Shown: positions 1 through 64,000 of the stretch, piece after piece
How positions within the stretch are numbered: position 1 is the first letter of the stretch
Layout: each line of letters opens with the position of its first letter
Assembly (NCBI GenBank): GCA_025057595.1
Contig: JANXBK010000003.1
Coordinates: forward strand, 62,001 to 126,000
Direction of reading: 5' to 3'
Origin: Thermodesulfovibrio sp.
Lineage (GTDB): Bacteria > Nitrospirota > Thermodesulfovibrionia > Thermodesulfovibrionales > Thermodesulfovibrionaceae
DNA length: 64,000 nucleotides
Notes under the pieces: generated by a model
Database searches by the model: none
What the model was told of the DNA's origin: nothing
Seen by the model: the letters and a program-made list of their open reading frames with translations, nothing else
Program-made: the position numbers and the translations under genes

Positions 1-276
1 TCTCGCATCAGGTTTAATTCTGTCTTTTTCATAAATAACTCTTTTTGGAACTTTTCCCGTAAGAACGATTTCTTTTACTTTATTTTTTTTTAAGAATTTT
101 AGAATTTCGCCGAATTTCCCGATGTTGATATAAATGAAGGCATCACTACAATGAGATAAATCTTCACTTACTATATCTTCTAAAGAAACTATAACAACTT
201 TATATCCCTTTTTCTTTATTTCCTCTAAAATTATAAGAGGTAAGCTTCCGGCACCAGCAATTATTCCTATCGGCAT
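1..276 (-). CDS. lpxI: UDP-2,3-diacylglucosamine diphosphatase LpxI, C-terminus cut by window edge
   Basis: LpxI hydrolyses UDP-2,3-diacylglucosamine to lipid X in lipid A synthesis, replacing LpxH in many non-enteric Gram-negatives. The first 92 codons are visible and stay open to the left edge. The protein begins MPIGIIAGAGSLPLII, the glycine-rich start typical of the LpxI (DUF1009) family, followed by an alternating strand/helix pattern and a VLTGKVPK-like segment. The ATG overlaps the end of lpxA by 10 bases, so it is the last visible gene of the bamA-skp-lpxD-fabZ-lpxA series and probably translationally coupled. The family normally has about 270 residues, so two thirds lie outside the window. 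Assignment rests on the N-terminal motif plus position. Confidence 0.82.
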   Translation of the reverse strand, partial: MPIGIIAGAGSLPLIILEEIKKKGYKVVIVSLEDIVSEDLSHCSDAFIYINIGKFGEILKFLKKNKVKEIVLTGKVPKRVIYEKDRIKPDAR

Positions 277-1043
277 ATTCCTCTTTTGTTTGCCTCCAAA
301 AACTCAATTAAGTGTCTTATCTCAGGAATATCTGGAAACTCTTCTCTTACTTTTTTTATTGCCTCTTTTAGTTGAAGCTTGTCTCTAAAAAGAATTTTGT
401 AAGCTTTTTTAAGAATATTAATTTTTTCATCTGAAAATCCTCTTCTTTTAAGTCCTACAGTATTTAGTCCATAAAGCCTTGCTCTGGCTCCTGAAACCAT
501 AGTAAAAGGAGGTACATCTTGTGCAACTCCGCTAAATCCACCAACCATAGCATAAGCACCAATTCTTGAAAACTGATGCACCGCGACCATACCTCCTATA
601 AAGGCAAAATCCTCAACAATAACATGTCCTGCCAGTGTTGCAAGATTTGCCATTATTACATTATTTCCAATTTTACAGTCATGAGCTATATGAACATAAG
701 CCATTATAAAGTTATTATCGCCTATTGTAGTCCATCCATCTCCTGAAACACTTGCTCTATGAATAGTTACATACTCTCTTATGATATTGCCGCTGCCAAC
801 TTTTACTCCAGTTGGCTCTCCCTTGTACTTCATGTCTTGAGGTGGAAATCCTATAGTAGTGAAAGGATATATAGTACAGTTTTCTCTAATCTCTGTAATA
901 CCTTCTATCTGAACATGACTTATAAGATGACATCCTTTGCCAATTTTTACATTATCTCCTATTATGCAGTAAGGTCCGACTTCCACATCCTCATCAATTT
1001 CAGCTTTTCTGCTTATTATAGCCGTACTATGTATCTTTGTCAC
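267..1043 (-). CDS. lpxA: UDP-N-acetylglucosamine acyltransferase LpxA
   Basis: LpxA transfers a hydroxyacyl chain from acyl carrier protein to O-3 of UDP-GlcNAc, the first step of lipid A synthesis in the cytoplasm. The 258 residues are mostly left-handed beta-helix hexapeptide repeats ([IV]G-x4) over about residues 1-190, with a helical C-terminal tail, the usual family length. His121 in AHDCKIG matches the catalytic histidine of the family (His125 in E. coli). The gene lies 8 bases after fabZ and overlaps lpxI, the standard lipid A gene order. Acyl-chain length preference cannot be read with certainty. Confidence 0.95.
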   Translation of the reverse strand: MTKIHSTAIISRKAEIDEDVEVGPYCIIGDNVKIGKGCHLISHVQIEGITEIRENCTIYPFTTIGFPPQDMKYKGEPTGVKVGSGNIIREYVTIHRASVSGDGWTTIGDNNFIMAYVHIAHDCKIGNNVIMANLATLAGHVIVEDFAFIGGMVAVHQFSRIGAYAMVGGFSGVAQDVPPFTMVSGARARLYGLNTVGLKRRGFSDEKINILKKAYKILFRDKLQLKEAIKKVREEFPDIPEIRHLIEFLEANKRGICR

Positions 1044-1051
1044 GACTCCTC

Positions 1052-1474
1052 CTAATCTGTAACCATAGCTGTAAACTCAGCTTCTGTAGTTACTTTATCA
1101 TCTACCTTTGCAACGCCTGAAAACTTCCAAACTCCTCCACGATGATGAATAACTTTTACTTCAAATCTTATTTGATCCCCTGGTATAATAGGTTTGCGAA
1201 ACTTAACTTTTTCTATGCTTAAAAAGAGAACTCCGCTGCCTTTAACTCCAGATTTAAATGCTAAAATACCTGCTACTTGTGCCATAGCCTCAATAATTAA
1301 AACACCAGGCATTATTGGATTACCTGGAAAATGACCCTGAAAAAAGGGCTCATTAATTGTTACATTTTTTACTCCTACGATTCTCTCCTCTGGAACAAGC
1401 TCTAAAACTCTGTCAACAAGTAAAAATGGATATCTGTGAGGAAGAATACTCATTATCTCTTTAATATCAATCAT
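1052..1474 (-). CDS. fabZ: 3-hydroxyacyl-ACP dehydratase FabZ
   Basis: FabZ dehydrates 3-hydroxyacyl-ACP in fatty acid elongation and competes with LpxA/LpxD for hydroxyacyl-ACP. The 140-residue protein has the single hot-dog fold, with [11 protein letters not shown] near residue 13 and the active-site segment [11 protein letters not shown], His48, with Glu62 as the acid partner. It overlaps the end of lpxD by 8 bases and sits before lpxA, the conserved lpxD-fabZ-lpxA order. Length and motifs are normal. Confidence 0.96.
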
Positions 1475-2489
1475 CTTTATCCTCCAGCTTCTTTATTTTA
1501 TCCTCAAGCTCTTTAATCTTTTTGTAAAGTTCTGGCAATTTTTGAAAAATAGAGGTCGCTTTAAGCCAATCTCTATGAGGAAAAACGGGAATACCAGAGT
1601 AAACTCCTTTAGTGAGTTTACCTGGCATAACTCCTGATTTTGCTGTAATAATTGTTCCTGATTCAATCTCTACATGATCTGAAATGCCTACTTGCCCTGC
1701 TAAAATGCATCCGTCACCTATTTTTGAACTTCCAGCAATTCCCACTTGTGCTACTACTATTGAGTTTTTTCCAATCTTTACATTGTGTGCTATTTGAACA
1801 AGATTGTCCACCTTTGTTCCTTCTCCAATCACAGTATTACCTGTAGTTGCTCTATCTACTGTTACACAAGCACCTATCTCTACATCATCCTCTATAACTA
1901 CTCCACCAACTTGAGGAATCTTTTGATGTTTTCCTTCGTAAAAAATATAACCAAATCCATCTGAACCAATGACCGTTCCTGAATGTATTATAACTCTGTT
2001 GCCAATTTTAACTTTTTCTCTCACTGTAACATTTGGATATATAATACAGTCTGAGCCTATTGAAGTTTGCCTTCCTATAAATGTAAAGGGATAAACAACA
2101 GTGTTATCTCCTATACTTACATCTTCGTCAATATAAACAAAGGGATAAATAGTAACATTTTTACCTATCTGAGCTTTCTTTGAGACTAAAGCTTTATCAC
2201 TTATACCCTTGTAGGGATGTGGTTTTATATAAAATATTTCAAGAAGTTTTGCAAAAACAAGTTGCGGGCTATCAACAATTAGTTGTGTTTTATTTAGTCC
2301 TTCAAACTTTTCTTTAACAATAAATGCAGATGCCTTTGAGGATTTAGCCATCTCTAAATACTTTGAACTTACAATATAAGTGATATCACCCTCTTCTGCG
2401 TCTTCAATACTTTTAACACCTCTAATTTCTAACTCAGAGTCGCCCTCAACTTTCGCATTAAAGATTTTTGCAATCTCGGAAATTTTCAT
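1467..2489 (-). CDS. lpxD: UDP-3-O-acylglucosamine N-acyltransferase LpxD
   Basis: LpxD adds the N-linked hydroxyacyl chain to UDP-3-O-acyl-glucosamine, the third step of lipid A assembly. The 340 residues comprise an N-terminal uridine-binding domain (about 1-100), a hexapeptide-repeat beta-helix (about 100-300) and a charged helical tail (about 315-340) that would form the trimer coiled coil. His235 in [10 protein letters not shown] corresponds to the catalytic histidine (His239 in E. coli). The start codon shares one base with the end of skp, and the 3' end overlaps fabZ. Confidence 0.96.
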
Positions 2490-3025
2490 TATTTTTGCTT
2501 TGATTTGTCAGTTTTTTGATTAAAGATTGCAATAATTTTATCTGTAATATCTATCTGAGCTGCTGTATATAAAATTAATTGCTCAGCTTTTTCAACTATC
2601 AAACTGTATCCTTCTTTGTGTGCATACTCATTAATAATTTGTCTTATCTCCTTAAGCATACTTTGGGTTATTTCATTTTGCTTTTTTTGTAACTCCATTT
2701 GATAGTCAGCTGCTGTTCTCTGAAGCTCTCTACTTAAACGCTCAATCTCCTCTTCTTTTGATTTTCTTGCCTCTTCGCTTAAAACAGCCTTTTTCTTGTC
2801 ATAATCCTCTTTTAGAGATTGAATCTTTTTCTGTTTCTCATCAAGCTCCCTCTGTCTTTTCTCAAGCATACTTTGTAGCTCATAGATAGCTTTCTTGCCC
2901 TCCTCAGACTCATTTAGAACTCTGTAAAGATCAACAACTCCTATTTTAAGTTCTGCCCAACTGACTGTTTGTAATAAAAACAAAAATAAGAAAATAATTA
3001 CACTTATAACAAAAACTTTTTTCAT
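2489..3025 (-). CDS. skp: Periplasmic chaperone Skp/OmpH family
   Basis: Skp-type trimers hold unfolded outer-membrane proteins in the periplasm and hand them to BamA. The 178-residue protein starts with a signal peptide ([18 protein letters not shown], probable cleavage after SWA near residue 28), then the family opening [17 protein letters not shown], then a long charged coiled coil (about 60-140) that would form the tentacles. A GGAGGGAAGGT-like Shine-Dalgarno lies just before the ATG. It sits directly downstream of bamA, as in most Gram-negative genomes. Confidence 0.92.
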
Positions 3026-3044
3026 TACCTTCCCTCCTTAAATA

Positions 3045-5285
3045 TTAGAAAAATGCACCAAATCCAAACTCAAGTTTGGATCTAGACTCTCCTTTTTTTC
3101 TGTTAAGATTTATTCCATAGTCAATCTTTATTGGTCCAAGAGGTGAAAACCATCTAAAACCAAATCCTGTTGTATACTTTAGGTTTGAGGCAAATTTTTC
3201 TGTTTCATCATAGCCCTTTCCAATATCAACAAACAGTAGTCCCTTAAGCTTCATCTCAGACACTAATGGAAATAGATATTCAATATTAAATATTAATGCC
3301 TTCTTTGCTCCAATTGGATCACCTTTGCTGTCCTTTGGACCAGCCTCACCATAACCGACACCTCTGATTGTATCAAGTCCACCAATATAGAATCTTTCAT
3401 AAAGAGGATATTTTTTACCAAACAGAGTATCAGAAAATCCTACTCTTCCTCTAAGATGAAGAGTTGATTCTTCAAAAATCGGTATATACCAACCTAAATC
3501 AAGTAAACCCTTCCAAAATCCTGTATCTCCACCCAGTCCTGCAACTGTAAAACTTAAAGAGTGTCTAAAACCACGTGTTGGGTCAATATAGCTGTCACGA
3601 GTATCGTAGCTAACTTGAAAAGTAACTGAACTTGTAAGAAGTTTGCCTTCCATATCTTTAATTATTGTATCTGCATCTTCTGCTACATCTGTTACTGTTG
3701 ATTTCTCAATCTCGTAAGTTACAGAAGCAAACCAGTCTTCTCTATATCTTTTACCAAAAGTAATAGCAAAACCATTTGCATCTCTTGTATAGTTAACATA
3801 CTCTCTTTTTTGTCTATATAAACTAACTCCAAATAAAATAGGCTTGTCCATAAACCAGGGATCTCTGAAAGCAACAGTATAGTATGAGCTTTTACCACCA
3901 AGCTCACCTCTTAGGGTGAGAGAGTAACCTCTTCCAAAAAGATTTATCTGTGTGATATCTACCATACCAATTAGATTGTCTATTGAGCTATATCCTCCTC
4001 CAATTGTTAGAAATCCTGTGGGTTTCTCCTTAACATTTACATCTAAATCTACTGTTTTTCTTTCTGGATCAGGCTTTTGATTTATATCAACTGTTTCAAA
4101 GTATTGTAGATCTTCAAGTCTTTTTTTACTCTTTTGAATTTTGCTTGCCGAATACTCATCTCCTTCATCAACCCTAATTTCTCTTCTTATAACCTTGTCT
4201 AATGTTTTAACATTTCCAGAGATATTTACTCTTCCGATTGTATATCTGTCTCCCCTTTTAATGTTATAAGTCACATCAACTGTTAGTCTTTCTTCATTGG
4301 GTAAAACATCTGGAATAATTGAGACAAGAGCAAATCCTCTGTCTGAGTAATAAGAGGTAATTGCTTCTATATCCTTTCTCATTCTTGACTTACTGAAGAC
4401 TTCTCCAGCTTTGAGTTTAATAAGATTTTTAATATCCTTTTCTTCATTTTTGTCATATCCAGTGAAACTTACTGATGAAATCTTAAACTGTGGACCTTCA
4501 GAGATTGGAATTATAATTGTCATCCATTTTCTGTCCTTTGAAAACTCAATTTTTGGCTCTCCCACAGAGACTTTAAGATATCCATTGTCATAATATAAAT
4601 CTTTAATCTTTTCAAGATCCTGTAACATCTCATACTTTTTATAAAATCCACTTCCTGTTATAAATGAATAAATCTTTCTTTCAGAGGTAGACATAACTTT
4701 TTTAATTTTTCTACTTGGTATTGCTTTGTTGCCCTCAAATTTAATCTCCCTTATCTTAACTTTATGCCCCTCTTCTATATTATAGGTAAGCTCAACCTCG
4801 TATTCACTAATCTTTTTCAGAACAGGAACGATCTTTGCAAAATAGAATCCCTCTGACTCATAGAATGCTCTCAATTTAAGAGCATTGTCATTTATTAGTG
4901 TTATATCTGATATCGAACCTGGTGTAACTGTAATAACTTCTTTTAGTTTTTCCTCATCAAACTCCTTATTTCCCTCAAAACTTACTTTTACGACTGTAGG
5001 TTTTTCTTTCACAGTATAAATTACTTTGACTCCGCCTTCAAAAGGCTCCATGTCAACCTTTACATCTTCAAAATAACCTAATTTGTAAATAGCCTTTATG
5101 TCATCAGAAATTTTTTCCTGAGACACTACCTCTCCAAGTTTTAAGGTAATCTTATTTTTTACTGCAGCTTCCTCTATCCTCTTTAATCCTCTTATCTCAA
5201 TTGCTGTTACTGTAGGTAGTTCCTGAGAATAAATATAATTTGGAATAAGGAAAAATAACAAAATCAATAGAGCACCTTTCCTCAT
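3045..5285 (-). CDS. bamA: Outer-membrane protein assembly factor BamA
   Basis: BamA is the outer-membrane pore that folds and inserts beta-barrel proteins. From the chosen start the protein is 746 residues: a signal peptide (MRKGALLILLFFLIP, cleaved near IYSQ), five POTRA repeats over about the first 400 residues, and a C-terminal 16-strand barrel of the Omp85 family ending in a terminal aromatic (GAFF). An IRGVGYGE segment in the barrel is the conserved RGF-type lid-lock motif. The frame can be extended 13 codons upstream to a GTG at 5324, but AGAGG lies 6 bases before the ATG at 5285 and a proper signal peptide starts there. Neighbours skp and lpxD support the call. Confidence 0.95.
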   Translation of the reverse strand: MRKGALLILLFFLIPNYIYSQELPTVTAIEIRGLKRIEEAAVKNKITLKLGEVVSQEKISDDIKAIYKLGYFEDVKVDMEPFEGGVKVIYTVKEKPTVVKVSFEGNKEFDEEKLKEVITVTPGSISDITLINDNALKLRAFYESEGFYFAKIVPVLKKISEYEVELTYNIEEGHKVKIREIKFEGNKAIPSRKIKKVMSTSERKIYSFITGSGFYKKYEMLQDLEKIKDLYYDNGYLKVSVGEPKIEFSKDRKWMTIIIPISEGPQFKISSVSFTGYDKNEEKDIKNLIKLKAGEVFSKSRMRKDIEAITSYYSDRGFALVSIIPDVLPNEERLTVDVTYNIKRGDRYTIGRVNISGNVKTLDKVIRREIRVDEGDEYSASKIQKSKKRLEDLQYFETVDINQKPDPERKTVDLDVNVKEKPTGFLTIGGGYSSIDNLIGMVDITQINLFGRGYSLTLRGELGGKSSYYTVAFRDPWFMDKPILFGVSLYRQKREYVNYTRDANGFAITFGKRYREDWFASVTYEIEKSTVTDVAEDADTIIKDMEGKLLTSSVTFQVSYDTRDSYIDPTRGFRHSLSFTVAGLGGDTGFWKGLLDLGWYIPIFEESTLHLRGRVGFSDTLFGKKYPLYERFYIGGLDTIRGVGYGEAGPKDSKGDPIGAKKALIFNIEYLFPLVSEMKLKGLLFVDIGKGYDETEKFASNLKYTTGFGFRWFSPLGPIKIDYGINLNRKKGESRSKLEFGFGAFF

Positions 5286-5320
5286 CTTAATCCTCTTTAG
5301 ACAAAAAGTTTTTAAGTATA

Positions 5321-6709
5321 TCACATTATCTTTAAAATTTTAAACACTTCAAATAGACCTCTATGGATAAAATACTCTATCTCCTCCAAATCCTCATCTG
5401 TTTCTGCTTCAAAACGAAGAACTAAAGAGGGCTCAGTATTAGAAGCTCTCACTAAGGCCCATCCCTTTTTAAAGTTTACTCTTACTCCATCTGTATAGTC
5501 GCACTCATATCCTCTAAAGAAATCTTTTAACTCCTCAACAACCTTAAACTTCATCTCATCTGGACATTTGACTCTTATCTCCGGCGTTGAGATCATATTT
5601 TTAACTCCCTCTAATAGTTTTTTTATACTGTAAGGCTTACCAGCCTTTTTTACTATGTCAATCAATCTTAAAGCAGCATATATTGCATCATCGTATCCAA
5701 AATAATCATCTCTAAAAAATATATGTCCGCTCATCTCACCCGCAAGTAACGCATCTTCCTCTTTCATCTTTTTTTTAATTAGAGAGTGTCCTGTCTTCCA
5801 CATAATAGGAATACCACCTATTCTCTTTATTTCTTCATACATTACCTTAGAGCATTTAACTTCTCCAATTATTTTTGCACCTTTATTTTTACCTAAAATA
5901 TCTCTTGCAAAAATAATCATTAATCTATCACCCCAAACAATCTCTCCATCCTCATCAACAACTCCTATCCTGTCTGCATCGCCATCAAATCCAACTCCTA
6001 AATGAGCTTTCTCTGATATCACTGTTTTTATTAAATCTTTTAAATTTTCTAAAACTACAGGATCTGGATGATGATTTGGAAATCTTCCATCCGGTTCACT
6101 ATAAAGCTCCACAACCTCTGCGCCCAGACTTCTTAAAATTTTAGGAGCAACCAAACCTGCTGTTCCGTTTCCTGAATCTACAACAACTTTAATTCCTTCA
6201 AAGGTTGAAAACTTGTTAACCATAAAGTTAATATAGTCAGACACTATATCATGCCTATGAAGAACTCCTCTTTTGTCAGAAATTTTAAAACTTTTTTTAT
6301 TAATTATCTCTTTAAGCTCTCTTATATCACTTCCTGAAATCGTCTCTTTCCCCACACTTAATTTAAATCCATTAAACTCTGGTGGATTATGGCTTCCAGT
6401 TACCATAATTCCTCCATCAACTGGAAGTTTAAATAGTGAGAAATACTGAAGAGGAGTTGGACATACTCCCAGATCTACTATATCTATGCCCGAGTCTAAA
6501 ATGCCTTTAATTAGATATTCTTTTAGAATCGGTGAAGAAATCCTCGCATCCATACCTATAGAGAATATATTAGGCTGCTTTCCCAATTTTTTCATAGCTA
6601 AAGAAACAAAGGCTTTACCAATCTGGTAAGCTATCTCTTCATTAAGCTCCTTTCCAAAAACTCCTCTTATGTCATACTCTCTAAAGATTCTGTCTTCCCC
6701 AGTCATCAT
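5321..6709 (-). CDS. Phosphomannomutase/phosphoglucomutase (AlgC/ManB type)
   Basis: The enzyme interconverts hexose 6-phosphate and 1-phosphate; beside manC the likely product is mannose 1-phosphate for GDP-mannose and surface polysaccharide. The 462 residues show the four-domain alpha-D-phosphohexomutase plan: the phosphoserine loop VTGSHNPPEFNGFK with Ser106, the metal loop GFDGDADRIG with Asp242, Asp244 and Asp246, the sugar-binding GEMSGHIFF segment, and the C-terminal phosphate-binding RASNTEPSLVLR. It overlaps the end of manC by 29 bases, so translation is probably coupled. The glucose versus mannose preference cannot be settled from sequence. Confidence 0.92.
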   Translation of the reverse strand: MMTGEDRIFREYDIRGVFGKELNEEIAYQIGKAFVSLAMKKLGKQPNIFSIGMDARISSPILKEYLIKGILDSGIDIVDLGVCPTPLQYFSLFKLPVDGGIMVTGSHNPPEFNGFKLSVGKETISGSDIRELKEIINKKSFKISDKRGVLHRHDIVSDYINFMVNKFSTFEGIKVVVDSGNGTAGLVAPKILRSLGAEVVELYSEPDGRFPNHHPDPVVLENLKDLIKTVISEKAHLGVGFDGDADRIGVVDEDGEIVWGDRLMIIFARDILGKNKGAKIIGEVKCSKVMYEEIKRIGGIPIMWKTGHSLIKKKMKEEDALLAGEMSGHIFFRDDYFGYDDAIYAALRLIDIVKKAGKPYSIKKLLEGVKNMISTPEIRVKCPDEMKFKVVEELKDFFRGYECDYTDGVRVNFKKGWALVRASNTEPSLVLRFEAETDEDLEEIEYFIHRGLFEVFKILKIM

Positions 6710-8075
6710 TAAATCTCTTTATATCATCTTCTTCAATATACTCTCCAACTTGAACTTCTATAATCTCAAGAGGAATCTTGCCAGGATTTTCAAGTCTGTG
6801 CAGTGTACTCTTTGGAACATATATTGATTCGTTTTCATGTACAAAAACCTCTTTATCTGCTATCTTAACTTTTGCTGTACCCTTAACAACTATCCAATGT
6901 TCAGATCTATGATGATGCATCTGAAGCGAAAGTCTAGCTCCTGGATTTACTGTAATTCTCTTTATTTTATATCTAACTCCTTTCTCTAAAACTGTAAAAT
7001 ACCCCCATGGTCTGTAATTTGTAGTATGTTCTAATGTCTCAGAAGCGGACTTTTCCAAAAGATTTTTAACTATCTCTTTTACTTTCTGTGATTCTCCCTT
7101 TTTTGCTATTAATAAAGCATCCTCTGTGTCAACTACAATTAAATCTTTAACCCCAACTGTAGCTATTAATCTTTTACCACCGAAGATAAAACTTCTTTTT
7201 GTCTCGATCTGTTCAGTTTTACCAATAATAACATTTTTATTTTTATCTTTCCTTAAAACCTCATACAAACTTTCCCACGAACCGATATCAGACCAAAAAA
7301 TTGGAAGTGGTACAACCACAGCCTTATCTGTTTTCTCCATAATCGCGTAATCAAAAGATATTTCTGGTAAATCCTGAAAACTGTTTAAAACCTCTTCATA
7401 GGATTTATTAAATATTTCTCCAATCTCTGGTATATATTTTTTAAACTCCTCTACCACAGTGTCTGCTTTAAAAGCAAAAATTCCAGAGTTCCAAAAATAA
7501 CAATCTTGAGAAATATACTCTTTTGCTTCCTGGTAATTAGGTTTTTCAACAAATTTCTCTACAGGATAAAATAAAGTTGACTGCTGATTCTTAATCTTTA
7601 TATATCCATAACCTATTTCTGGTTTTGTAGGTTTGATTCCAAATGTTACAATATATCCCTTATTCGCAATATCTTTAGCTAAATTTATATATTTTAAAAA
7701 TTCTTTCTCCTGCTCAACTAAGTGATCTGATGGAAATACAAAAAATATATCATTTTCATTTAATCTTTCTAAAGCATACTTTAAGGCTAATGCAATTGCT
7801 GGAGCTGTGTTTCTTGAAGTAGGCTCTAAAATAAAATGATATTTAATTTTTCTGTCAAAGACTTCCTTTAACTGCTCAATTATATAAAACTTGTAATTTT
7901 CGCCTGTAACTATTAAAAACTCTAAATTTGCAAATCTAGAAAGTCTCTTAATTGTCTTCTGAAAAAAACTGTAGTTGTCAATAAAAGAAAATTTTAAAAA
8001 CTGTTTTGGGAAGTTTTTTCTTGAGTAGGGCCATAATCTTGTTCCAGAGCCACCTGCTAAAACTATAAATTTCAT
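6681..8075 (-). CDS. manC: Bifunctional mannose-1-phosphate guanylyltransferase/mannose-6-phosphate isomerase
   Basis: The protein makes GDP-mannose from mannose 1-phosphate and, through its cupin domain, may isomerise fructose 6-phosphate to mannose 6-phosphate. The 464 residues hold an N-terminal nucleotidyltransferase domain (LAGGSGTRLWPYSR near residues 6-19; FPSDHLV; EKPN) and a C-terminal type II phosphomannose isomerase cupin (about 350-460) with the metal-binding MHHHRSEHWIVVKG motif. This is the usual fused length of AlgA/ManC proteins. Together with the overlapping phosphohexomutase it forms a GDP-mannose cassette for LPS or exopolysaccharide. Confidence 0.95.
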   Translation of the reverse strand: MKFIVLAGGSGTRLWPYSRKNFPKQFLKFSFIDNYSFFQKTIKRLSRFANLEFLIVTGENYKFYIIEQLKEVFDRKIKYHFILEPTSRNTAPAIALALKYALERLNENDIFFVFPSDHLVEQEKEFLKYINLAKDIANKGYIVTFGIKPTKPEIGYGYIKIKNQQSTLFYPVEKFVEKPNYQEAKEYISQDCYFWNSGIFAFKADTVVEEFKKYIPEIGEIFNKSYEEVLNSFQDLPEISFDYAIMEKTDKAVVVPLPIFWSDIGSWESLYEVLRKDKNKNVIIGKTEQIETKRSFIFGGKRLIATVGVKDLIVVDTEDALLIAKKGESQKVKEIVKNLLEKSASETLEHTTNYRPWGYFTVLEKGVRYKIKRITVNPGARLSLQMHHHRSEHWIVVKGTAKVKIADKEVFVHENESIYVPKSTLHRLENPGKIPLEIIEVQVGEYIEEDDIKRFNDDWGRQNL

Positions 8076-8084
8076 TGTTTCCTC

Positions 8085-8729
8085 TTAAATAAATCCGTAT
8101 CTTTCAAGTTTTTTCATCAAACTATCCTCTTCTTCATATCTTTTCAGTAGTTTTTCAACATATTTAGCTATTATATCAGATTCAAGATTTACTTTATCAC
8201 CAACTTTTTTTGCACCTATTGTTGTCATCTTTGCTGTATGAGGTATTATTACAACAGTAAAGGAATCTGAAAGCACATCAACTACAGTTAAACTAATACC
8301 ATCAACAGCAATAGAACCCTTTGGAATACAGTATCTTAAAATCTCTTTTGGACACTCTATTTCAATTTTGATATACTCTCCAATTTTTTCAACTCTCTTT
8401 ATCAGCCCAACTCCTTCTACATGACCTGTAACAAGATGACCACCAAGTTTTTTATTAAGTGTAAGTGCAGGCTCAAGATTTACAAAATCACCTCTTTTAA
8501 GCTCACCAAGATTTGTTTTCTTGAGAGTTTCATAGGATACATCAAACTTAAAAATTTTCTTTTCTCTATCGATTTCAGACACAGTTAAACATACGCCATT
8601 AACCGAGATACTATCACCAACAGCGGTGTCTTTTATAATCTTTTCAGATAAAATCCAAAGTTTAGCTCCCTGAGAAACACTCTGAATACTAAAAACCTTT
8701 CCAACTTCTAAAATTATACCTGTAAACAT
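8085..8729 (-). CDS. ribE: Riboflavin synthase alpha subunit
   Basis: Riboflavin synthase dismutates two 6,7-dimethyl-8-ribityllumazine molecules into riboflavin and a pyrimidinedione. The 214-residue protein starts MFTGIILEVGKV, the highly conserved family N-terminus, and contains two tandem lumazine-binding barrel domains (about 1-95 and 96-195), each with an S[IV][AS]V[ND]G[IV][SC]LTV motif (SISVNGVCLTV, GSIAVDGISLTV). The ATG shares one base with the end of lepB. No other riboflavin genes are in the window, so this copy is separated from any rib operon. Confidence 0.96.
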   Translation of the reverse strand: MFTGIILEVGKVFSIQSVSQGAKLWILSEKIIKDTAVGDSISVNGVCLTVSEIDREKKIFKFDVSYETLKKTNLGELKRGDFVNLEPALTLNKKLGGHLVTGHVEGVGLIKRVEKIGEYIKIEIECPKEILRYCIPKGSIAVDGISLTVVDVLSDSFTVVIIPHTAKMTTIGAKKVGDKVNLESDIIAKYVEKLLKRYEEEDSLMKKLERYGFI

Positions 8730-9334
8730 TACTTTATTAATTTGCCAATTCTTTCAAGTCTCGGTTTATGTTTGTCATTATCCCAAGACCAATATATAAC
8801 TAAAGCTTTACCTTTTATATCTTTTAAGTCAACAAAACCCCAGAAACGGCTATCATAGCTTTGGTCTCTGTTGTCTCCCATTACAAAAACTTTTCCCTTT
8901 GGAACGACAATAGGTCCAAAGTTATCTCTGGGATCGAGCTCTCTTGGATGTATATAAGGATCTGTATGCCTTGCATAGGGCTCATTAAGCTCAACTCCAT
9001 TAACATAAATTCTTTTATTCTTTCCTTCAACTACGTCACCTTCCACTGCTATAACTCTCTTTATGAAGTCTCTAGCTGGGTCTTCAGGATACTTAAAAAC
9101 AACTATATCTCCTCTTTTTGGATTCTCTAAAACTAAAATTTTCTTGCTTGACAAAGGAGGTTTGACTCCATAGATAAATTTAGCCACAAGAAGATGGTCT
9201 CCTACAAGAAGTGTGGGGATCATTGAACCTGAGGGAATTTTAAATGCCTGAATTATATATGCTCTTATAAAAAGAGCAATTAATATGGCGATAGCAATGC
9301 TTTTTATGTATTCTAAGATCTTTCTTTTTGTCAC
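8729..9334 (-). CDS. lepB: Signal peptidase I
   Basis: Signal peptidase I removes signal peptides from exported preproteins on the outer face of the inner membrane. The 201-residue protein has one N-terminal membrane helix (about 10-30), the catalytic serine in PSGSMIPT (Ser37), and the catalytic lysine in DFIKRVIAV (Lys92), plus the conserved GDNRDQSYDSRFWG segment. It lies 9 bases after lepA, the classic lepA-lepB pairing. Confidence 0.96.
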   Translation of the reverse strand: MTKRKILEYIKSIAIAILIALFIRAYIIQAFKIPSGSMIPTLLVGDHLLVAKFIYGVKPPLSSKKILVLENPKRGDIVVFKYPEDPARDFIKRVIAVEGDVVEGKNKRIYVNGVELNEPYARHTDPYIHPRELDPRDNFGPIVVPKGKVFVMGDNRDQSYDSRFWGFVDLKDIKGKALVIYWSWDNDKHKPRLERIGKLIK

Positions 9335-9343
9335 AGATCCTCC

Positions 9344-11128
9344 TTACTCAATCTTTAGTACCGCTAAAAAGGCTTCTTGTGGAACTTCTATTCTACCAAT
9401 TTGTTTCATTCTTTTTTTACCTTCCCTCTGTCTTTCAAGTAGTTTTTTCTTTCTTGTTACATCACCTCCGTAACATTTAGCTAAAACATTCTTTTTAAGA
9501 GGAGATATGCTTTCCCTTGCTATTACTCTTCCACCAATTGCGCCTTGTATTACAACTTCAAAAAGCTGTCTTGGTATAACTTCTCTCAGTTTTTGTACTA
9601 TAGCACGAGCTTTATAGTAAGCTTTATCTTTATGTACAATGACTGAAAGAGCATCTACAGGCTCACCATTTATAAGAATATCAAGTTTTACAAGCTCTGA
9701 AGGTTTATAACCTATCAACTCATAATCCATTGAAGCATATCCTTTTGAAAGAGATTTCAATTTATCATAAAAATCCCACAAAATTTCATTAAGTGGCATT
9801 TCATAAACAAGAAGAATTCTATCTCTTGTCAGATATAAAAACTCTTTCTGAATTCCTCTTCTTTCCTGACAAAGTTTAAGAATTTCACCAACAAACTCCT
9901 CTGGAACAATAATTGATACTTTCATATAGGGCTCTTCAATTTTTTCAATGAGCTTAGGCATTTTACTTGGATTTTCAATTAAATACTCTTGCCCCCTTTT
10001 GTCAATCACCTTATATCTTACTGTTGGAGCTGTGCTTATAAGAGATAGATTGAACTCCCTTTCAAGTCTTTCCTTTATTATCTCCATATGAAGTAATCCT
10101 AAAAAACCACATCTAAAACCAAATCCTAAGGCTGCAGAAGTTTCTGGCTCAAAGAAAAAAGATGAGTCATTCAGTCTCAGTTTTTCTAAAGCTGCTTTTA
10201 AATCCTCATATTGATGACTCTCTACTGGATAAAGACCACAAAAAACCATTGGTTTTACTTCTCTAAATCCAGCTAGAGGCTCAACTGCTGGATGGTCTGC
10301 TTCTGTAACTGTATCACCTATTTTTGTATCTGAAATGTTTTTTATTCCTGCTACTACAAAACCAACCTCACCAGCAGATAATTTTTCTACATCTTTTGGA
10401 TAGGGAGTTAGAACTCCAAGCCTTTGAACTTCGTAGTCTTTTCCTGTTGCAAATAGTTTTATTCTCATTCCTTTTTTTATAACACCATCAAAAACTCTTA
10501 CAAGAATTATTACTCCAAGGTAGTTATCAAACCAAGAGTCAAATATCATTGCTCTAAGATGAGCATCTGGATTGCCAGCTGGTGGAGGAATCTTTTTTAC
10601 AACCGCCTCTAAGATCTCCTCAGTTCCTATACCTTCTTTTGCAGAGGCTAATATTGCTTGAGAGGCGTCAATTCCAAGAATATCTTCAATCTGTCTTTTT
10701 ACCTTTTCAGGATCTGCCTGAGGAAGATCAATTTTATTTATTACTGGAATTATTTCATGGTTATGCTCTACAGCTAAATAAGCATTAGCTACAGTTTGTG
10801 CCTCAACACCTTGAGTAGCATCAACTACAAGAAGACTGCCTTCACAGCAAGCTAAGGATCTTGAAACTTCATAGGAAAAATCAACATGTCCTGGAGTATC
10901 AATAAGATTTAGTATATAGCTTTCACCATTTTTTGCCTTATAGTTAAGCCTTACTGCGTGAGCTTTAATTGTTATTCCTCTTTCTCTTTCAAGATCCATT
11001 GAGTCAAGAATCTGCCCCATCTTTCCATCAAGTTTTACTGCACCTGTGTATTCAAGAATTCTGTCAGCGAGAGTTGATTTGCCATGATCTATATGAGCTA
11101 TTATTGAAAAATTTCTTATTTTCTGCAT
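9344..11128 (-). CDS. lepA: Elongation factor 4 (LepA), ribosomal back-translocase GTPase
   Basis: EF4 binds ribosomes and influences translocation and initiation under stress. The 594-residue protein has the GTPase motifs at the N-terminus (HIDHGKST near residue 12, [14 protein letters not shown]), domain II, and the LepA-specific C-terminal domain with conserved [16 protein letters not shown] and the lysine-rich end [13 protein letters not shown]. Length is standard. It overlaps the upstream ROK gene by 13 bases. Confidence 0.98.
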
Positions 11129-12048
11129 AAAACTCCGCTTTTGCTTTTTAATAAAGCAACCGCTCCTAAAACTCCGCCTTTGTCTACTAAGGAAGACTGA
11201 ACTATCTTAACTTTATTAAATAGCCCCTCTAAGCTTCTTTTCTTTATCTCTTGCTTTGCTGTATCAATATATATTTTTTCGGCTTTTGATAAACCTCCGG
11301 TTAGAATTATCTTGTCAGGAGCGAAGAGATTTATTAAATTTGCTACTCCCGCACCAAGGGCTTTCCCTGCCTCTTTTAGAATATCTCTGCAAAGTGGATC
11401 ACCCTCCAGGGCGAATCTATAAATATCTTCTGTTACAACTTTGTAAAAATTTCCCTCATACAGCTGAAGAATATAACTTTCTTGGCCTTTTTCTAATTTT
11501 TCGATTAATCCATCTTTTATTGCTTTTGCAGATGCGTAAATTTCAAGACATCCATTGTTACCACAAGCGCAACTTTTTCCCTGATAATTTATACTCATAT
11601 GTCCCACTTCAATTGGAAAGGAAGAGAGCTTACCTGAACTCCATAATCCTCCACCAATACCTGTACCAAGAGTAAGAAGAATAAAGCTTTCAGCATCTTT
11701 GCCTTCTCCAAATAAGGCTTCCGCAACGGTTGCTACATTTGCATCATTTTCTACTAATGTAGGGACTAAAAACTTTTTTGTAATCTCTTTTTTTAATGGA
11801 AAATTATTAAATGAAGGAATATTTGGTGATACAATAACATTTCCTTCTTTATCTACTACTCCAGCCACACCAATACCTAATCCTGATATAGTGTACTCAT
11901 CAAAAATTACCTCTAGGTGTTTAACCACTGTCTCAAAAGGCTCTTTAGTAGTAGAAAATTTATAAAAAGCAATAATTTCCCACTCATCTGAAACCACTCC
12001 AATTCTTATATTAGTTCCACCTATATCGACTCCAATATAGTAAAACAT
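11116..12048 (-). CDS. ROK-family sugar kinase (glucokinase-like)
   Basis: ROK proteins phosphorylate glucose or related sugars, or act as repressors; this one has no helix-turn-helix and so looks like a kinase. From the chosen start it is 310 residues: the ATP-binding loop [10 protein letters not shown] at residues 3-12, an [10 protein letters not shown] phosphate loop, and the zinc motif C-x-C-G-x2-G-C-x-E ([10 protein letters not shown]) after GHMSI. The frame could begin 13 codons upstream at 12087, but a TGTTATAAT extended -10 box (12058-12066) falls inside that extension and would start transcription at about the ATG at 12048. No Shine-Dalgarno is visible, so the mRNA may be leaderless. 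It is first in the run leading to lepA. Substrate is not determinable. Confidence 0.85.
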
Positions 12049-12057
12049 TAGAAAAAC

Positions 12058-12066
12058 ATTATAACA
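12058..12066 (-). promoter_or_regulatory. Extended -10 promoter for the ROK-lepA operon
   Basis: On the minus strand TGTTATAAT matches TGnTATAAT exactly. It ends 9 bases before the ATG at 12048, so a start site about 7 bases on leaves almost no leader. The -35 region is poor, as is common with extended -10 promoters. Prediction from sequence only. Confidence 0.5.
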
Positions 12067-12116
12067 TAGGGCAAATATTTTTTTCATTTATCAATAAATC
12101 TACTTACAAATGGGGA

Positions 12117-12146
12117 TTGACAAAAAAGTTATCTCAGTGGTAAAAA
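12117..12146 (+). promoter_or_regulatory. Candidate sigma70 promoter for the lipoprotein gene
   Basis: TTGACA at 12117-12122 is followed after 18 bases by TAAAAA at 12141-12146. The -35 is perfect and the -10 only fair. It lies about 60 bases before a strong Shine-Dalgarno (AAAGGAGGTGA) of the gene at 12209. Confidence 0.45.
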
Positions 12147-12208
12147 ATAAAAATTAGTGTGGGGTCGGTTTTAGTAGAATTCCAAAAGAAAGGAGGTGAG
12201 TTAGGAAG

Positions 12209-12445
12209 ATGAAAAAATGGTTGGCAATAGTGCTTTCATTACTTTTGGTAGTGTCATTTACTATGGCCTTAAGTTGCAAAAAAGCTGAAGAGAAAAAACC
12301 AGCGCCAGCAACTGCTCCAGCACCAGCTCCTGAAGCACCTAAACCTGCTGAGGCACCTAAAGCTCCTGAAGCACCTAAAGCTCCTGAAGCACCTAAAGCT
12401 CCTGAGAAACCTGCTGAAGCACCTAAAGCTCCTGAGAAAAAGTAA
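12209..12445 (+). CDS. Small Ala/Pro/Glu/Lys-repeat lipoprotein
   Basis: Function unknown. The 78 residues start with a lipoprotein-like signal (MKKWLAIVLSLLLVVSFTMA then LSC, so Cys23 would be the lipidated residue) and continue as a low-complexity tail made only of Ala, Pro, Glu and Lys, with repeated EAPKAP units, ending PEKK. Such tails are extended and could span periplasm or bind peptidoglycan. The DNA carries exact 18-base repeats, so the ORF is not accidental and repeat number may vary. A strong Shine-Dalgarno precedes the ATG and a near-perfect terminator follows the stop, so it is a single-gene unit that is probably well expressed. Confidence 0.75.
   Translation: MKKWLAIVLSLLLVVSFTMALSCKKAEEKKPAPATAPAPAPEAPKPAEAPKAPEAPKAPEAPKAPEKPAEAPKAPEKK
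12353..12436 (+). repeat. 18-base tandem coding repeat
   Basis: The unit GCACCTAAAGCTCCTGAA occurs at 12353, 12371 and 12389 (the last with one change) and again at 12419 after a 12-base interruption. It encodes APKAPE. Near-identity at silent sites suggests recent slippage or expansion. Confidence 0.9.
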
Positions 12446-12454
12446 CTTAGAGAT

Positions 12455-12497
12455 AAAGCAACACCAGGTTATCCTGGTGTTGCTTTAAAGTTTTTTT
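12455..12497 (+). terminator. Strong intrinsic terminator after the lipoprotein gene
   Basis: A perfect 14-bp stem (12455-12468 with 12473-12486) with a TTAT loop is followed by AAAG and seven T residues (12491-12497). It sits 10 bases after the stop codon. Confidence 0.9.
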
Positions 12498-12506
12498 AAG
12501 TGTTAA

Positions 12507-12546
12507 ACTCTTTAAAAAGAGTGGGAATCCCACTCTTTTAGTTTTT
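12507..12546 (+). promoter_or_regulatory. Mutually exclusive hairpins before rimP-nusA (possible attenuator)
   Basis: AAAAGAGTGGG (12515-12525) pairs perfectly with CCCACTCTTTT (12529-12539) around a 3-base loop, followed by AG and five T residues (12542-12546), a terminator-like element ending just before the rimP Shine-Dalgarno (AAAGGAG, 12547-12553). ACTCTTT at 12507-12513 can instead pair with AAAGAGT at 12516-12522, disrupting the terminator stem. The two folds cannot coexist. Whether this is a working switch is inference. Confidence 0.55.
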
Positions 12547-12562
12547 AAAGGAGTTAATTTTT

Positions 12563-13042
12563 ATGAATTTAAATGAACTAAAAGAACTTATAACTAACTT
12601 TGCAAATGAAATAGCTCAGCAAGAAAGTGTAGAAGTAGTAGGAGTCGATATATATCCAGGGAGAAAAGGTTTAACTCTTAGAATTTTTATTGATAAAGAA
12701 GGAGGGGTAACAATTAGAGATTGTGAGAGTTTCTCAAGATCACTTGAAGCTATACTTGATGTGGAGGACCCCATAAAAAACTCTTATACCTTAGAAGTAT
12801 CATCTCCTGGTATTGATAGACCACTTAAGCAGAGGAAAGACTTTTTAAGAAATATTGGGAAAGATGTAAAAATTACCACAAAGCAAAAAATTGCTAATAA
12901 AACTTTTTTTATAGGTAAAATTATTGATGTGGGAGAAGATTGGGTTAGAATCGAGACTTATAAAGATAAGAAGAAAAAGAAAGGGGAATTACTCTTTATT
13001 CCCTTTGACAAAATTCTTAAAGCACAAATTTATATAGGATAA
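12563..13042 (+). CDS. rimP: Ribosome maturation factor RimP
   Basis: RimP assists 30S subunit maturation. The 159 residues have the two-domain family layout, with the conserved RIFIDKEGGVTIRDCESFSR region near residue 50 and the YTLEVSSPGIDRPLK motif near residue 87. It is followed 3 bases later by nusA, the standard bacterial rimP-nusA pair. A good Shine-Dalgarno lies 9 bases before the ATG, immediately after the terminator-like hairpin. Confidence 0.96.
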   Translation: MNLNELKELITNFANEIAQQESVEVVGVDIYPGRKGLTLRIFIDKEGGVTIRDCESFSRSLEAILDVEDPIKNSYTLEVSSPGIDRPLKQRKDFLRNIGKDVKITTKQKIANKTFFIGKIIDVGEDWVRIETYKDKKKKKGELLFIPFDKILKAQIYIG

Positions 13043-13045
13043 AAA

Positions 13046-14107
13046 ATGGGGAAAGAGCTTAAATTATTAGCTGAACAAATCATGAAAGAAAAAGGAGTTA
13101 ACAAAGATACAGTAATTGAGTTACTGGAGGCTGCTTTAATTTCTGCAATAAGAAAAAAATATGGTAATAAATCCTCAATAAAAATAAAGATTGAGCCTCA
13201 GAGTTTTGATATAAGTATCTATGAAATTAAAAAGGTAGTTGAAACTGTAAAAGATCCATCTTCTGAGATCTCAATAGAGGAAGTAAAACAGAGATTCACA
13301 GATAAGGGAATTGGTGACACAGTTGAGATTCCAATATCTATTCAGGAGTTTGGCAGAATAGCTGCTCAAACTGCAAAACATGTTTTATTTCAAAGAATTA
13401 GAGAAATTGAAAGATCTTTAATTTATGAAGAATTTAAAGATAAAGTTGGAAGCGTAGTGAGTGGTACAATTTTAAGAAAAGAGAAAGGAAACTTTTTCCT
13501 CCTTGTAGGCAAAGCAGAAGCTATTCTGCCAGACAGAGAAATTTTGCCTCAAGATAACCTAAAAAGAGGTGATATTGTTAAAGCTTATGTAGTTGAAGTA
13601 AAACAGACATCAAAGGAGCCTGTAATTAAACTTTCGAGAACTCATCCAAATTTTGTAGCGGGCTTATTTACCCTTGAAGTTCCTGAGATTCAAGATGGAA
13701 TCGTAGAAATAAAGGGAGTTGCAAGAGATCCGGGAGAACGAACAAAGATAGCTGTATACTCTAAGAATCCTGCTGTTGATCCTGTAGGAGCATGCGTTGG
13801 AATGAAAGGAACAAGAGTTCAAGGTGTTGTAAGAGAACTCAGAGGAGAAAGAATCGATGTAATACCCTACAGTGAAGATCCAAGCCTTTTTGTAGCAAAA
13901 GCTTTAACTCCAGCAACTGTAGTAAGAGTAGGAATAAACGAAGAAAGCAAGACAGCGATAGTTATTGTAGAAGATGACCAGCTCTCTTTAGCTATTGGTA
14001 AAAAAGGACAGAATGTAAGGCTTGCCTCAAAACTTACCGGATGGAATATAGAAGTTTTAAGTGAAAGTGAATATCAACAACTTAAAACAAAGCCTTTTGA
14101 AAAATAA
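13046..14107 (+). CDS. nusA: Transcription termination/antitermination factor NusA
   Basis: NusA binds RNA polymerase and modulates pausing, termination and antitermination. The 353 residues contain the N-terminal polymerase-binding domain (1-105), an S1 domain (about 130-200) and two KH domains (about 225-345), with GACVGMKGTRVQGVVREL and SLAIGKKGQNVRLASKL as the RNA-binding loops. It lacks the C-terminal acidic repeats of the E. coli protein (495 aa), which is normal outside Proteobacteria. It follows rimP at 3 bases; infB is not adjacent and recG follows instead. Confidence 0.97.
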   Translation: MGKELKLLAEQIMKEKGVNKDTVIELLEAALISAIRKKYGNKSSIKIKIEPQSFDISIYEIKKVVETVKDPSSEISIEEVKQRFTDKGIGDTVEIPISIQEFGRIAAQTAKHVLFQRIREIERSLIYEEFKDKVGSVVSGTILRKEKGNFFLLVGKAEAILPDREILPQDNLKRGDIVKAYVVEVKQTSKEPVIKLSRTHPNFVAGLFTLEVPEIQDGIVEIKGVARDPGERTKIAVYSKNPAVDPVGACVGMKGTRVQGVVRELRGERIDVIPYSEDPSLFVAKALTPATVVRVGINEESKTAIVIVEDDQLSLAIGKKGQNVRLASKLTGWNIEVLSESEYQQLKTKPFEK

Positions 14108-14124
14108 GATGTATACCTTCTACC

Positions 14125-16194
14125 ATGGCCAACTCCCATTTAAAACTACCAATTCAGTATCTAAGAGGGATAGGACCTAAGAAAGCTAATATTTTAAAGA
14201 AAATAGGTATTCAAACTGTAAAAGATGCTTTATACTACTTTCCCTCTCACTATGAAGACAGAAGAAATAAAAAAGATATCTTTGAGATAAAGCCTGGAGA
14301 GTTTGTCTCTATCACTGGAAATATTGTTCAAATAACAGAAATAAAGACAAAAACAAATCTTTCAATAATTGAAGTAGTAGTATCAGATGGAACAGGTTAT
14401 CTTAAAGCAAAATGGTTTAATCAAAACTATCTAAAAAAGATATTCCGTCAAAAACAAAAAATTAAACTTTTTGGAAGAGTCCAACTCGACCATTGGAGTA
14501 GCTCTTTAGAAATACTAAATCCAGACTACGAGTTAGAACCCTTTAGTTTTTCTGAAAATTACGATATTTTACCGATCTATCGCCTTACTGAAGGTATAAC
14601 TCAAAAACAGCTACAATCAATTATTCTTTCAGCTCTCAGTTATGCTTTACCTTTTATTGAAGAGTATTTACCAACAGAAATTAGACAAAGAACTAAACTA
14701 CCCCTTTTGAATGAAGCATTAAAATCAATTCATTTTCCACCATCTAACACAGAAATAAGAGATCTAAATGAAAAAACAACGATTTATCATAAAAGAGTAT
14801 CTTTTGATGAGCTTTTTCTACTTCAACTAGGAATAATTTCTCTAAAATTTGGTAGAACCTCTCAAAAAGGAATATCTTTCAATCCTGAAGGGAAACTTCT
14901 TAAAGCATTCCTACAAAAACTTCCTTTTAGTTTAACAAAAGCACAGCAAAGAGTAATAAAAGAGATTCTATCTGATATGAAAAAACCTACACCAATGAAT
15001 AGACTTCTTCAAGGTGATGTAGGCTCAGGTAAGACAGTAGTGGCAGTTGCTGCTATGCTTTCAGCTGTTGAATGTGGATATCAAGCTGCTCTTATGGCAC
15101 CTACTGAGATTCTTGCAGAACAGCATTACTTAAATATCTTATCACTACTTAAAGGATTGCCCATTAATATTGTGATTCATACATCTACTCATAATAAATA
15201 TATAAATTTAATTTCCTCGGGAGTAGCAAATATAATTATTGGAACACATGCATTAATTGAGGAAAATTTAAAATTTTATAGGCTTGGTTTGGTTGTTATA
15301 GATGAGCAGCATAGATTCGGAGTGATTCAACGAGCAATGTTAAGAAAAAAAGGCTTTAATCCTGATACCCTTATTATGACTGCAACACCTATACCAAGAA
15401 CTCTAGCTCTTACAGTTTATGGAGATCTTGATTACTCCCTAATTGATGAGATGCCAAAAGGTAGAGTTCCTGTATTAACAGAAATTATTGAACCTGAGAA
15501 TAAAAAAATTATTTACAAAATTATACAAGAAGAGATAAACTCCGGTGGACAAGTCTATGTGGTTTATCCATTAATAGAGGAATCTGAAAATTTAGATCTT
15601 AAGTCTGCAACTCAGGGTTATGAAGGCTTAAGAAGGATATTTCCAAACTATAGAGTTGGTTTGCTTCATGGGAAAATGCCTCCTAAACAAAGAGAACAAA
15701 TAATGAAACAGTTTCGCTCTGGTGAAATTCAAATTCTTGTATGTACAACTGTTGTAGAAGTCGGAGTAGATGTACCAAATGCAACTCTTATGATAATAAC
15801 TCATGCAGAAAGATTTGGATTAGCACAACTTCATCAACTTAGAGGTAGAGTTGGAAGAGGCCAACGTCCATCAAAATGTATCCTTCTTCCCTACAAGCTA
15901 ACAGAAGAAGCAAAATTAAGACTTAAAGCTATCGTAAACTATAATGACGGCTTCAAAATTGCTGAAGAGGATATGAAAATAAGAGGCCCTGGAGAAATTT
16001 TTGGAGTTAAACAATCCGGAATTCCTGATTTAAAAGTAGCTGATTTATTGAGAGATCAATCACTTTTAGAGATTGCAAAAACCGAGGCTGAGTTTCTCCT
16101 AAGAAAAGACATATCTTTTAAAGAGTATCCAAAACTAAAGGAAGCCTTTGAAGAGTTTTGGGCAGACAGAATGGAAATTTTTATGACAGCCTAA
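14125..16194 (+). CDS. recG: ATP-dependent DNA helicase RecG
   Basis: RecG remodels stalled replication forks and Holliday junctions. The 689 residues have an N-terminal wedge/OB domain (about 1-160), helicase motif I LQGDVGSGKT (near residue 293), the DEQH box VVIDEQHRFGV (near 393), ATPIPRTL, and the C-terminal RGRVGRGQ and GPGEIFGVKQSG segments. Length matches E. coli RecG. The ATG at 14125 has no clear Shine-Dalgarno and starts 17 bases after nusA, so coupled translation or a slightly different start is possible. Its 3' end overlaps the convergent diguanylate cyclase gene by 14 bases. Confidence 0.96.
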   Translation: MANSHLKLPIQYLRGIGPKKANILKKIGIQTVKDALYYFPSHYEDRRNKKDIFEIKPGEFVSITGNIVQITEIKTKTNLSIIEVVVSDGTGYLKAKWFNQNYLKKIFRQKQKIKLFGRVQLDHWSSSLEILNPDYELEPFSFSENYDILPIYRLTEGITQKQLQSIILSALSYALPFIEEYLPTEIRQRTKLPLLNEALKSIHFPPSNTEIRDLNEKTTIYHKRVSFDELFLLQLGIISLKFGRTSQKGISFNPEGKLLKAFLQKLPFSLTKAQQRVIKEILSDMKKPTPMNRLLQGDVGSGKTVVAVAAMLSAVECGYQAALMAPTEILAEQHYLNILSLLKGLPINIVIHTSTHNKYINLISSGVANIIIGTHALIEENLKFYRLGLVVIDEQHRFGVIQRAMLRKKGFNPDTLIMTATPIPRTLALTVYGDLDYSLIDEMPKGRVPVLTEIIEPENKKIIYKIIQEEINSGGQVYVVYPLIEESENLDLKSATQGYEGLRRIFPNYRVGLLHGKMPPKQREQIMKQFRSGEIQILVCTTVVEVGVDVPNATLMIITHAERFGLAQLHQLRGRVGRGQRPSKCILLPYKLTEEAKLRLKAIVNYNDGFKIAEEDMKIRGPGEIFGVKQSGIPDLKVADLLRDQSLLEIAKTEAEFLLRKDISFKEYPKLKEAFEEFWADRMEIFMTA

Positions 16195-16909
16195 TTTTTT
16201 GCATTATTTCTATTCTATTTTTACCACTTCTTTTTGCTTTATATAGTGCAATATCTGCCTTCTCAATAGCTGAAACCATCTCATCAGATGAGTCTACTTC
16301 ATATATTCCGATACTTAAAGTAACATTTATTTTTTCTTTTCCTACTCTAATATACTGCTTTGAAACATACTCTCTAACTCTTTCTAAAGCTACTAAGGCA
16401 TTAATCTCATCTGTATCTGGTAGTATAATTAAAAACTCCTCCCCTCCATATCTGACTACTATGTCATTAATTCTTAACTGGTTTTTTATGTACATGGCAA
16501 CATTTGTTAAGATTTTATCACCTATAAGATGTCCATATGTGTCATTTATAAACTTAAAATTATCTATATCAATCATCGCAACAGTTAGAGGATGTCCATA
16601 TCTTTTTGATCTTGTAATTTCCTCTCTTAACCTATTTAATCCTGTATTTCTATTGTAAACAGCTGTAAGTTCATCAAAATATAATTTTACCTCAATTTCT
16701 TCAAAAAGTGATTTTATTCTCCCTTTAAAAATTTTTGCTATAAAAATAGTAGCCATCACGGCAAAGATAAAAATAATAAAAACCGTCTTTTCTTTATTTA
16801 ATCCAACAAGTAGAAATAAATTTAGGATAACTAATATCGCAAGAATATTGAAAAGCAATAACTTGTCAATCTCTTTAAGTAAATTCAACATGGTAGATTT
16901 GAGATTCAT
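16181..16909 (-). CDS. Membrane-anchored diguanylate cyclase (GGDEF)
   Basis: The protein should make cyclic di-GMP. The 242 residues have two N-terminal membrane helices (about 18-36 and 43-61) and one GGDEF domain (about 75-240) with no separate sensor domain. The active-site loop is GGEEF (155-159), the metal-binding DIDNF is intact (114-118), and an RxxD inhibitory site (RIND, 146-149) lies five residues before the active loop, predicting product inhibition. A GGGAG Shine-Dalgarno precedes the ATG, with a TGGTATAAG extended -10 further upstream. No partner gene indicates its pathway. Confidence 0.93.
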   Translation of the reverse strand: MNLKSTMLNLLKEIDKLLLFNILAILVILNLFLLVGLNKEKTVFIIFIFAVMATIFIAKIFKGRIKSLFEEIEVKLYFDELTAVYNRNTGLNRLREEITRSKRYGHPLTVAMIDIDNFKFINDTYGHLIGDKILTNVAMYIKNQLRINDIVVRYGGEEFLIILPDTDEINALVALERVREYVSKQYIRVGKEKINVTLSIGIYEVDSSDEMVSAIEKADIALYKAKRSGKNRIEIMQKIRLS

Positions 16910-16987
16910 TTTTTATCTCCCTGAAGAATTTAAAATCAAAACTTATACCAGACTAAGAAATTTTAGAAATTGGTTAGATAACTATTC

Positions 16988-17036
16988 AAATTTGTCAAGA
17001 AAGTAGACAAATTTTTCCTTCTTTGTCAAATTTTCC
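16988..17036. repeat. Short inverted and direct repeat cluster between tRNA-Leu and the diguanylate cyclase
   Basis: AAATTTGTC (16988-16996) and GACAAATTT (17006-17014) form a 9-bp inverted repeat with a 9-base spacer. A further near copy, CAAATTTTCC, lies at 17027-17036, matching CAAATTTTTCC at 17008-17018. It could be an operator, or a weak terminator for the purD/tRNA-Leu transcript. No T-run follows on the minus strand, so the role is unclear. Confidence 0.4.
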
Positions 17037-17045
17037 TACTTTAAA

Positions 17046-17126
17046 TGCGAGAGGAGGGATTTGAACCCTCACGGGTTTCCCCACTGGATTCTAAGTCCAG
17101 CGCGTCTGCCATTCCGCCACTCTCGC
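17046..17126 (-). tRNA. tRNA-Leu (anticodon TAG)
   Basis: Acceptor stem GCGAGAG/CTCTCGC, anticodon stem CTGGA/TCCAG with loop CTTAGAA (anticodon TAG), a long class II variable arm (GGGGAAACCC) and T-loop TTCAAAT. Discriminator A; CCA is not encoded. It lies 20 bases after the purD stop on the same strand, so it may be cotranscribed with the nucleotide operon. Confidence 0.95.
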
Positions 17127-17146
17127 TATTTTTATTTTATTAAAAA

Positions 17147-18412
17147 TTAAACATTTAAACCAATATCTTTTCTGTACTGCATGCCTTCAAAACTTATAAA
17201 TTCAACTGCAGAATAAGCTTTTTGTCTTGCTTCATTTATAGTTTTCCCCAAAGCTGTAACTCCTAAAACTCTTCCACCATTTGTTACTATATTGCCTTCT
17301 TCACTAAATTTAGTGCCAGCATGAAAGACAATAACATCCTTTAAACTTTTAACTCTATCAAGTCCTAAAATGGGCAAACCTTTCTTATATTTTCCGGGAT
17401 ATCCTTCAGATGCTAAAACCACACATAATGAGGCTTCATCTTTCCATTTAACATTTATTTTATTAAGTTGTCCTTCAGCAATCGCCATAAAAATATCAAT
17501 TATATCTGTTTCAAGTCGGGGTAAAATAACCTGAGTTTCCGGATCTCCGAAACGGCAGTTAAATTCAAGAACGTATGGTTTATTATTAACAATCATTAAT
17601 CCAGCATAAAGTATTCCTTTATATGTAATTCCCTCTTTTTTTAATCCTTTAATTGCAGGTTTAATTATTTTCTCAAGAATCGCTCTTTCAACCTCAGGAG
17701 TAATTACAGGATTTGGGCTATATGTGCCCATGCCCCCCGTATTCGGTCCTTGATCATTGTCAAGAAGTCTTTTATGATCTTTAGATGTAACCATGGGAAT
17801 AATAGTTTGTCCATCGGTAAAAACTAAGTAGGAGGCTTCAGTGCCTGAAAGATAATCCTCTATTACGACTCTATCACCTGATGAGCCGAAGATCTTCTCT
17901 TTCATTATGAGTCTTAATGCTTGTTGAGCCTCTTCAAAGCTTTGCACAACAAACACACCTTTTCCTGCTGCCAGACCGTCAGCTTTTATAACTATTGGAG
18001 TTCCTTTAAGTCTGATGTAGTCTTCTGCATGTGTATAGGAAGTAAAGATTTTGTAGTCAGCTGTGGGAATATTATGTCTTTTCATAAAATCTTTTGCAAA
18101 TACCTTACTTGCTTCAATTTGAGCTGCTGCTTTAGTCGGGCCAACTATTCTTCTTCCTTCTTTTATAAATAAATCTACTATTCCCTGTGCAAGAGGCTCT
18201 TCAGGACCTACTACTGTTAGGTCTATCCATTCATACTTGACAAAATCAATTAAAGCTGAAAGATCCTTACTTTCAACTTCAATGCATTCTGCTATCTCAG
18301 AGATACCAGCATTTCCTGGAGCACAATATATTCTGTCAACAACTTTTGATTGAGCAAGCTTCCAGACAATTGTATGCTCTCTTCCTCCAGAACCCACAAC
18401 TAATACCTTCAT
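17147..18412 (-). CDS. purD: Phosphoribosylamine-glycine ligase PurD
   Basis: PurD joins glycine to phosphoribosylamine with ATP, the second step of purine synthesis. The 421 residues form an ATP-grasp enzyme: N-terminal MKVLVVGSGGREHTIVWKL, GPEEPLAQGIVDLF, the ATP loop IVIKADGLAAGKGV, and the signature FNCRFGDPETQ. Length is typical. Its ATG overlaps the stop of the globin/PsiE gene by 4 bases, so the two are probably translated together. Confidence 0.97.
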   Translation of the reverse strand: MKVLVVGSGGREHTIVWKLAQSKVVDRIYCAPGNAGISEIAECIEVESKDLSALIDFVKYEWIDLTVVGPEEPLAQGIVDLFIKEGRRIVGPTKAAAQIEASKVFAKDFMKRHNIPTADYKIFTSYTHAEDYIRLKGTPIVIKADGLAAGKGVFVVQSFEEAQQALRLIMKEKIFGSSGDRVVIEDYLSGTEASYLVFTDGQTIIPMVTSKDHKRLLDNDQGPNTGGMGTYSPNPVITPEVERAILEKIIKPAIKGLKKEGITYKGILYAGLMIVNNKPYVLEFNCRFGDPETQVILPRLETDIIDIFMAIAEGQLNKINVKWKDEASLCVVLASEGYPGKYKKGLPILGLDRVKSLKDVIVFHAGTKFSEEGNIVTNGGRVLGVTALGKTINEARQKAYSAVEFISFEGMQYRKDIGLNV

Positions 18413-19305
18413 CTTCTTGCCTCCTCAGTTCTTTTTACTAACCAAAAAATTAGACCAATAACTAAAACCGAGGCTACAAGAGACAAAATGAACTCAATTG
18501 ATTCATGTTTTAAAGTAGCGATCATAACCTCTCTGATTGTGGTAACTAAAGCAACACCAATAAACACACTTATTTTAAATTTACCACCCTTTAAATGAGC
18601 TATCTCTGTATTAATTAGTTCAAGCATTACCCAAAGAATAAGAACTGAACCTAATGCAGTTATGATATTTTGCTCCAGTTGTCCAGTAAAGATTTCATAT
18701 ATATCTCTTCCACACAAATATACTACAGCTGCTGTAAGAATTATTAGGGAAAGAACTAAAGCAGCACTTGTAAGTTGTGAAAATACCTCTCCCAGACGAA
18801 GAATTTTCCCTCTCGCTATATAAGCAATTGAGTAACTTTTTATCTCCTCCTCTATATAAGATGAGTTAATTATATCAAGATTAATATCAATAATTTTGTT
18901 TATAGCAATAAAGTATCTCTCTCTTTCTCTACAAAGCTCAACTTCATCGCATAGCACATCAATACAGGAATTTTTAACTATATTTAAAGCTCTTATTAGA
19001 TAGTGAGGTTCTACTCCAGCTAACTCGTGTTTTTGCCCTATTTTTATAAGATAATCATAGTAGGTATTATCGTATTTTCCTGAGAATAGTCTTATAAACC
19101 AATCTTTTATCAAATTCATAACATGAACCTTTAGGGACTCGTTTTTAAAGACTCTTCTTGCTGACTCTGTGCTATTTATCCACTGATGAATCGCCTCTAC
19201 TACTCTGTCAGCTCTTTTTTCCATAACTGGTTTAAGCTCTAAAAGAATCTCCTCATCTTCTCTTGTGAAGTAATAATTTGTCTTTATCTCCTTGAAAGGT
19301 CTCAT
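18409..19305 (-). CDS. Protoglobin-type sensor fused to a PsiE-like four-helix membrane domain
   Basis: I recognise two parts. Residues 1-165 look like a sensor globin: an all-helical segment with KIGQKHELAGVEPHYL at 88-103, where His93 sits in the IGxxHxxxGl-type context of the haem-ligating proximal histidine of protoglobins and globin-coupled sensors. Residues about 175-298 hold four membrane helices (about 177-197, 214-235, 244-264 and 270-290) like the phosphate-starvation-inducible PsiE family. A haem-based oxygen, NO or CO sensor driving a membrane protein is plausible in an anaerobe. It lies 1 base after purH and overlaps purD by 4 bases, so it is made with the nucleotide enzymes. PsiE function is unknown, and haem binding is inferred from one motif. 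Confidence 0.7.
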   Translation of the reverse strand: MRPFKEIKTNYYFTREDEEILLELKPVMEKRADRVVEAIHQWINSTESARRVFKNESLKVHVMNLIKDWFIRLFSGKYDNTYYDYLIKIGQKHELAGVEPHYLIRALNIVKNSCIDVLCDEVELCRERERYFIAINKIIDINLDIINSSYIEEEIKSYSIAYIARGKILRLGEVFSQLTSAALVLSLIILTAAVVYLCGRDIYEIFTGQLEQNIITALGSVLILWVMLELINTEIAHLKGGKFKISVFIGVALVTTIREVMIATLKHESIEFILSLVASVLVIGLIFWLVKRTEEARR

Positions 19306-19306
19306 T

Positions 19307-20842
19307 TTAGTGCCTAAAATGCCTTATACCTGTAAAGACCATAGCTATACCATATTGATTTGCTGCATCTATAACTTCTTGATCTCTAACAGAACCACCA
19401 GGCTGTATAACTGCAGTAACTCCATTTTGAGCCAGTACATCTATATTATCTCTGAATGGAAAAAAGCCATCAGAGGCAACTACAGTATCTTTTAGTGAAG
19501 ACAATGCATGTAAAGCTCCTATCTTAGCTGAAAAAACTCTACTTGTCTGTCCTATTCCAAGACCTACTGTTCTGTCCTCCTTTGCATAAACAACTGCATT
19601 TGACTTTACATGTTTGCATACTTTCCATGCAAACTTCAGCGCTCTCCACTCCTTTTCAGTTGGATACCTCTTAGTTACAACTTTCACAGAGGCAAACTCA
19701 TCCTCCAGTGTATCCCAATGTTGAACTATAAATCCACCAAGAATTCTTTTAAAATCAAAACCTGCTGGTCTGATTTTGTCTTTAAGAGAAGGAAATCTAA
19801 TTAATCTAAGATTCTTTTTTTTGTTAAAAATCTCTAATGCCTCTTTCTCAAAATCAGGAGCTACTATAACCTCATAAAAAATATTAACTATCTCTTGAGC
19901 AGTACCACTGTCAACTTCTCTGTTAAAAGCAATTATTCCACCAAAGGCACTTACAGGATCACATTCAAAGGCTTTTTTGTAAGCATCGAAGATACTTTCC
20001 CCTATGGCAACACCGCAAGGATTATTATGTTTTACAATGACACAAACTGGCTCATCAAACTCTGAAGCCAAAAGTACTGCAGAGTGAGTATCAAGATAGT
20101 TATTGAAGGACATCTCTTTGCCTTGAATTATTTCAGCATCACATAAAGATGGAGTTTCGTTATTACTGTAAAGTGCTGCTTTTTGATGAGGATTTTCTCC
20201 ATATCTTAAAAAACTAATTAACTTAAGAGGTATAATCCAATCTCTTTTAAACTCTTCCTTTAAAATTTTACTTTCAAAATAGTCTGCAACCGCTCTGTCG
20301 TATTTTGAGAGATGCTCAAAAACCTTTTTTGCAAGCTGAAGCCTCTTTTCCTCAGAGATTTCTCCTTTTTTTATATCCTCTATAACTGACTGATAGTCAT
20401 CAGGATCTACTAAAACTAAAACATATTTGTAGTTTTTTGCAGCTGCTCTAAGAAGTGTAGGACCACCTATATCTATATTCTCTATAGCTTCATCTAATGT
20501 AATGTTTGTTTCTTTAATAGTCTCTTCAAAGGGATAAAGATTAACAGTAACAATATCTATTGGTTTTATACTGAATTTTTCCATAGTTTCTAAATCTTCA
20601 GGATTGTCTCTTCTTGCAAGAATTCCACCATGAATGAGGGGATGAAGAGTTTTAACGCGTCCTCCCATTATCTCAGGAAAACCTGTATACTCAGAAACTT
20701 CAACTACCCTTATACCAAAATCTTTAAGTAGCTTAGCAGTTCCTCCAGTAGAGATAATTTCTATATTTAGCTCTGAAAGCTCCTTTGCAAACTGAACTAT
20801 GCCTCTTTTGTCTGAGACACTGAGTAATGCGGTTTTAAACAC
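19307..20842 (-). CDS. purH: Bifunctional AICAR formyltransferase/IMP cyclohydrolase PurH
   Basis: PurH carries out the last two steps to IMP, using 10-formyl-THF. The 511 residues have the N-terminal MGS-like cyclohydrolase domain (1-200; [35 protein letters not shown]) and the C-terminal transformylase domain with the catalytic KHNNPCGVA segment near residue 268 and [11 protein letters not shown]. The formyl donor would come from Fhs, also encoded in this window. The 5' end overlaps carB by 46 bases. Confidence 0.97.
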
Positions 20843-23800
20843 CCACTCACCTCCAAATGATACTGTTGGATAGATTTTATTTTAATTGATTTTTCCTTTA
20901 AACCTGCGATTGCTTTTACCATAGCTTTTGCTCCAGAAATTGTCGTTGTATAAGGGATTTTATAATGAAGAGCTCCTCTTCTTATATATTTTGAGTCTTT
21001 TTGAGCTTGTTTACCAAAAACTGTATTTATTATAAAACTTATTCGTTTGTTTTTAATTAAATCAAGCACATTAGGTCTACCCTCTTGAAGTTTATTTACA
21101 GTGTCAACATCTAAGCCTTTCTGTCTTAAGAATTGAGCTGTTCCGCTTGTAGCTATAACCTTAAATCCCAAATTAATAAAGTCTTTTGCTACTTCTATAA
21201 TCTCTGGTTTGTCTTTATCTTTCACACTTATAAAAACTGTGCCACCAAGTGGTATTTTCCCCATCACGCTCATCTGGGCTTTTGCGTATGCTTGAGCAAA
21301 ATCTTCATCTATTCCCATAACCTCTCCTGTTGATTTCATCTCTGGTCCAAGTATCACATCAACTTCGGGAAATTTATCAAAAGGAAAAACAGACTCCTTA
21401 ACAGTAACATAAGGAAGCTTATCGATTTTTCTTATTCCAAACTCTTTTAAAGTCTTTCCAACCATTATTTTTGCAGCAATCTGTGCTAACGGAACTCCTA
21501 TACTCTTACTTACGTAAGGAATCGTTCGTGATGCACGAGGATTAACTTCTAAAACATAGACTTCTCCATCCTTTATAGCATATTGAACATTCATTAAACC
21601 TTTGACTTCAAGCTCTTTTGCAATTGCAATAGTTTGTCTTTCTATTTCTTTCACAATTTCTTCACTGAGAGAATAGGGAGGAAGACTACATGCTGAATCT
21701 CCTGAATGAATTCCAGCCTCTTCTATATGCTGCATAATACCAGCTACTATAACTTCAACTCCATCTGATATTGCATCTACATCAACTTCTATAGCATCTT
21801 CCAAGTATTTATCTACCAAAACTGGATGGTCTTCTGAAGCTTTTACAGCTTCTAATATATATTTTTTCAAAGACTCCTCATCATAGACTATCTCCATAGC
21901 TCTTCCACCTAAAACATAAGAGGGTCTTACTAAAATGGGATATCCAAGCTCTTTTGCCACTTTTAATGCTTCACTAAGTGAAGTTGCGGTCCCGCTTGGA
22001 GGCTGTTTAAGTTTGAGTTTTTCAACGAGTTCTTTAAAACGTTTTCTATCCTCGGCTCTATCAATAGCATCAGCTTTAGTACCTAAAATATTTACTCCAT
22101 TTGCTTCTAATGCCTTTGCAAGCTTAAGAGGAGTTTGACCTCCAAACTGAAGTATAACTCCTAAGGGCTTTTCTCTCTCAATCACATTTAAGACATCTTC
22201 AAGAGTTAGCGGCTCAAAGTAAAGTCTGTCTGAGGTATCGTAATCAGTACTTACAGTCTCTGGATTACAGTTAATCATTATTGTTTCAAAACCTAACTGT
22301 CTTAATCCAAAAACTGCATGAACACAGCAGTAATCAAATTCTATACCTTGTCCTATTCTGTTTGGCCCTGAACCAAGAATTATAACTTTGTTTTTATTTG
22401 AAGTTGGCGGCGCATCAGAATCAAAAAAGCTCTTAGATGAAGACTCCTCCAGTTTGTAAAATCCTCTCTCATAACAGGAATACATATAGGGTGTATAGGC
22501 TACAAACTCTGCAGCACAAGTATCAACGAGTTTATAAACGGGATTTATACCTAGGCTTTTTCTTAAATTCCTTATTTCTTCCTCTCTTTTACCTGTAAGT
22601 TGAGCAATTCTGTAGTCTGAAATTCCGCTTTGCTTTGCTTCAAAAATTAAATCCTTAGTTAAAGAATACTTTTTCAGTTTTTCTTCAACTTCTATAATTT
22701 CTCTAATATTGTGTAAAAACCAAGGATCTATTCCGCTTAACTCGTAAATCTCCTCAATACTTAATCCCTTTCTTATTGCTTCTGCAATATAGTAAAGTCT
22801 TTCAGCTGTCGGATTTTTTAGTCTCCATCTGACTTCATCAACTGATGCATTTACTTCTTCAAATCCGTATAAACCTATCTCCAATGACCTAATTGCCTTG
22901 CCAACTGCTTCTTTAAAAGTTCTTCCAATTGCCATTACTTCTCCAACAGACTTCATCTGAGTTGTAAGAATTGGATTTGCTTCAGGGAATTTCTCAAAAG
23001 TAAAACGAGGTATTTTAACAACAACGTAATCAATTGTAGGCTCAAAACTTGCTGGTGTTATCTTTGTTATATCATTAGGAATCTCATCAAGAGTGTATCC
23101 CACAGCTAATAAAGCTGCTATTTTAGCAATAGGAAATCCTGTTGCCTTACTAGCTAAGGCGGAGCTGCGAGATACTCTTGGATTCATCTCAATTATTAGC
23201 ATTCTGCCATCTTTAGGATTCACTGCAAACTGAATATTGCTTCCTCCTGTATCAACTCCTATCTGTCTTATTGCTTTTATTGCATTGTCTCTCATCAACT
23301 GATACTCCTTGTCTGTAAGTGTTTGAACTGGGGCCACTGTAATAGAATCGCCTGTATGAATACCCATAGGGTCGAAGTTTTCTATTGCACAAATTATTAC
23401 TACATTGTCTGCTTTATCTCTCATAACTTCGAGCTCAAACTCTTTCCATCCAAGAAGACTTTCTTCAACTAAAACTTGACTTACAGGACTTATTTTAAGA
23501 GCTCTGTCAAGAAGCTCCTTGTACTCCTCTATGTTGTAAGCTATTCCTCCACCTGTTCCACCTAAGGTAAAGGCTGGTCTAAGAATAGCCGGAAATCCAA
23601 TATAATCAATAATTTCGAGACCTTCCTTAAAAGATTGAACAGCAACTGAACGCGGTACTTCTATACCTATAGCAGTCATTGCTCGTTTAAAAAGCTCTCT
23701 GTCTTCGGCTTTTTTTATTGCTTCAAGATTAGCTCCAATAAGCTCAACTGAGTATCTCTCAAGAACTCCTGCTTCTCCGAGTTCAACAGCTAAATTTAAA

Positions 23801-24084
23801 GCTGTTTGTCCTCCAAGAGTTGGAAGAAGCGCGTCAGGTCTTTCTTTCTTTATTATTAATTCAAGAATCTCTGCTGTAAGAGGCTCTATATAAGTTTTAT
23901 CTGCCATAGCTGGATCAGTCATTATTGTAGCCGGATTTGAATTTACGAGAACTACTTCATATCCTTCTTTTTTAAGAGCTTTACATGCTTGAGTTCCTGA
24001 GTAATCAAACTCACAGGCTTGACCAATTATTATTGGTCCAGATCCTATTATTAGTATTTTTTTAATATCTTGTCTTTTGGGCAT
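20797..24084 (-). CDS. carB: Carbamoyl-phosphate synthase large subunit
   Basis: CarB makes carbamoyl phosphate from bicarbonate, ammonia (from CarA) and two ATP for pyrimidine and arginine synthesis. The 1095 residues are full length: two homologous ATP-grasp halves (about 1-550 and 551-935; [17 protein letters not shown] and [16 protein letters not shown] mark their starts) and a C-terminal MGS-like allosteric domain (about 945-1075). A short extra tail extends over the start of purH. Some thermophiles split carB; this one is not split. It lies 10 bases after carA. Confidence 0.97.
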
Positions 24085-24094
24085 ACTCTAACTT

Positions 24095-25174
24095 TTAAGA
24101 GTTTATAGTAATCTGCATAAATTTTTCAAAAATATCTAAAGCATCATTTGGTCCTGGGCCAGCCTCTGGATGGTGTTGAACAGAAAAAATTGGATATTTT
24201 CTATGTCTCATACCTTCTTCAGTACCATCATAAAGATTTCTATGAGTTAACACAACCTCTTCTTTGAGACTCTCTATATCAACACAGTAGTTATGATTTT
24301 GAGCTGTTATACTGATTCTACCTGTATCTAAATCTTTTACAGGATGATTTCCTCCATGGTGCCCAAATTTAAGCTTATAGGTTTTTCCACCAAGTGCGAG
24401 TCCTATTAGTTGATGACCAAGACATATTCCAAAAACAGGCTTTTTACCTATAAATTTTTTTATATTCTCTACAGCATACTGAAGTATCTTAGGGTCACCA
24501 GGACCGTTACTAAGAAGAATACAGTCTGGATTCATTTTTAAAACTTCCTCAGCTGGCGTTTTCGCAGGCACTAAGAAAATTGAAAAACCCACTCTTTTTA
24601 AGTTCTTTAATATACTTAATTTAACCCCAAAATCATACACTACACATAAAGGCTTGCCATTTTCAATATAGTACGGAGCTGGGTTAATAGAAGTTACACT
24701 GCTTACATGATCAATCTCTGAAATGTCCGGATGAGCTTTAACTTTCTTAAGTAAACTATAAGGATCTAAATCTTCCGTAGAAATTATTCCCATCTGAGCT
24801 CCGTAATCCCTTAAATGTTTTGTGAGTGCACGAGTGTCAACTCCCTGAATTCCAACAATTCTATACTTTTTTAGATAATCATCAAGATTACCTTGAGATC
24901 GCCAATTACTTGGATAGTACTTATACTCTCTTACAACAAAGCCTTCAACTTTTGGTTTAAATGACTCTATATCCTCTTCATTTACTCCATAATTTCCAAT
25001 TTGAGTATAAGTCATCACAACTATTTGACCTTTATAAGAAGGATCTGTAAGAATCTCCTGATATCCTGTGATTGATGTATTAAATACAACCTCACCTATG
25101 CTTTCACCTTCGGCTCCAAAGGAGTAACCTTCAAAGACTGTCCCATCTTTTAAAACTAATAAAGCCTTTTTCAT
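24095..25174 (-). CDS. carA: Carbamoyl-phosphate synthase small (glutaminase) subunit
   Basis: CarA hydrolyses glutamine and channels ammonia to CarB. The 359 residues contain an N-terminal small-subunit domain (DGTVFEGYSFGA; FNTSITGYQEILTDPSY) and a class I glutamine amidotransferase domain with the catalytic cysteine in FGICLGHQLIGLALGG and the His/Glu pair in SVQHHPEAGPGPNDA. It overlaps pyrC by 4 bases. Confidence 0.97.
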   Translation of the reverse strand: MKKALLVLKDGTVFEGYSFGAEGESIGEVVFNTSITGYQEILTDPSYKGQIVVMTYTQIGNYGVNEEDIESFKPKVEGFVVREYKYYPSNWRSQGNLDDYLKKYRIVGIQGVDTRALTKHLRDYGAQMGIISTEDLDPYSLLKKVKAHPDISEIDHVSSVTSINPAPYYIENGKPLCVVYDFGVKLSILKNLKRVGFSIFLVPAKTPAEEVLKMNPDCILLSNGPGDPKILQYAVENIKKFIGKKPVFGICLGHQLIGLALGGKTYKLKFGHHGGNHPVKDLDTGRISITAQNHNYCVDIESLKEEVVLTHRNLYDGTEEGMRHRKYPIFSVQHHPEAGPGPNDALDIFEKFMQITINS

Positions 25175-26466
25175 TCTTCCCTCATATCAAAAATATTCTT
25201 TCCTCTTATTGTCATTAATACCTTTCCTTTAAGTTTCCAACCGTGAAATGGAGTATTTTTACCCTTAGAAGCAAACTTATTTTTATCAACTATCCAGTCT
25301 TTGTTAACATCCACTAAAATTAGATCTGCCTCTGCTCCCTCTTTAATACCTTGTCTATTTATATTTAGAATTCTTGCAGGATTTAATGTAAACTTCTCAA
25401 CAAGCTGTCTTAATGTTAGCACTCCTTCATGATAAAGATTTAAACTTAAAGAAACAGCAGTTTCAAGCCCTGAGATACCATTTGCAGCCTCTTCAAAAGG
25501 AACATTCTTTTCATCCTCATGATGTGGAGCATGATCAGTAGCTATCACATCTATAACTCCCTCTTTCAAGCCTATTTTTATTGCCTCTTTGTCCTCCTCG
25601 TTTCTTAACGGCGGATTTACTTTAGCAGAAGTATCATAATTCCCAATTGCTTTCTCTGTAAGAGTAAAGTAATGGGGACAAGTTTCTGCAGTAACCATTA
25701 TACCCTCTTGCTTTGCTCTTTTTATAATCTCTAGGGAAGATTTAAGAGAAACATGAGCGATATGTATGGGGGACCTATAGTATTTACAAAGAATTATATC
25801 TCTCATAACCATAATTTCCTCTGAAGCAGCTGGTATACCCTTAAGTCCAAGATAAAAAGAGAGTTTTCCCTCATTCATAACACCCTCTTCGGTAAGATTA
25901 ATGTCTTCGCAATGGGAGATAATTGGAGCATTTATAGCTTTTGCATACTGCAGTGCTCTTTTCATAACAAGAGAGTTCATAACAGGCATACCATCATCTG
26001 AAAAGGCAACACAACCAGCCTCTTTAAGAAGAGCCATCTCAGAAAGCTCCTCCCCTTTAAGTCCTTTTGTTATCGCACCAACTGGTAAGACTTCACAACT
26101 TCCTTCATCTTTTGCTTTTGCCAATATATAGTAGGTTACTTCAGGATTATCATTGACGGGATTAGTATTTGCCATACAACATACAGTTGTAAATCCTCCT
26201 TTTACTGCTGCTAATGTTGCTGTATGAATAGTTTCTTTGTATTCATACCCAGGCTCTCTTAGATGAGCATGCATATCTATAAAACCAGGGAAAAGATATA
26301 GACCTTCTGCATCAATCTGAAGAATTTGAGATTTTAAAGAAGGTGCTGTTCTTCTTTCTTTAAATTTTACCTCTCTAATAATACCCTCTTCTATAGTTAA
26401 ATCTACTTTCCCCTCCTTTGCTGTAAAGGGATCAATCATATAAGCATTGTAAATTTTTATAATCAT
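25171..26466 (-). CDS. pyrC: Dihydroorotase (class I)
   Basis: PyrC cyclises carbamoyl aspartate to dihydroorotate. The 431 residues are an amidohydrolase with the zinc-binding GFIDMHAHLREPGYEYKE segment near residue 60, a lysine in VGAITKGLKG that fits the carboxylated bridging lysine, HCED and HIAHVS metal histidines, and the catalytic ATDHAPHH aspartate. It lies 2 bases after pyrB. The metal and substrate residues look intact, so it is likely an active enzyme rather than a PyrC-like scaffold for PyrB. Confidence 0.96.
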   Translation of the reverse strand: MIIKIYNAYMIDPFTAKEGKVDLTIEEGIIREVKFKERRTAPSLKSQILQIDAEGLYLFPGFIDMHAHLREPGYEYKETIHTATLAAVKGGFTTVCCMANTNPVNDNPEVTYYILAKAKDEGSCEVLPVGAITKGLKGEELSEMALLKEAGCVAFSDDGMPVMNSLVMKRALQYAKAINAPIISHCEDINLTEEGVMNEGKLSFYLGLKGIPAASEEIMVMRDIILCKYYRSPIHIAHVSLKSSLEIIKRAKQEGIMVTAETCPHYFTLTEKAIGNYDTSAKVNPPLRNEEDKEAIKIGLKEGVIDVIATDHAPHHEDEKNVPFEEAANGISGLETAVSLSLNLYHEGVLTLRQLVEKFTLNPARILNINRQGIKEGAEADLILVDVNKDWIVDKNKFASKGKNTPFHGWKLKGKVLMTIRGKNIFDMREE

Positions 26467-26468
26467 TT

Positions 26469-27371
26469 TTAGCTTCTTCTTAACAAATAAATAACTGCCA
26501 TCCTTGTAGCAATGCCATTTGTAACCTGTTTTAGAATTATCGCACGAGGATCATTAACGACTTCTGTTGAAACCTCAACTCCTCTATTCATTGGACCAGG
26601 ATGCATAAGAATCGCATCATCTCTTACAAAGCTTAAATCTTCCTTTTTTAATCCCCAAAAGTGATAATACTCTTTGAGAGAGGGTATAAAACCACTTTTC
26701 TGTCTTTCAAGTTGAATTCTTAACATGATTATCACATCAGCATCTTTTATTCCATCCCTTAATCGATAGTAAACCTTAACATTTTCAGGAGGATGGGAAG
26801 GCAGAAAGGTTGGAGGTCCTACAAATCTTATCTCTGTATCAAATTTACTTAAAAGATAGTAGTTTGATCTCGCTACCCTGCTGTGAAGAATGTCACCAAC
26901 AATAGCTATTTTTAAACCGTCAATTCTTCCCTTTATTTCAAGTATGCTGAAGGCATCTAAAAGTGCCTGTGTAGGATGTTCATTTATTCCATCTCCTGCA
27001 TTAATAACTGAGGCTTCTGTATGATCAGCAATGAACTTCGCAGCTCCGCTTGAGGAGTGTCTAATTACTATGTAATCAACATTATAAGCTTCTATAGTTT
27101 TCAAAGTATCATAAAGAGTTTCACCTTTAACTACTGCAGAAGTTGGAACAGAGAAATTAAGAACATCAAGACTTAATCTTTTTTCAGCCAGCTCAAAGGA
27201 TGTTCTTGTACGAGTTGAAGGCTCAAAAAAGAGGTTTATCGCTGTTTTACCTCTTAGAGTAGGAACTTTCTTTATATCTCTTTGCAAAACCTCTTTAAAA
27301 GCTTTTGCGGTATTAAGGATTTCTTCAATTTGAGCTCTACTAAGCTCTTTTATTCCTATTAGATCTTTCAT
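26469..27371 (-). CDS. pyrB: Aspartate carbamoyltransferase catalytic chain
   Basis: PyrB condenses carbamoyl phosphate with aspartate, the committed pyrimidine step. The 300 residues hold the carbamoyl-phosphate loop FFEPSTRTRTSFELA near residue 50, the conserved HPTQALLDAFSI segment, and LMHPGPMNRGVEV near the C-terminus. No regulatory chain gene (pyrI) is adjacent, fitting a class B or C enzyme working with PyrC. It overlaps pyrR by 4 bases. Confidence 0.97.
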   Translation of the reverse strand: MKDLIGIKELSRAQIEEILNTAKAFKEVLQRDIKKVPTLRGKTAINLFFEPSTRTRTSFELAEKRLSLDVLNFSVPTSAVVKGETLYDTLKTIEAYNVDYIVIRHSSSGAAKFIADHTEASVINAGDGINEHPTQALLDAFSILEIKGRIDGLKIAIVGDILHSRVARSNYYLLSKFDTEIRFVGPPTFLPSHPPENVKVYYRLRDGIKDADVIIMLRIQLERQKSGFIPSLKEYYHFWGLKKEDLSFVRDDAILMHPGPMNRGVEVSTEVVNDPRAIILKQVTNGIATRMAVIYLLRRS

Positions 27372-27898
27372 TGAGACATAAGAACAACAGAGTCTTTACC
27401 ATTAATCTCTTTTAAATAAACTTTAATTTTTTCTGTCTTTGCAGTGGGAATATATTTACCTGTGTAGTTTGCGGTTATAGGAAGCTCTCTATGTCCTCTA
27501 TCTATTAAAACCGCAAGTTGAATCTGCTCCGGTCTTCCGAAATCCATCAAAGCATCCATAGCTGCTCTTACAGATCTTCCTGTGAAAAGAACATCATCAA
27601 CAAGAACTATTCTTTTTTTATCTATACTAAATGGAATATTTGTAGGTTTTATATCTCTCGGTTTATTTGACAAAGATACATCGTCTCTGTAGAAGGATAT
27701 ATCTAATACTCCAACAGGTACCTCTATGCCTTCTGTCTCTTTAATTTTTTTTGCTATTCTCTGAGCAAGATAAACTCCTCCTGTAACAATTCCAACAAGG
27801 CAAATATTTTCAGCTCCTTTATTTTTTTCTAATATCTCTGAAGTTATTCTTGTAAGAATTCTTTCTATCTCTTGTTCATTTAGAAGTTCTTTTTCCAT
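27368..27898 (-). CDS. pyrR: PyrR: pyrimidine attenuation regulator/uracil phosphoribosyltransferase
   Basis: PyrR proteins bind UMP and pyr mRNA to promote termination, and often also make UMP from uracil and PRPP. The 176 residues have the type I phosphoribosyltransferase fold with the PRPP loop VLVDDVLFTGRSVRAA and family motifs VGIVTGGVYLA and DRGHRELP. It is first in the pyr operon. A TATAAT box at 27913-27918 would start transcription only about 8 bases before the ATG, so there is no room for the usual 5' attenuator ahead of the gene. Confidence 0.94.
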   Translation of the reverse strand: MEKELLNEQEIERILTRITSEILEKNKGAENICLVGIVTGGVYLAQRIAKKIKETEGIEVPVGVLDISFYRDDVSLSNKPRDIKPTNIPFSIDKKRIVLVDDVLFTGRSVRAAMDALMDFGRPEQIQLAVLIDRGHRELPITANYTGKYIPTAKTEKIKVYLKEINGKDSVVLMSQ

Positions 27899-27912
27899 GA
27901 TTAAATTTTTTT

Positions 27913-27918
27913 ATTATA
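27913..27918 (-). promoter_or_regulatory. -10 element for the pyr/pur operon
   Basis: A perfect TATAAT on the minus strand lies 14 bases upstream of the pyrR ATG. ATAGAA or TAGAAA at 27936-27942 is a weak -35 at 17-18 bases. The predicted leader is about 8 bases. Confidence 0.5.
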
Positions 27919-27958
27919 CCTAATCTTGAAAAATTTTTCTATATAGGAGGATTTTGTT

Positions 27959-27972
27959 GAGATAGCTATCTC
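27959..27972. repeat. Perfect 14-base palindrome between pyrR and tRNA-Leu
   Basis: GAGATAGCTATCTC is self-complementary and lies in the 130-base divergent gap. It is upstream of both the pyrR -10 and the tRNA/galU promoter region. It could be an operator; no matching second copy was noticed. Confidence 0.45.
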
Positions 27973-28030
27973 GTTTTAAGATAACAAGACACTTGAATAA
28001 TAGTTTAAATTTTTTGTATCTTAGAATATA

Positions 28031-28118
28031 GCCGGAGTGGCGGAACTGGTAGACGCAAGGGACTTAAAATCCCTGGGCGGTTAGCCCCGCCGTACGAGTT
28101 CGAGTCTCGTCTCCGGCA
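28031..28118 (+). tRNA. tRNA-Leu (anticodon TAA)
   Basis: Acceptor stem GCCGGAG/CTCCGGC, anticodon stem AGGGA/TCCCT with loop CTTAAAA (anticodon TAA), a long variable arm (GGGCGGTTAGCCCCGCC region) and T-loop TTCGAGT. Discriminator A at 28118; CCA is not encoded. galU follows 22 bases later. Confidence 0.95.
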
Positions 28119-28140
28119 TTTTTTCTTCTCTGGAGGCATT

Positions 28141-29001
28141 ATGATAAAGAAGGCTGTCTTGCCGGTTGCAGGGCTTGGAACAAGATTTCTTCCAGCGACA
28201 AAAGCTTCACCAAAAGAGATGCTTCCAGTTGTAGATAAACCACTTATTCAATATGCTGTTGAAGAAGCAATAAATGCAGGAATAGAGGAGTTTATATTTA
28301 TAACAGGCAAACATAAAAGAGCTATAGAGGATCATTTTGATAAGGCCTATGAGCTCGAAGAAAGACTTAAACTTGCAGGCAAGTTTAATTTGATTAAAAA
28401 AATAAACTCTTTTGATCATTTAAATATTGCTTTTATAAGACAAAAAGAGCCAAAAGGACTAGGTGACGCAATTCTTCATGCAAAGCCTTTTGTCCAAGAG
28501 GAGGCTTTTGTTGTTATCCTTAGTGATGATCTCATAGATCCTGAATATCCAGCTCTTAAAGATATGATTAAAATTTATGAGAACAAAAGATTTTCAGTTA
28601 TTGCGTTAGAAGAAGTACCCTGGGAGGAAGTATCAAGATACGGAATCGTTTCAATCAGGATGGTCAATGGTGATTGTGTTGTAGAAGATTTAGTGGAAAA
28701 ACCTGACAGATCAAAAGCTATGTCGAATTTAGCAATAGTGGGAAGATATATATTAACACCATCAATATTTAAATATCTTGAAAATCTTACACCTGGTAAA
28801 GGAGGAGAGATTCAGTTAACAGATGCTTTAAAGATGTTACTTAAAGAAGAGCCTATTTATGGGTATATTTTAAAGGGTAAAAGATATGATGCAGGAGAAA
28901 AACTTGGTTATCTAAAAACTATAATTGAGTTTGCACTTAAAGACCCTGAAGTCTCCTCTGATCTTTTAAATTTTCTTAAAGAAAGGGTCTCCACTCTTTA
29001 A
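28141..29001 (+). CDS. galU: UTP-glucose-1-phosphate uridylyltransferase
   Basis: GalU makes UDP-glucose for LPS, exopolysaccharide and UDP-glucuronate. The 286 residues have the nucleotide-binding start PVAGLGTRFLPATKASPKEM, a KEPKGLGDAILHA segment, the SDD metal motif, and VEKP. Length and motifs are standard. A GGAGG Shine-Dalgarno follows the tRNA-Leu gene closely, so the two may be cotranscribed. Confidence 0.96.
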   Translation: MIKKAVLPVAGLGTRFLPATKASPKEMLPVVDKPLIQYAVEEAINAGIEEFIFITGKHKRAIEDHFDKAYELEERLKLAGKFNLIKKINSFDHLNIAFIRQKEPKGLGDAILHAKPFVQEEAFVVILSDDLIDPEYPALKDMIKIYENKRFSVIALEEVPWEEVSRYGIVSIRMVNGDCVVEDLVEKPDRSKAMSNLAIVGRYILTPSIFKYLENLTPGKGGEIQLTDALKMLLKEEPIYGYILKGKRYDAGEKLGYLKTIIEFALKDPEVSSDLLNFLKERVSTL

Positions 29002-29037
29002 AGTTCTCAACTAATTACAAAAAATAAAGTTAAAAAC

Positions 29038-29046
29038 TGTTAAAAT
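29038..29046 (+). promoter_or_regulatory. Extended -10 promoter for lon
   Basis: TGTTAAAAT (TG-n-TAAAAT) lies 36 bases before the lon ATG, and AAGGAGG follows at a proper distance. The -35 is poor. No heat-shock CIRCE element is visible. Confidence 0.45.
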
Positions 29047-29081
29047 TAAAAAAGAATTTAATTTTAAGGAGGCATAAAAGA

Positions 29082-31478
29082 ATGGAAGAGATAAAAAAAC
29101 AAGAGATAGAGCAAAATAAAGAAATAGAGATTCCTACAGAACTGCCAGTTTTGCCTGTAAGAGACATAGTAGTTTTTCCATATATGATTATTCCTCTTTT
29201 TGTAGGAAGAGATATATCAATTAAAGCTGTTGAACATGCACTGAATACAAATAGATTAATTCTTTTGCTTACTCAAAGAGATTTTAATATAGAACTTCCT
29301 GAGCCCCAAGATCTTTATGATATCGGAACAGTATGTATGATAATGAGAATGTTAAGACTTCCTGATGGTAGACTAAAAATACTTGTTCAGGGACTCTCAA
29401 AGGCAAAGGTTTCAGAATTTATTCAAATTGAAAACTTTTATATAGCTAAAATAGAAAAACTGCAGGATATACAAATAAAAGAGTTAACTCTTGAGCATGA
29501 GGCATTAGTAAGAACCGTAAAAGAACAACTTGAAAAAGCTATATCTCTTGGTAAAAATATTCCTCCTGATGCGATGGTAATTATTGAAAATATTGATGAA
29601 CCTGGCAGACTCGCTGATCTTATTGCAGCAAATTTTGGACTTAAAAGTATAGAAGCCCAGCAAATTCTTGAAATTGTTGATCCTGTAGAGAGATTAAAAA
29701 GGATTGGAGAACTCCTTAACAGAGAGATTCAGCTTCTTACAATTCAACAAAAAATTCAGAAAGAAGCAAGAAATGAGATTGATAAAACTCAAAGAGAGTA
29801 TTTTTTAAGAGAGCAACTTAAGGCTATACAAAGAGAGCTTGGAGATATAGATGAAAAAGCAGAAGAGATAAATGAGTTTAAAAGAAAGATAGAAGAAGCT
29901 AAAATGCCTGAATCTGTAAAACAGGAAGCAGAAAAACAGCTTAAAAGACTTGAAAGAATGCATTCTGAAGCTGCAGAAGCCGCAATTATAAGAACCTACT
30001 TAGAATGGTTAACTGAACTTCCCTGGTCTCGCTCAACTGAAGATAGACTTGACATCAGAACTGCAAAAGAGATTCTTGATAGAGATCACTACAATCTTGA
30101 GAAGGTAAAAGAAAGAATACTTGAGTATTTAAGTGTTAGAAAACTTAAGGAAAAGATGAAAGGACCAATTCTTTGCTTTATCGGTCCACCTGGAGTGGGA
30201 AAAACATCTTTAGGTCGTTCAATAGCAAAAGCACTTGGTAGAGAGTTTATTAGAATCTCTCTTGGAGGAGTTAGAGATGAAGCAGAAATAAGAGGACACA
30301 GAAGAACTTATGTAGGAGCATTACCAGGTAGAATAATTCAGGGTATTAAACAAGCTGGAACAAACAATCCTGTTTTTATGCTTGATGAGATAGACAAACT
30401 AGGAGTGGATTTTAGAGGAGATCCAGCATCTGCCCTTCTTGAAGTTCTTGATCCTGAGCAGAATAACTCCTTTGTAGATCACTATCTAGGAGTACCCTTT
30501 GATCTCAGTAAAGTAATGTTTATATGCACAGGAAATATTGCTGATACAATTCCTCCTCCTCTAAGGGATAGAATGGAAATTATTTATCTTTCAGGATATA
30601 CAGAGGAAGAGAAACTTCAGATCGCAAAAAAATATTTAGTACCAAAACAACTTGAAGAAAACGGTCTTAATTCAGATGTCTTGAAAATTAGCGATAAAGC
30701 AATAAGATATATAATAACTCACTACACCAGAGAAGCAGGCGTTAGAAATCTTGAAAGAGAAATAGCTAATCTGTGTAGAAAAGTGGCTAAATACATAGTA
30801 GAAGATAAAAAGAAAAAATTCTATATTACAGCTGATAGTGTTACAAAATTTTTAGGTGCGCCGAAGTATCTTCCTGAGGAGGAGCTCAAGAAGGATGAGG
30901 TTGGAGTTGCTACAGGTCTTGCTTGGACAGAATCAGGTGGGGATGTTATCTATGTGGAGGCCACAATTATGAAAGGAAAGGGAAATCTAATTCTTACTGG
31001 TCAACTGGGTGATGTTATGAAAGAATCTGCACAAGCAGCCTTAAGTTATGTTAGGGCAAAAGCAAAAAAGTTAAATATAGATGAAAAGCTTTTTAGTACT
31101 ATGGATTTACATGTTCATGTTCCGGCTGGAGCAATTCCAAAAGATGGACCTTCAGCTGGAATAACTATGGCTTCAGCTATCGCATCAGCCTTTACAGGTA
31201 AACCTCTAAGAAAGGATGTGGCTATGACAGGAGAGATTACACTTAGAGGAAGAGTTTTACCTGTAGGAGGTCTTAAAGAAAAGGTATTAGCTGCAAAGAG
31301 AATGGGTATAAAGACAGTTATTTTACCTGCGAGAAATAGAAAAGATGTTGATGAGATGCCAAAATATATAAAAGAGGGTATAAATATTATTTTAGTTGAT
31401 TCTATGGATGAAGTCATAAAACATGTATTTTCGGAGAAAAAAACTATAAAAACTTCTAAGCAAAAAGTGGCTGTTTAA
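29082..31478 (+). CDS. lon: ATP-dependent protease Lon
   Basis: Lon degrades misfolded and regulatory proteins in the cytoplasm. The 798 residues have the N-terminal substrate-binding domain (about 20-215), a coiled-coil linker, the AAA+ module with Walker [11 protein letters not shown] (near 367) and Walker [11 protein letters not shown], and the C-terminal protease domain with Ser691 in KDGPSAG. Lys734 in GGLKEK is at the spacing of the E. coli Ser-Lys dyad. The tail [12 protein letters not shown] is short and basic. It begins a plus-strand series in which thiL, rimO, an M50 protease, trmB and a TPR gene follow with gaps of 13 bases or less. Confidence 0.98.
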
Positions 31479-31481
31479 TTT

Positions 31482-32420
31482 ATGAAAGATGAGTTAGCAG
31501 TAATTAATGAAATAAGACAGAAGTTTCACTTGCCTTCCCACTTAGGATATGGAATCGGTGATGACTCTGCGATTCTGAATCTTTCTGAAAAAATATTAAT
31601 TACAGTAGATTCAATGATAGAGAATATTCACTTTGATCTTTCTTACACTTCTTTTTATCATCTTGGTTTTAAGATAGTTTCAGTAAATGTAAGTGATATT
31701 TATGCAATGGGAGGAGATTTCATTGGATTTCTTTTGGCTGCTGCTTTGCCAGAGACAACCTCTGATGAAGACTGGAACAGTCTTCTTAAGGGTATTAATG
31801 ATGCCCTGAAACTTTATGGAGGATATTTAATCGGTGGAGACATCTCAAAAAGTAAATATCTCTGTCTCACAGGAGTTGCAGTAGGACAGACAGATAAACC
31901 TATTTTAAGGAAAGGAGCTGAGCCTGGAGACTTTATTTTCATAACTGCACCATTAGGAGTTTCAGCTTGTGGTTTAGAGGTATTAAAAAGGTTTTCTGCA
32001 GATACAGAGAAAATTGAAAAATTTAAAGAAGCGGTAATGAAACATCTGATGCCTGTAGCAAGAAACTCAAAGGAGTTTAAAAGTATTGCAAAGGCAATGA
32101 TTGATATAAGTGACGGATTACTTATAGATCTATATAGAGTTTGCAAAGAAAACAACTTAGGAGCCGAAATCTATTTAGACAAACTTCCAATTAGTGATAC
32201 AGTAAATAAAGTTGCAAAATCTCTTAATCTTGACCCTTTAAAGCTTATCCTTTCAGGTGGAGAGGATTACGAGCTTTTAGTAATATCTGATAAAAAAGAA
32301 GATGCTATAAATAAAGGTTTACTATTTATTGGTAAGATAGTTGAGGATAAAGCTATGTATTTAGTTGATCCAAAAAGAGGCAGAATTACTACAGAGCCTC
32401 AAGGCTGGAAACATTTTTAG
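31482..32420 (+). CDS. thiL: Thiamine-monophosphate kinase
   Basis: ThiL phosphorylates thiamine monophosphate to the active cofactor. The 312 residues show the AIR-synthase-like fold: GIGDDSAIL near residue 22, VNVSDIYAMGG near 67, GGDISKSKYLCLTGVAVG near 118, DISDGLLIDL near 208, and LSGGEDYELL near 259. Length is typical. It lies 3 bases after lon and 2 before rimO, with no other thiamine gene nearby. Confidence 0.95.
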   Translation: MKDELAVINEIRQKFHLPSHLGYGIGDDSAILNLSEKILITVDSMIENIHFDLSYTSFYHLGFKIVSVNVSDIYAMGGDFIGFLLAAALPETTSDEDWNSLLKGINDALKLYGGYLIGGDISKSKYLCLTGVAVGQTDKPILRKGAEPGDFIFITAPLGVSACGLEVLKRFSADTEKIEKFKEAVMKHLMPVARNSKEFKSIAKAMIDISDGLLIDLYRVCKENNLGAEIYLDKLPISDTVNKVAKSLNLDPLKLILSGGEDYELLVISDKKEDAINKGLLFIGKIVEDKAMYLVDPKRGRITTEPQGWKHF

Positions 32421-32422
32421 TA

Positions 32423-33697
32423 ATGAGTAGCTTTACAGTAATCACTCTCGGATGTCCAAAAAACATTGTGGATTCAAGACATTTGATTTATTATCTTAAA
32501 GCTCAAAGCTTTGTTTACGTAGAAGATTTTAAAAAAGCTAACTTTATACTGATAAATACCTGCTGTTTCATTGATGATGCAAAAGAAGAATCAATTGATG
32601 AGATTTTGACGGTAGCAAAATTTAAAGAAGACAAAAAATTAATAGTTTTTGGATGCCTTGCAAAGAGATACTCTGAAGAGTTAAAAAAACAAATTCCAGA
32701 AATTGATGCAGTTTTTGGTTTAGGAGAAAAAGAAAAAGTTGCTACCTATATGAAATCATTTACTAAAGAGAAAACTTTTATAAACTCAGACAACTACAAT
32801 GCTGAGCCAGCTTCTTATAGATATTTAAAGATAGCTGAAGGATGTAGCCGCAGATGTAGTTTTTGTATAATTCCTGATATTCGTGGTCCTTTCAAAAGCA
32901 TAAATCCTGAAAGCATTCTTAAAGAGGCAGAAGGTTTTGTCAAAGAGGGAGTAAAAGAGTTAATACTTGTTGCCCAAGACATTACCCAATACGGCAAAGA
33001 TTTGAAGGGATATAATTTAAAAAACCTAATTAAAGATTTATCTTCCCTACAAGGTGATTTTTGGATAAGGCTTCTTTATATGTATCCTACAGAAATAGAT
33101 GAAGCACTCATTGAAGTAATCTCAGAGGAAAACAAAGTTGTTAAATACCTTGATATTCCCTTGCAGCATTCGGAAGACAGAATTCTAAGACTTATGGGAA
33201 GAAGAGGTACAAAAAAGGACTACCTAAAACTTATTAGAAGACTAAGACAAGCTATTCCAGGAGTTACTCTTAGAACAACATTTATTGTGGGATTTCCTAC
33301 AGAAACAGAAGAAGAGTTCCAAAATCTTTTAGATTTTATAGAAGAAGTACATTTTGACAGATTAGGAGCATTTATCTACTCTCCACAAGAAGGAACAAAA
33401 GCCTATTCATTAAAAAATCAAATACCTCAAGCGATTAAAAAAAGAAGATACCATGAATTAATGTCAAAACAAGCATTGATCTCACTTGAAAAAAATAGAA
33501 CACTTGTTGGTAAAGATTATGATGCATTAATTGACTATATAGATACAAATCTTGCTATAGCAAGGCTTTACTGTCATGCTCCTGAAGTTGATGGAGTGGT
33601 AATGTTGGAAGATATAAAAGAGGCCAAAGTAGGAGATAGAGTTAAAGTACTTATCACAGAGGCTTATGAGTATGACTTAAAAGGGGTAATCATTTAA
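32423..33697 (+). CDS. rimO: Ribosomal protein S12 methylthiotransferase RimO
   Basis: RimO is a radical SAM enzyme that methylthiolates an aspartate of ribosomal protein S12. The 424 residues have the N-terminal UPF0004 domain with cluster cysteines in TLGCPKN, NTCCFIDDAKEES and FGCLAKRY, the radical SAM CxxxCxxC motif in CSRRCSFCIIP, the RimO-typical RLLYMYPTEID segment, and a C-terminal TRAM domain. The DDAKEES sequence favours RimO over MiaB. Its stop shares a base with the next gene. Confidence 0.96.
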   Translation: MSSFTVITLGCPKNIVDSRHLIYYLKAQSFVYVEDFKKANFILINTCCFIDDAKEESIDEILTVAKFKEDKKLIVFGCLAKRYSEELKKQIPEIDAVFGLGEKEKVATYMKSFTKEKTFINSDNYNAEPASYRYLKIAEGCSRRCSFCIIPDIRGPFKSINPESILKEAEGFVKEGVKELILVAQDITQYGKDLKGYNLKNLIKDLSSLQGDFWIRLLYMYPTEIDEALIEVISEENKVVKYLDIPLQHSEDRILRLMGRRGTKKDYLKLIRRLRQAIPGVTLRTTFIVGFPTETEEEFQNLLDFIEEVHFDRLGAFIYSPQEGTKAYSLKNQIPQAIKKRRYHELMSKQALISLEKNRTLVGKDYDALIDYIDTNLAIARLYCHAPEVDGVVMLEDIKEAKVGDRVKVLITEAYEYDLKGVII

Positions 33698-34521
33698 TGA
33701 AGAGAATTGGTATTCCCATAATTTTATTTGTTGCAACAGTTTTTACTACTATGTTTGCAGGAGCTCTTCAGCAAGGCATCAATGTGCTGAAAGAGCCTTT
33801 AAGAATACTGGAAGGTTATCCTTTTTCAGTGAGTATAATAACAATACTACTGGGCCATGAGATGGGACACTATGTTGCTTCAAAGATTCATAAAACAAAG
33901 GCAACTTTACCTTATTTTATACCTGCTCCATCAATAATTGGTACTTTTGGAGCTTTTATTAAAATGAAATCTCCTATTCTTACAAGAAAAGCACTTCTAG
34001 ATATAGGAGTTTCAGGTCCGATAATTGGCTTCATTCTCTCTATAATTGCATCAATTATTGGTTTAAGAATGTCTGAGGTAATAAGTTTAGAAAAACATAA
34101 GGATATTTTTATTCTTGGTGACTCTATTTTATTTAGTCTGCTTGTAAAAATTACAGTAGGAAGTGTTCCAGAAGGCAAAGATGTGCTTCTTCATCCCATA
34201 GCATTTGCAGGATGGATAGGCTTATTTGTTACATCAATGAATCTCTTACCTATAGGTCAATTAGATGGTGGTCATGTTGCTTATGCAATATTTGGTAGAA
34301 AACATTTCTACATAGCGCGAATCTTACTAATTTTTATAGCTATCTTAGGAGTATTTTTATGGCATGGCTGGATTGTTTGGGCTGCACTTTTACTTCTTTT
34401 AGGAGTTGATCATCCACCTATTATTTTTTGGGAAAAACTAAATAAACTTAGAAAAGCTATTGGCATAACTTCATTTATAATCTTTTTTATCACCTTTACT
34501 CCAACTCCTTTTAAGTTTTAG
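33697..34521 (+). CDS. Site-2 protease-type M50 membrane metalloprotease
   Basis: Predicted intramembrane zinc protease. The 274 residues have about six membrane helices, the HExxH zinc site in LLGHEMGHYVAS near residue 55, and the second metal motif NLLPIGQLDGGH near residue 184. There is no PDZ domain, so this is the compact type, not RseP. The compact family cleaves membrane-bound regulators or other membrane proteins; no anti-sigma factor gene is nearby, so its substrate is unknown. Confidence 0.9.
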   Translation: MKRIGIPIILFVATVFTTMFAGALQQGINVLKEPLRILEGYPFSVSIITILLGHEMGHYVASKIHKTKATLPYFIPAPSIIGTFGAFIKMKSPILTRKALLDIGVSGPIIGFILSIIASIIGLRMSEVISLEKHKDIFILGDSILFSLLVKITVGSVPEGKDVLLHPIAFAGWIGLFVTSMNLLPIGQLDGGHVAYAIFGRKHFYIARILLIFIAILGVFLWHGWIVWAALLLLLGVDHPPIIFWEKLNKLRKAIGITSFIIFFITFTPTPFKF

Positions 34522-34525
34522 TAAT

Positions 34526-35428
34526 ATGCAAGGCTACATTGATATAAGAAGGATTGAAAAGCCACTGAGATTTGAAAACTTAATAGTAGAAATAGGATTT
34601 GGCTCAGGAGACTACTTAGTTAAGATTGCAAGCGAAAATAAAGATAGAGTATTTTTCGGAGTCGAAAAATCTTGGATCTCCATAAATAAACTATACAAGA
34701 AAATTATACAAAATAAACTTAACAATATCTTTTTTTGTAGAGCTGATGCATATTGGGTTTTCTATTTACTCTTTAAAGATCAAAGCATAGAAAAAATTAT
34801 AATTAACTATCCTGACCCATGGTTTAAAAAATCTCATATTGAAAGGAGAGTCACAAAAAGAGAAAATCTATATATTTATGCAAGAAAATTAGTCCCCTTT
34901 GGTGAAATCAAAGTAAGAACAGATGACTACCAACTTTTAGAGTTTACTGTTAAAGAAGCCCTTGCTTTAAGGTGTTTTTCTATAAATACTACTAAGCTGG
35001 AGATTGTCGAGCCTGAAACAAAGTATGAAAAAAAATGGCTTTCCATAGGTAAAACTATATATGATTTAGTTTTGATAAAACAAAAAGAGCCAGAATCTAT
35101 AGATATAAAGGAAATAAGGGAGGTAGAAAGGTTGTTTCCAATAAAAGTTCCGACCAAGGATCTTAATATTAATAAATTGATCTATAAAGAATTTAAAATA
35201 AGAGAAGGACTTTATTTAAAAATTTTTTCTTTTTGGGAAAAGGGTTCAGATTATGCTTTGGAAACATTGGTTTCAGAGAATGGATTTTTACAAACCTTTC
35301 TTACTATTTTAAAAAGAAAAAACGACTACTATATTGTTGATGTCTCTCCCTTTAGCGAAATTTTAAAAACAGAGGGAATTCAAGAAGTTTTAAAGTTTAT
35401 TGGTAGTTCCCTAACAGAAATAATTTAG
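34526..35428 (+). CDS. trmB: tRNA (guanine-N7-)-methyltransferase, TrmB type with C-terminal extension
   Basis: TrmB methylates G46 of tRNA. Residues 1-190 carry the SAM loop VEIGFGSGDYLVKIA (near 21), an FFGVEKSW segment, and the TrmB signature NYPDPWFKKSHIERR (near 92). Residues about 190-300 form an additional domain without motifs I recognise; extended TrmB proteins are known in some deep-branching thermophiles. The gene starts 4 bases after the M50 protease. Confidence 0.87.
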   Translation: MQGYIDIRRIEKPLRFENLIVEIGFGSGDYLVKIASENKDRVFFGVEKSWISINKLYKKIIQNKLNNIFFCRADAYWVFYLLFKDQSIEKIIINYPDPWFKKSHIERRVTKRENLYIYARKLVPFGEIKVRTDDYQLLEFTVKEALALRCFSINTTKLEIVEPETKYEKKWLSIGKTIYDLVLIKQKEPESIDIKEIREVERLFPIKVPTKDLNINKLIYKEFKIREGLYLKIFSFWEKGSDYALETLVSENGFLQTFLTILKRKNDYYIVDVSPFSEILKTEGIQEVLKFIGSSLTEII

Positions 35429-35430
35429 GT

Positions 35431-35436
35431 TATAAT
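35431..35436 (+). promoter_or_regulatory. -10-like TATAAT immediately before the TPR gene
   Basis: A perfect TATAAT ends 5 bases before the ATG at 35442. It would start transcription at or within the first codon, a leaderless arrangement. The -35 is weak. Confidence 0.35.
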
Positions 35437-35441
35437 TAAAA

Positions 35442-35945
35442 ATGCAAGAAAACTCCTTTTATGAGAAATTAGAAGAAGCTAATCATCTTCTTATCTACAG
35501 AGAATATGAAGAAGCCTGTAAAATTTATGAGGAATTACTTAAAGAAAACTCTTCAGCAGAACTACATAACAACTATGGCTTAGCCCTATTTTATCTTGAC
35601 AAGTATGAAGAAGCACTCCAACAGTTTAACAGAGCAATACAATTAAAGGAAAACTTCTGCCTTCCCTATATTAATACTGGACTAATTTATCTTAATAGGG
35701 GTGAATATGAGAAAGCTGTTGAGTTTTTAACTAAAGCAATAACTCTTGACAATAAAAATTCAGAAGCTCACTATAATATAGCTGTTGCCTATTATAGATT
35801 AAATAAGAAAAAAGAAGCTTTATTTCATTATGAAGAGTTTATAAAAAATAGCGGAAATGAATATGTTAAACTGAAAGAGAGTGTAGGGAAAATTATTGAG
35901 CAAATTAAAACTGATTTGTCAAAGCAAGAAAGTTGTCAAGAATAA
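35442..35945 (+). CDS. TPR-repeat protein
   Basis: The 167 residues are built almost entirely of tetratricopeptide repeats, at least three clear units between about residues 35 and 140 (for example AELHNNYGLALFYLDKYEEA and AHYNIAVAYYRLNKKKEA), flanked by helices. It has no signal peptide or membrane segment, so it probably acts in the cytoplasm as a binding scaffold; the partner is unknown. The last 41 bases overlap the convergent mqnB gene. Confidence 0.85.
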   Translation: MQENSFYEKLEEANHLLIYREYEEACKIYEELLKENSSAELHNNYGLALFYLDKYEEALQQFNRAIQLKENFCLPYINTGLIYLNRGEYEKAVEFLTKAITLDNKNSEAHYNIAVAYYRLNKKKEALFHYEEFIKNSGNEYVKLKESVGKIIEQIKTDLSKQESCQE

Positions 35946-36588
35946 ATTTTTGAATCTTTGTAGCAGCTAATCTTATTTCTGTAGGGGTTAGTAGAGTTTT
36001 TCTTTCAGCTATAATATTACTTATAGCTCTGATCTCAGTAGCTGAAGTATTAAAAATCTTTGCTACTTTTGCCACTGCTGCTCCCTCCATATTTTCACAA
36101 ATAGCATTAAATTTTTTTTCAAGAAATCTTGCTCTTTGAAGATTTCCACTACAACAGTCAACAGTTAAAAAAACTCCTCTTTTGAAACTCTTAAATGCTT
36201 CAGGTATATACATATCAATCTCTTCATGCTCCATAAAGATAAAGGAGTTTTCACAGTTGACTAAGACTCCCTTTTCAGCATCAATCTCCTTTTCACAGAA
36301 AACTATTTCACCCAAGCTTAAATTTGATGAAGGATAAGCACCAGCAACTCCATATATTAGAATTTTTGATACTTTAAAATGGTTTAAAAGAATTAAAGAG
36401 GCTATAGCACTATTTATTTTGCCAATGCCTGTAATTGATAATAGAAGAGGGATATTATTTATTTTACCTTTAAAGTAGGAAAAGCCTTTGATATCTAAAT
36501 ATTCTTGATTATTAAGATTTCTTAGAATTAGCTCACTTTCTAATTTTGTGGCAGTAAAAATAGCTAAATGTTTTTCAGTAAACTCCAT
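35905..36588 (-). CDS. mqnB: Futalosine hydrolase MqnB
   Basis: MqnB cleaves futalosine (or a related nucleoside) in the futalosine route to menaquinone. The 227 residues have the phosphorylase/nucleosidase fold: ITGIGKINSAIA near residue 54, YGVAGAYPSSNLSLGEIV near 79, and the catalytic CENMEGAAVA near 163, followed by EIRAISN. The charged N-terminal segment and the ENMEG form fit MqnB better than MTA/SAH nucleosidase. It implies menaquinone respiration. No other mqn gene is in the window. No Shine-Dalgarno is evident. Confidence 0.85.
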   Translation of the reverse strand: MEFTEKHLAIFTATKLESELILRNLNNQEYLDIKGFSYFKGKINNIPLLLSITGIGKINSAIASLILLNHFKVSKILIYGVAGAYPSSNLSLGEIVFCEKEIDAEKGVLVNCENSFIFMEHEEIDMYIPEAFKSFKRGVFLTVDCCSGNLQRARFLEKKFNAICENMEGAAVAKVAKIFNTSATEIRAISNIIAERKTLLTPTEIRLAATKIQKFILDNFLALTNQF

Positions 36589-36601
36589 AAAAAATTTAAA
36601 A

Positions 36602-37906
36602 TTAAATTAACAAATTGTATTGATTAACCTCAAGTTTTAAAGCTTCTATTTCTTCTCTACTGTATCCGGAGTAAAGCTCTGAAAAGATCGTGTTATTTGT
36701 AAAAATAGGATCTAAATCATCAAGAATAACTCCTTTTTTTACTAACTCACTCCAGTAGTATGTACCTTTTATAGGAGAAAATTCAGTAAGATGGATTCTT
36801 ACTTTTAAATTTTTAAGAAAATTAACTCCTTCTCTTACCTCTTCAAAGCTCTGCTCCGGCAATCCATACATCAAATAAACACCAATTTGTTGAGGGCTAA
36901 ATCCAACTTTTTTAAGAAAAAACACAGCTTTTTGTAGCTCTTCATTGGTAACCTTTCCACCTGTTTTTACTTGTCTTTCTATATTGACTGTCTCAAGGCT
37001 AAGCCTTATTGTTTTAAAACCAGATTCTTTCATTAAAAAGGCCGTCTCTTCATCTATAAAACGAGCATGTAGTCCATTTGGAGTATGAAAATTTATTTTT
37101 AGGGAGTTGTTAACTACTCTTTTAAGCAAAGGCTTAATATGAGTTTCTGCCTTAAAAAGCAAAGCATCATCATAAAAGGCAAAATCTCTGACACCAATTC
37201 TATAAAGCTCTGATATCTCATAAAAAACCTCATCTATATTTCTCTGTTTAAACTCCTTGTGAAGAAGAGATGAAGCACAGTAAGGACATCTAAAAACACA
37301 GCCTGTTGATGTTAAAATAGGTGCATAACTCATTTTTTTATAAAATCCAAGCTGCCACCAATACTGTGGCTTTTGTTTTACTTTCTTTAGTTTAAATCCA
37401 AAATTATCTAGGATATTAATTAATTCATCACTGAGTTGTCCACAATATATAAAGTCTGCACCTATATTTTTTTCTGCATGCTCTTTATACAAAGTCGCAT
37501 AAATTCCACCAAGAATTAAAAGAGCATTTTTAAAATATTCTCTAAGAATTTCAACAGTTTTTTTAACTCCAGGATACCAATATGTCATAATTGAAGTAAC
37601 AAAGATTATGTCAATCTCTTTAATCTCCTTTATTTTTGCTATAAACTCATCTAATAATACTCCATATCTTTTGTATTTTCTTGGAATATTCTTAATGATA
37701 TCAGGTTTTTCTACTACTTGACAGTGATATTTTCCTGTTCCAAACTTTTTTTCTCTGAAGGCATCACAGCAGTCAATAAAAAAAAGCTCAACATTAAATT
37801 GAGTTAAAAATTCTGCTACTTTTAGTAGTCCAAGAGGTCTTGCCCAGAAGTTATAAGCAGCAAAATCATAAATCCAAGGATTCACAAGTAAACATCTAAG
37901 TTTCAT
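36602..37906 (-). CDS. Radical SAM protein with B12-binding-like N-terminal domain
   Basis: The specific reaction is unknown. The 434 residues have an N-terminal Rossmann-like domain (about 1-165) of the cobalamin-binding type, but the cobalamin-ligating DxHxxG histidine is not evident; the corresponding ILGGIYATL stretch has Tyr. The radical SAM cluster motif is C203-x3-C207-x2-C210 (TGCVFRCPYC), followed by TIRLSLETVN and a GLPEQSFEEV segment typical of B12-binding-type radical SAM proteins. It overlaps trmI by 4 bases and precedes mqnB by 13. Members act in lipid, cofactor or tRNA modification. Confidence 0.8.
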   Translation of the reverse strand: MKLRCLLVNPWIYDFAAYNFWARPLGLLKVAEFLTQFNVELFFIDCCDAFREKKFGTGKYHCQVVEKPDIIKNIPRKYKRYGVLLDEFIAKIKEIKEIDIIFVTSIMTYWYPGVKKTVEILREYFKNALLILGGIYATLYKEHAEKNIGADFIYCGQLSDELINILDNFGFKLKKVKQKPQYWWQLGFYKKMSYAPILTSTGCVFRCPYCASSLLHKEFKQRNIDEVFYEISELYRIGVRDFAFYDDALLFKAETHIKPLLKRVVNNSLKINFHTPNGLHARFIDEETAFLMKESGFKTIRLSLETVNIERQVKTGGKVTNEELQKAVFFLKKVGFSPQQIGVYLMYGLPEQSFEEVREGVNFLKNLKVRIHLTEFSPIKGTYYWSELVKKGVILDDLDPIFTNNTIFSELYSGYSREEIEALKLEVNQYNLLI

Positions 37907-38700
37907 ACAATTTTTTTGAATACAGTAATAAATCCTGTATGAGCTATCATTCTTAAAGCAGGTCTAAGACTTAAACCTTCTTTCTCCCACCTTCTTTCCA
38001 GCAATTCAAATATACCAATTGTGTAAAGCTTATCTTTAAAGTCTTTCTCGATACTTTCCATTAAGCTGTACAGTTGAAGAGTGGTTGTAAGATAGCATCC
38101 AAGAATTCCTCCTGGTTTTAAAATATTTAGAATTATACTAAGATAAAGCCATGGCTCTGTTACGTCAATAACTGCTCTATCAAAATCTTTCTCTTCTATT
38201 CCTTCTTCAATATCTTTATTCTTTAGAATTAGATTATCAAGAGGCTGTTCAGCCATAAATTTTTCAATATTAGATTTAGCAATCTCGTAAAAATCTTTTC
38301 TTTTTTCATAAGAAACTACACTCCCCTCTTTACCTACAGCTCTTAGCAAATATAAGGTCAAAGCTCCTGATCCGGTACCTACTTCAAAAACCTTTGCTCC
38401 TGGGAAAATGTCTAAAAGAGTAATAATTCTTGAAATATCCTTCGGATAAATAATTTGTGCCCCCCTTTTCATTTTTAAAACATAATCTTCAAGAGTTGGC
38501 TTAAGTACAAGAAGACTCTCTCCTTTTGTGGAATTAACTCTAATTCCCTCAGGTTTATTAATAATTTCATTAAATTGTACAACTCCTTTATGAAAAGAAA
38601 ATGTAGCATCTTTTTTGAGAGTGACAAGATATTTTCTATCCTTTGAATCTATTAGAAGTGCTAATTGACCTTCTTTGAAAAGGCTCAAAACTACCTCCAT
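37903..38700 (-). CDS. trmI: tRNA (adenine-N1-)-methyltransferase TrmI
   Basis: TrmI makes 1-methyladenosine at position 58 (and sometimes 57) of tRNA, a thermostabilising modification common in thermophiles. The 265 residues have a small N-terminal barrel domain (1-75) and a SAM domain with FEVGTGSGALTLYLLRAVG near residue 100 and a DVTEPWLYL segment. The ATG lies 6 bases after the 3' end of tRNA-Gly on the same strand. GGAGG at 38694-38698 overlaps that ATG, so a TTG at 38688 with proper spacing is an alternative start. Expression presumably depends on tRNA processing. Confidence 0.92.
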   Translation of the reverse strand: MEVVLSLFKEGQLALLIDSKDRKYLVTLKKDATFSFHKGVVQFNEIINKPEGIRVNSTKGESLLVLKPTLEDYVLKMKRGAQIIYPKDISRIITLLDIFPGAKVFEVGTGSGALTLYLLRAVGKEGSVVSYEKRKDFYEIAKSNIEKFMAEQPLDNLILKNKDIEEGIEEKDFDRAVIDVTEPWLYLSIILNILKPGGILGCYLTTTLQLYSLMESIEKDFKDKLYTIGIFELLERRWEKEGLSLRPALRMIAHTGFITVFKKIV

Positions 38701-38706
38701 AAAAAA

Positions 38707-38778
38707 AGCGGGCGACGGGATTCGAACCCGCGACCTTCAGCTTGGGAAGCTGACACTCTCCCGCTGAGTTACGCCCGC
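38707..38778 (-). tRNA. tRNA-Gly (anticodon CCC)
   Basis: Acceptor stem GCGGGCG/CGCCCGC, anticodon stem TCAGC/GCTGA with loop TTCCCAA (anticodon CCC), T-loop TTCGAAT. The discriminator is T, as in glycine tRNAs; CCA is not encoded. Six further T residues follow directly on the minus strand, then the trmI start codon. Confidence 0.95.
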
Positions 38779-38825
38779 AAAATCTATAATTTTTTATATC
38801 ACTGAAACCTCGGTAATGTCAACTT

Positions 38826-40595
38826 CTATAAGCCTTTTACCTTTCCTGTGGTTAAATCAATATCAATTTTACGATAGTTTGGATCAGAAGCTGTTCCCGG
38901 CATAAGACTTATATCACCTGCTACAGGTACAATAAGTTTTGCTCCATTAAATACTAATATGTCTTTTATAGAAAGTTGCCATCCTTTAGGAACTCCTCTT
39001 AGAGTCGGATTATCAGACAAACTTAAATGAGTTTTTGCAATACATACTGAAAAATCTGAATAATCTTTATTTGAGTCTATGATTTTAAGCTTCTGTAACG
39101 CCAAATCAGAAAACTCTACAGAGTCAGCACCGTAAATCTCTCTTGCAATCAGTTCGATCTTTGATATATGAGGAAGATTCTCTTCATAAAGAAAACTAAA
39201 TTTTGTAGAGTTTTCACATGCATCAATAACTAAATCTGCCAGTTCAAGAGCTCCTTTGCCTCCTTTCTGCCAATGCTCTGAAACTGCTACAGAAAGCCCC
39301 TTTTCTAAACATAGTTTTTTTACTATCTCTATCTCTTCTTTGTAGTCTTTTTGAAACCTATTGATACATACAACTGGAGTAATGCCAGATTTTTTCACAA
39401 TATCAACATTGTAAAATAAATTTTCTAATCCTCTTTCAAGCCATTTTATGTTTTTTTCAAAGTAATCCTTCGGAATTGTATCTCCTACTTTTATTTTCGG
39501 TGCATCTTTGTCAGCTCCGTGATACTTTAATGCTCTCAAAGTAGCTACTATCACTGCTGCATTTGGCTTAAGCTGTGAGTGTCTACACTTTATATTCCAA
39601 AATTTTTCAAATCCTATATCTGCTCCAAATCCTGCTTCTGTAACATGATACTCACTGAGTTTAGTTGCTATTTTATCAGCAATAATAGAAGACTGTCCGA
39701 TTGCAATATTTGCAAATGGTGCGGCATGAACAAATACTGGTTGTCCCTCTATGGTTTGAATGAGATTCGGATTTATAGCAGGAAGCATAATCGCTGTCAT
39801 AGCTCCAGCAACCTCTAAATCTTCTGTTGTGATTGGCTGTCCAGTCTTTGAGTAAGCAACCACTACTCTGCCGATTCTTTCCCTTAAGTCTCTTATACTG
39901 TCTGTTAAGGCTAAAATAGCCATAAGTTCAGATGAGGTTGCGATATCAAAACGACTCTCTATTGGAATACCATCTTTTTCTCTACCAAGTCCTATAACTA
40001 TCTTTCTTAAGAATTGAGCACAAAAATCAATTACCCATCCCATATGAATTCTTTTTGGATCTATATTAAGTCTTTTAAGGTTCTTCTTTTTTAGGATTTC
40101 ATCTGAGTAGTTTGACTCATGTAACAGTCTTGCAGTTAAGGCAACCATGGCAAGATTATGAGCATTCATTACTGCATTTATATCTCCTGTAAATCCTAAG
40201 GAAAACTCTACTCTTGGAACACATTGAGAAAGCCCTCCTCCTGAGGCTCCTCCCTTAACATTCATTAGAGGACCCATAGAAGGCTGCCTTATAGCACAAC
40301 TGGCTTTTTTACCTCTAAGCGCAAGTCCTTGAACAAGACCGATAGTTGTTGTTGATTTTCCCTCGCCAAAAGGTGTAGGTGTCATTGCAGTTATGACAAT
40401 ATATTTACCAGTTGAGTTGCTTTTTATTCTGCTGTAAAGCCTTTGATAGTCAATCTTTGCAATATATTTTCCATAGGGAATTATCTCATCTTCTTCTATC
40501 CCTATTTCATAGGCGAGTCTAAATATTGTCTTTATCTTCTTTTCAGCCTCTTGAGCAATTAGCCAATCAGGAACAACTCCAGGCTCAAGTAGCAT
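38826..40595 (-). CDS. fhs: Formate-tetrahydrofolate ligase
   Basis: Fhs activates formate with ATP to 10-formyl-THF, the entry of the methyl branch of the Wood-Ljungdahl pathway. The 589 residues show the P-loop TPTPFGEGKSTTTIGL (GEGKST at 77-82), family motifs GGASGGGLSQCVPR and VNRF-like VCINRFQKD, and the C-terminal LMPGTASDPNYRKIDID. Length is slightly above the usual 555-560. It works with the acsEDCB products encoded 18 kb away and also supplies formyl-THF to PurH. A cluster of four small genes precedes it on the same strand. Confidence 0.96.
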   Translation of the reverse strand: MLLEPGVVPDWLIAQEAEKKIKTIFRLAYEIGIEEDEIIPYGKYIAKIDYQRLYSRIKSNSTGKYIVITAMTPTPFGEGKSTTTIGLVQGLALRGKKASCAIRQPSMGPLMNVKGGASGGGLSQCVPRVEFSLGFTGDINAVMNAHNLAMVALTARLLHESNYSDEILKKKNLKRLNIDPKRIHMGWVIDFCAQFLRKIVIGLGREKDGIPIESRFDIATSSELMAILALTDSIRDLRERIGRVVVAYSKTGQPITTEDLEVAGAMTAIMLPAINPNLIQTIEGQPVFVHAAPFANIAIGQSSIIADKIATKLSEYHVTEAGFGADIGFEKFWNIKCRHSQLKPNAAVIVATLRALKYHGADKDAPKIKVGDTIPKDYFEKNIKWLERGLENLFYNVDIVKKSGITPVVCINRFQKDYKEEIEIVKKLCLEKGLSVAVSEHWQKGGKGALELADLVIDACENSTKFSFLYEENLPHISKIELIAREIYGADSVEFSDLALQKLKIIDSNKDYSDFSVCIAKTHLSLSDNPTLRGVPKGWQLSIKDILVFNGAKLIVPVAGDISLMPGTASDPNYRKIDIDLTTGKVKGL

Positions 40596-40607
40596 ATGCT
40601 CTCCAGA

Positions 40608-40793
40608 TTAGCTTTTCTCTTGCACATCCTCCACATCCACCAGATAATCCTTTAACTTTTCCATTAATGAATCAGGTAAAACCTCATCATAAAGTAATGA
40701 GTTCATCTCCTCTATTGTAAGTTGCTCTTTGACATGTCTTGGAAGCATTCTCACAATGGCTATTCTTACTGGATCAGGCTTTTTTTCAGACAT
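40608..40793 (-). CDS. Small acidic protein of unknown function upstream of fhs
   Basis: I do not recognise this 61-residue protein. It has an N-terminal segment KPDPVRIAIVRMLPRHV and a charged helical C-terminal half ending VDVEDVQEKS. It has no cysteines, signal peptide or membrane helix. An AGGAG Shine-Dalgarno lies before the ATG. It ends 12 bases before fhs and begins 18 bases after the next unknown gene, so it looks like a true operon member. A role as a small partner of the neighbours is only suggested by context. Confidence 0.65.
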   Translation of the reverse strand: MSEKKPDPVRIAIVRMLPRHVKEQLTIEEMNSLLYDEVLPDSLMEKLKDYLVDVEDVQEKS

Positions 40794-40811
40794 AGCTTTT
40801 CTCCTGAAATA

Positions 40812-41258
40812 CTACTTCTTTACTTTACTTTCCAGTAATCCTATAAAGTTTTTTAAGAGTTGAGAAAGTCTTTCCTCATTTATAACTTCAAGCTCGTCAG
40901 TTACATAATCTGATAGATTTAACTCTGTTTTTAGCTTGTACTCTTTATCTAAATCTATATCAAAAATAGATTCAAAAACCTCACCAAAAGCACCTCCTTT
41001 TTTTACTTCTCCTTCAAACTCTAAATAAAGCTTTTCTCCAAAACGAGTTGCCTTAATTTCAAGCTCATGAAAGGGACTCGTAGCCTTAGTATACTCTAAC
41101 TCATGGCTATCACTTCCAAAACCTATTTTTTTAGGCTTCCAACCTAAATCTTCCACCATAATTTCATGAATAGCTGCTACCAACACATTGTCTTTTTCTG
41201 CTTTAATAGATTGTTCTTTCAAAAAAGTTTTAACTTTCTCTAAAAGACGCCAAACCAT
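40812..41258 (-). CDS. Conserved-looking hypothetical protein
   Basis: I do not recognise this 148-residue soluble protein. The N-terminal 50 residues are helical and charged (LLEKVKTFLKEQSIKAEKD), the middle is beta-rich (HELEIKATRFGEKLYLEFEGEV), and the C-terminus is helical and ends LLESKVKK. It has no cysteines and no obvious catalytic motif. A GGAGGG Shine-Dalgarno precedes it. It sits between an Mth938-like gene (13 bases) and the small acidic gene (18 bases) in the fhs run. Confidence 0.65.
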   Translation of the reverse strand: MVWRLLEKVKTFLKEQSIKAEKDNVLVAAIHEIMVEDLGWKPKKIGFGSDSHELEYTKATSPFHELEIKATRFGEKLYLEFEGEVKKGGAFGEVFESIFDIDLDKEYKLKTELNLSDYVTDELEVINEERLSQLLKNFIGLLESKVKK

Positions 41259-41271
41259 AAATCCCTCCTTT

Positions 41272-41616
41272 TTAGCATGTTAAATGAAAAGCACCAGCAA
41301 CTCTTTTGCCCTCTTTTAAGAAATCATTAAAAATCCTAACTGCCTTATCAGTTAGATCTACATAAACATCAATACCTCTACTCTTTAATTCTTTAATCAA
41401 ATCCTCTGGGACAACCATTCTTCCATATGCTCCTGTACCAACCACAAGTATGCTTGCATTATTTTTAAAGACTTCAACTAAATCCTCCATACATAAGGAA
41501 TGTCCCTGTTTTCTCCACCAATTAGGATATATTGTATCTGGAAATACGATTAAATCTGCTGAGTATTCAATACCATCAACTACAATCTTTCCAAAAGAGT
41601 ATTGTGTGATTTTCAT
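41272..41616 (-). CDS. Mth938-like (DUF498/NDUFAF3-type) domain protein
   Basis: The 114 residues match the small Mth938-like fold: beta-rich start (SFGKIVVDGIEYSADLIVFPD), a PNWWRKQGH segment, VLVVGTGAYGRM-like glycine-rich loop (ILVVGTGAYGRMVV), then LKSRGIDVYVDLTDKAVRIFN and a FHLTC end. The family is widespread and functionally uncharacterised in bacteria; the human relative NDUFAF3 assists complex I assembly. It abuts the next gene with no gap. Linkage to fhs is the only functional hint here. Confidence 0.8.
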   Translation of the reverse strand: MKITQYSFGKIVVDGIEYSADLIVFPDTIYPNWWRKQGHSLCMEDLVEVFKNNASILVVGTGAYGRMVVPEDLIKELKSRGIDVYVDLTDKAVRIFNDFLKEGKRVAGAFHLTC

Positions 41617-42231
41617 TCAGCCCTCCTTACTTAGCTTATCTCTTAAATATCTTATTATATCGTCGTATATTGAAGGAACAATAAGAAATATTTCTATATC
41701 CTGTGGTAAATTAAGTTTTAATCTGTCTTGATCTCTCAAAATCAACACCGCTGACTCTCCTTCAGCTAGATTTGTGATAATTTTTTCTCTTATTTGATTA
41801 AGTCTTTTTTGATTTGCCTCCTGAAAATAGTCATATACTGTCTTCATAACAGAGACTGTTTTTACTACTCTTAGACAATTTCCCCAATCTATAAATTCAC
41901 CAAATACTTCTGGATCCTCTAAACCGACAACTACTGCTCCTTCTGAAACTTTCTTTTCAACAAAAGGATAAAGGTATGGATTTGTCTCTCTTATCACATC
42001 AACTGCCTCTGCTCCCTCGATGAATAAAGTCTCAACAAAAATCTTGGTAACAAAACCCAATCTTTCAAGCTTTTCAACCTGTCTTAATACTTCCTGCCAA
42101 TATGTCTCCACAAGACTTTTCAGTTTTTCATCTTCCTCATTGGGAAGAAAGATATTAGAAATACAAAAAAGTCTTCTTTTACCTGTAAAATCCTCTACTG
42201 AAAGTCTTTGTATCTTACCGAGTTCTACCAT
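41617..42231 (-). CDS. Hypothetical protein in the fhs-trp run
   Basis: I do not recognise this 204-residue soluble protein. It opens MVELGKIQRLSVEDFTGKRR, has an alpha/beta pattern with a central acidic segment (AVVVGLEDPEVFGEFIDWGN) and a helical stretch (YFQEANQKRLNQIREKI), and ends in alternating strand and helix (SAVLILRDQDRLKLNLPQDIE region). There is no metal or nucleotide motif I can name. It begins 2 bases after trpD and its stop abuts the Mth938-like gene, so it is part of the same transcript and possibly functionally tied to that gene. Confidence 0.65.
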   Translation of the reverse strand: MVELGKIQRLSVEDFTGKRRLFCISNIFLPNEEDEKLKSLVETYWQEVLRQVEKLERLGFVTKIFVETLFIEGAEAVDVIRETNPYLYPFVEKKVSEGAVVVGLEDPEVFGEFIDWGNCLRVVKTVSVMKTVYDYFQEANQKRLNQIREKIITNLAEGESAVLILRDQDRLKLNLPQDIEIFLIVPSIYDDIIRYLRDKLSKEG

Positions 42232-42233
42232 AT

Positions 42234-43244
42234 TTAAAGTCTATTAGTAAACTCTTTAAGTTGCTCAAACTTTGCAAGTGCTTTTCCAGAGTATATACTG
42301 TCTTCAGCAATCTCTATTCCCTCTTTTAAATCTTTTGCTTTACCTGAAAGCATTAAAGCTGCAGCTGCATTAAGTATAACCATATCTGTTTTTGGAGTTC
42401 TTTGTCCTTTAAGAATATCAAGAATTATTTTTGCATTCTCTTTTTTGTCTCCTCCTTTAATATCCTGTAAAGAAACCGGCTTAAATCCGTAATCCTGAAG
42501 AATGATTTTATAGCTTTCAATCTTGTCTTTTTTGCCTCTTACAACATAAGTATCTGCAGTTACTGTAATCTCATCAAGTCCGTCTTCACTATGAATAACC
42601 ATTATATCTTCTGAACCAAGTTTAAGTAGTACTTTTACTATTGTCTCCATATATTGCTTAGAAAAAACTCCTATAAGTTGCCTTTTAACTTGAGCAGGAT
42701 TTAACATTGGTCCAAGAATATTAAAAACAGTTCTTATTTTAAGCTCTCTTCTAACAGAGGCAACTGCCTTCATTGCTGGATGATAAAGGGGAGCAAAAAG
42801 AACTGTTATACCACATTCATAAAGACATTTTTCTGCCTGTTCAGGTGTCATATCTACTTTTATGCCAAGCTCTTCCAATACATCTATACTTCCACAAAGA
42901 CTTGAAGCAGACCTATTTCCATGTTTTGCAACAGGAATACCTGCTGAAGAGACAACAAAACATGTTGCAGTTGAAACATTAAAAGTTCCTGCTTTATCAC
43001 CTCCGGTGCCTACTATATCTATTGCATCTTCTGGTGCATTTATCTTTATTGCTTGCTCTCTGAAAAACTTAACAGTAGCTAAAATCTCATCCTCTGTTTC
43101 ACCTTTCATAGTAAGACCCATAAGAAATGCCGCAATCTGAGCTTGAGAAGCTCTTCCTTCAATTACATCAATAAAACTTCCTCTTAAAGTTTCCTCTGTT
43201 AAATTTTCTTTTTTAGTTAATCTATATATTGCCTCTTCAATCAT
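42234..43244 (-). CDS. trpD: Anthranilate phosphoribosyltransferase
   Basis: TrpD attaches phosphoribose to anthranilate in tryptophan synthesis. The 336 residues show the class IV phosphoribosyltransferase motifs: [17 protein letters not shown] near residue 80, the KHGNRSASS loop near 106, and [10 protein letters not shown] near 176. It overlaps trpG by 4 bases. trpC, trpF, trpB and trpA are not in the window. Confidence 0.96.
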
Positions 43245-43804
43245 AATTTAAGAAAATTCCTTAATAAATCCTTTCCTACCTTTGTTAATATACTTTCTGG
43301 ATGAAATTGAACTCCCTCCACCTTAAACTCTTTGTGCCTTATACCCATAATTATACCATTGGAAGTCCAAGCTGTAATAGTAAGACATTCTGGAAGAGAA
43401 TCTCTGTCAACTACTAAAGAGTGATATCTTGTGGCTTCAAAGGGATTTGGCAAACCGGTAAATATAGTCTTTCCATCATGATATATTAGCGAAGTTTTTC
43501 CATGTACTATCTCAGGGCAGCGAATCACCTTTCCGCCAAATGCTTCTCCGATAGCTTGATGTCCAAGACAGACTCCAAGAATAGGAATTTTACCTACAAA
43601 ATATTTTATAACCTCTACTGATATCCCTGCTTCCTTCGGTGTACAAGGACCAGGAGAGATTACTATCCTGTCTGGATTAATCTCTTCTATTTGATTAATA
43701 GAGAGTTGATCGTTTCTGAAAACAATAACCTTTTGTCCAAGTTCACCAAGATATTGATAAAGATTGTATGTAAAAGAATCGTAATTATCAATTAAAAGAA
43801 TCAT
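43241..43804 (-). CDS. trpG: Anthranilate/aminodeoxychorismate synthase glutaminase subunit
   Basis: This amidotransferase feeds ammonia from glutamine to TrpE, and possibly PabB. The 187 residues have the catalytic cysteine in [18 protein letters not shown] (Cys79), the His/Glu pair in [10 protein letters not shown], the N-terminal [15 protein letters not shown], and the [11 protein letters not shown] loop. It overlaps trpE and trpD by 4 bases each. Confidence 0.95.
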
Positions 43805-45279
43805 ATTTTTTCACCTAAAAAATTAACTGCCTTAAGCATAGCAGTTGCCTTACTGACAGTTTCATTATACTCATTTTCAGGAATAGAGTCTGCTACTATT
43901 CCTGCTCCAGCCTGAATATATATCTTTGTATCTTTAACCACAAGCATTCTGATACCAATACACATATCCATATTACCTGTAAAACTAAAATAACCTATTG
44001 CTCCTGCATAAACTCCTCTCTTAATATTTTCAAGCTCCTCAATAATCTGCATTGCTCTCACTTTTGGTGCACCTGTTACAGTTCCTGCAGGAAAACAAGA
44101 CATAAAAACATCAAATATGTCTAACCCTTCAAGAAGTTTTCCTTCTACATTACTTACAATATGCATGACATGGCTATATCTTTCAATAGTCATAAGCTCA
44201 GTAACATTAACACTTCCTACTTCAGCAACCCTGCCCACATCGTTTCTACCAAGATCAACAAGCATAATGTGTTCTGCCTTCTCCTTTTCGTCAGAAAGAA
44301 GCTGTCTTTCAAACTCTATATCCTCCTGCTCTGTTTTACCTCGTGGACGAGTACCAGCAATTGGTCTTACTGTAATATTTCCTTCTTCAACTCTTACAAG
44401 AATCTCAGGTGAAGAGCCTATCAAATAAGAATCACCTGTGTCAATATAAAACATATAAGGCGAAGGATTTATAATCCTCAAACTTCTATATATATCAAAA
44501 GGGTCTCTGCTTAAATTTGTTTCAAATCTCTGTGAAAGAACAACTTGAATAATATCTCCACTGTAGATATACTCTTTTGCCTTTTTTACAATATCAATAA
44601 ACTCCTCTTTTGTAAAATTTGATGAAAACTCTTTAATTGGCATTCTTAGCTCTTTTTCTGGAAAAGTTAGATAAGTTCTAAATCTCTCATCTTGATGATT
44701 CTTAAGCACGCGAATAATTTCATCAATTTTTGTTTCAGCCTCTTTATACTCTATATTTCTTTCAACCATAACATTGTAAACAATCTTTATTGACTGCCTC
44801 AAATTATCAAAGATTAAAACAGTCTCAGGCACCATAAGAAAAATATCTGGCATATCAACTGAAGGTTTATCTATATCAGGAACTTTTTCAAAAAGCTTTA
44901 CTGTATCGTAAGAAATATATCCAACCATTCCTATAAAAAATCTTGGTAGATTTTTGTCTTGATAAACTCTAAACTCTTTATAAAAATCCTTTAAAAATTG
45001 AAAAGGATTAACATCATCGTATATAAAAGTACTATTAAATTTGACTAATTTAACCTTTCTTTTCTGTACAATAATTGAAATACAAGGATCAACTCCGATA
45101 ATAGAGTATCTTCCCCACTTTTCTCCTCCAATAACACTCTCAAGAAGAAAAGAGGGTTTCTTATTAAGCTTAACGAATGCTCCAACAGGAGTATCGAGAT
45201 CAGCTATTATCTCTTTGTAAAGAGGTATTATATTGTATTTTTTCTTAAGGGATTCAAACTCGCTTTCTGTCAAATTCAT
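43801..45279 (-). CDS. trpE: Anthranilate synthase component I
   Basis: TrpE makes anthranilate from chorismate. The 492 residues include the tryptophan feedback-binding LLES motif at residues 45-48, and the chorismate-binding domain with [43 protein letters not shown] and [15 protein letters not shown]. Presence of LLES favours TrpE over PabB. No leader peptide or attenuator is visible in the 36 bases upstream, which follow the nucleotidyltransferase gene. Confidence 0.95.
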
Positions 45280-45315
45280 TAAAACATTTTAAAGAATTTT
45301 AAGTAAAAAAGGCAA

Positions 45316-47925
45316 TTAGCTTATGTATTTTTTTGCAAAATCTATTTCTTCACTCTTTGAAAGAAGGCTTCCCTTTATTTTTTCCTTAAGTATAGCATCA
45401 AAAATCTCTCTGTATATTGGTCCTGGCTTAATACCTAACTTTTCCAAATCATGACCTGTTATCTGAGGTTTGATATCTTTAAGTTTTGTAAGATAGTGAG
45501 AAATGAGACGTCTTTGAGTCTCCTTTGCAAAAATCATCATCACTGCCAAAACTTCTAAACTTAGGGGTTTTAGTAAAAAGTAAACTTCTACAAGATCCTC
45601 TGAAATTAAGGACTTAAGTGCATTTTGAGCTACTATAAGCTCCTCTAATAATTTAGTTTTTATATGCTCAGGTGCATAAATTCTTTTGAGTAACTCTTCT
45701 CTTTCAGTGTCTTTAAGAGTCCAAAGAATTGACATAAGATATACAAATTCGTATTTAAAATCTCTTAAAAGAAGAAGTTTAACTGCTTGAACTGTTTCGT
45801 AAGCTTTAGATAATATTTTTTCGAGATCTTTTTCTTCTAATGAAGGATGTAGCACCTTGATTAAACCGTAATCTTTAAGTCTTTTTATTGAGTTATGAGG
45901 CAGAGTCTCTTTAAAAAGTAAAATGATCTCCTCATAAAGCCTTGGTCCTTTTAATTTATCAAAAATGCTCATTTTAACTGCAAGTTTTATAAGATTTTCG
46001 GTATGTTTTGATATTCTGAAGCCTAATTTTTCAGAAAATCTTACCGCTCTTATAGCTCTTGTTGGATCCTCTACAAAACTTAGGTTATGAAGTACCCTTA
46101 TTTTTTTATCCTTTATATCTCTCTGTCCACCAAAAAAATCTATCAGCAAACCAAATTCTTTTTTATTTAGTCTCACTGCCAACGCATTTATTGTGAAATC
46201 ACGTCTGTAAAGATCCTTTTTTATTGAAGAAGTTTCAACTTTAGGTAAGCTAGCTGGAGCTTCATAGTACTCTGTTCTTGCTGTAGCAATATCAATATAA
46301 AAAATCTGGGGTTCTCCATTTTTTTGAATTTCTTTTTGAATTTTTGCAGTAGCAAATCTCGCATGGGGAATTACTTTTCCGTCTATTCTTTTTGAAAGTT
46401 CGTATGCAAACTTTATTCCATCTCCCTCTATTACTATATCAATATCTGGGCTTGGTATTCTCATCAAAAGATCCCTAACTGAGCCACCAACAAGATATGC
46501 TCCGTAGCCAAGCTCATCTGCAACCTCACCTGAAAGCTTTAGTATACTGTAAAACTCCTCTGAAAAAAACTCTCTCATTAAGTTATTTACATTTCTTTTT
46601 AACTCTTCAAACTGCTGTTTTTGTTCAGAAATCTTAAGCTTTTTTATATGTTCTTCATAAAGATTTCTTAAAATATCAGTTCTTGTTATAACACCTATAA
46701 CTTTCTCATCTTTAAGTATTGGAACGAATCTCTGATTAAGCTCAACCATATTTTTTTCTATTTCTACCAAAGGAGTATCTTCTTCTGCTGTATATGCATC
46801 AGTTGTCGCGAAATCTCCAACTTTCGATTTATTTAATCCATGAAATATAGCTTTCTCTACAACTCCTCTCGTAATTATACCTATATATTTATCATCTTTT
46901 ATCACTGGCATCGCATTAATTCCATATCTTGTCATCATTTCTTCTACATCTTTTATAGTTTTATTCCATGTAACTGAGATTACAGGGGTAGTCATCAAGT
47001 CTTTTGCAACCTTTTGTTGTTTTATCTGCTCTTTTATAATCTTAAGCAGCTCATCAATCAATAAATTTACAGGAACTTCCCTAACTGTAGCACTTCCAGC
47101 TGCCCAATGTCCTCCACCTCCAAAATGAGTAAGAACTGAACTCACATCAAGTTGAGGTGTAGTACTTCTTCCAATAATTAAGTTTTTGTCCTCCATTGAA
47201 ATAATAAGAAACAGAGCATCAGTATCAATTATATCCATAACTTTGTGAGCGATATGAGATATATCTTGAGACTGTTCAAGACTACCGTGGCCTATGCTGA
47301 CTCTTATGTTGTTTATTAAATATTCTCTTAAAGAGTGAAGTAGCTCATTGAGTAAATATATCTCTTCTTGAGAAAGCTCCTCTTTTAAAAACTGAGAAAC
47401 GATATTTAAATTAGCTCCTTTTTTAAGTAAGTAGGATACTGCTTCAACATCCCTTGGAGTTGTTGTTGGAAAAAGTAAACATCCTGTCTCTTCATATATA
47501 CCAAGACATAAAAGTGTTGCTTCAATTGGATTTATTGTGATACCTTTTTTTTTAAAAATCTCTGTAAAAAGAGTAGATAAAGCTCCTATTTGCTGAAAAA
47601 TCTCAAAATCTGCTTTTATATCATCTTCTCCCTTAGGATGGTGATCGTAGATATGAATCTTTACACCCTTCTTTATGAATTGAGCACACTCACCAATTCT
47701 TTGAAAACTTCTTGTATCTACTACAATTAATGTTTTTACTTTTTCTTTATCTATTTCTCTTATTTTTTTTATCTCAAAGGGTTTAAAACTCTCATAAAAA
47801 AGCTTAACTCTCTTTTCCATCGAACCTGGTAAGACTACAAAAGCATCAGGATATAGCTTTTTAACTGCCATACATGAGGCTAATGCGTCGAAATCAGCAT
47901 TAAGATGAGTAGTTATAATTTGCAT
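45316..47925 (-). CDS. DHH-CBS-tRNA nucleotidyltransferase fusion (PcnB/CCA-adding family)
   Basis: The 869 residues combine a DHH/DHHA1 phosphoesterase module (about 1-300; THLNADFDALASC, VDTRSF, DHHPKGEDD, FGGGGHWAAGSA), two CBS domains (about 305-430) and a class II nucleotidyltransferase (about 460-869; LVGGSVRDLLM, SPDIDIVIEG, RRDFTINALAVRL, EDPTRAIRAVRF). The last part would add CCA or the final A to tRNA 3' ends; the CBS pair may bind adenosine nucleotides. No tRNA here encodes CCA, so such an activity is required. Fusions of this kind are known in delta-proteobacteria and thermophiles. The first 26 bases overlap the NrpR-like gene. Full CCA versus A-only addition cannot be decided by eye. 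Confidence 0.9.
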   Translation of the reverse strand: MQIITTHLNADFDALASCMAVKKLYPDAFVVLPGSMEKRVKLFYESFKPFEIKKIREIDKEKVKTLIVVDTRSFQRIGECAQFIKKGVKIHIYDHHPKGEDDIKADFEIFQQIGALSTLFTEIFKKKGITINPIEATLLCLGIYEETGCLLFPTTTPRDVEAVSYLLKKGANLNIVSQFLKEELSQEEIYLLNELLHSLREYLINNIRVSIGHGSLEQSQDISHIAHKVMDIIDTDALFLIISMEDKNLIIGRSTTPQLDVSSVLTHFGGGGHWAAGSATVREVPVNLLIDELLKIIKEQIKQQKVAKDLMTTPVISVTWNKTIKDVEEMMTRYGINAMPVIKDDKYIGIITRGVVEKAIFHGLNKSKVGDFATTDAYTAEEDTPLVEIEKNMVELNQRFVPILKDEKVIGVITRTDILRNLYEEHIKKLKISEQKQQFEELKRNVNNLMREFFSEEFYSILKLSGEVADELGYGAYLVGGSVRDLLMRIPSPDIDIVIEGDGIKFAYELSKRIDGKVIPHARFATAKIQKEIQKNGEPQIFYIDIATARTEYYEAPASLPKVETSSIKKDLYRRDFTINALAVRLNKKEFGLLIDFFGGQRDIKDKKIRVLHNLSFVEDPTRAIRAVRFSEKLGFRISKHTENLIKLAVKMSIFDKLKGPRLYEEIILLFKETLPHNSIKRLKDYGLIKVLHPSLEEKDLEKILSKAYETVQAVKLLLLRDFKYEFVYLMSILWTLKDTEREELLKRIYAPEHIKTKLLEELIVAQNALKSLISEDLVEVYFLLKPLSLEVLAVMMIFAKETQRRLISHYLTKLKDIKPQITGHDLEKLGIKPGPIYREIFDAILKEKIKGSLLSKSEEIDFAKKYIS

Positions 47926-48904
47926 TTACTCTACTTCTTGTTACTTCTAAAAACTCCACTAAAGAACTATATTCATAAAGTGTGGATATCGCTGAAGTAT
48001 AAGTTTGGATATTTGATTCTTCCAATGCTGCTATTGGATTAAGACCTCCTACAACTATTATACCTAATCTGTCTATACCTACTGGAATATCTAAAAGAGG
48101 CTGATTCGGTTCACCAAACATAAGAATTCCTCCAAGACTTCTTTTTTTCATCCTCTCATAAACTTCTTTAACTTTATCGAGACAAACTATTGGTATTTCC
48201 CTGAAGCTTGCAAGCACTCTACCATATCCGTTTTTTATAGCTCCAATAACATCTGTCATCTTACCTCTAATGAATATTTCAAGTGGGTCAAGAGAGGTGC
48301 CATCATAACTTATTAAAGCGGAGAATCTGTAAGGCTGTCCATCTCTAATCTCAAGAACACCTCCAAATCTTGACACTACAGGTATTCTATGTTTAAGTAA
48401 AATTGCATTAAGAGTAACGCTGCAGACAGTTCCGATGCATATATTGTTTTCTGGCACTATAATATTTTCTGTATCCTTATCAGTTAAAAGAATTCTACTA
48501 CTCATTATATATTCAGAATTAAAAACAGTTTCGAGAATCTTAACTGCTCTCTTTAGTTTGTTTTTTGGTATATAACTTATATTTAAAATAATCTTTCCTT
48601 TCATTGAGTCAAGATCAAAATCTGACAGATAACTCAAAGACTCTATTTTATTTATAATAAAGCCTACTTTCTCAACAGTGCTTACTGTTTCAAGCTCCTT
48701 TCTACCTCTCTCTGTTATTACTCTTCCTTCTTTTCCAAAAACTTTTGTAAATCCTTTCTCATCAAGAATTTTAAGATGATATCTAACAGTTCTCTCAGAC
48801 AGATTAACTCCGTACATTTTGAGCCTCTTGGCAATCTCTTTTGAACCTATTACTTTGTTCTCCTTAGAAAGAATTTTTAAAATTGAAAGAAGAGTTTTAT
48901 TCAT
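47900..48904 (-). CDS. NrpR-like transcriptional regulator (winged helix plus DUF128)
   Basis: NrpR represses nitrogen genes in methanogens in response to 2-oxoglutarate; bacterial relatives are little studied. The 334 residues have an N-terminal winged helix (about 1-70; SKEIAKRLKMYGVNLSERTV) and a single NrpR effector domain (about 80-325; NNICIGTVCSVTLNAILLK, RFGGVLEI, GRVLASFREIP, GLNPIAALEE). Archaeal NrpR often has two effector domains; this has one. A TGTTATAAT extended -10 (48930-48938) and AGGAGG precede it. It faces lctP across about 100 bases, so lactate uptake is a plausible target. Confidence 0.85.
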   Translation of the reverse strand: MNKTLLSILKILSKENKVIGSKEIAKRLKMYGVNLSERTVRYHLKILDEKGFTKVFGKEGRVITERGRKELETVSTVEKVGFIINKIESLSYLSDFDLDSMKGKIILNISYIPKNKLKRAVKILETVFNSEYIMSSRILLTDKDTENIIVPENNICIGTVCSVTLNAILLKHRIPVVSRFGGVLEIRDGQPYRFSALISYDGTSLDPLEIFIRGKMTDVIGAIKNGYGRVLASFREIPIVCLDKVKEVYERMKKRSLGGILMFGEPNQPLLDIPVGIDRLGIIVVGGLNPIAALEESNIQTYTSAISTLYEYSSLVEFLEVTRSRVNANYNYSS

Positions 48905-48929
48905 CTAAGCCTCCTAATGTCTATTTGAA

Positions 48930-48938
48930 ATTATAACA
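48930..48938 (-). promoter_or_regulatory. Extended -10 promoter for the NrpR-like gene
   Basis: TGTTATAAT on the minus strand matches TGnTATAAT exactly, 25 bases before the ATG and ahead of an AGGAGG Shine-Dalgarno. It lies just upstream of the divergent lctP -35. Confidence 0.5.
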
Positions 48939-48941
48939 TGA

Positions 48942-48970
48942 TTGATTTTTTACAAAAAACTATATAAAAT
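48942..48970 (+). promoter_or_regulatory. Promoter for lctP
   Basis: TTGATT (48942-48947), 17-base spacer, TAAAAT (48965-48970). The leader is about 30 bases with a GGAGG Shine-Dalgarno before the ATG at 49008. The two divergent promoters are adjacent, so one bound regulator could control both. Confidence 0.5.
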
Positions 48971-49007
48971 ATAAAACTTTTTTTAATCCAACTTTGGAGG
49001 CAGATTA

Positions 49008-50600
49008 ATGGATTTCTTCTTATCACTTCTTCCAATAATTACTGTTCTCATAGGAATGCTTATATTTCAGCGCTCAGGAACTTTTGTTTCTGTGATAGGT
49101 TGGAGTCTTACTATGGTTCTTTCCGTGTATTACTTTAAGACTCCTTGGGAAGTAGCATGGGGAGCAACTGTTGTCGGAGTTGTAAAGGCTTTTGGAATCA
49201 CTTTTGCGGTGATTTTTACAATGTTTCTCATATTTTTAATGAGAGAGACAGGAGCTTTAAAAAAAATTATTGATTATATCAAAGAAGTTGCAAAAACAAA
49301 AGAAGAACAGACACTCTTTATCGGAATGGGCTTTGGCTCTCTCAGTACAGCTCTCGGAATGGTAACACCTGCAATGTTTCCGCCTATTTTTCTTCTTCTT
49401 GGCTTCTCTCCAATAGCAGCAATAGGAGTCAGCATTCTCTGTTATGATCCTCTTACATCTTTTGCTCTTTTTACAATTCCTCTTACTTTACCTTCAAAAG
49501 TTGCTCTATCCTTTGGCATAAAACCTCCAGGTATTGCAACTTTAGATGAGTTTATATGGGATTTTACTTTTAAAGTTACTGTTTTTTTACCAATAATCTC
49601 TGTACTTTTTGCCTTTCTTATGCTTAATGTAGTTGGAGGCAAGGAGGCTATTAAAAGAAATTGGAAAGCTGGAGTATTATCTGGTCTTGTTCTGTCTGGC
49701 TCTGCTTTATTAATAGCTTGGTTAAGAATTTTACCTGTTGAAATAATAGGAGTTGTAGCAGGAATCCTTACTATGTTAACTGTTTACTTTATATACAGAG
49801 AAGGCAATTCAACTAAAAGGATTAGTAAATCTTTCTTTAGTAAAGATATATTTACGGCTTGTTTGCCCTTTGTTTTACTTATATGTATCTCTCTCATAGT
49901 GAATATTCCCTATATAAAGACAGAATTAGAAAATATTCTGGGACAGGCAGAAGTGGTAAGAATAATAGCTGACAAAAAAGAAGACCTAAACATTCTTGGA
50001 AATGTCTGGTTTTGGATAATGATGGTTTCTTTTATTTCGCTATTTATTCTTAAACCGACACCTAAACAGCTTTCAAAAGTAGTAAAGATGTGGCTTCAAA
50101 GAATTTGGGGACCATTTCTTGCATACTCTTTGTTTTTCTCTGTTGCATTTATAATGGCTTGGTCAGCGATGGAAGTAGTAGATGGAAAACTTGTTCCTTC
50201 TCAATACTTTACTCAATATAATATGGACAGAATCATTGGAATTACTCTTGCAAATATTTTTGGATCTACTTATCCATTTATAGCACCTTTCCTTGGACTA
50301 TTTGGTGCTTTTGTTGGAGGAAGTGAGACAGCTTCAAATGTTTTATTTGCAAAGATTCAATGGGAAGCAACTATTTCTACAGTTGGAGCAGAGGCTTTTA
50401 TGTGGATTTATGCAGTTCATGCTGTTGGTGGCGGAATAGCATCAGCAATTACTCCATCAAAAATTACGAATGCAGCAGCCACAATAGGTGTAGGTGGTAA
50501 AGAGGAAGCTAAATTTATAAAAGCTGTTTTACTACCTATACTGCTTATGTGTGCCATAACCGGAGTTATGGTAATGGCGATTATTTATCTTTTTAAATAG
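49008..50600 (+). CDS. lctP: L-lactate permease, LctP family
   Basis: LctP proteins import lactate (and glycolate) with protons. The 530 residues contain about 12-14 hydrophobic helices, the family-typical beginning (LLPIITVLIGMLIF), GMGFGSLSTALGMVTPAMFPPI, and a C-terminal GLFGAFVGGSETASNVLF motif followed by AITPSKITNAAATIGVGGKE. Length is close to the usual 540-560. Lactate is a classic electron donor for sulfate reducers. Lactate dehydrogenase genes are not in the window. Its 3' end overlaps the convergent DUF2148 gene by 8 bases. Confidence 0.93.
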   Translation: MDFFLSLLPIITVLIGMLIFQRSGTFVSVIGWSLTMVLSVYYFKTPWEVAWGATVVGVVKAFGITFAVIFTMFLIFLMRETGALKKIIDYIKEVAKTKEEQTLFIGMGFGSLSTALGMVTPAMFPPIFLLLGFSPIAAIGVSILCYDPLTSFALFTIPLTLPSKVALSFGIKPPGIATLDEFIWDFTFKVTVFLPIISVLFAFLMLNVVGGKEAIKRNWKAGVLSGLVLSGSALLIAWLRILPVEIIGVVAGILTMLTVYFIYREGNSTKRISKSFFSKDIFTACLPFVLLICISLIVNIPYIKTELENILGQAEVVRIIADKKEDLNILGNVWFWIMMVSFISLFILKPTPKQLSKVVKMWLQRIWGPFLAYSLFFSVAFIMAWSAMEVVDGKLVPSQYFTQYNMDRIIGITLANIFGSTYPFIAPFLGLFGAFVGGSETASNVLFAKIQWEATISTVGAEAFMWIYAVHAVGGGIASAITPSKITNAAATIGVGGKEEAKFIKAVLLPILLMCAITGVMVMAIIYLFK

Positions 50601-51138
50601 GTTTTCTATCAAAGAAGATATTCTTACCCTTTACACTTAATGGAATACCAAGAACTATCTGTGCATCAATAATTCTAAGCTTTTTTGCTGCAACTCCTAC
50701 TGAGTACATAACTCTGTTGTCAACTCCTAACTCTTTTGCAACAGAAACTAAGGAGCCTACAGCAATACCAAAATCTATAACCCTAATTGTGCATACGGGG
50801 CCTACATAATCAATACCATGTGGCTTTTGGTTAAGAATACTATTACAATCATATCCACAGGCACCACAGTTTACTCCAGCTGGCATTTTAAAATTAAGCC
50901 CAATAAGTATTAAAGCCTCTGCATCCCTTATATTCTGGGCATCTCTTATGAAAAACCTGTAAGCATCACCTCTTTCACCAATAGCCTCCATCTGCTTAGC
51001 TATAGCTTCTTTTTCCTCTGGACTAACAATCCCCGTAACAATCTCATCAACTCCCTTTGCCTTTGGTGCTGTTCTTGCCGAGATTAACATCAATTTAGCA
51101 ACAGTTTCAATAACTTCCTTTTCTGGATTAAGCTGCAT
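50593..51138 (-). CDS. DUF2148 ferredoxin-domain protein
   Basis: Function unknown. The 181 residues fit the DUF2148 family, with a cysteine-rich GVNCGACGYDCNSI segment (about residues 95-108) that could hold an iron-sulfur cluster, and an ISARTAPKAKGVDEI N-terminal motif like flavin-binding regions of small nitroreductase-type proteins. The reading frame stays open 69 codons further upstream, but a GGGAGG Shine-Dalgarno sits just before the ATG at 51138, and the extension is hydrophobic nonsense running over uvrA. It is probably a redox protein of anaerobic metabolism. Confidence 0.82.
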   Translation of the reverse strand: MQLNPEKEVIETVAKLMLISARTAPKAKGVDEIVTGIVSPEEKEAIAKQMEAIGERGDAYRFFIRDAQNIRDAEALILIGLNFKMPAGVNCGACGYDCNSILNQKPHGIDYVGPVCTIRVIDFGIAVGSLVSVAKELGVDNRVMYSVGVAAKKLRIIDAQIVLGIPLSVKGKNIFFDRKPI

Positions 51139-51196
51139 TTTAACCTCCCGATGATTAATGTTGATTAAATATTTTATCATACGGTTACAATAAAGG

Positions 51197-53953
51197 ATGG
51201 ACAAAATTGAAGAAAAAAACTTTCTCACTATTAAAGGCGCAAGACAAAATAATCTAAGGAATATAGACCTTAATATTCCCCATAATAAACTTACGGTTAT
51301 AACGGGAATATCAGGCTCTGGTAAGTCATCTCTTGCTTTTGACACAATTTATGCAGAAGGACAATGGAGATTTATTGAGTGTATGTCAAGTTATGCAAGA
51401 GTTTTCATTGAAAAGCTACCAAGACCGGAAGTAGATTTAATAGATAATCTAAGACCTACAATAGCTCTTGAACAAAGAAATCCTATAAAGGGGTCTCGGG
51501 CTACTGTTGGAACTCACTCTGAGATTTATGATTATCTTAGGATTCTTTTTTCAAAGATAGCAAAACCTATTTGTCCAGAATGTAAAGTTGAGATTAAAGC
51601 ATGGAGTCCTTCTGATGTGGTTGAAGAACTTATTAAAAATTATAAAGAAAAAAGAGCTTTTATAATGTTTGAAAGCAACCAAACTCCTAAGAGACTTATT
51701 CAGCAAGGTTTTTCAAAGATTTTTATCTTTAATAAAGGGCTGCCTGAGGTGAGAGAGCTTTCAGAGATGTCTCAAAGAGAAGAAAAAAAACTAATTATCG
51801 CTGACCGGTTAAAGTTAATAGAAAGAGAAAGAATCTCAGACTCTGTTGAGCTTTCTTTCAGAATGGGTGAAGTCAAAGTTTATATTGTAAATGACAATAT
51901 TTTACTTAACTTTCCAAAAGAACAGATTTGTCCAGTATGTGGAGTTAAAACTCCTGAGGTCTCTCCTCTTCTTTTCTCCTTTAATCATCCTCAAGGAGCT
52001 TGCCCAGAGTGTAAAGGATTTGGATATACATTAGTTTACGATGAAGATCTAATCATTCCCGACAAAGAGCTTTCTTGTGCAGAGGGAGCTGTTGAGATAT
52101 GGGAAAGACCCTCACTTAGATGGTGGAAACAGCAAATGCTCAAGGGGTTAAAATTGTCAGGTGTTAACATTAATACTCCCTATAAACTACTTTCTCAAGA
52201 ACACAGAAAATTAATTTTCACTGGAAATCAATATTTTTATGGAGTTAATGATTTTCTTGAAGAGCTTGAAAGAAAAAGATATAAAGTTCATGTTCGTATA
52301 TTTCTCTCAAAAATAAGAAAGCCCTATTTATGTCCTAAATGTAAGGGTAAAAGACTAAATGATTTAGCCTTAATGTTTAAAATTAATGGATACGATATAG
52401 GTGATTTAAACTTTATGTCAATTAGGGAACTTAAAAGTTGGTTTAACTCGTTGGTGCTGTCTTCAGAAGAAAGAGAAATAGCACAAGAGGCAATTAGACA
52501 GATAGTTACAAAGCTTGATTTTCTTGAAAAAGTAGGAGTTGGCTACTTAACACTTAACAGACAAATTAAAACACTTTCTGGTGGAGAATACCAAAGAGTA
52601 AATATCTCTAATCAACTTTCAAATAAGCTTACTGCAACACTTTACATACTTGATGAGCCTACAGTTGGACTTCATCCAGTGGATACAAAGAAAATAATAA
52701 AAGTTCTAAAAGAACTTACAGAGTATGGCAATACAGTTATAGTTGTTGAACATGACAGAGATGTTATATCACAAGCTGACTGGATTGTTGAGCTTGGACC
52801 AGGAGGAGGAAAAGAAGGAGGAAAAGTAGTTTTCTCAGGTGAGATCAAGGATTTTTTAAAAATTGAATCTCCTACATCAAAATATGTTAAGGGAGCTGAA
52901 AAAATAAATCCAAATTTTACTAAAAAGGTATTTAAAGATTTTATTACAGTTGAATCTGCAAAAGGACATAACTTAAAAAGTATAACTGTGCGTTTTCCAC
53001 TAAATGCATTAACAGTAGTTACTGGTGTTTCTGGCTCAGGTAAAAGCTCTCTCGTTGTAGATACTCTTTATAAAGCATTAAGCTACCATCTTGGGCTTGA
53101 CAATCAGACTCCTTTACCTTATGAAAAAATAGAAGGTTTAAATAATATTAAAACAGTAAAACTAATTGATCAGTCACCTATAGGAAGGACACCCAAATCA
53201 ATACCAGTTACTTATCTTGAAATTTATAATAAAATTAGAGAAATCTATGGCTCCCAAAGAGAGGCAAAACTAAAGGGATTCAGCCCTGGACATTTCTCCT
53301 TAAATAGTTCTTTAGGTTATTGTCCTGCCTGTAAAGGTGAGGGATTTATAAGGATTCAGATGTATTTTTTTGAGGATATCTTCTTACAATGTGAGGATTG
53401 TGAAGGAAAGAGATTTAAAAAAGAGATTTTAGATGTAACCTATAAAGGCAAAAACATTCATGAGGTATTATCTATGAGTTTTGATGAAGCCTACGAGTTT
53501 TTCTCTGATGAACCAGCTTTAAGCCAAAAAATATCTTTAGTCAAAGAGCTTGGATTGGGGTATCTTCAACTAGGACAACCTGCTACAACACTTTCTGGAG
53601 GAGAAGCACAAAGAATAAAGATATGTGCTGAGATAATTAATACTATTACATCAAAAAGTAGACAGTCCTTAAAGGGATTTGTTTATATTCTTGATGAGCC
53701 AACAGTGGGACTTCATTATGAAGATGTTAAAAAGTTTATCAAAGTGATTAAAAAACTTATAGATAAGTCAGCAACAGTAATAGTAATTGAGCATAATCCT
53801 GATGTTATACTTCAAGCTGACTGGATCATAGATTTAGGCCCTGATGGAGGAGAAGAAGGAGGCTACCTCATCTATGAAGGTAGCCTCGATGATTTTATGA
53901 AAGTTAAAAAATCCTGCACTGCGAAATATTTAAAGGAGTATCTAAAATCTTAA
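51197..53953 (+). CDS. uvrA: Excinuclease ABC subunit A
   Basis: UvrA is the damage-recognition ATPase of nucleotide excision repair. The 918 residues hold two ABC modules: Walker A GISGSGKSSL (near 37) and GVSGSGKSSL (near 614), signatures LSGGEYQRV and LSGGEAQRI, and zinc fingers at CPVC...CPEC (near 245-275) and CPAC...CEDC (near 713-735). Slightly shorter than E. coli UvrA (940). AAAGG lies directly against the ATG, too close to act as a Shine-Dalgarno, and TACAAT (51186-51191) ends 5 bases upstream, so a leaderless start is possible. No LexA box is evident. Confidence 0.97.
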   Translation: MDKIEEKNFLTIKGARQNNLRNIDLNIPHNKLTVITGISGSGKSSLAFDTIYAEGQWRFIECMSSYARVFIEKLPRPEVDLIDNLRPTIALEQRNPIKGSRATVGTHSEIYDYLRILFSKIAKPICPECKVEIKAWSPSDVVEELIKNYKEKRAFIMFESNQTPKRLIQQGFSKIFIFNKGLPEVRELSEMSQREEKKLIIADRLKLIERERISDSVELSFRMGEVKVYIVNDNILLNFPKEQICPVCGVKTPEVSPLLFSFNHPQGACPECKGFGYTLVYDEDLIIPDKELSCAEGAVEIWERPSLRWWKQQMLKGLKLSGVNINTPYKLLSQEHRKLIFTGNQYFYGVNDFLEELERKRYKVHVRIFLSKIRKPYLCPKCKGKRLNDLALMFKINGYDIGDLNFMSIRELKSWFNSLVLSSEEREIAQEAIRQIVTKLDFLEKVGVGYLTLNRQIKTLSGGEYQRVNISNQLSNKLTATLYILDEPTVGLHPVDTKKIIKVLKELTEYGNTVIVVEHDRDVISQADWIVELGPGGGKEGGKVVFSGEIKDFLKIESPTSKYVKGAEKINPNFTKKVFKDFITVESAKGHNLKSITVRFPLNALTVVTGVSGSGKSSLVVDTLYKALSYHLGLDNQTPLPYEKIEGLNNIKTVKLIDQSPIGRTPKSIPVTYLEIYNKIREIYGSQREAKLKGFSPGHFSLNSSLGYCPACKGEGFIRIQMYFFEDIFLQCEDCEGKRFKKEILDVTYKGKNIHEVLSMSFDEAYEFFSDEPALSQKISLVKELGLGYLQLGQPATTLSGGEAQRIKICAEIINTITSKSRQSLKGFVYILDEPTVGLHYEDVKKFIKVIKKLIDKSATVIVIEHNPDVILQADWIIDLGPDGGEEGGYLIYEGSLDDFMKVKKSCTAKYLKEYLKS
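53859..53887. repeat. 10-bp inverted repeat inside the uvrA 3' end
   Basis: GAGGCTACCT (53859-53868) pairs with AGGTAGCCTC (53878-53887) around 9 bases. It is coding in uvrA. On the minus strand it lies 55 bases past the end of the eRF1-like gene, but no T-run follows, so a terminator role is unproven. Confidence 0.4.
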
Positions 53954-55060
53954 AAAGGCTCCTATGCCACCATACTGGATTAATCTTGCTCTGTCGGTTT
54001 CATCCTTTACCACTTCTATTAATGCTGCTTGCTCTACTGCCATCTGAGTTGCTTTCTCAAATAAATTATCAATCTTTATTACGCAATGTCCACACTCCAT
54101 ACAGCATTCAACAGGCTGAGTAGTTGCAAATCCGCAGTTTGCACAGACAAATCCATCAACTTTATAATCTTTTGCAACAACAAGCTTCATAACTCTTTTG
54201 TCTCTCAAATACTTAAGAACATCATCAACTCCCAAGACTGCATTATCATTTTTTAATGAACGAGTAATAAGCTCCGAGACCGTTTTGCTTTCCTTAGACT
54301 TTTCATACTCTTCAATAATTGGTAAAACCTTCTCTAAAACCTCTTCTTTTGAGGCATATTTTTCAATGTATGTTCTTGCTACAATTTTCTGCTCTATTTC
54401 AGCAGGAATTATATCCATAAGCTCTGAAATTGCTTCATCTGGACCGGCAATAATTAATCTTCTTATATCTTTATCCTTTAGAAAATCTCCAAATTTATCA
54501 AGAACATCTTTAAGATGAATCTTTACATGATAATCAATATGTCTTTCATAACGCTTTTCAGCCAGTGCAAACCATCCTCCTTTTTTATGTTTTCCTGGAA
54601 CATCTTCATGATGAAGCATGCCGTACTCTTCAATATCCCCTAAGAATACTAAAAAAACTCTTGCTGTACGTTTGTCCACAAGAAGAACACCATATTTCTG
54701 ATAGTTATCAAGTAAATCAAAAAGGGGAGTTGTATAGGGAGTTTTATCAACTATAAGTTCATCTTTAAGATCTACATTTAAATCATATCGGAGCCATAAA
54801 TTATTTTTACTACTGCTATATATTACTAAAGATCTTTTAAAAGACTCCCTTTCTGTCTGAAGAAAGCTTTCAATCTTATCAAAATCTTCTTTACACCTTG
54901 TATATTTTTCTTCTGATAAAGCCTTAACAAGGCTTTTAAACTTTGAAAGATATGCTTGTTTTTTTCTTTCTTGAGGAGAAACATTCAAAAATAAACTGAC
55001 TACATAGCTGTCAGTAAAAGAAAACTTTTCAAGTTTTTCAACATCTTTTCTTTCAAACAT
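53942..55060 (-). CDS. Bacterial eRF1-like (Vms1/baeRF-type) protein
   Basis: Relatives of eukaryotic/archaeal release factor 1 in bacteria are linked to ribosome rescue and peptidyl-tRNA hydrolysis. The 372 residues have an eRF1-type middle domain with HKKGGWFALAEKRYERHI (Gly161-Gly162) where the catalytic loop lies, and a C-terminal eRF1 domain 3-like part with a zinc ribbon (Cys306, Cys309, Cys319/320, Cys323, Cys326) and a typical GGIGAFLRF end. Family loops usually read GGWSQxRxxRH; the glutamine is missing here. It lies convergent to uvrA (12-base overlap) and overlaps the upstream permease gene by 8 bases. Substrate unknown. Confidence 0.82.
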   Translation of the reverse strand: MFERKDVEKLEKFSFTDSYVVSLFLNVSPQERKKQAYLSKFKSLVKALSEEKYTRCKEDFDKIESFLQTERESFKRSLVIYSSSKNNLWLRYDLNVDLKDELIVDKTPYTTPLFDLLDNYQKYGVLLVDKRTARVFLVFLGDIEEYGMLHHEDVPGKHKKGGWFALAEKRYERHIDYHVKIHLKDVLDKFGDFLKDKDIRRLIIAGPDEAISELMDIIPAEIEQKIVARTYIEKYASKEEVLEKVLPIIEEYEKSKESKTVSELITRSLKNDNAVLGVDDVLKYLRDKRVMKLVVAKDYKVDGFVCANCGFATTQPVECCMECGHCVIKIDNLFEKATQMAVEQAALIEVVKDETDRARLIQYGGIGAFLRF

Positions 55061-56126
55061 GTGCTGTACCTCCTATATAGTTTTTAAGAATCTCAAGGAA
55101 TAAAACAAAAAGGCTGAATACGAGAGGTCCTATTATAAAACCTATAATTCCAAAAAACTTTATTCCTCCAAGCACAGAAAGAAAAATAAAGATTAAAGGT
55201 AGATCAACTCTGCCTTTTATTATTAATGGTTTAAGAATATTATCAATACTGCTTATGAGTAAAACACCGACTAATAAAAGGATAATTCCTTTCAAAATAT
55301 AGCCTTTAACAAAAAGATAGACAGTAAAAGGTCCCCATACAGAAAAGGCTCCAAGTAGAGGAATAAAAGATGCCACTGCAGTAGCAAATCCCCATAAGGT
55401 AGCTGAAGGGATATTGAGAAAGTAAAAAGTTAATCCAAGAAGGCTTCCTTGGATCATTGCCACAAAAACTCCACCATAAAAAGTAGTGTATATTATATTT
55501 TTTATCTGATTTCTTATATGGATTTTATCTGCCTCTGAAAAAGGTAAAAACTCAGCAATTTTTTTTACAAAAATATCCCCATCCTTCAAAAAGAAAAAAG
55601 CAATAAAAAAGGTCAGAACAACATTAATAGCAAAAGATATAAAACTTCCAACTCCGTGAGCAACTCTTAACACTCCTTCTTTCATTAAATTTGATATTTC
55701 TCTTGTAATAATTGACTCAAACTCAGTAACATCTCCACCAGTAAGAGAGATAAGTTTATGAATAATTTTATAAAGTATTGGATGAGAAGTGATATTTGTT
55801 ATAAGCTCTTTAAAATCAACTCTTTTAGCTACTTCAGTTGCTTCAACTGCAATTTGATAGGAAATATAAAAAAAAGGCAGTGTAAACAGTAAAATAACTA
55901 AAATCACCGTAACTGCCGCAGCAACTCCTTTGTATTTCACTAACTTTACTAAAAATTCATGTACGGGATAGAAAACCATAGCAATTACAATAGCCCAACC
56001 AGCAGATACGAAAAAAGATTTAAGAATCTGATAGTTTAAGTAACCCAGTACTCCTATAAAAAAGAGAAGTATCCAAATATAAAAAGTTCTCTCCAACGAA
56101 AGTTTATATTTTTTTGAAGGACTCAT
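55053..56126 (-). CDS. AI-2E family (UPF0118/PerM) membrane transporter
   Basis: The family includes TqsA-type exporters and Na+/H+ antiporter-like proteins; substrate here is unknown. The 357 residues hold about eight membrane helices with the family arrangement: two N-terminal helices (about 13-32, 34-53), a soluble segment of about 75 residues (TEFESIITREISNLMKEG), and a C-terminal helix set with the conserved GFIIGPLVF-like end. Gene overlap with the eRF1-like gene suggests cotranscription. Confidence 0.9.
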   Translation of the reverse strand: MSPSKKYKLSLERTFYIWILLFFIGVLGYLNYQILKSFFVSAGWAIVIAMVFYPVHEFLVKLVKYKGVAAAVTVILVILLFTLPFFYISYQIAVEATEVAKRVDFKELITNITSHPILYKIIHKLISLTGGDVTEFESIITREISNLMKEGVLRVAHGVGSFISFAINVVLTFFIAFFFLKDGDIFVKKIAEFLPFSEADKIHIRNQIKNIIYTTFYGGVFVAMIQGSLLGLTFYFLNIPSATLWGFATAVASFIPLLGAFSVWGPFTVYLFVKGYILKGIILLLVGVLLISSIDNILKPLIIKGRVDLPLIFIFLSVLGGIKFFGIIGFIIGPLVFSLFVLFLEILKNYIGGTAHV

Positions 56127-56201
56127 ATTTTATTTTACACTATAAAACTAAAAACTCAAGGAATTGCTTTCAGAAAATAAAGTTTGATATATTATCTATA
56201 C

Positions 56202-56275
56202 GGCGGCGTAGCTCAGCTGGTCAGAGCAGACGGCTCATATCCGTCGTGTCAGGGGTTCGAATCCCTTCGCCGCCA
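56202..56275 (+). tRNA. tRNA-Met (anticodon CAT), probably elongator
   Basis: Acceptor stem GGCGGCG/CGCCGCC, anticodon stem GACGG/CCGTC with loop CTCATAT, T-loop TTCGAAT, discriminator A, no encoded CCA. The initiator-specific three G-C pairs of the anticodon stem and mismatched first pair are absent. An isoleucine tRNA with a modified C34 cannot be fully excluded. Confidence 0.85.
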
Positions 56276-56300
56276 TATTTTAAACTAACTTTAATTTTCC

Positions 56301-56329
56301 TTGACAAATAAATTTATTTAAATTAAAAT
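56301..56329 (+). promoter_or_regulatory. Strong sigma70-type promoter for the Spy-like gene
   Basis: TTGACA (56301-56306), exactly 17-base spacer, TAAAAT (56324-56329). The -10 ends 7 bases before the ATG at 56337, so the message would start at or next to the A of the start codon. Confidence 0.6.
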
Positions 56330-56336
56330 TTTGACA

Positions 56337-56744
56337 ATGTCAAATATATTAAAAATTTTTTATCTAATATTAATAATACTTTTCATAGTAGCTTCTTCAC
56401 ATGCTCAAGAAACTAAAAAGGAAAAAATATTTAAAAATATACTTGATTTCAAAAATGAACTTCAATTGACAAAAGACCAAATAGAAGACATTAAAGAAAT
56501 AACAGATGAATTCAAACTAAAAGAATCTAAAATTTCAAAAGAAATTCAAACTCACGAAGCAAAATTAAAAGAGCTCCTTTATAAAGAAGGAGATATAATT
56601 GAAATAATAAAGGAGATAAGAGAAATCTACAAACTAAAGGGAGAGCTTATTGTAGAGGAGTTTTTGACTGCAAGAAAAATTGATGCGATACTAACTGCTG
56701 AGCAGAAGAAAAAATGGAAAGAGATAAGAGATAAAAAATTCTGA
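56337..56744 (+). CDS. Small periplasmic Spy/CpxP-like (LTxxQ) protein
   Basis: Proteins of this type are periplasmic helical hairpin chaperones or metal-stress sensors. From the ATG the protein is 135 residues, with a signal peptide (about 1-23, LIILFIVASSHA then QE) and a helical mature part with two LTxxQ motifs (LTKDQ near 44, LTAEQ near 120), the family hallmark. The frame could begin at a TTG six bases upstream, but the promoter places transcription start at the ATG. It stands alone between tRNA-Met and the convergent acs cluster. Confidence 0.75.
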   Translation: MSNILKIFYLILIILFIVASSHAQETKKEKIFKNILDFKNELQLTKDQIEDIKEITDEFKLKESKISKEIQTHEAKLKELLYKEGDIIEIIKEIREIYKLKGELIVEEFLTARKIDAILTAEQKKKWKEIRDKKF

Positions 56745-56775
56745 AAAAATTATTCTCTAATCTCTATTATGCTTT

Positions 56776-58923
56776 TTATTTTATTATTGGCTCCATCTCA
56801 ATTGCAGGATGCTTAACCTTAGTGAGAAAACTAACAAGACATTCCACATCCTCACACACTGTTTCATCTGCAATTTTTTCAATTAAATCTGGAACTCCTT
56901 CCTCCTCTGCTCTTCTCTGCAGACTCTCTTTTATTCTATCTTTCAACTCCTTTGGCATCCAGACAACTCTCTTTAAGCCTCCCTCTCCTTTAAGAAACTT
57001 CTTTGAAGTGATGTAATTTATACCAACTCCCATAAATCCCGGAGTTTGCACACCTCCGCCTATCATTCCTGCAATCGTGGAAAACTTCATCCCTATAGGT
57101 GTCATGCCATTGTATCCGCGATTTACAATCATTACACCGTTTGCTTCAGGTACTACTGCAACAATGCATTCAAAACAACCACAGGAAGTCATAGGATTTT
57201 CCATTATTGAATAAAGATTTACTGTTTTAATCTCACCTCCTGAATGCCTTTTAACATATTCATCAACTCCGCTATATCTTCCATAAACAGGATCAATTAG
57301 CTCACCTTTCTGCACTGGCTGATTTCCTCCTGTTGGTTCGATCTCATAAGCTGCTTTTGCATCAAGCCAACTAAAGGCTCCGCAAAGCCCTGATCGTTCG
57401 GGAGTAATCACACATACATGTTTTGGTGCAAAGCTTTGACAGAGTAAACAGGAGTAAAACTCGCTTACTTCCTCATCTGTAAGTCGAGCGACTCTTAAAT
57501 CTCTCTGTTTATAATCTTGGCGTGCCTTTTCTCTTAAAGCTAAAACATCTTCTTCATCAACATAAAGTAAAACCTCAACTTTATCAACAATACTGCGAAA
57601 TCTTGCTTTTGTCATGGTCATTATGATTAAACCAATATGCTCAAGAGTTATTCCTGCTTCTTTAGCTTTTTTACTTACTCTTATCCAGTTTATGTCTCTC
57701 TGACCTATATGCCAAAGTCCTTCTGCCTCATTTATAAATGTATGAATCTGTCGCTCTATTACTGGCTCAAAATCCTTCTGCATCTTTCTACCTGCTACAT
57801 TCACAACTATTCCAAGTGGCATACTGCCACCTTGCTCATAGCGTTTATTTGGATCAGTGCCTATTATCTCAACTTTTTCGTCTTCAATCTCTTTCAACTC
57901 CTTCATCCTTACCCACTCAAATGCAGGTGTTCTTTGTCCTCCAAACTCTATGAACGTGTCTTCTTTTCTTATTCTTTCACCCTCAAAAGCTGGACCATAA
58001 GCTACAGGAATTGGAGGCTTTTCAACAATTATTTTTAATCCTCTAGTCTCAATTGCTTTTTTTATAATCTTTGAGTAATCTGTCTCAGATGTTAAAAGAG
58101 GATAATCAGCGATCTCAGATATGAAAATATCTGGAAGGCTTTGGTCAGTTATTACAGGAATTGCAAAAACTACAGCACCAAGGGCAACTGCTACTGCTTT
58201 TTCATCAAGGCTACCAAAGGCAATAACAAAAGCATTCACTCTTTCTCTTACATAATCAATAATTGCATCTTTATCACCAGCACTCTGGCCCCCAAATATT
58301 AAAGAAGCCCTTACTGCCCAATCAATGACATAAACAGTATGTTCTATCTTTGTTCCTACAGGAACAACATATGCCTCAAAGCCGTATCTTTCACCTGTTT
58401 TCAGAAACTCTTCTGCCACAGAGCCTACAAGAAATGTAAGAATCCTTTTTCGCTGAAGCTCTTTCACTATTGGTAAAAGTTTCTCTCTGTCAATACTTCC
58501 AACTAAAACTGCTACTGCAGGAATTCTACCATCAACAAGCTGAACGCCTAAAGTTCTCTGAATTGTATCTCCTAAAAATCCATAGAAAGTAAAATTCTTA
58601 CTTTTTTCTGGTTCTTGTCCATTTATGTATTTTAAAGTAAGATTAATCTCTGAAAGATAAAGATAGCTTAGGGCTAAGCTGACAAAATCAGGTGATTGAA
58701 TAAATCTTTTTTTTACCTTTTCAGAAAAATTTCTAAGCTCTGAAAGCTCTATTATTTTTATACCTTCGAGAGCATAGATTAAGGGTAATCCATAAGCTGT
58801 ATCTGGAAGTTCAAAATACAAGACTTCGCCTTTTTCTGTTAAAATTTTATCTAAATTTTCTACTGTTTCCCTTAATAAATCCTCAAATGCTTTCCTAGTG
58901 ATTTCAACTAACTGCTTTATCAA
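56776..58923 (-). CDS. acsB: Acetyl-CoA synthase (CODH/ACS beta subunit) AcsB
   Basis: AcsB condenses CO, a corrinoid-bound methyl group and CoA into acetyl-CoA at the nickel A-cluster. The 715 residues are the full bacterial form, with the N-terminal CODH-contacting domain that archaeal CdhC lacks. Six cluster cysteines are visible at 492, 495, 504, 514, 581 and 583. Their spacing (3, 9, 10, 67, 2) equals that of Moorella AcsB cysteines 506, 509, 518, 528, 595 and 597, and the CGC motif binds the distal nickel. It overlaps acsC by 4 bases. The CO dehydrogenase subunit gene is not adjacent. Confidence 0.97.
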   Translation of the reverse strand: MIKQLVEITRKAFEDLLRETVENLDKILTEKGEVLYFELPDTAYGLPLIYALEGIKIIELSELRNFSEKVKKRFIQSPDFVSLALSYLYLSEINLTLKYINGQEPEKSKNFTFYGFLGDTIQRTLGVQLVDGRIPAVAVLVGSIDREKLLPIVKELQRKRILTFLVGSVAEEFLKTGERYGFEAYVVPVGTKIEHTVYVIDWAVRASLIFGGQSAGDKDAIIDYVRERVNAFVIAFGSLDEKAVAVALGAVVFAIPVITDQSLPDIFISEIADYPLLTSETDYSKIIKKAIETRGLKIIVEKPPIPVAYGPAFEGERIRKEDTFIEFGGQRTPAFEWVRMKELKEIEDEKVEIIGTDPNKRYEQGGSMPLGIVVNVAGRKMQKDFEPVIERQIHTFINEAEGLWHIGQRDINWIRVSKKAKEAGITLEHIGLIIMTMTKARFRSIVDKVEVLLYVDEEDVLALREKARQDYKQRDLRVARLTDEEVSEFYSCLLCQSFAPKHVCVITPERSGLCGAFSWLDAKAAYEIEPTGGNQPVQKGELIDPVYGRYSGVDEYVKRHSGGEIKTVNLYSIMENPMTSCGCFECIVAVVPEANGVMIVNRGYNGMTPIGMKFSTIAGMIGGGVQTPGFMGVGINYITSKKFLKGEGGLKRVVWMPKELKDRIKESLQRRAEEEGVPDLIEKIADETVCEDVECLVSFLTKVKHPAIEMEPIIK

Positions 58924-60263
58924 TGTTTACTCCTTATGTAGTTTCTTAAGAATGTAGGAATTCCACTTGCTTCTTTTGGTCCTACAATAACTTTCCAACC
59001 AGGAAGTTTATCTTCTATCGCTGCTTTAAGCATGGCAACATATCCCGGAATTATAAGCTCTCGGTTATTCAGTTTTTTTTCAACTTCACTTTCTTTAATA
59101 AACTGAGCAATTCTACTGGCAGAAAACTTACCTGCTGCCCATGCTGTAAGAACACTTAATCCATCACAATCCATTATAGCAAGCCATGTAGGTACTTTGC
59201 TATTTTCAATCTCGCTTTTCACAAGAAAGTAAGTTAGTGCAAAGTTTGTTGTGATAATCAAAGGACTATTACCATCGGGATTGCCAACTTTATATATATC
59301 TTGCCTTACCTGCATAGGAATCTGAGGATCTGAGTAAATGTTTTGTCTTAATGTAAAAAGTATTAGATTTTTCCATTTTAGAATGCTACTGAGTACAACA
59401 ATTGAAGAATACTTCAAAATACCTACAGATGCCATAACAGTCTCATAAAACTCATCATCTCTATTTGCAAAAGTTATAATAGGATATCCCAATGCTTTTA
59501 CACCTTTAAGTGCTGCCCTTCTTATAATGGTGTTATCTCTTAAAAGTTCTGCAGCTGTTTGTGGTTGAGTATCAATAACTAAATCTTCAACTCCTTTTGT
59601 CCTTAAAGTTTCAGTAATAAAGAAAACTTTCTCAACTCCCTTTGCAATAACCCCAACAGGAACATTGTATCTTTTGGCAATCTCTGCTATATCTGAAAAA
59701 TTTTCCTCTGTTGCACCATAAAGAATTGGCCTTCCATTTTTAAATCCCTCAAGCACATAAGAGGCAATCTTCGGAGAGCTTATTCCAAATATTAATGGAA
59801 TCTGAGAAGCCTTATTTCTTATTTTTTCTAAAGCTCTACTGAAAACCTCTAAATTACCTGACTCATTTTTTAAAAATATAGCATCAATTTTAAGTATTTG
59901 TTCAACTCTTTCAATTTGAGAGTTTAAAACCTCATCTACTTTTTTATCTATATTTTCATCTACATCACTTATCTGAAGAGCTAAGACTGTTGGATTATAA
60001 AACTTCTTTTCATGTCTAAATAAAACTGTTTCATCCCCGATTTTTATTCTTTGATTTTCAGAGCCAAACTCAAATCCTTTTATTGGTGGGGTAGCTGCTT
60101 CTTTTAGTTTTGTTTTCACCTCTTCTGATACATCTGGACATTGTTCAATCTGAACTTGTCCCTGAGCAACCTTCATTGCAAAAGCAAGACAAGTAGGAAA
60201 TCCACATTTTTTACAGTTTGTCTTTGGTAGTAACTTAAAGATCTCTATCCCTGTAAGTGCCAT
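58920..60263 (-). CDS. acsC: Corrinoid iron-sulfur protein large subunit AcsC
   Basis: AcsC carries the 4Fe-4S cluster that reactivates the cobalamin and, with AcsD, shuttles the methyl group from AcsE to AcsB. The 447 residues start with the cluster domain: Cys17, Cys20, Cys25 and Cys42 (NCKKCGFPTC ... QCPD), then a TIM-barrel and the C-terminal cobalamin-binding domain (about 325-447). Length agrees with Moorella AcsC (446). The stop overlaps the acsB start and the gene lies 1 base after acsD. Confidence 0.96.
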   Translation of the reverse strand: MALTGIEIFKLLPKTNCKKCGFPTCLAFAMKVAQGQVQIEQCPDVSEEVKTKLKEAATPPIKGFEFGSENQRIKIGDETVLFRHEKKFYNPTVLALQISDVDENIDKKVDEVLNSQIERVEQILKIDAIFLKNESGNLEVFSRALEKIRNKASQIPLIFGISSPKIASYVLEGFKNGRPILYGATEENFSDIAEIAKRYNVPVGVIAKGVEKVFFITETLRTKGVEDLVIDTQPQTAAELLRDNTIIRRAALKGVKALGYPIITFANRDDEFYETVMASVGILKYSSIVVLSSILKWKNLILFTLRQNIYSDPQIPMQVRQDIYKVGNPDGNSPLIITTNFALTYFLVKSEIENSKVPTWLAIMDCDGLSVLTAWAAGKFSASRIAQFIKESEVEKKLNNRELIIPGYVAMLKAAIEDKLPGWKVIVGPKEASGIPTFLRNYIRSKH

Positions 60264-60264
60264 C

Positions 60265-61215
60265 CTACTGTCTTAGAGAAAATAAATCATCAATAAATCT
60301 CTCTGTTACTCTTATAGCATCTGGATGTCTCATAACTATTAACTCTGCACCAGAAAGTAAAAACGAGCAAGCTGTTATAGCTTCCCACATAAAAGACCTC
60401 TCATAGAGACTTCCCCACTGTGGTACATCCTCTTCAGATGCTTGAGCCTCCTTTGTTTTCCAAACATAAAATCCAACATCTGCAAACAGAGGGCTACAAA
60501 GCATACTGTCTTGCTGAACAAGTCCGGCAATTCTTATTCTTTCCATAACAGAGTAGGTATACTCAAAGCCATATCCTAAGGCCGAACACATTGGATCTAT
60601 AATTATTTTTTCTTTTGGAAAACCTATTTGAGTAATAAGTATGTTAAGTTGTTTAGCTAAATTAACATCAAGCTCTGACATGGCAATAAGGCTGTGTCCT
60701 GCTGCCATTGCAGAAGCTGCAATGGTTTTATAGTTTCCCTCTTGAGCTTTTCCGACAATGCAGTTGTATCCTCTTGAGACATCTGCTACAACTGGTAAGA
60801 CCTCTGCATCTTTTTCAATATGATTACTTCCAAGAATAATCAGAGGTAGATCTACTTCAGTAAGAAACTTTCTTAATCTGTCTGCAACTTCCTCTGGTTT
60901 TGAGTCTTTGCTGTCAGGATGAATACTCATTAGTCTTACTGTAATTGCCTTTGCTCCCAAAGCCTCACAAAATCTTGCCCATCGTATAGGATCATCCCAA
61001 ACAGATGAATAAATTTTAGCAAGCTCTTGTGGATAATCCTCAGGTTTTGTATCTTGAATCTCAAAAGCAATCAAAGGCTTGTTGGGAAAATCTCCTTCAA
61101 AAAAATGCATTGGTAAAGCAGTCTCTCCACCTAATCTTGCAATTTTATCTTTTCCAAATACAATCTCAGGAATTCTACCTGTATATATTTCCTTTGGTAT
61201 TATAAAACTCACCAA
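60265..61215 (-). CDS. acsD: Corrinoid iron-sulfur protein small subunit AcsD
   Basis: AcsD pairs with AcsC and helps hold the cobalamin. The 316 residues form a TIM-barrel-type protein with family segments ETALPMHFFEGDFPNKP, IILGSNHIEKDAEVLP, DPMCSALGYGFEYTYSVMER, and AVLLSGA-like ACSFLLSGAELIVMRHPDA. Length fits the family. It lies 5 bases after acsE. Confidence 0.96.
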   Translation of the reverse strand: MVSFIIPKEIYTGRIPEIVFGKDKIARLGGETALPMHFFEGDFPNKPLIAFEIQDTKPEDYPQELAKIYSSVWDDPIRWARFCEALGAKAITVRLMSIHPDSKDSKPEEVADRLRKFLTEVDLPLIILGSNHIEKDAEVLPVVADVSRGYNCIVGKAQEGNYKTIAASAMAAGHSLIAMSELDVNLAKQLNILITQIGFPKEKIIIDPMCSALGYGFEYTYSVMERIRIAGLVQQDSMLCSPLFADVGFYVWKTKEAQASEEDVPQWGSLYERSFMWEAITACSFLLSGAELIVMRHPDAIRVTERFIDDLFSLRQ

Positions 61216-61220
61216 CTACC

Positions 61221-62003
61221 TCAAATCTCAAGATATGAGTGAGCATAAAGAGTTTTACCTGTTATCACATTTATTGTCTTTATCACTTCAATAACTTCTG
61301 CTGGATTTACTATTGCTGCTGAGACTCCCTCATACATCAATAAGGCAAGATAGTATCTATTAATAATTGGTCTTATATGTTTAGGGCATCCGTTTGACAA
61401 ATTACTTAATCCAACGACTGTTTTCATTGGAGGATCGTTAAGCTCCTGAAAAAGTCTAATCGCCCTTAAAACCTCCTTTGCTTGACTTTGTGATGTTGAT
61501 ATCTGCATAACAAGTGGGTCAAGATAAATATCTTCAAGAGAAATTCCAAATTCGGAGGCTTTCTCTATAAGCTGAACAGCTATCTCTACCCTTTCTTCTG
61601 CATTTGCTGGAAGGCCCCTTTTACCAACAGTAAGAGCAATTACAGGAGCATTGTATTTTGCTGCTAATTCAAACATAATGAATCTATCAGGATCTAATGA
61701 AGTTGAATTAATAAGAGGTTTTCCCCATTGATTATTGTGAACTCTTAGCCCTGCTTCCATTGCTTTGGGATTTGTTGTATCAAGTGATACAGGAAGTGGA
61801 ACAGCTTCTTGAATTGTGGTAACCATCCACTCCATGAGTCTTTCACCATCCTCTTCAGCTGGGCCTATGTTTGCTTCTATCATATGTGCACCAGCTTGCC
61901 ATTGCTCAAAAGCAATCTGCTGAATAGGTAGTTTATCTCTCATTTGTATTGCCTCTCTTACCCTTTTTGAAATAATACTTAATCTTTCACCAATTACAAG
62001 CAT
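61221..62003 (-). CDS. acsE: Methyltetrahydrofolate:corrinoid iron-sulfur protein methyltransferase AcsE
   Basis: AcsE transfers the methyl group of 5-methyl-THF to the corrinoid protein AcsCD. The 260-residue TIM barrel has the pterin-binding features: GERLSIISKRVREAI at the start, EANIGPAEEDGERLMEW near 44, LDTTNPKAMEAGL near 79, LINSTSLDPDRF near 96, and VVGLSNLSNGCPKHIRP near 197. A GGAGG Shine-Dalgarno precedes it. Gene order E-D-C-B is on the minus strand, with a GGDEF-domain gene 32 bases upstream. Confidence 0.96.
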   Translation of the reverse strand: MLVIGERLSIISKRVREAIQMRDKLPIQQIAFEQWQAGAHMIEANIGPAEEDGERLMEWMVTTIQEAVPLPVSLDTTNPKAMEAGLRVHNNQWGKPLINSTSLDPDRFIMFELAAKYNAPVIALTVGKRGLPANAEERVEIAVQLIEKASEFGISLEDIYLDPLVMQISTSQSQAKEVLRAIRLFQELNDPPMKTVVGLSNLSNGCPKHIRPIINRYYLALLMYEGVSAAIVNPAEVIEVIKTINVITGKTLYAHSYLEI

Positions 62004-62035
62004 TGTGAACCTCCAGTAGTAAAAGATTTTAACAT

Positions 62036-63769
62036 TTAACTGATAATCTCTTTAATTATTGTTTGAGAGTCTTTTTCTCCATCTATGGCAACTATTTTTG
62101 TATCCACTGAAAGAGGAATTAGTTGTCCTTCTAAGTTTAAAGTTACTTCTTTTAACTTTATTATCTTTTCCTCTATCTCTTTTGCTTCTGAAACTCCTCC
62201 TTTTAAAATAATTCCGAATTTGCTTCCACTCCATCTTGCTGCTATATCTCCGGATCTTATAGTTGATGATATTGTTTTTGCAATAAATTTTACGACAAAA
62301 TCACCTGCCACTCTTCCCCTTTCTTCGTTTATTTTTTTAAGGTTTTCTACTGTTATAAAAATTAAAGAGAATTTCTCACCAATTTTAGCTAAATTAACTT
62401 TTTCTTGTAATGCTTTCTCAAAGTAGAATCTATTATAAAGAGATGTTAAATCATCTTTTATAGCAAGCTCCATTAGTCTTTCCTTTTCTCTCTTAATTGA
62501 TGTAATATCTTCTCCTAAGATAAGAATTATTTTTGGTTTTTCATAAACGACAAATTTTTTTATTCTTAAATATCTTTTATCCTCAAGCTCTACTTCTTCC
62601 TCATCTAATTGATCTTCAATCGTAGCTGCAATTTTATAGGTTAAATATCTTAGTTTTTCAGAAGTTTTCATAAAAATTTGAGCTTTATTATTTGAATAAA
62701 CTATTTCACCTTCCGAATCAATAACTATAACTATATCTTCTAATTTATCAGCTACTGTTCTGAAAACTCTTTCATTTTTTTGACTTTCTAAAGTAATTCC
62801 TTTAATAGTTTTACAAAAATCGTTTATTTCCTCAATTAAAAAGCCTATTTCATCTTTTTCATCAGTCTCTATTGTATCTCTGCTTCCCCTTCTTATTTCC
62901 TGTAGACCAACGACAACATTGTCTATTCTTTTTAAAACTTTTCTACTAATTAGATATAATACAAAAACTCCAAATCCAAAAATTATCAATATATTCAGTA
63001 AAAAAAGTAAAATTAAACCAATATCAGAAAATTTTTCTGTCTCAAAATATATTGCTACAGTCTTTTTCCCAAAAAAGTCATCTAATTTGTGAGTTACTCT
63101 ATAAACTCCACCTTTTTTATCAATATAAGACTCAGATAATGAATCTTCTGCTGATATAATCTTGAAACTACTAAATCCGAGCAAATCTTTTATAAAGTTT
63201 TCCATATTAGAAGTAATAACTCTTCCCATAAAAAGATAGCCTGCTACAGGACCTCTAAAATCACTTTTAACTACAGGATGAACTGCGATAATCATAAAAT
63301 AGTCTTTCTCTTTAACGATTCCAACAAAGCCTCCTCTTTTAACTGAAGAAAAATACCATTGAATATATCTCCTTAATATTCTCTTATCCACTACTTTAAT
63401 TTTTTTTGCTGATATATCGTAAAATCCTCCTGTCTTAATATAGCCTTTTAAATCAACATAAGCTATAAGATGTAGATTATTATTAATATATTTGTCAATT
63501 TTGAGATTAATCTCTTCAAAATTTGGATTCATACCTTGCATAAATAACCAAGCATCTGTCCATGCTGCCCAGTCTCTGGTAAGATTTAATAATTGATTTT
63601 TTTCATGATTGAAAAAATTCTCTACTCTTTTAATATCTTCATTTATTTTCAACCTTCCAAATTTATTTAATATATCTTTTGTATAAAAAAGATAAAAAAC
63701 TAAGTTTATAGACAAAAATATTAGTAATGTCACAAAACAGGCAACTATAATCTTTTTTCTAAGTAACAT
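62036..63769 (-). CDS. CHASE4-HAMP-PAS protein with degenerate GGDEF domain
   Basis: Membrane sensor protein of 577 residues. It has an N-terminal membrane helix (8-28), a periplasmic CHASE4-like domain with LTRDWAAWTDAW (near 60), a second membrane helix (about 255-277), HAMP, PAS (about 340-440; VADKLEDIVIVIDSEGEIVY) and a C-terminal GGDEF-like domain. The active loop reads SGSKF (514-518) rather than GGDEF and the metal-binding Asp of the DIDxF region is replaced, so cyclase activity is unlikely. The RxxD inhibitory site (RSGD, 505-508) is intact, so it may bind c-di-GMP. It precedes acsE by 32 bases on the same strand. A TGGTAAAAT -10 box lies 6 bases before the ATG with no Shine-Dalgarno. 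Confidence 0.88.
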   Translation of the reverse strand: MLLRKKIIVACFVTLLIFLSINLVFYLFYTKDILNKFGRLKINEDIKRVENFFNHEKNQLLNLTRDWAAWTDAWLFMQGMNPNFEEINLKIDKYINNNLHLIAYVDLKGYIKTGGFYDISAKKIKVVDKRILRRYIQWYFSSVKRGGFVGIVKEKDYFMIIAVHPVVKSDFRGPVAGYLFMGRVITSNMENFIKDLLGFSSFKIISAEDSLSESYIDKKGGVYRVTHKLDDFFGKKTVAIYFETEKFSDIGLILLFLLNILIIFGFGVFVLYLISRKVLKRIDNVVVGLQEIRRGSRDTIETDEKDEIGFLIEEINDFCKTIKGITLESQKNERVFRTVADKLEDIVIVIDSEGEIVYSNNKAQIFMKTSEKLRYLTYKIAATIEDQLDEEEVELEDKRYLRIKKFVVYEKPKIILILGEDITSIKREKERLMELAIKDDLTSLYNRFYFEKALQEKVNLAKIGEKFSLIFITVENLKKINEERGRVAGDFVVKFIAKTISSTIRSGDIAARWSGSKFGIILKGGVSEAKEIEEKIIKLKEVTLNLEGQLIPLSVDTKIVAIDGEKDSQTIIKEIIS

Positions 63770-63775
63770 TTTTTA

Positions 63776-63784
63776 ATTTTACCA
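63776..63784 (-). promoter_or_regulatory. Extended -10 promoter for the CHASE4-GGDEF gene
   Basis: TGGTAAAAT on the minus strand (TG-n-TAAAAT) ends 6 bases before the ATG. Transcription would begin about at the start codon. The -35 is weak. Confidence 0.4.
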
Positions 63785-63820
63785 TTTTATCTTAGCAACT
63801 TTTTCAGAAATTTATATATA

Positions 63821-63850
63821 TTGACCTTATATTACATTTTTTAGTATTTT
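63821..63850 (+). promoter_or_regulatory. Candidate promoter for tRNA-Lys
   Basis: TTGACC (63821-63826), 18-base spacer, TATTTT (63845-63850); predicted start about two bases before the mature tRNA 5' end. Confidence 0.4.
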
Positions 63851-63858
63851 AAATTAGT

Positions 63859-63999
<141 letters not shown>

Positions 64000-64000
64000 A

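Follow-up and report, generated by a model that had tools for sequence, protein, structure and literature searches.

A predicted globin-coupled sensor fused to a PsiE membrane domain is encoded between purH and purD in Thermodesulfovibrio

The window, meaning the whole stretch of 64,000 nucleotides analysed from contig JANXBK010000003.1 of a Thermodesulfovibrio sp. genome with 72% completeness, contains a same-strand run of genes in the order pyrC-carA-carB-purH-(globin-PsiE)-purD. The gene between purH and purD encodes a globin fused to a PsiE membrane domain, and the features of the locus are as follows.

17147-18412, minus strand: purD (GAR synthetase), directly downstream of the fusion gene with a 4-nt ATGA overlap
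18409-19305, minus strand: globin-PsiE fusion gene, 298 amino acids, ATG start (open reading frame, Pfam, homologues)
18424-18765, minus strand: PsiE domain, residues 181-294, four predicted membrane helices (Pfam, hydropathy)
18772-18843, minus strand: helical linker after the SYxEEE motif, residues 155-178, leading from helix H to the first membrane helix
18844-19305, minus strand: Protoglobin or globin-coupled sensor (GCS) globin domain, residues 1-154 (Pfam PF11563; model against 2w31, Z 23.2)
19027-19029, minus strand: codon of His93, the putative proximal haem ligand (F8), invariant in 71 of 71 homologues
19307-20842, minus strand: purH (AICAR transformylase/IMP cyclohydrolase), directly upstream of the fusion gene with a 1-nt gap
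20797-24084, minus strand: carB, upstream in the same-strand run in Thermodesulfovibrio (named from sequence; order kept in the genus)
24095-26466, minus strand: carA and pyrC, upstream of carB in the run (named from sequence)

The TAA stop codon of purH is followed after one base by the ATG of the fusion gene, whose 3′ end (AGA AGA TGA) overlaps the ATG of purD by 4 nt, with a GGAGG shortly upstream, so that the spacing given in the original prediction could be read directly in the sequence. Because of the 1-nt gap and the 4-nt overlap, co-transcription of purH, the fusion gene and purD is likely. The original prediction further held that the dose of the protein is tied to nucleotide synthesis; the part of it that concerns co-transcription is supported by this spacing, while a functional tie to purines, or a direct influence on their synthesis, is no more than possible. 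A promoter and terminator scan of positions 16800-27200 gave counts equal to those of shuffled sequence, and neither PADLOC nor a plasmid tblastn search returned a match. On the same strand, 237 nt downstream of purD, lies a gene for a membrane GGDEF protein (16181-16909, minus strand; GGDEF E 5.9e-44), and a GGDEF membrane protein also follows purD in three other loci (L051, L052, L057).

The two halves of the protein gave profile matches far above their cut-offs, the N-terminal half to Pfam Protoglobin PF11563 (residues 12-154, E 6.7e-25, 88.4 bits against a cut-off of 25) and the C-terminal half to Pfam PsiE PF06146 (residues 181-294, E 8.1e-22, 78.1 bits against 23.9), which places a putative output domain C-terminal to the globin in the same chain. 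The closest solved relative by sequence was 2w31, the globin domain of GsGCS, a globin-coupled sensor from Geobacter sulfurreducens (E 2.2e-27, residues 3-161, extending through the SYxEEE linker). The AlphaFold2 model, built from 15 sequences, had a mean pLDDT of 73.6, with about 75-90 in the globin and about 55-71 in PsiE, and the 3/3 sensor-globin fold was present in it. Over residues 1-158, to which the structural matches apply, both aligners placed 2w31 first (Foldseek TM 0.92 on target; VIA-align Z 23.2, rmsd 1.6 Å, 151 residues), with VIA-align Z of 21.4 for AfGcHK and 21.1 for HemAT (predicted model); by fold, 2w31 was followed by AfGcHK, a Thermosynechococcus globin, HemAT, BpeGReg, protoglobin and DosC. 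The expectation of a protoglobin-type haem domain joined to PsiE was thus supported by the profiles, the predicted fold and a conserved haem-ligand histidine.

The proximal-histidine motif KIGQKHELAGVEPHYL is found exactly in the reading frame, and its His93 aligns with His93 (F8) of 2w31. Among 71 distinct homologues, the invariant residues of the globin part were Y11, W69, G76, G90, H93, H101, D140, Y150 and E153, from which we strongly infer that haem is bound via His93. The distal positions, labelled B10 and E11 by alignment to 2w31 (residue 40 = 2w31 Tyr40) rather than from a haem-bound model, are variable. Residue 66 (E11) is Ile in the window protein and Val or Ile in all 16 genomes of the genus; elsewhere Gln is commonest in families f12, f8 and f25, and His occurs only in f6/f7-type rows and two others, so that Gln, Val, His, Ile and Arg are all found across the family. 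Residue 40 (B10) may be Tyr, Ser, His or Asn; it is Tyr in 12 of the 16 Thermodesulfovibrio genomes and throughout the f28/f32 rows, and His in the window protein and one other genome of the genus. The predicted ligand-binding side of the globin therefore differs between lineages, and since the distal pocket varies, a single shared ligand across the fusion family is not assured.

GsGCS is the nearest known counterpart by both sequence and fold (Pesce et al. 2009, J Mol Biol 386:246, as cited in PMC4476040), sharing the identically numbered proximal His93 and, at the end of the solved construct, the SYxEEE linker motif that is conserved in the fusion family. It differs in its second haem ligand, HisE11 (His66), where the window protein has Ile66, and at residue 40, which is Tyr in GsGCS and His in the window protein. 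With Ile66 at E11, and Val or Ile genus-wide, the GsGCS-type residue pair (HisE11 + HisF8) is lacking, and bis-histidyl coordination through E11 would not be expected. The original prediction also spoke of a first input domain for PsiE; since GsGCS, the closest structure, shares the linker motif and in its full-length form probably has a C-terminal membrane domain as well, an architecture of this sort is unlikely to be new with the window protein.

The PsiE part contains four hydrophobic segments (centres near residues 190, 224, 254 and 281) and four helices in the models, in agreement with the predicted four PsiE-type membrane helices. In the same 71 homologues its invariant residues were W225, E229, L230, E234, G240, F248, A252, R258, G284 and W288, of which Glu229 in helix 2 and Arg258 in helix 3 are invariant both in the fused forms and in the stand-alone PsiE forms found beside P-type ATPases. 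The window protein is a member of the Pfam PsiE family and not an E. coli PsiE equivalog, scoring 20.2 bits against the NF002763 cut-off of 138. It resembles E. coli PsiE and the PsiE of heat-resistance (TLPQC) islands in its profile match over residues 181-294, but bears in addition a predicted N-terminal haem globin. Sequence comparison of the PsiE part with the PDB gave no match at E 10, and a PsiE-only model of low confidence (pLDDT 66, pTM 0.43, four helices) gave nothing reliable in Foldseek (best E 0.74). Positive charge in the putative inner loop (AHLKGGKFK) and at the C-terminus (VKRTEEARR) fits a globin on the cytoplasmic side, where it very probably lies. In the model, helix 125-158 continues into helix 160-206, a continuation of the kind that PMC10882959 describes for signalling helices in other GCSs. 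Taken as the whole explanation of the protein, a membrane-anchored globin-coupled sensor that signals via its PsiE module is the reading we favour, with a probability of about 0.6.

A full-length fusion without internal stop was present in 16 of 16 Thermodesulfovibrio genomes searched (66-100% identity), and the reading frame is therefore not a chance one. Within the phylum Nitrospirota, to which the distribution counts refer, it was found in 69 of 396 genomes (E<=1e-12), mostly at full length with a few partial or globin-only copies, while a contig search returned 14 loci whose titles included Thermodesulfovibrio and Nitrospirae/Nitrospiraceae. The positions of purH and purD were listed for 149 genomes of the order and set by hand against the PsiE matches. 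In 98 of these genomes purH (or a 200-aa part of it) and purD were linked on one strand, with the fusion between them in 36, elsewhere in 8 and absent in 54; the purH-purD gap was 891-1041 nt with the fusion between (458 nt for one truncated copy) and mostly below 340 nt without it (two near 700 nt). Two further loci (L044, L122) also have the fusion between purH and purD. A hand count gave 55 carriers in the order. In 43 of these the fusion lies near purH/purD: between them in 38, beside purD only in two (f6), upstream of purH with a small ORF between in one, beside the 200-aa PurH part in one and, as a remnant, beside purD at a contig end in one. The remaining 12 carry the fusion elsewhere. 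The purH-purD placement thus recurs within the genus and in several other families (f1, f5, f7, f8, f12 and one case in f10), as the original prediction had suggested might be seen, with some lineages having the fusion placed elsewhere or lacking it altogether; families of the phylum outside the order (f25, f28, f32) showed no copy near purH or purD.

PurH itself is split in many genomes of the order, with a 200-aa MGS-like/IMP-cyclohydrolase part beside purD and an AICAR-transformylase-like ORF of about 430-490 aa elsewhere (for example L047, L048, L123, L124, L045 and L120). One f3 genome (G420:C79:9514-13016) has, in this order, the 200-aa PurH part, globin-PsiE and an AICAR-transformylase-like ORF, a purine context without purD in the stretch seen.

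A maximum-likelihood tree of the 69 fusions required 5 changes of the purHD label compared with 23.2 for shuffled labels, with one row (L114) labelled purHD that lies just upstream. Under midpoint rooting, in which the root and deep forks are uncertain owing to several weak supports and long f28/f32 branches, purHD fusions occupy scattered positions at the base of the section that belongs to the order, and fusions located elsewhere (f25, f13, some f5, f9, f10) are mostly nested. Four f5/f13 fusions (L038, L041, L043, L112) nest inside the f25 group, which suggests that an f25-type gene may have been transferred between distant families into genomes without a purine-site copy.

Within six genes each way, purD was the only neighbour common to the genus and every other pur-linked family, with full-length purH also shared between the genus and f12a and between the genus and f8; sharing of purH is undercounted, because the 200-aa PurH form was clustered separately. 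The rest of the gene order around the purH-globin-purD trio has been reshuffled, which speaks for selection on the trio or on its co-expression, and in f6 purD still adjoins the fusion by itself. On the other hand, since purH-purD is a stable pair by itself, the fusion could have inherited this slot for constitutive expression while serving a role unrelated to purines. In many genomes of the order purH and purD adjoin each other and there is no fusion gene, the related f25 and f28 fusions have no purine neighbour, and some f5/f13 genomes have an f25-like copy elsewhere in place of a purine-site copy, so that such operon hitch-hiking, which is compatible with a sensor, has slightly better than even odds as the explanation of the placement.

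Beyond the purine neighbourhood, genes for a two-CBS protein and an HPP membrane protein commonly come after the fusion in f25. The fusion directly adjoins the NO reductase genes norC and norB in two f25 loci (L105, L130), while in L097 norC starts about 350 nt downstream and in L096 norB lies two genes upstream, the names NorC and NorB resting on Pfam Cytochrome_C and NorB-like plus COX1 matches and on sequence. This proximity hints at NO as a possible ligand, a link that belongs to the f25 lineage and not to Thermodesulfovibrio. In f28 a universal stress protein and a P-type cation ATPase are encoded divergently from the fusion, and a NirB-like gene, named by sequence only, lies beyond them. 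Cytochrome bd oxidase occurs in 13 of 16 genomes of the genus, including the source genome, and hybrid cluster protein in 11 of 11 near-complete genomes of the genus; the latter was not found in the 72% complete source genome. The norCB neighbours, together with the need of anaerobic hosts to remove NO and O2 and the nitrite-reductase and peroxynitrite-isomerisation activities of protoglobin in vitro (PMC4020757), would also suit a membrane-tethered globin that consumes NO or O2, with PsiE as anchor or electron entry. Such an enzyme or scavenger is nonetheless unlikely, considering that Pfam finds no reductase domain in the chain, that the nearest globins by fold are sensor globins, and that the distal pocket lacks the conservation expected of an enzyme active site.

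Stand-alone PsiE proteins offer a lead on the output. A strong-scoring subfamily within the order adjoins a P-type cation ATPase, called by Pfam from its N-terminal, E1-E2 and P-type domains, in nine loci (L182-L186, L189, L191, L193, L195), several of them with overlaps of a few nucleotides. In six loci (L187, L188, L190, L192, L194, L196) no ATPase was found beside PsiE; some of these sit at contig edges, hold broken copies or belong to a different subfamily. No P-type ATPase adjoins the weak-scoring stand-alone class (20 loci), so that the ATPase link appears specific to one PsiE subfamily. Some of the loci L131-L145 and L182-L195 continue with a histidine-kinase-like gene and a CPA-type antiporter. 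Gene lists of heat-resistance islands (TLPQC) place PsiE beside a K+ efflux protein of KefB/KefC type (PMC7685784, PMC5347186). Together with the f28 ATPase neighbour, these associations would support a scheme in which PsiE proteins serve cation transporters as regulatory subunits and the haem globin gates ion flux in response to NO, O2 or redox state, from a gene locked in a purine operon; as this link rests on a different PsiE subfamily and one clade of fusions (f28), the scheme in full is a doubtful one.

Some stressosome globin-like domains are haem-free sensors, and the variable distal residues would allow a comparable pseudo-sensor here that keeps the globin fold and senses something else, but this is very improbable given that His93 is conserved in 71 of 71 homologues and that H101, W69, Y11 and G90 are also invariant.

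The most plausible reading of the window protein is thus a cytoplasm-facing, dimeric, haem-based gas or redox sensor, in line with the gas- or redox-sensing membrane protein of the original prediction, which is plausible. The cytoplasmic N-terminal globin would bind haem via His93 and, by analogy with other GCS globins, very probably form a dimer by way of helices G and H. The G/H bundle could then shift when a diatomic gas (NO or O2, with CO possible) binds or the iron changes its redox state, and the shift may travel from helix H through the SYxEEE linker helix to the first membrane helix. More tentatively, the four-helix PsiE module, with the helix 2 Glu and helix 3 Arg as its conserved core, might change state in response and would most likely act on a partner membrane protein as its small regulatory subunit, a cation transporter being the best lead for that partner. 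In the slot between purH and purD, translational coupling would keep co-expression steady and linked to growth.

GCS proteins and PsiE are each already known. In open-licence literature, we found no published account of a PsiE-globin fusion or of its purine placement, and nothing relevant on PsiE with globin or on Thermodesulfovibrio with globin. GCS outputs include a methyl-accepting chemotaxis protein (MCP) in HemAT, a histidine kinase in AfGcHK and diguanylate cyclases in BpeGReg, DosC and PccGCS. The window protein shares with these the sensor globin fold and a helix H that runs towards the output domain (PMC10882959), but its output would be a four-helix PsiE membrane domain in place of a kinase, cyclase or MCP. 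The fusion would therefore add a membrane output to the GCSs, most of whose studied outputs are cyclases, kinases or chemoreceptors. To our knowledge, PsiE, named decades ago, has no established function; its natural fusion to a haem sensor may offer an input that can be tested, gas or redox, and the pairs of stand-alone PsiE and ATPase a partner that can be tested. The recurrent purH-globin-purD order, finally, raises the question of whether an anaerobe may couple gas exposure to purine synthesis or only borrows a promoter.
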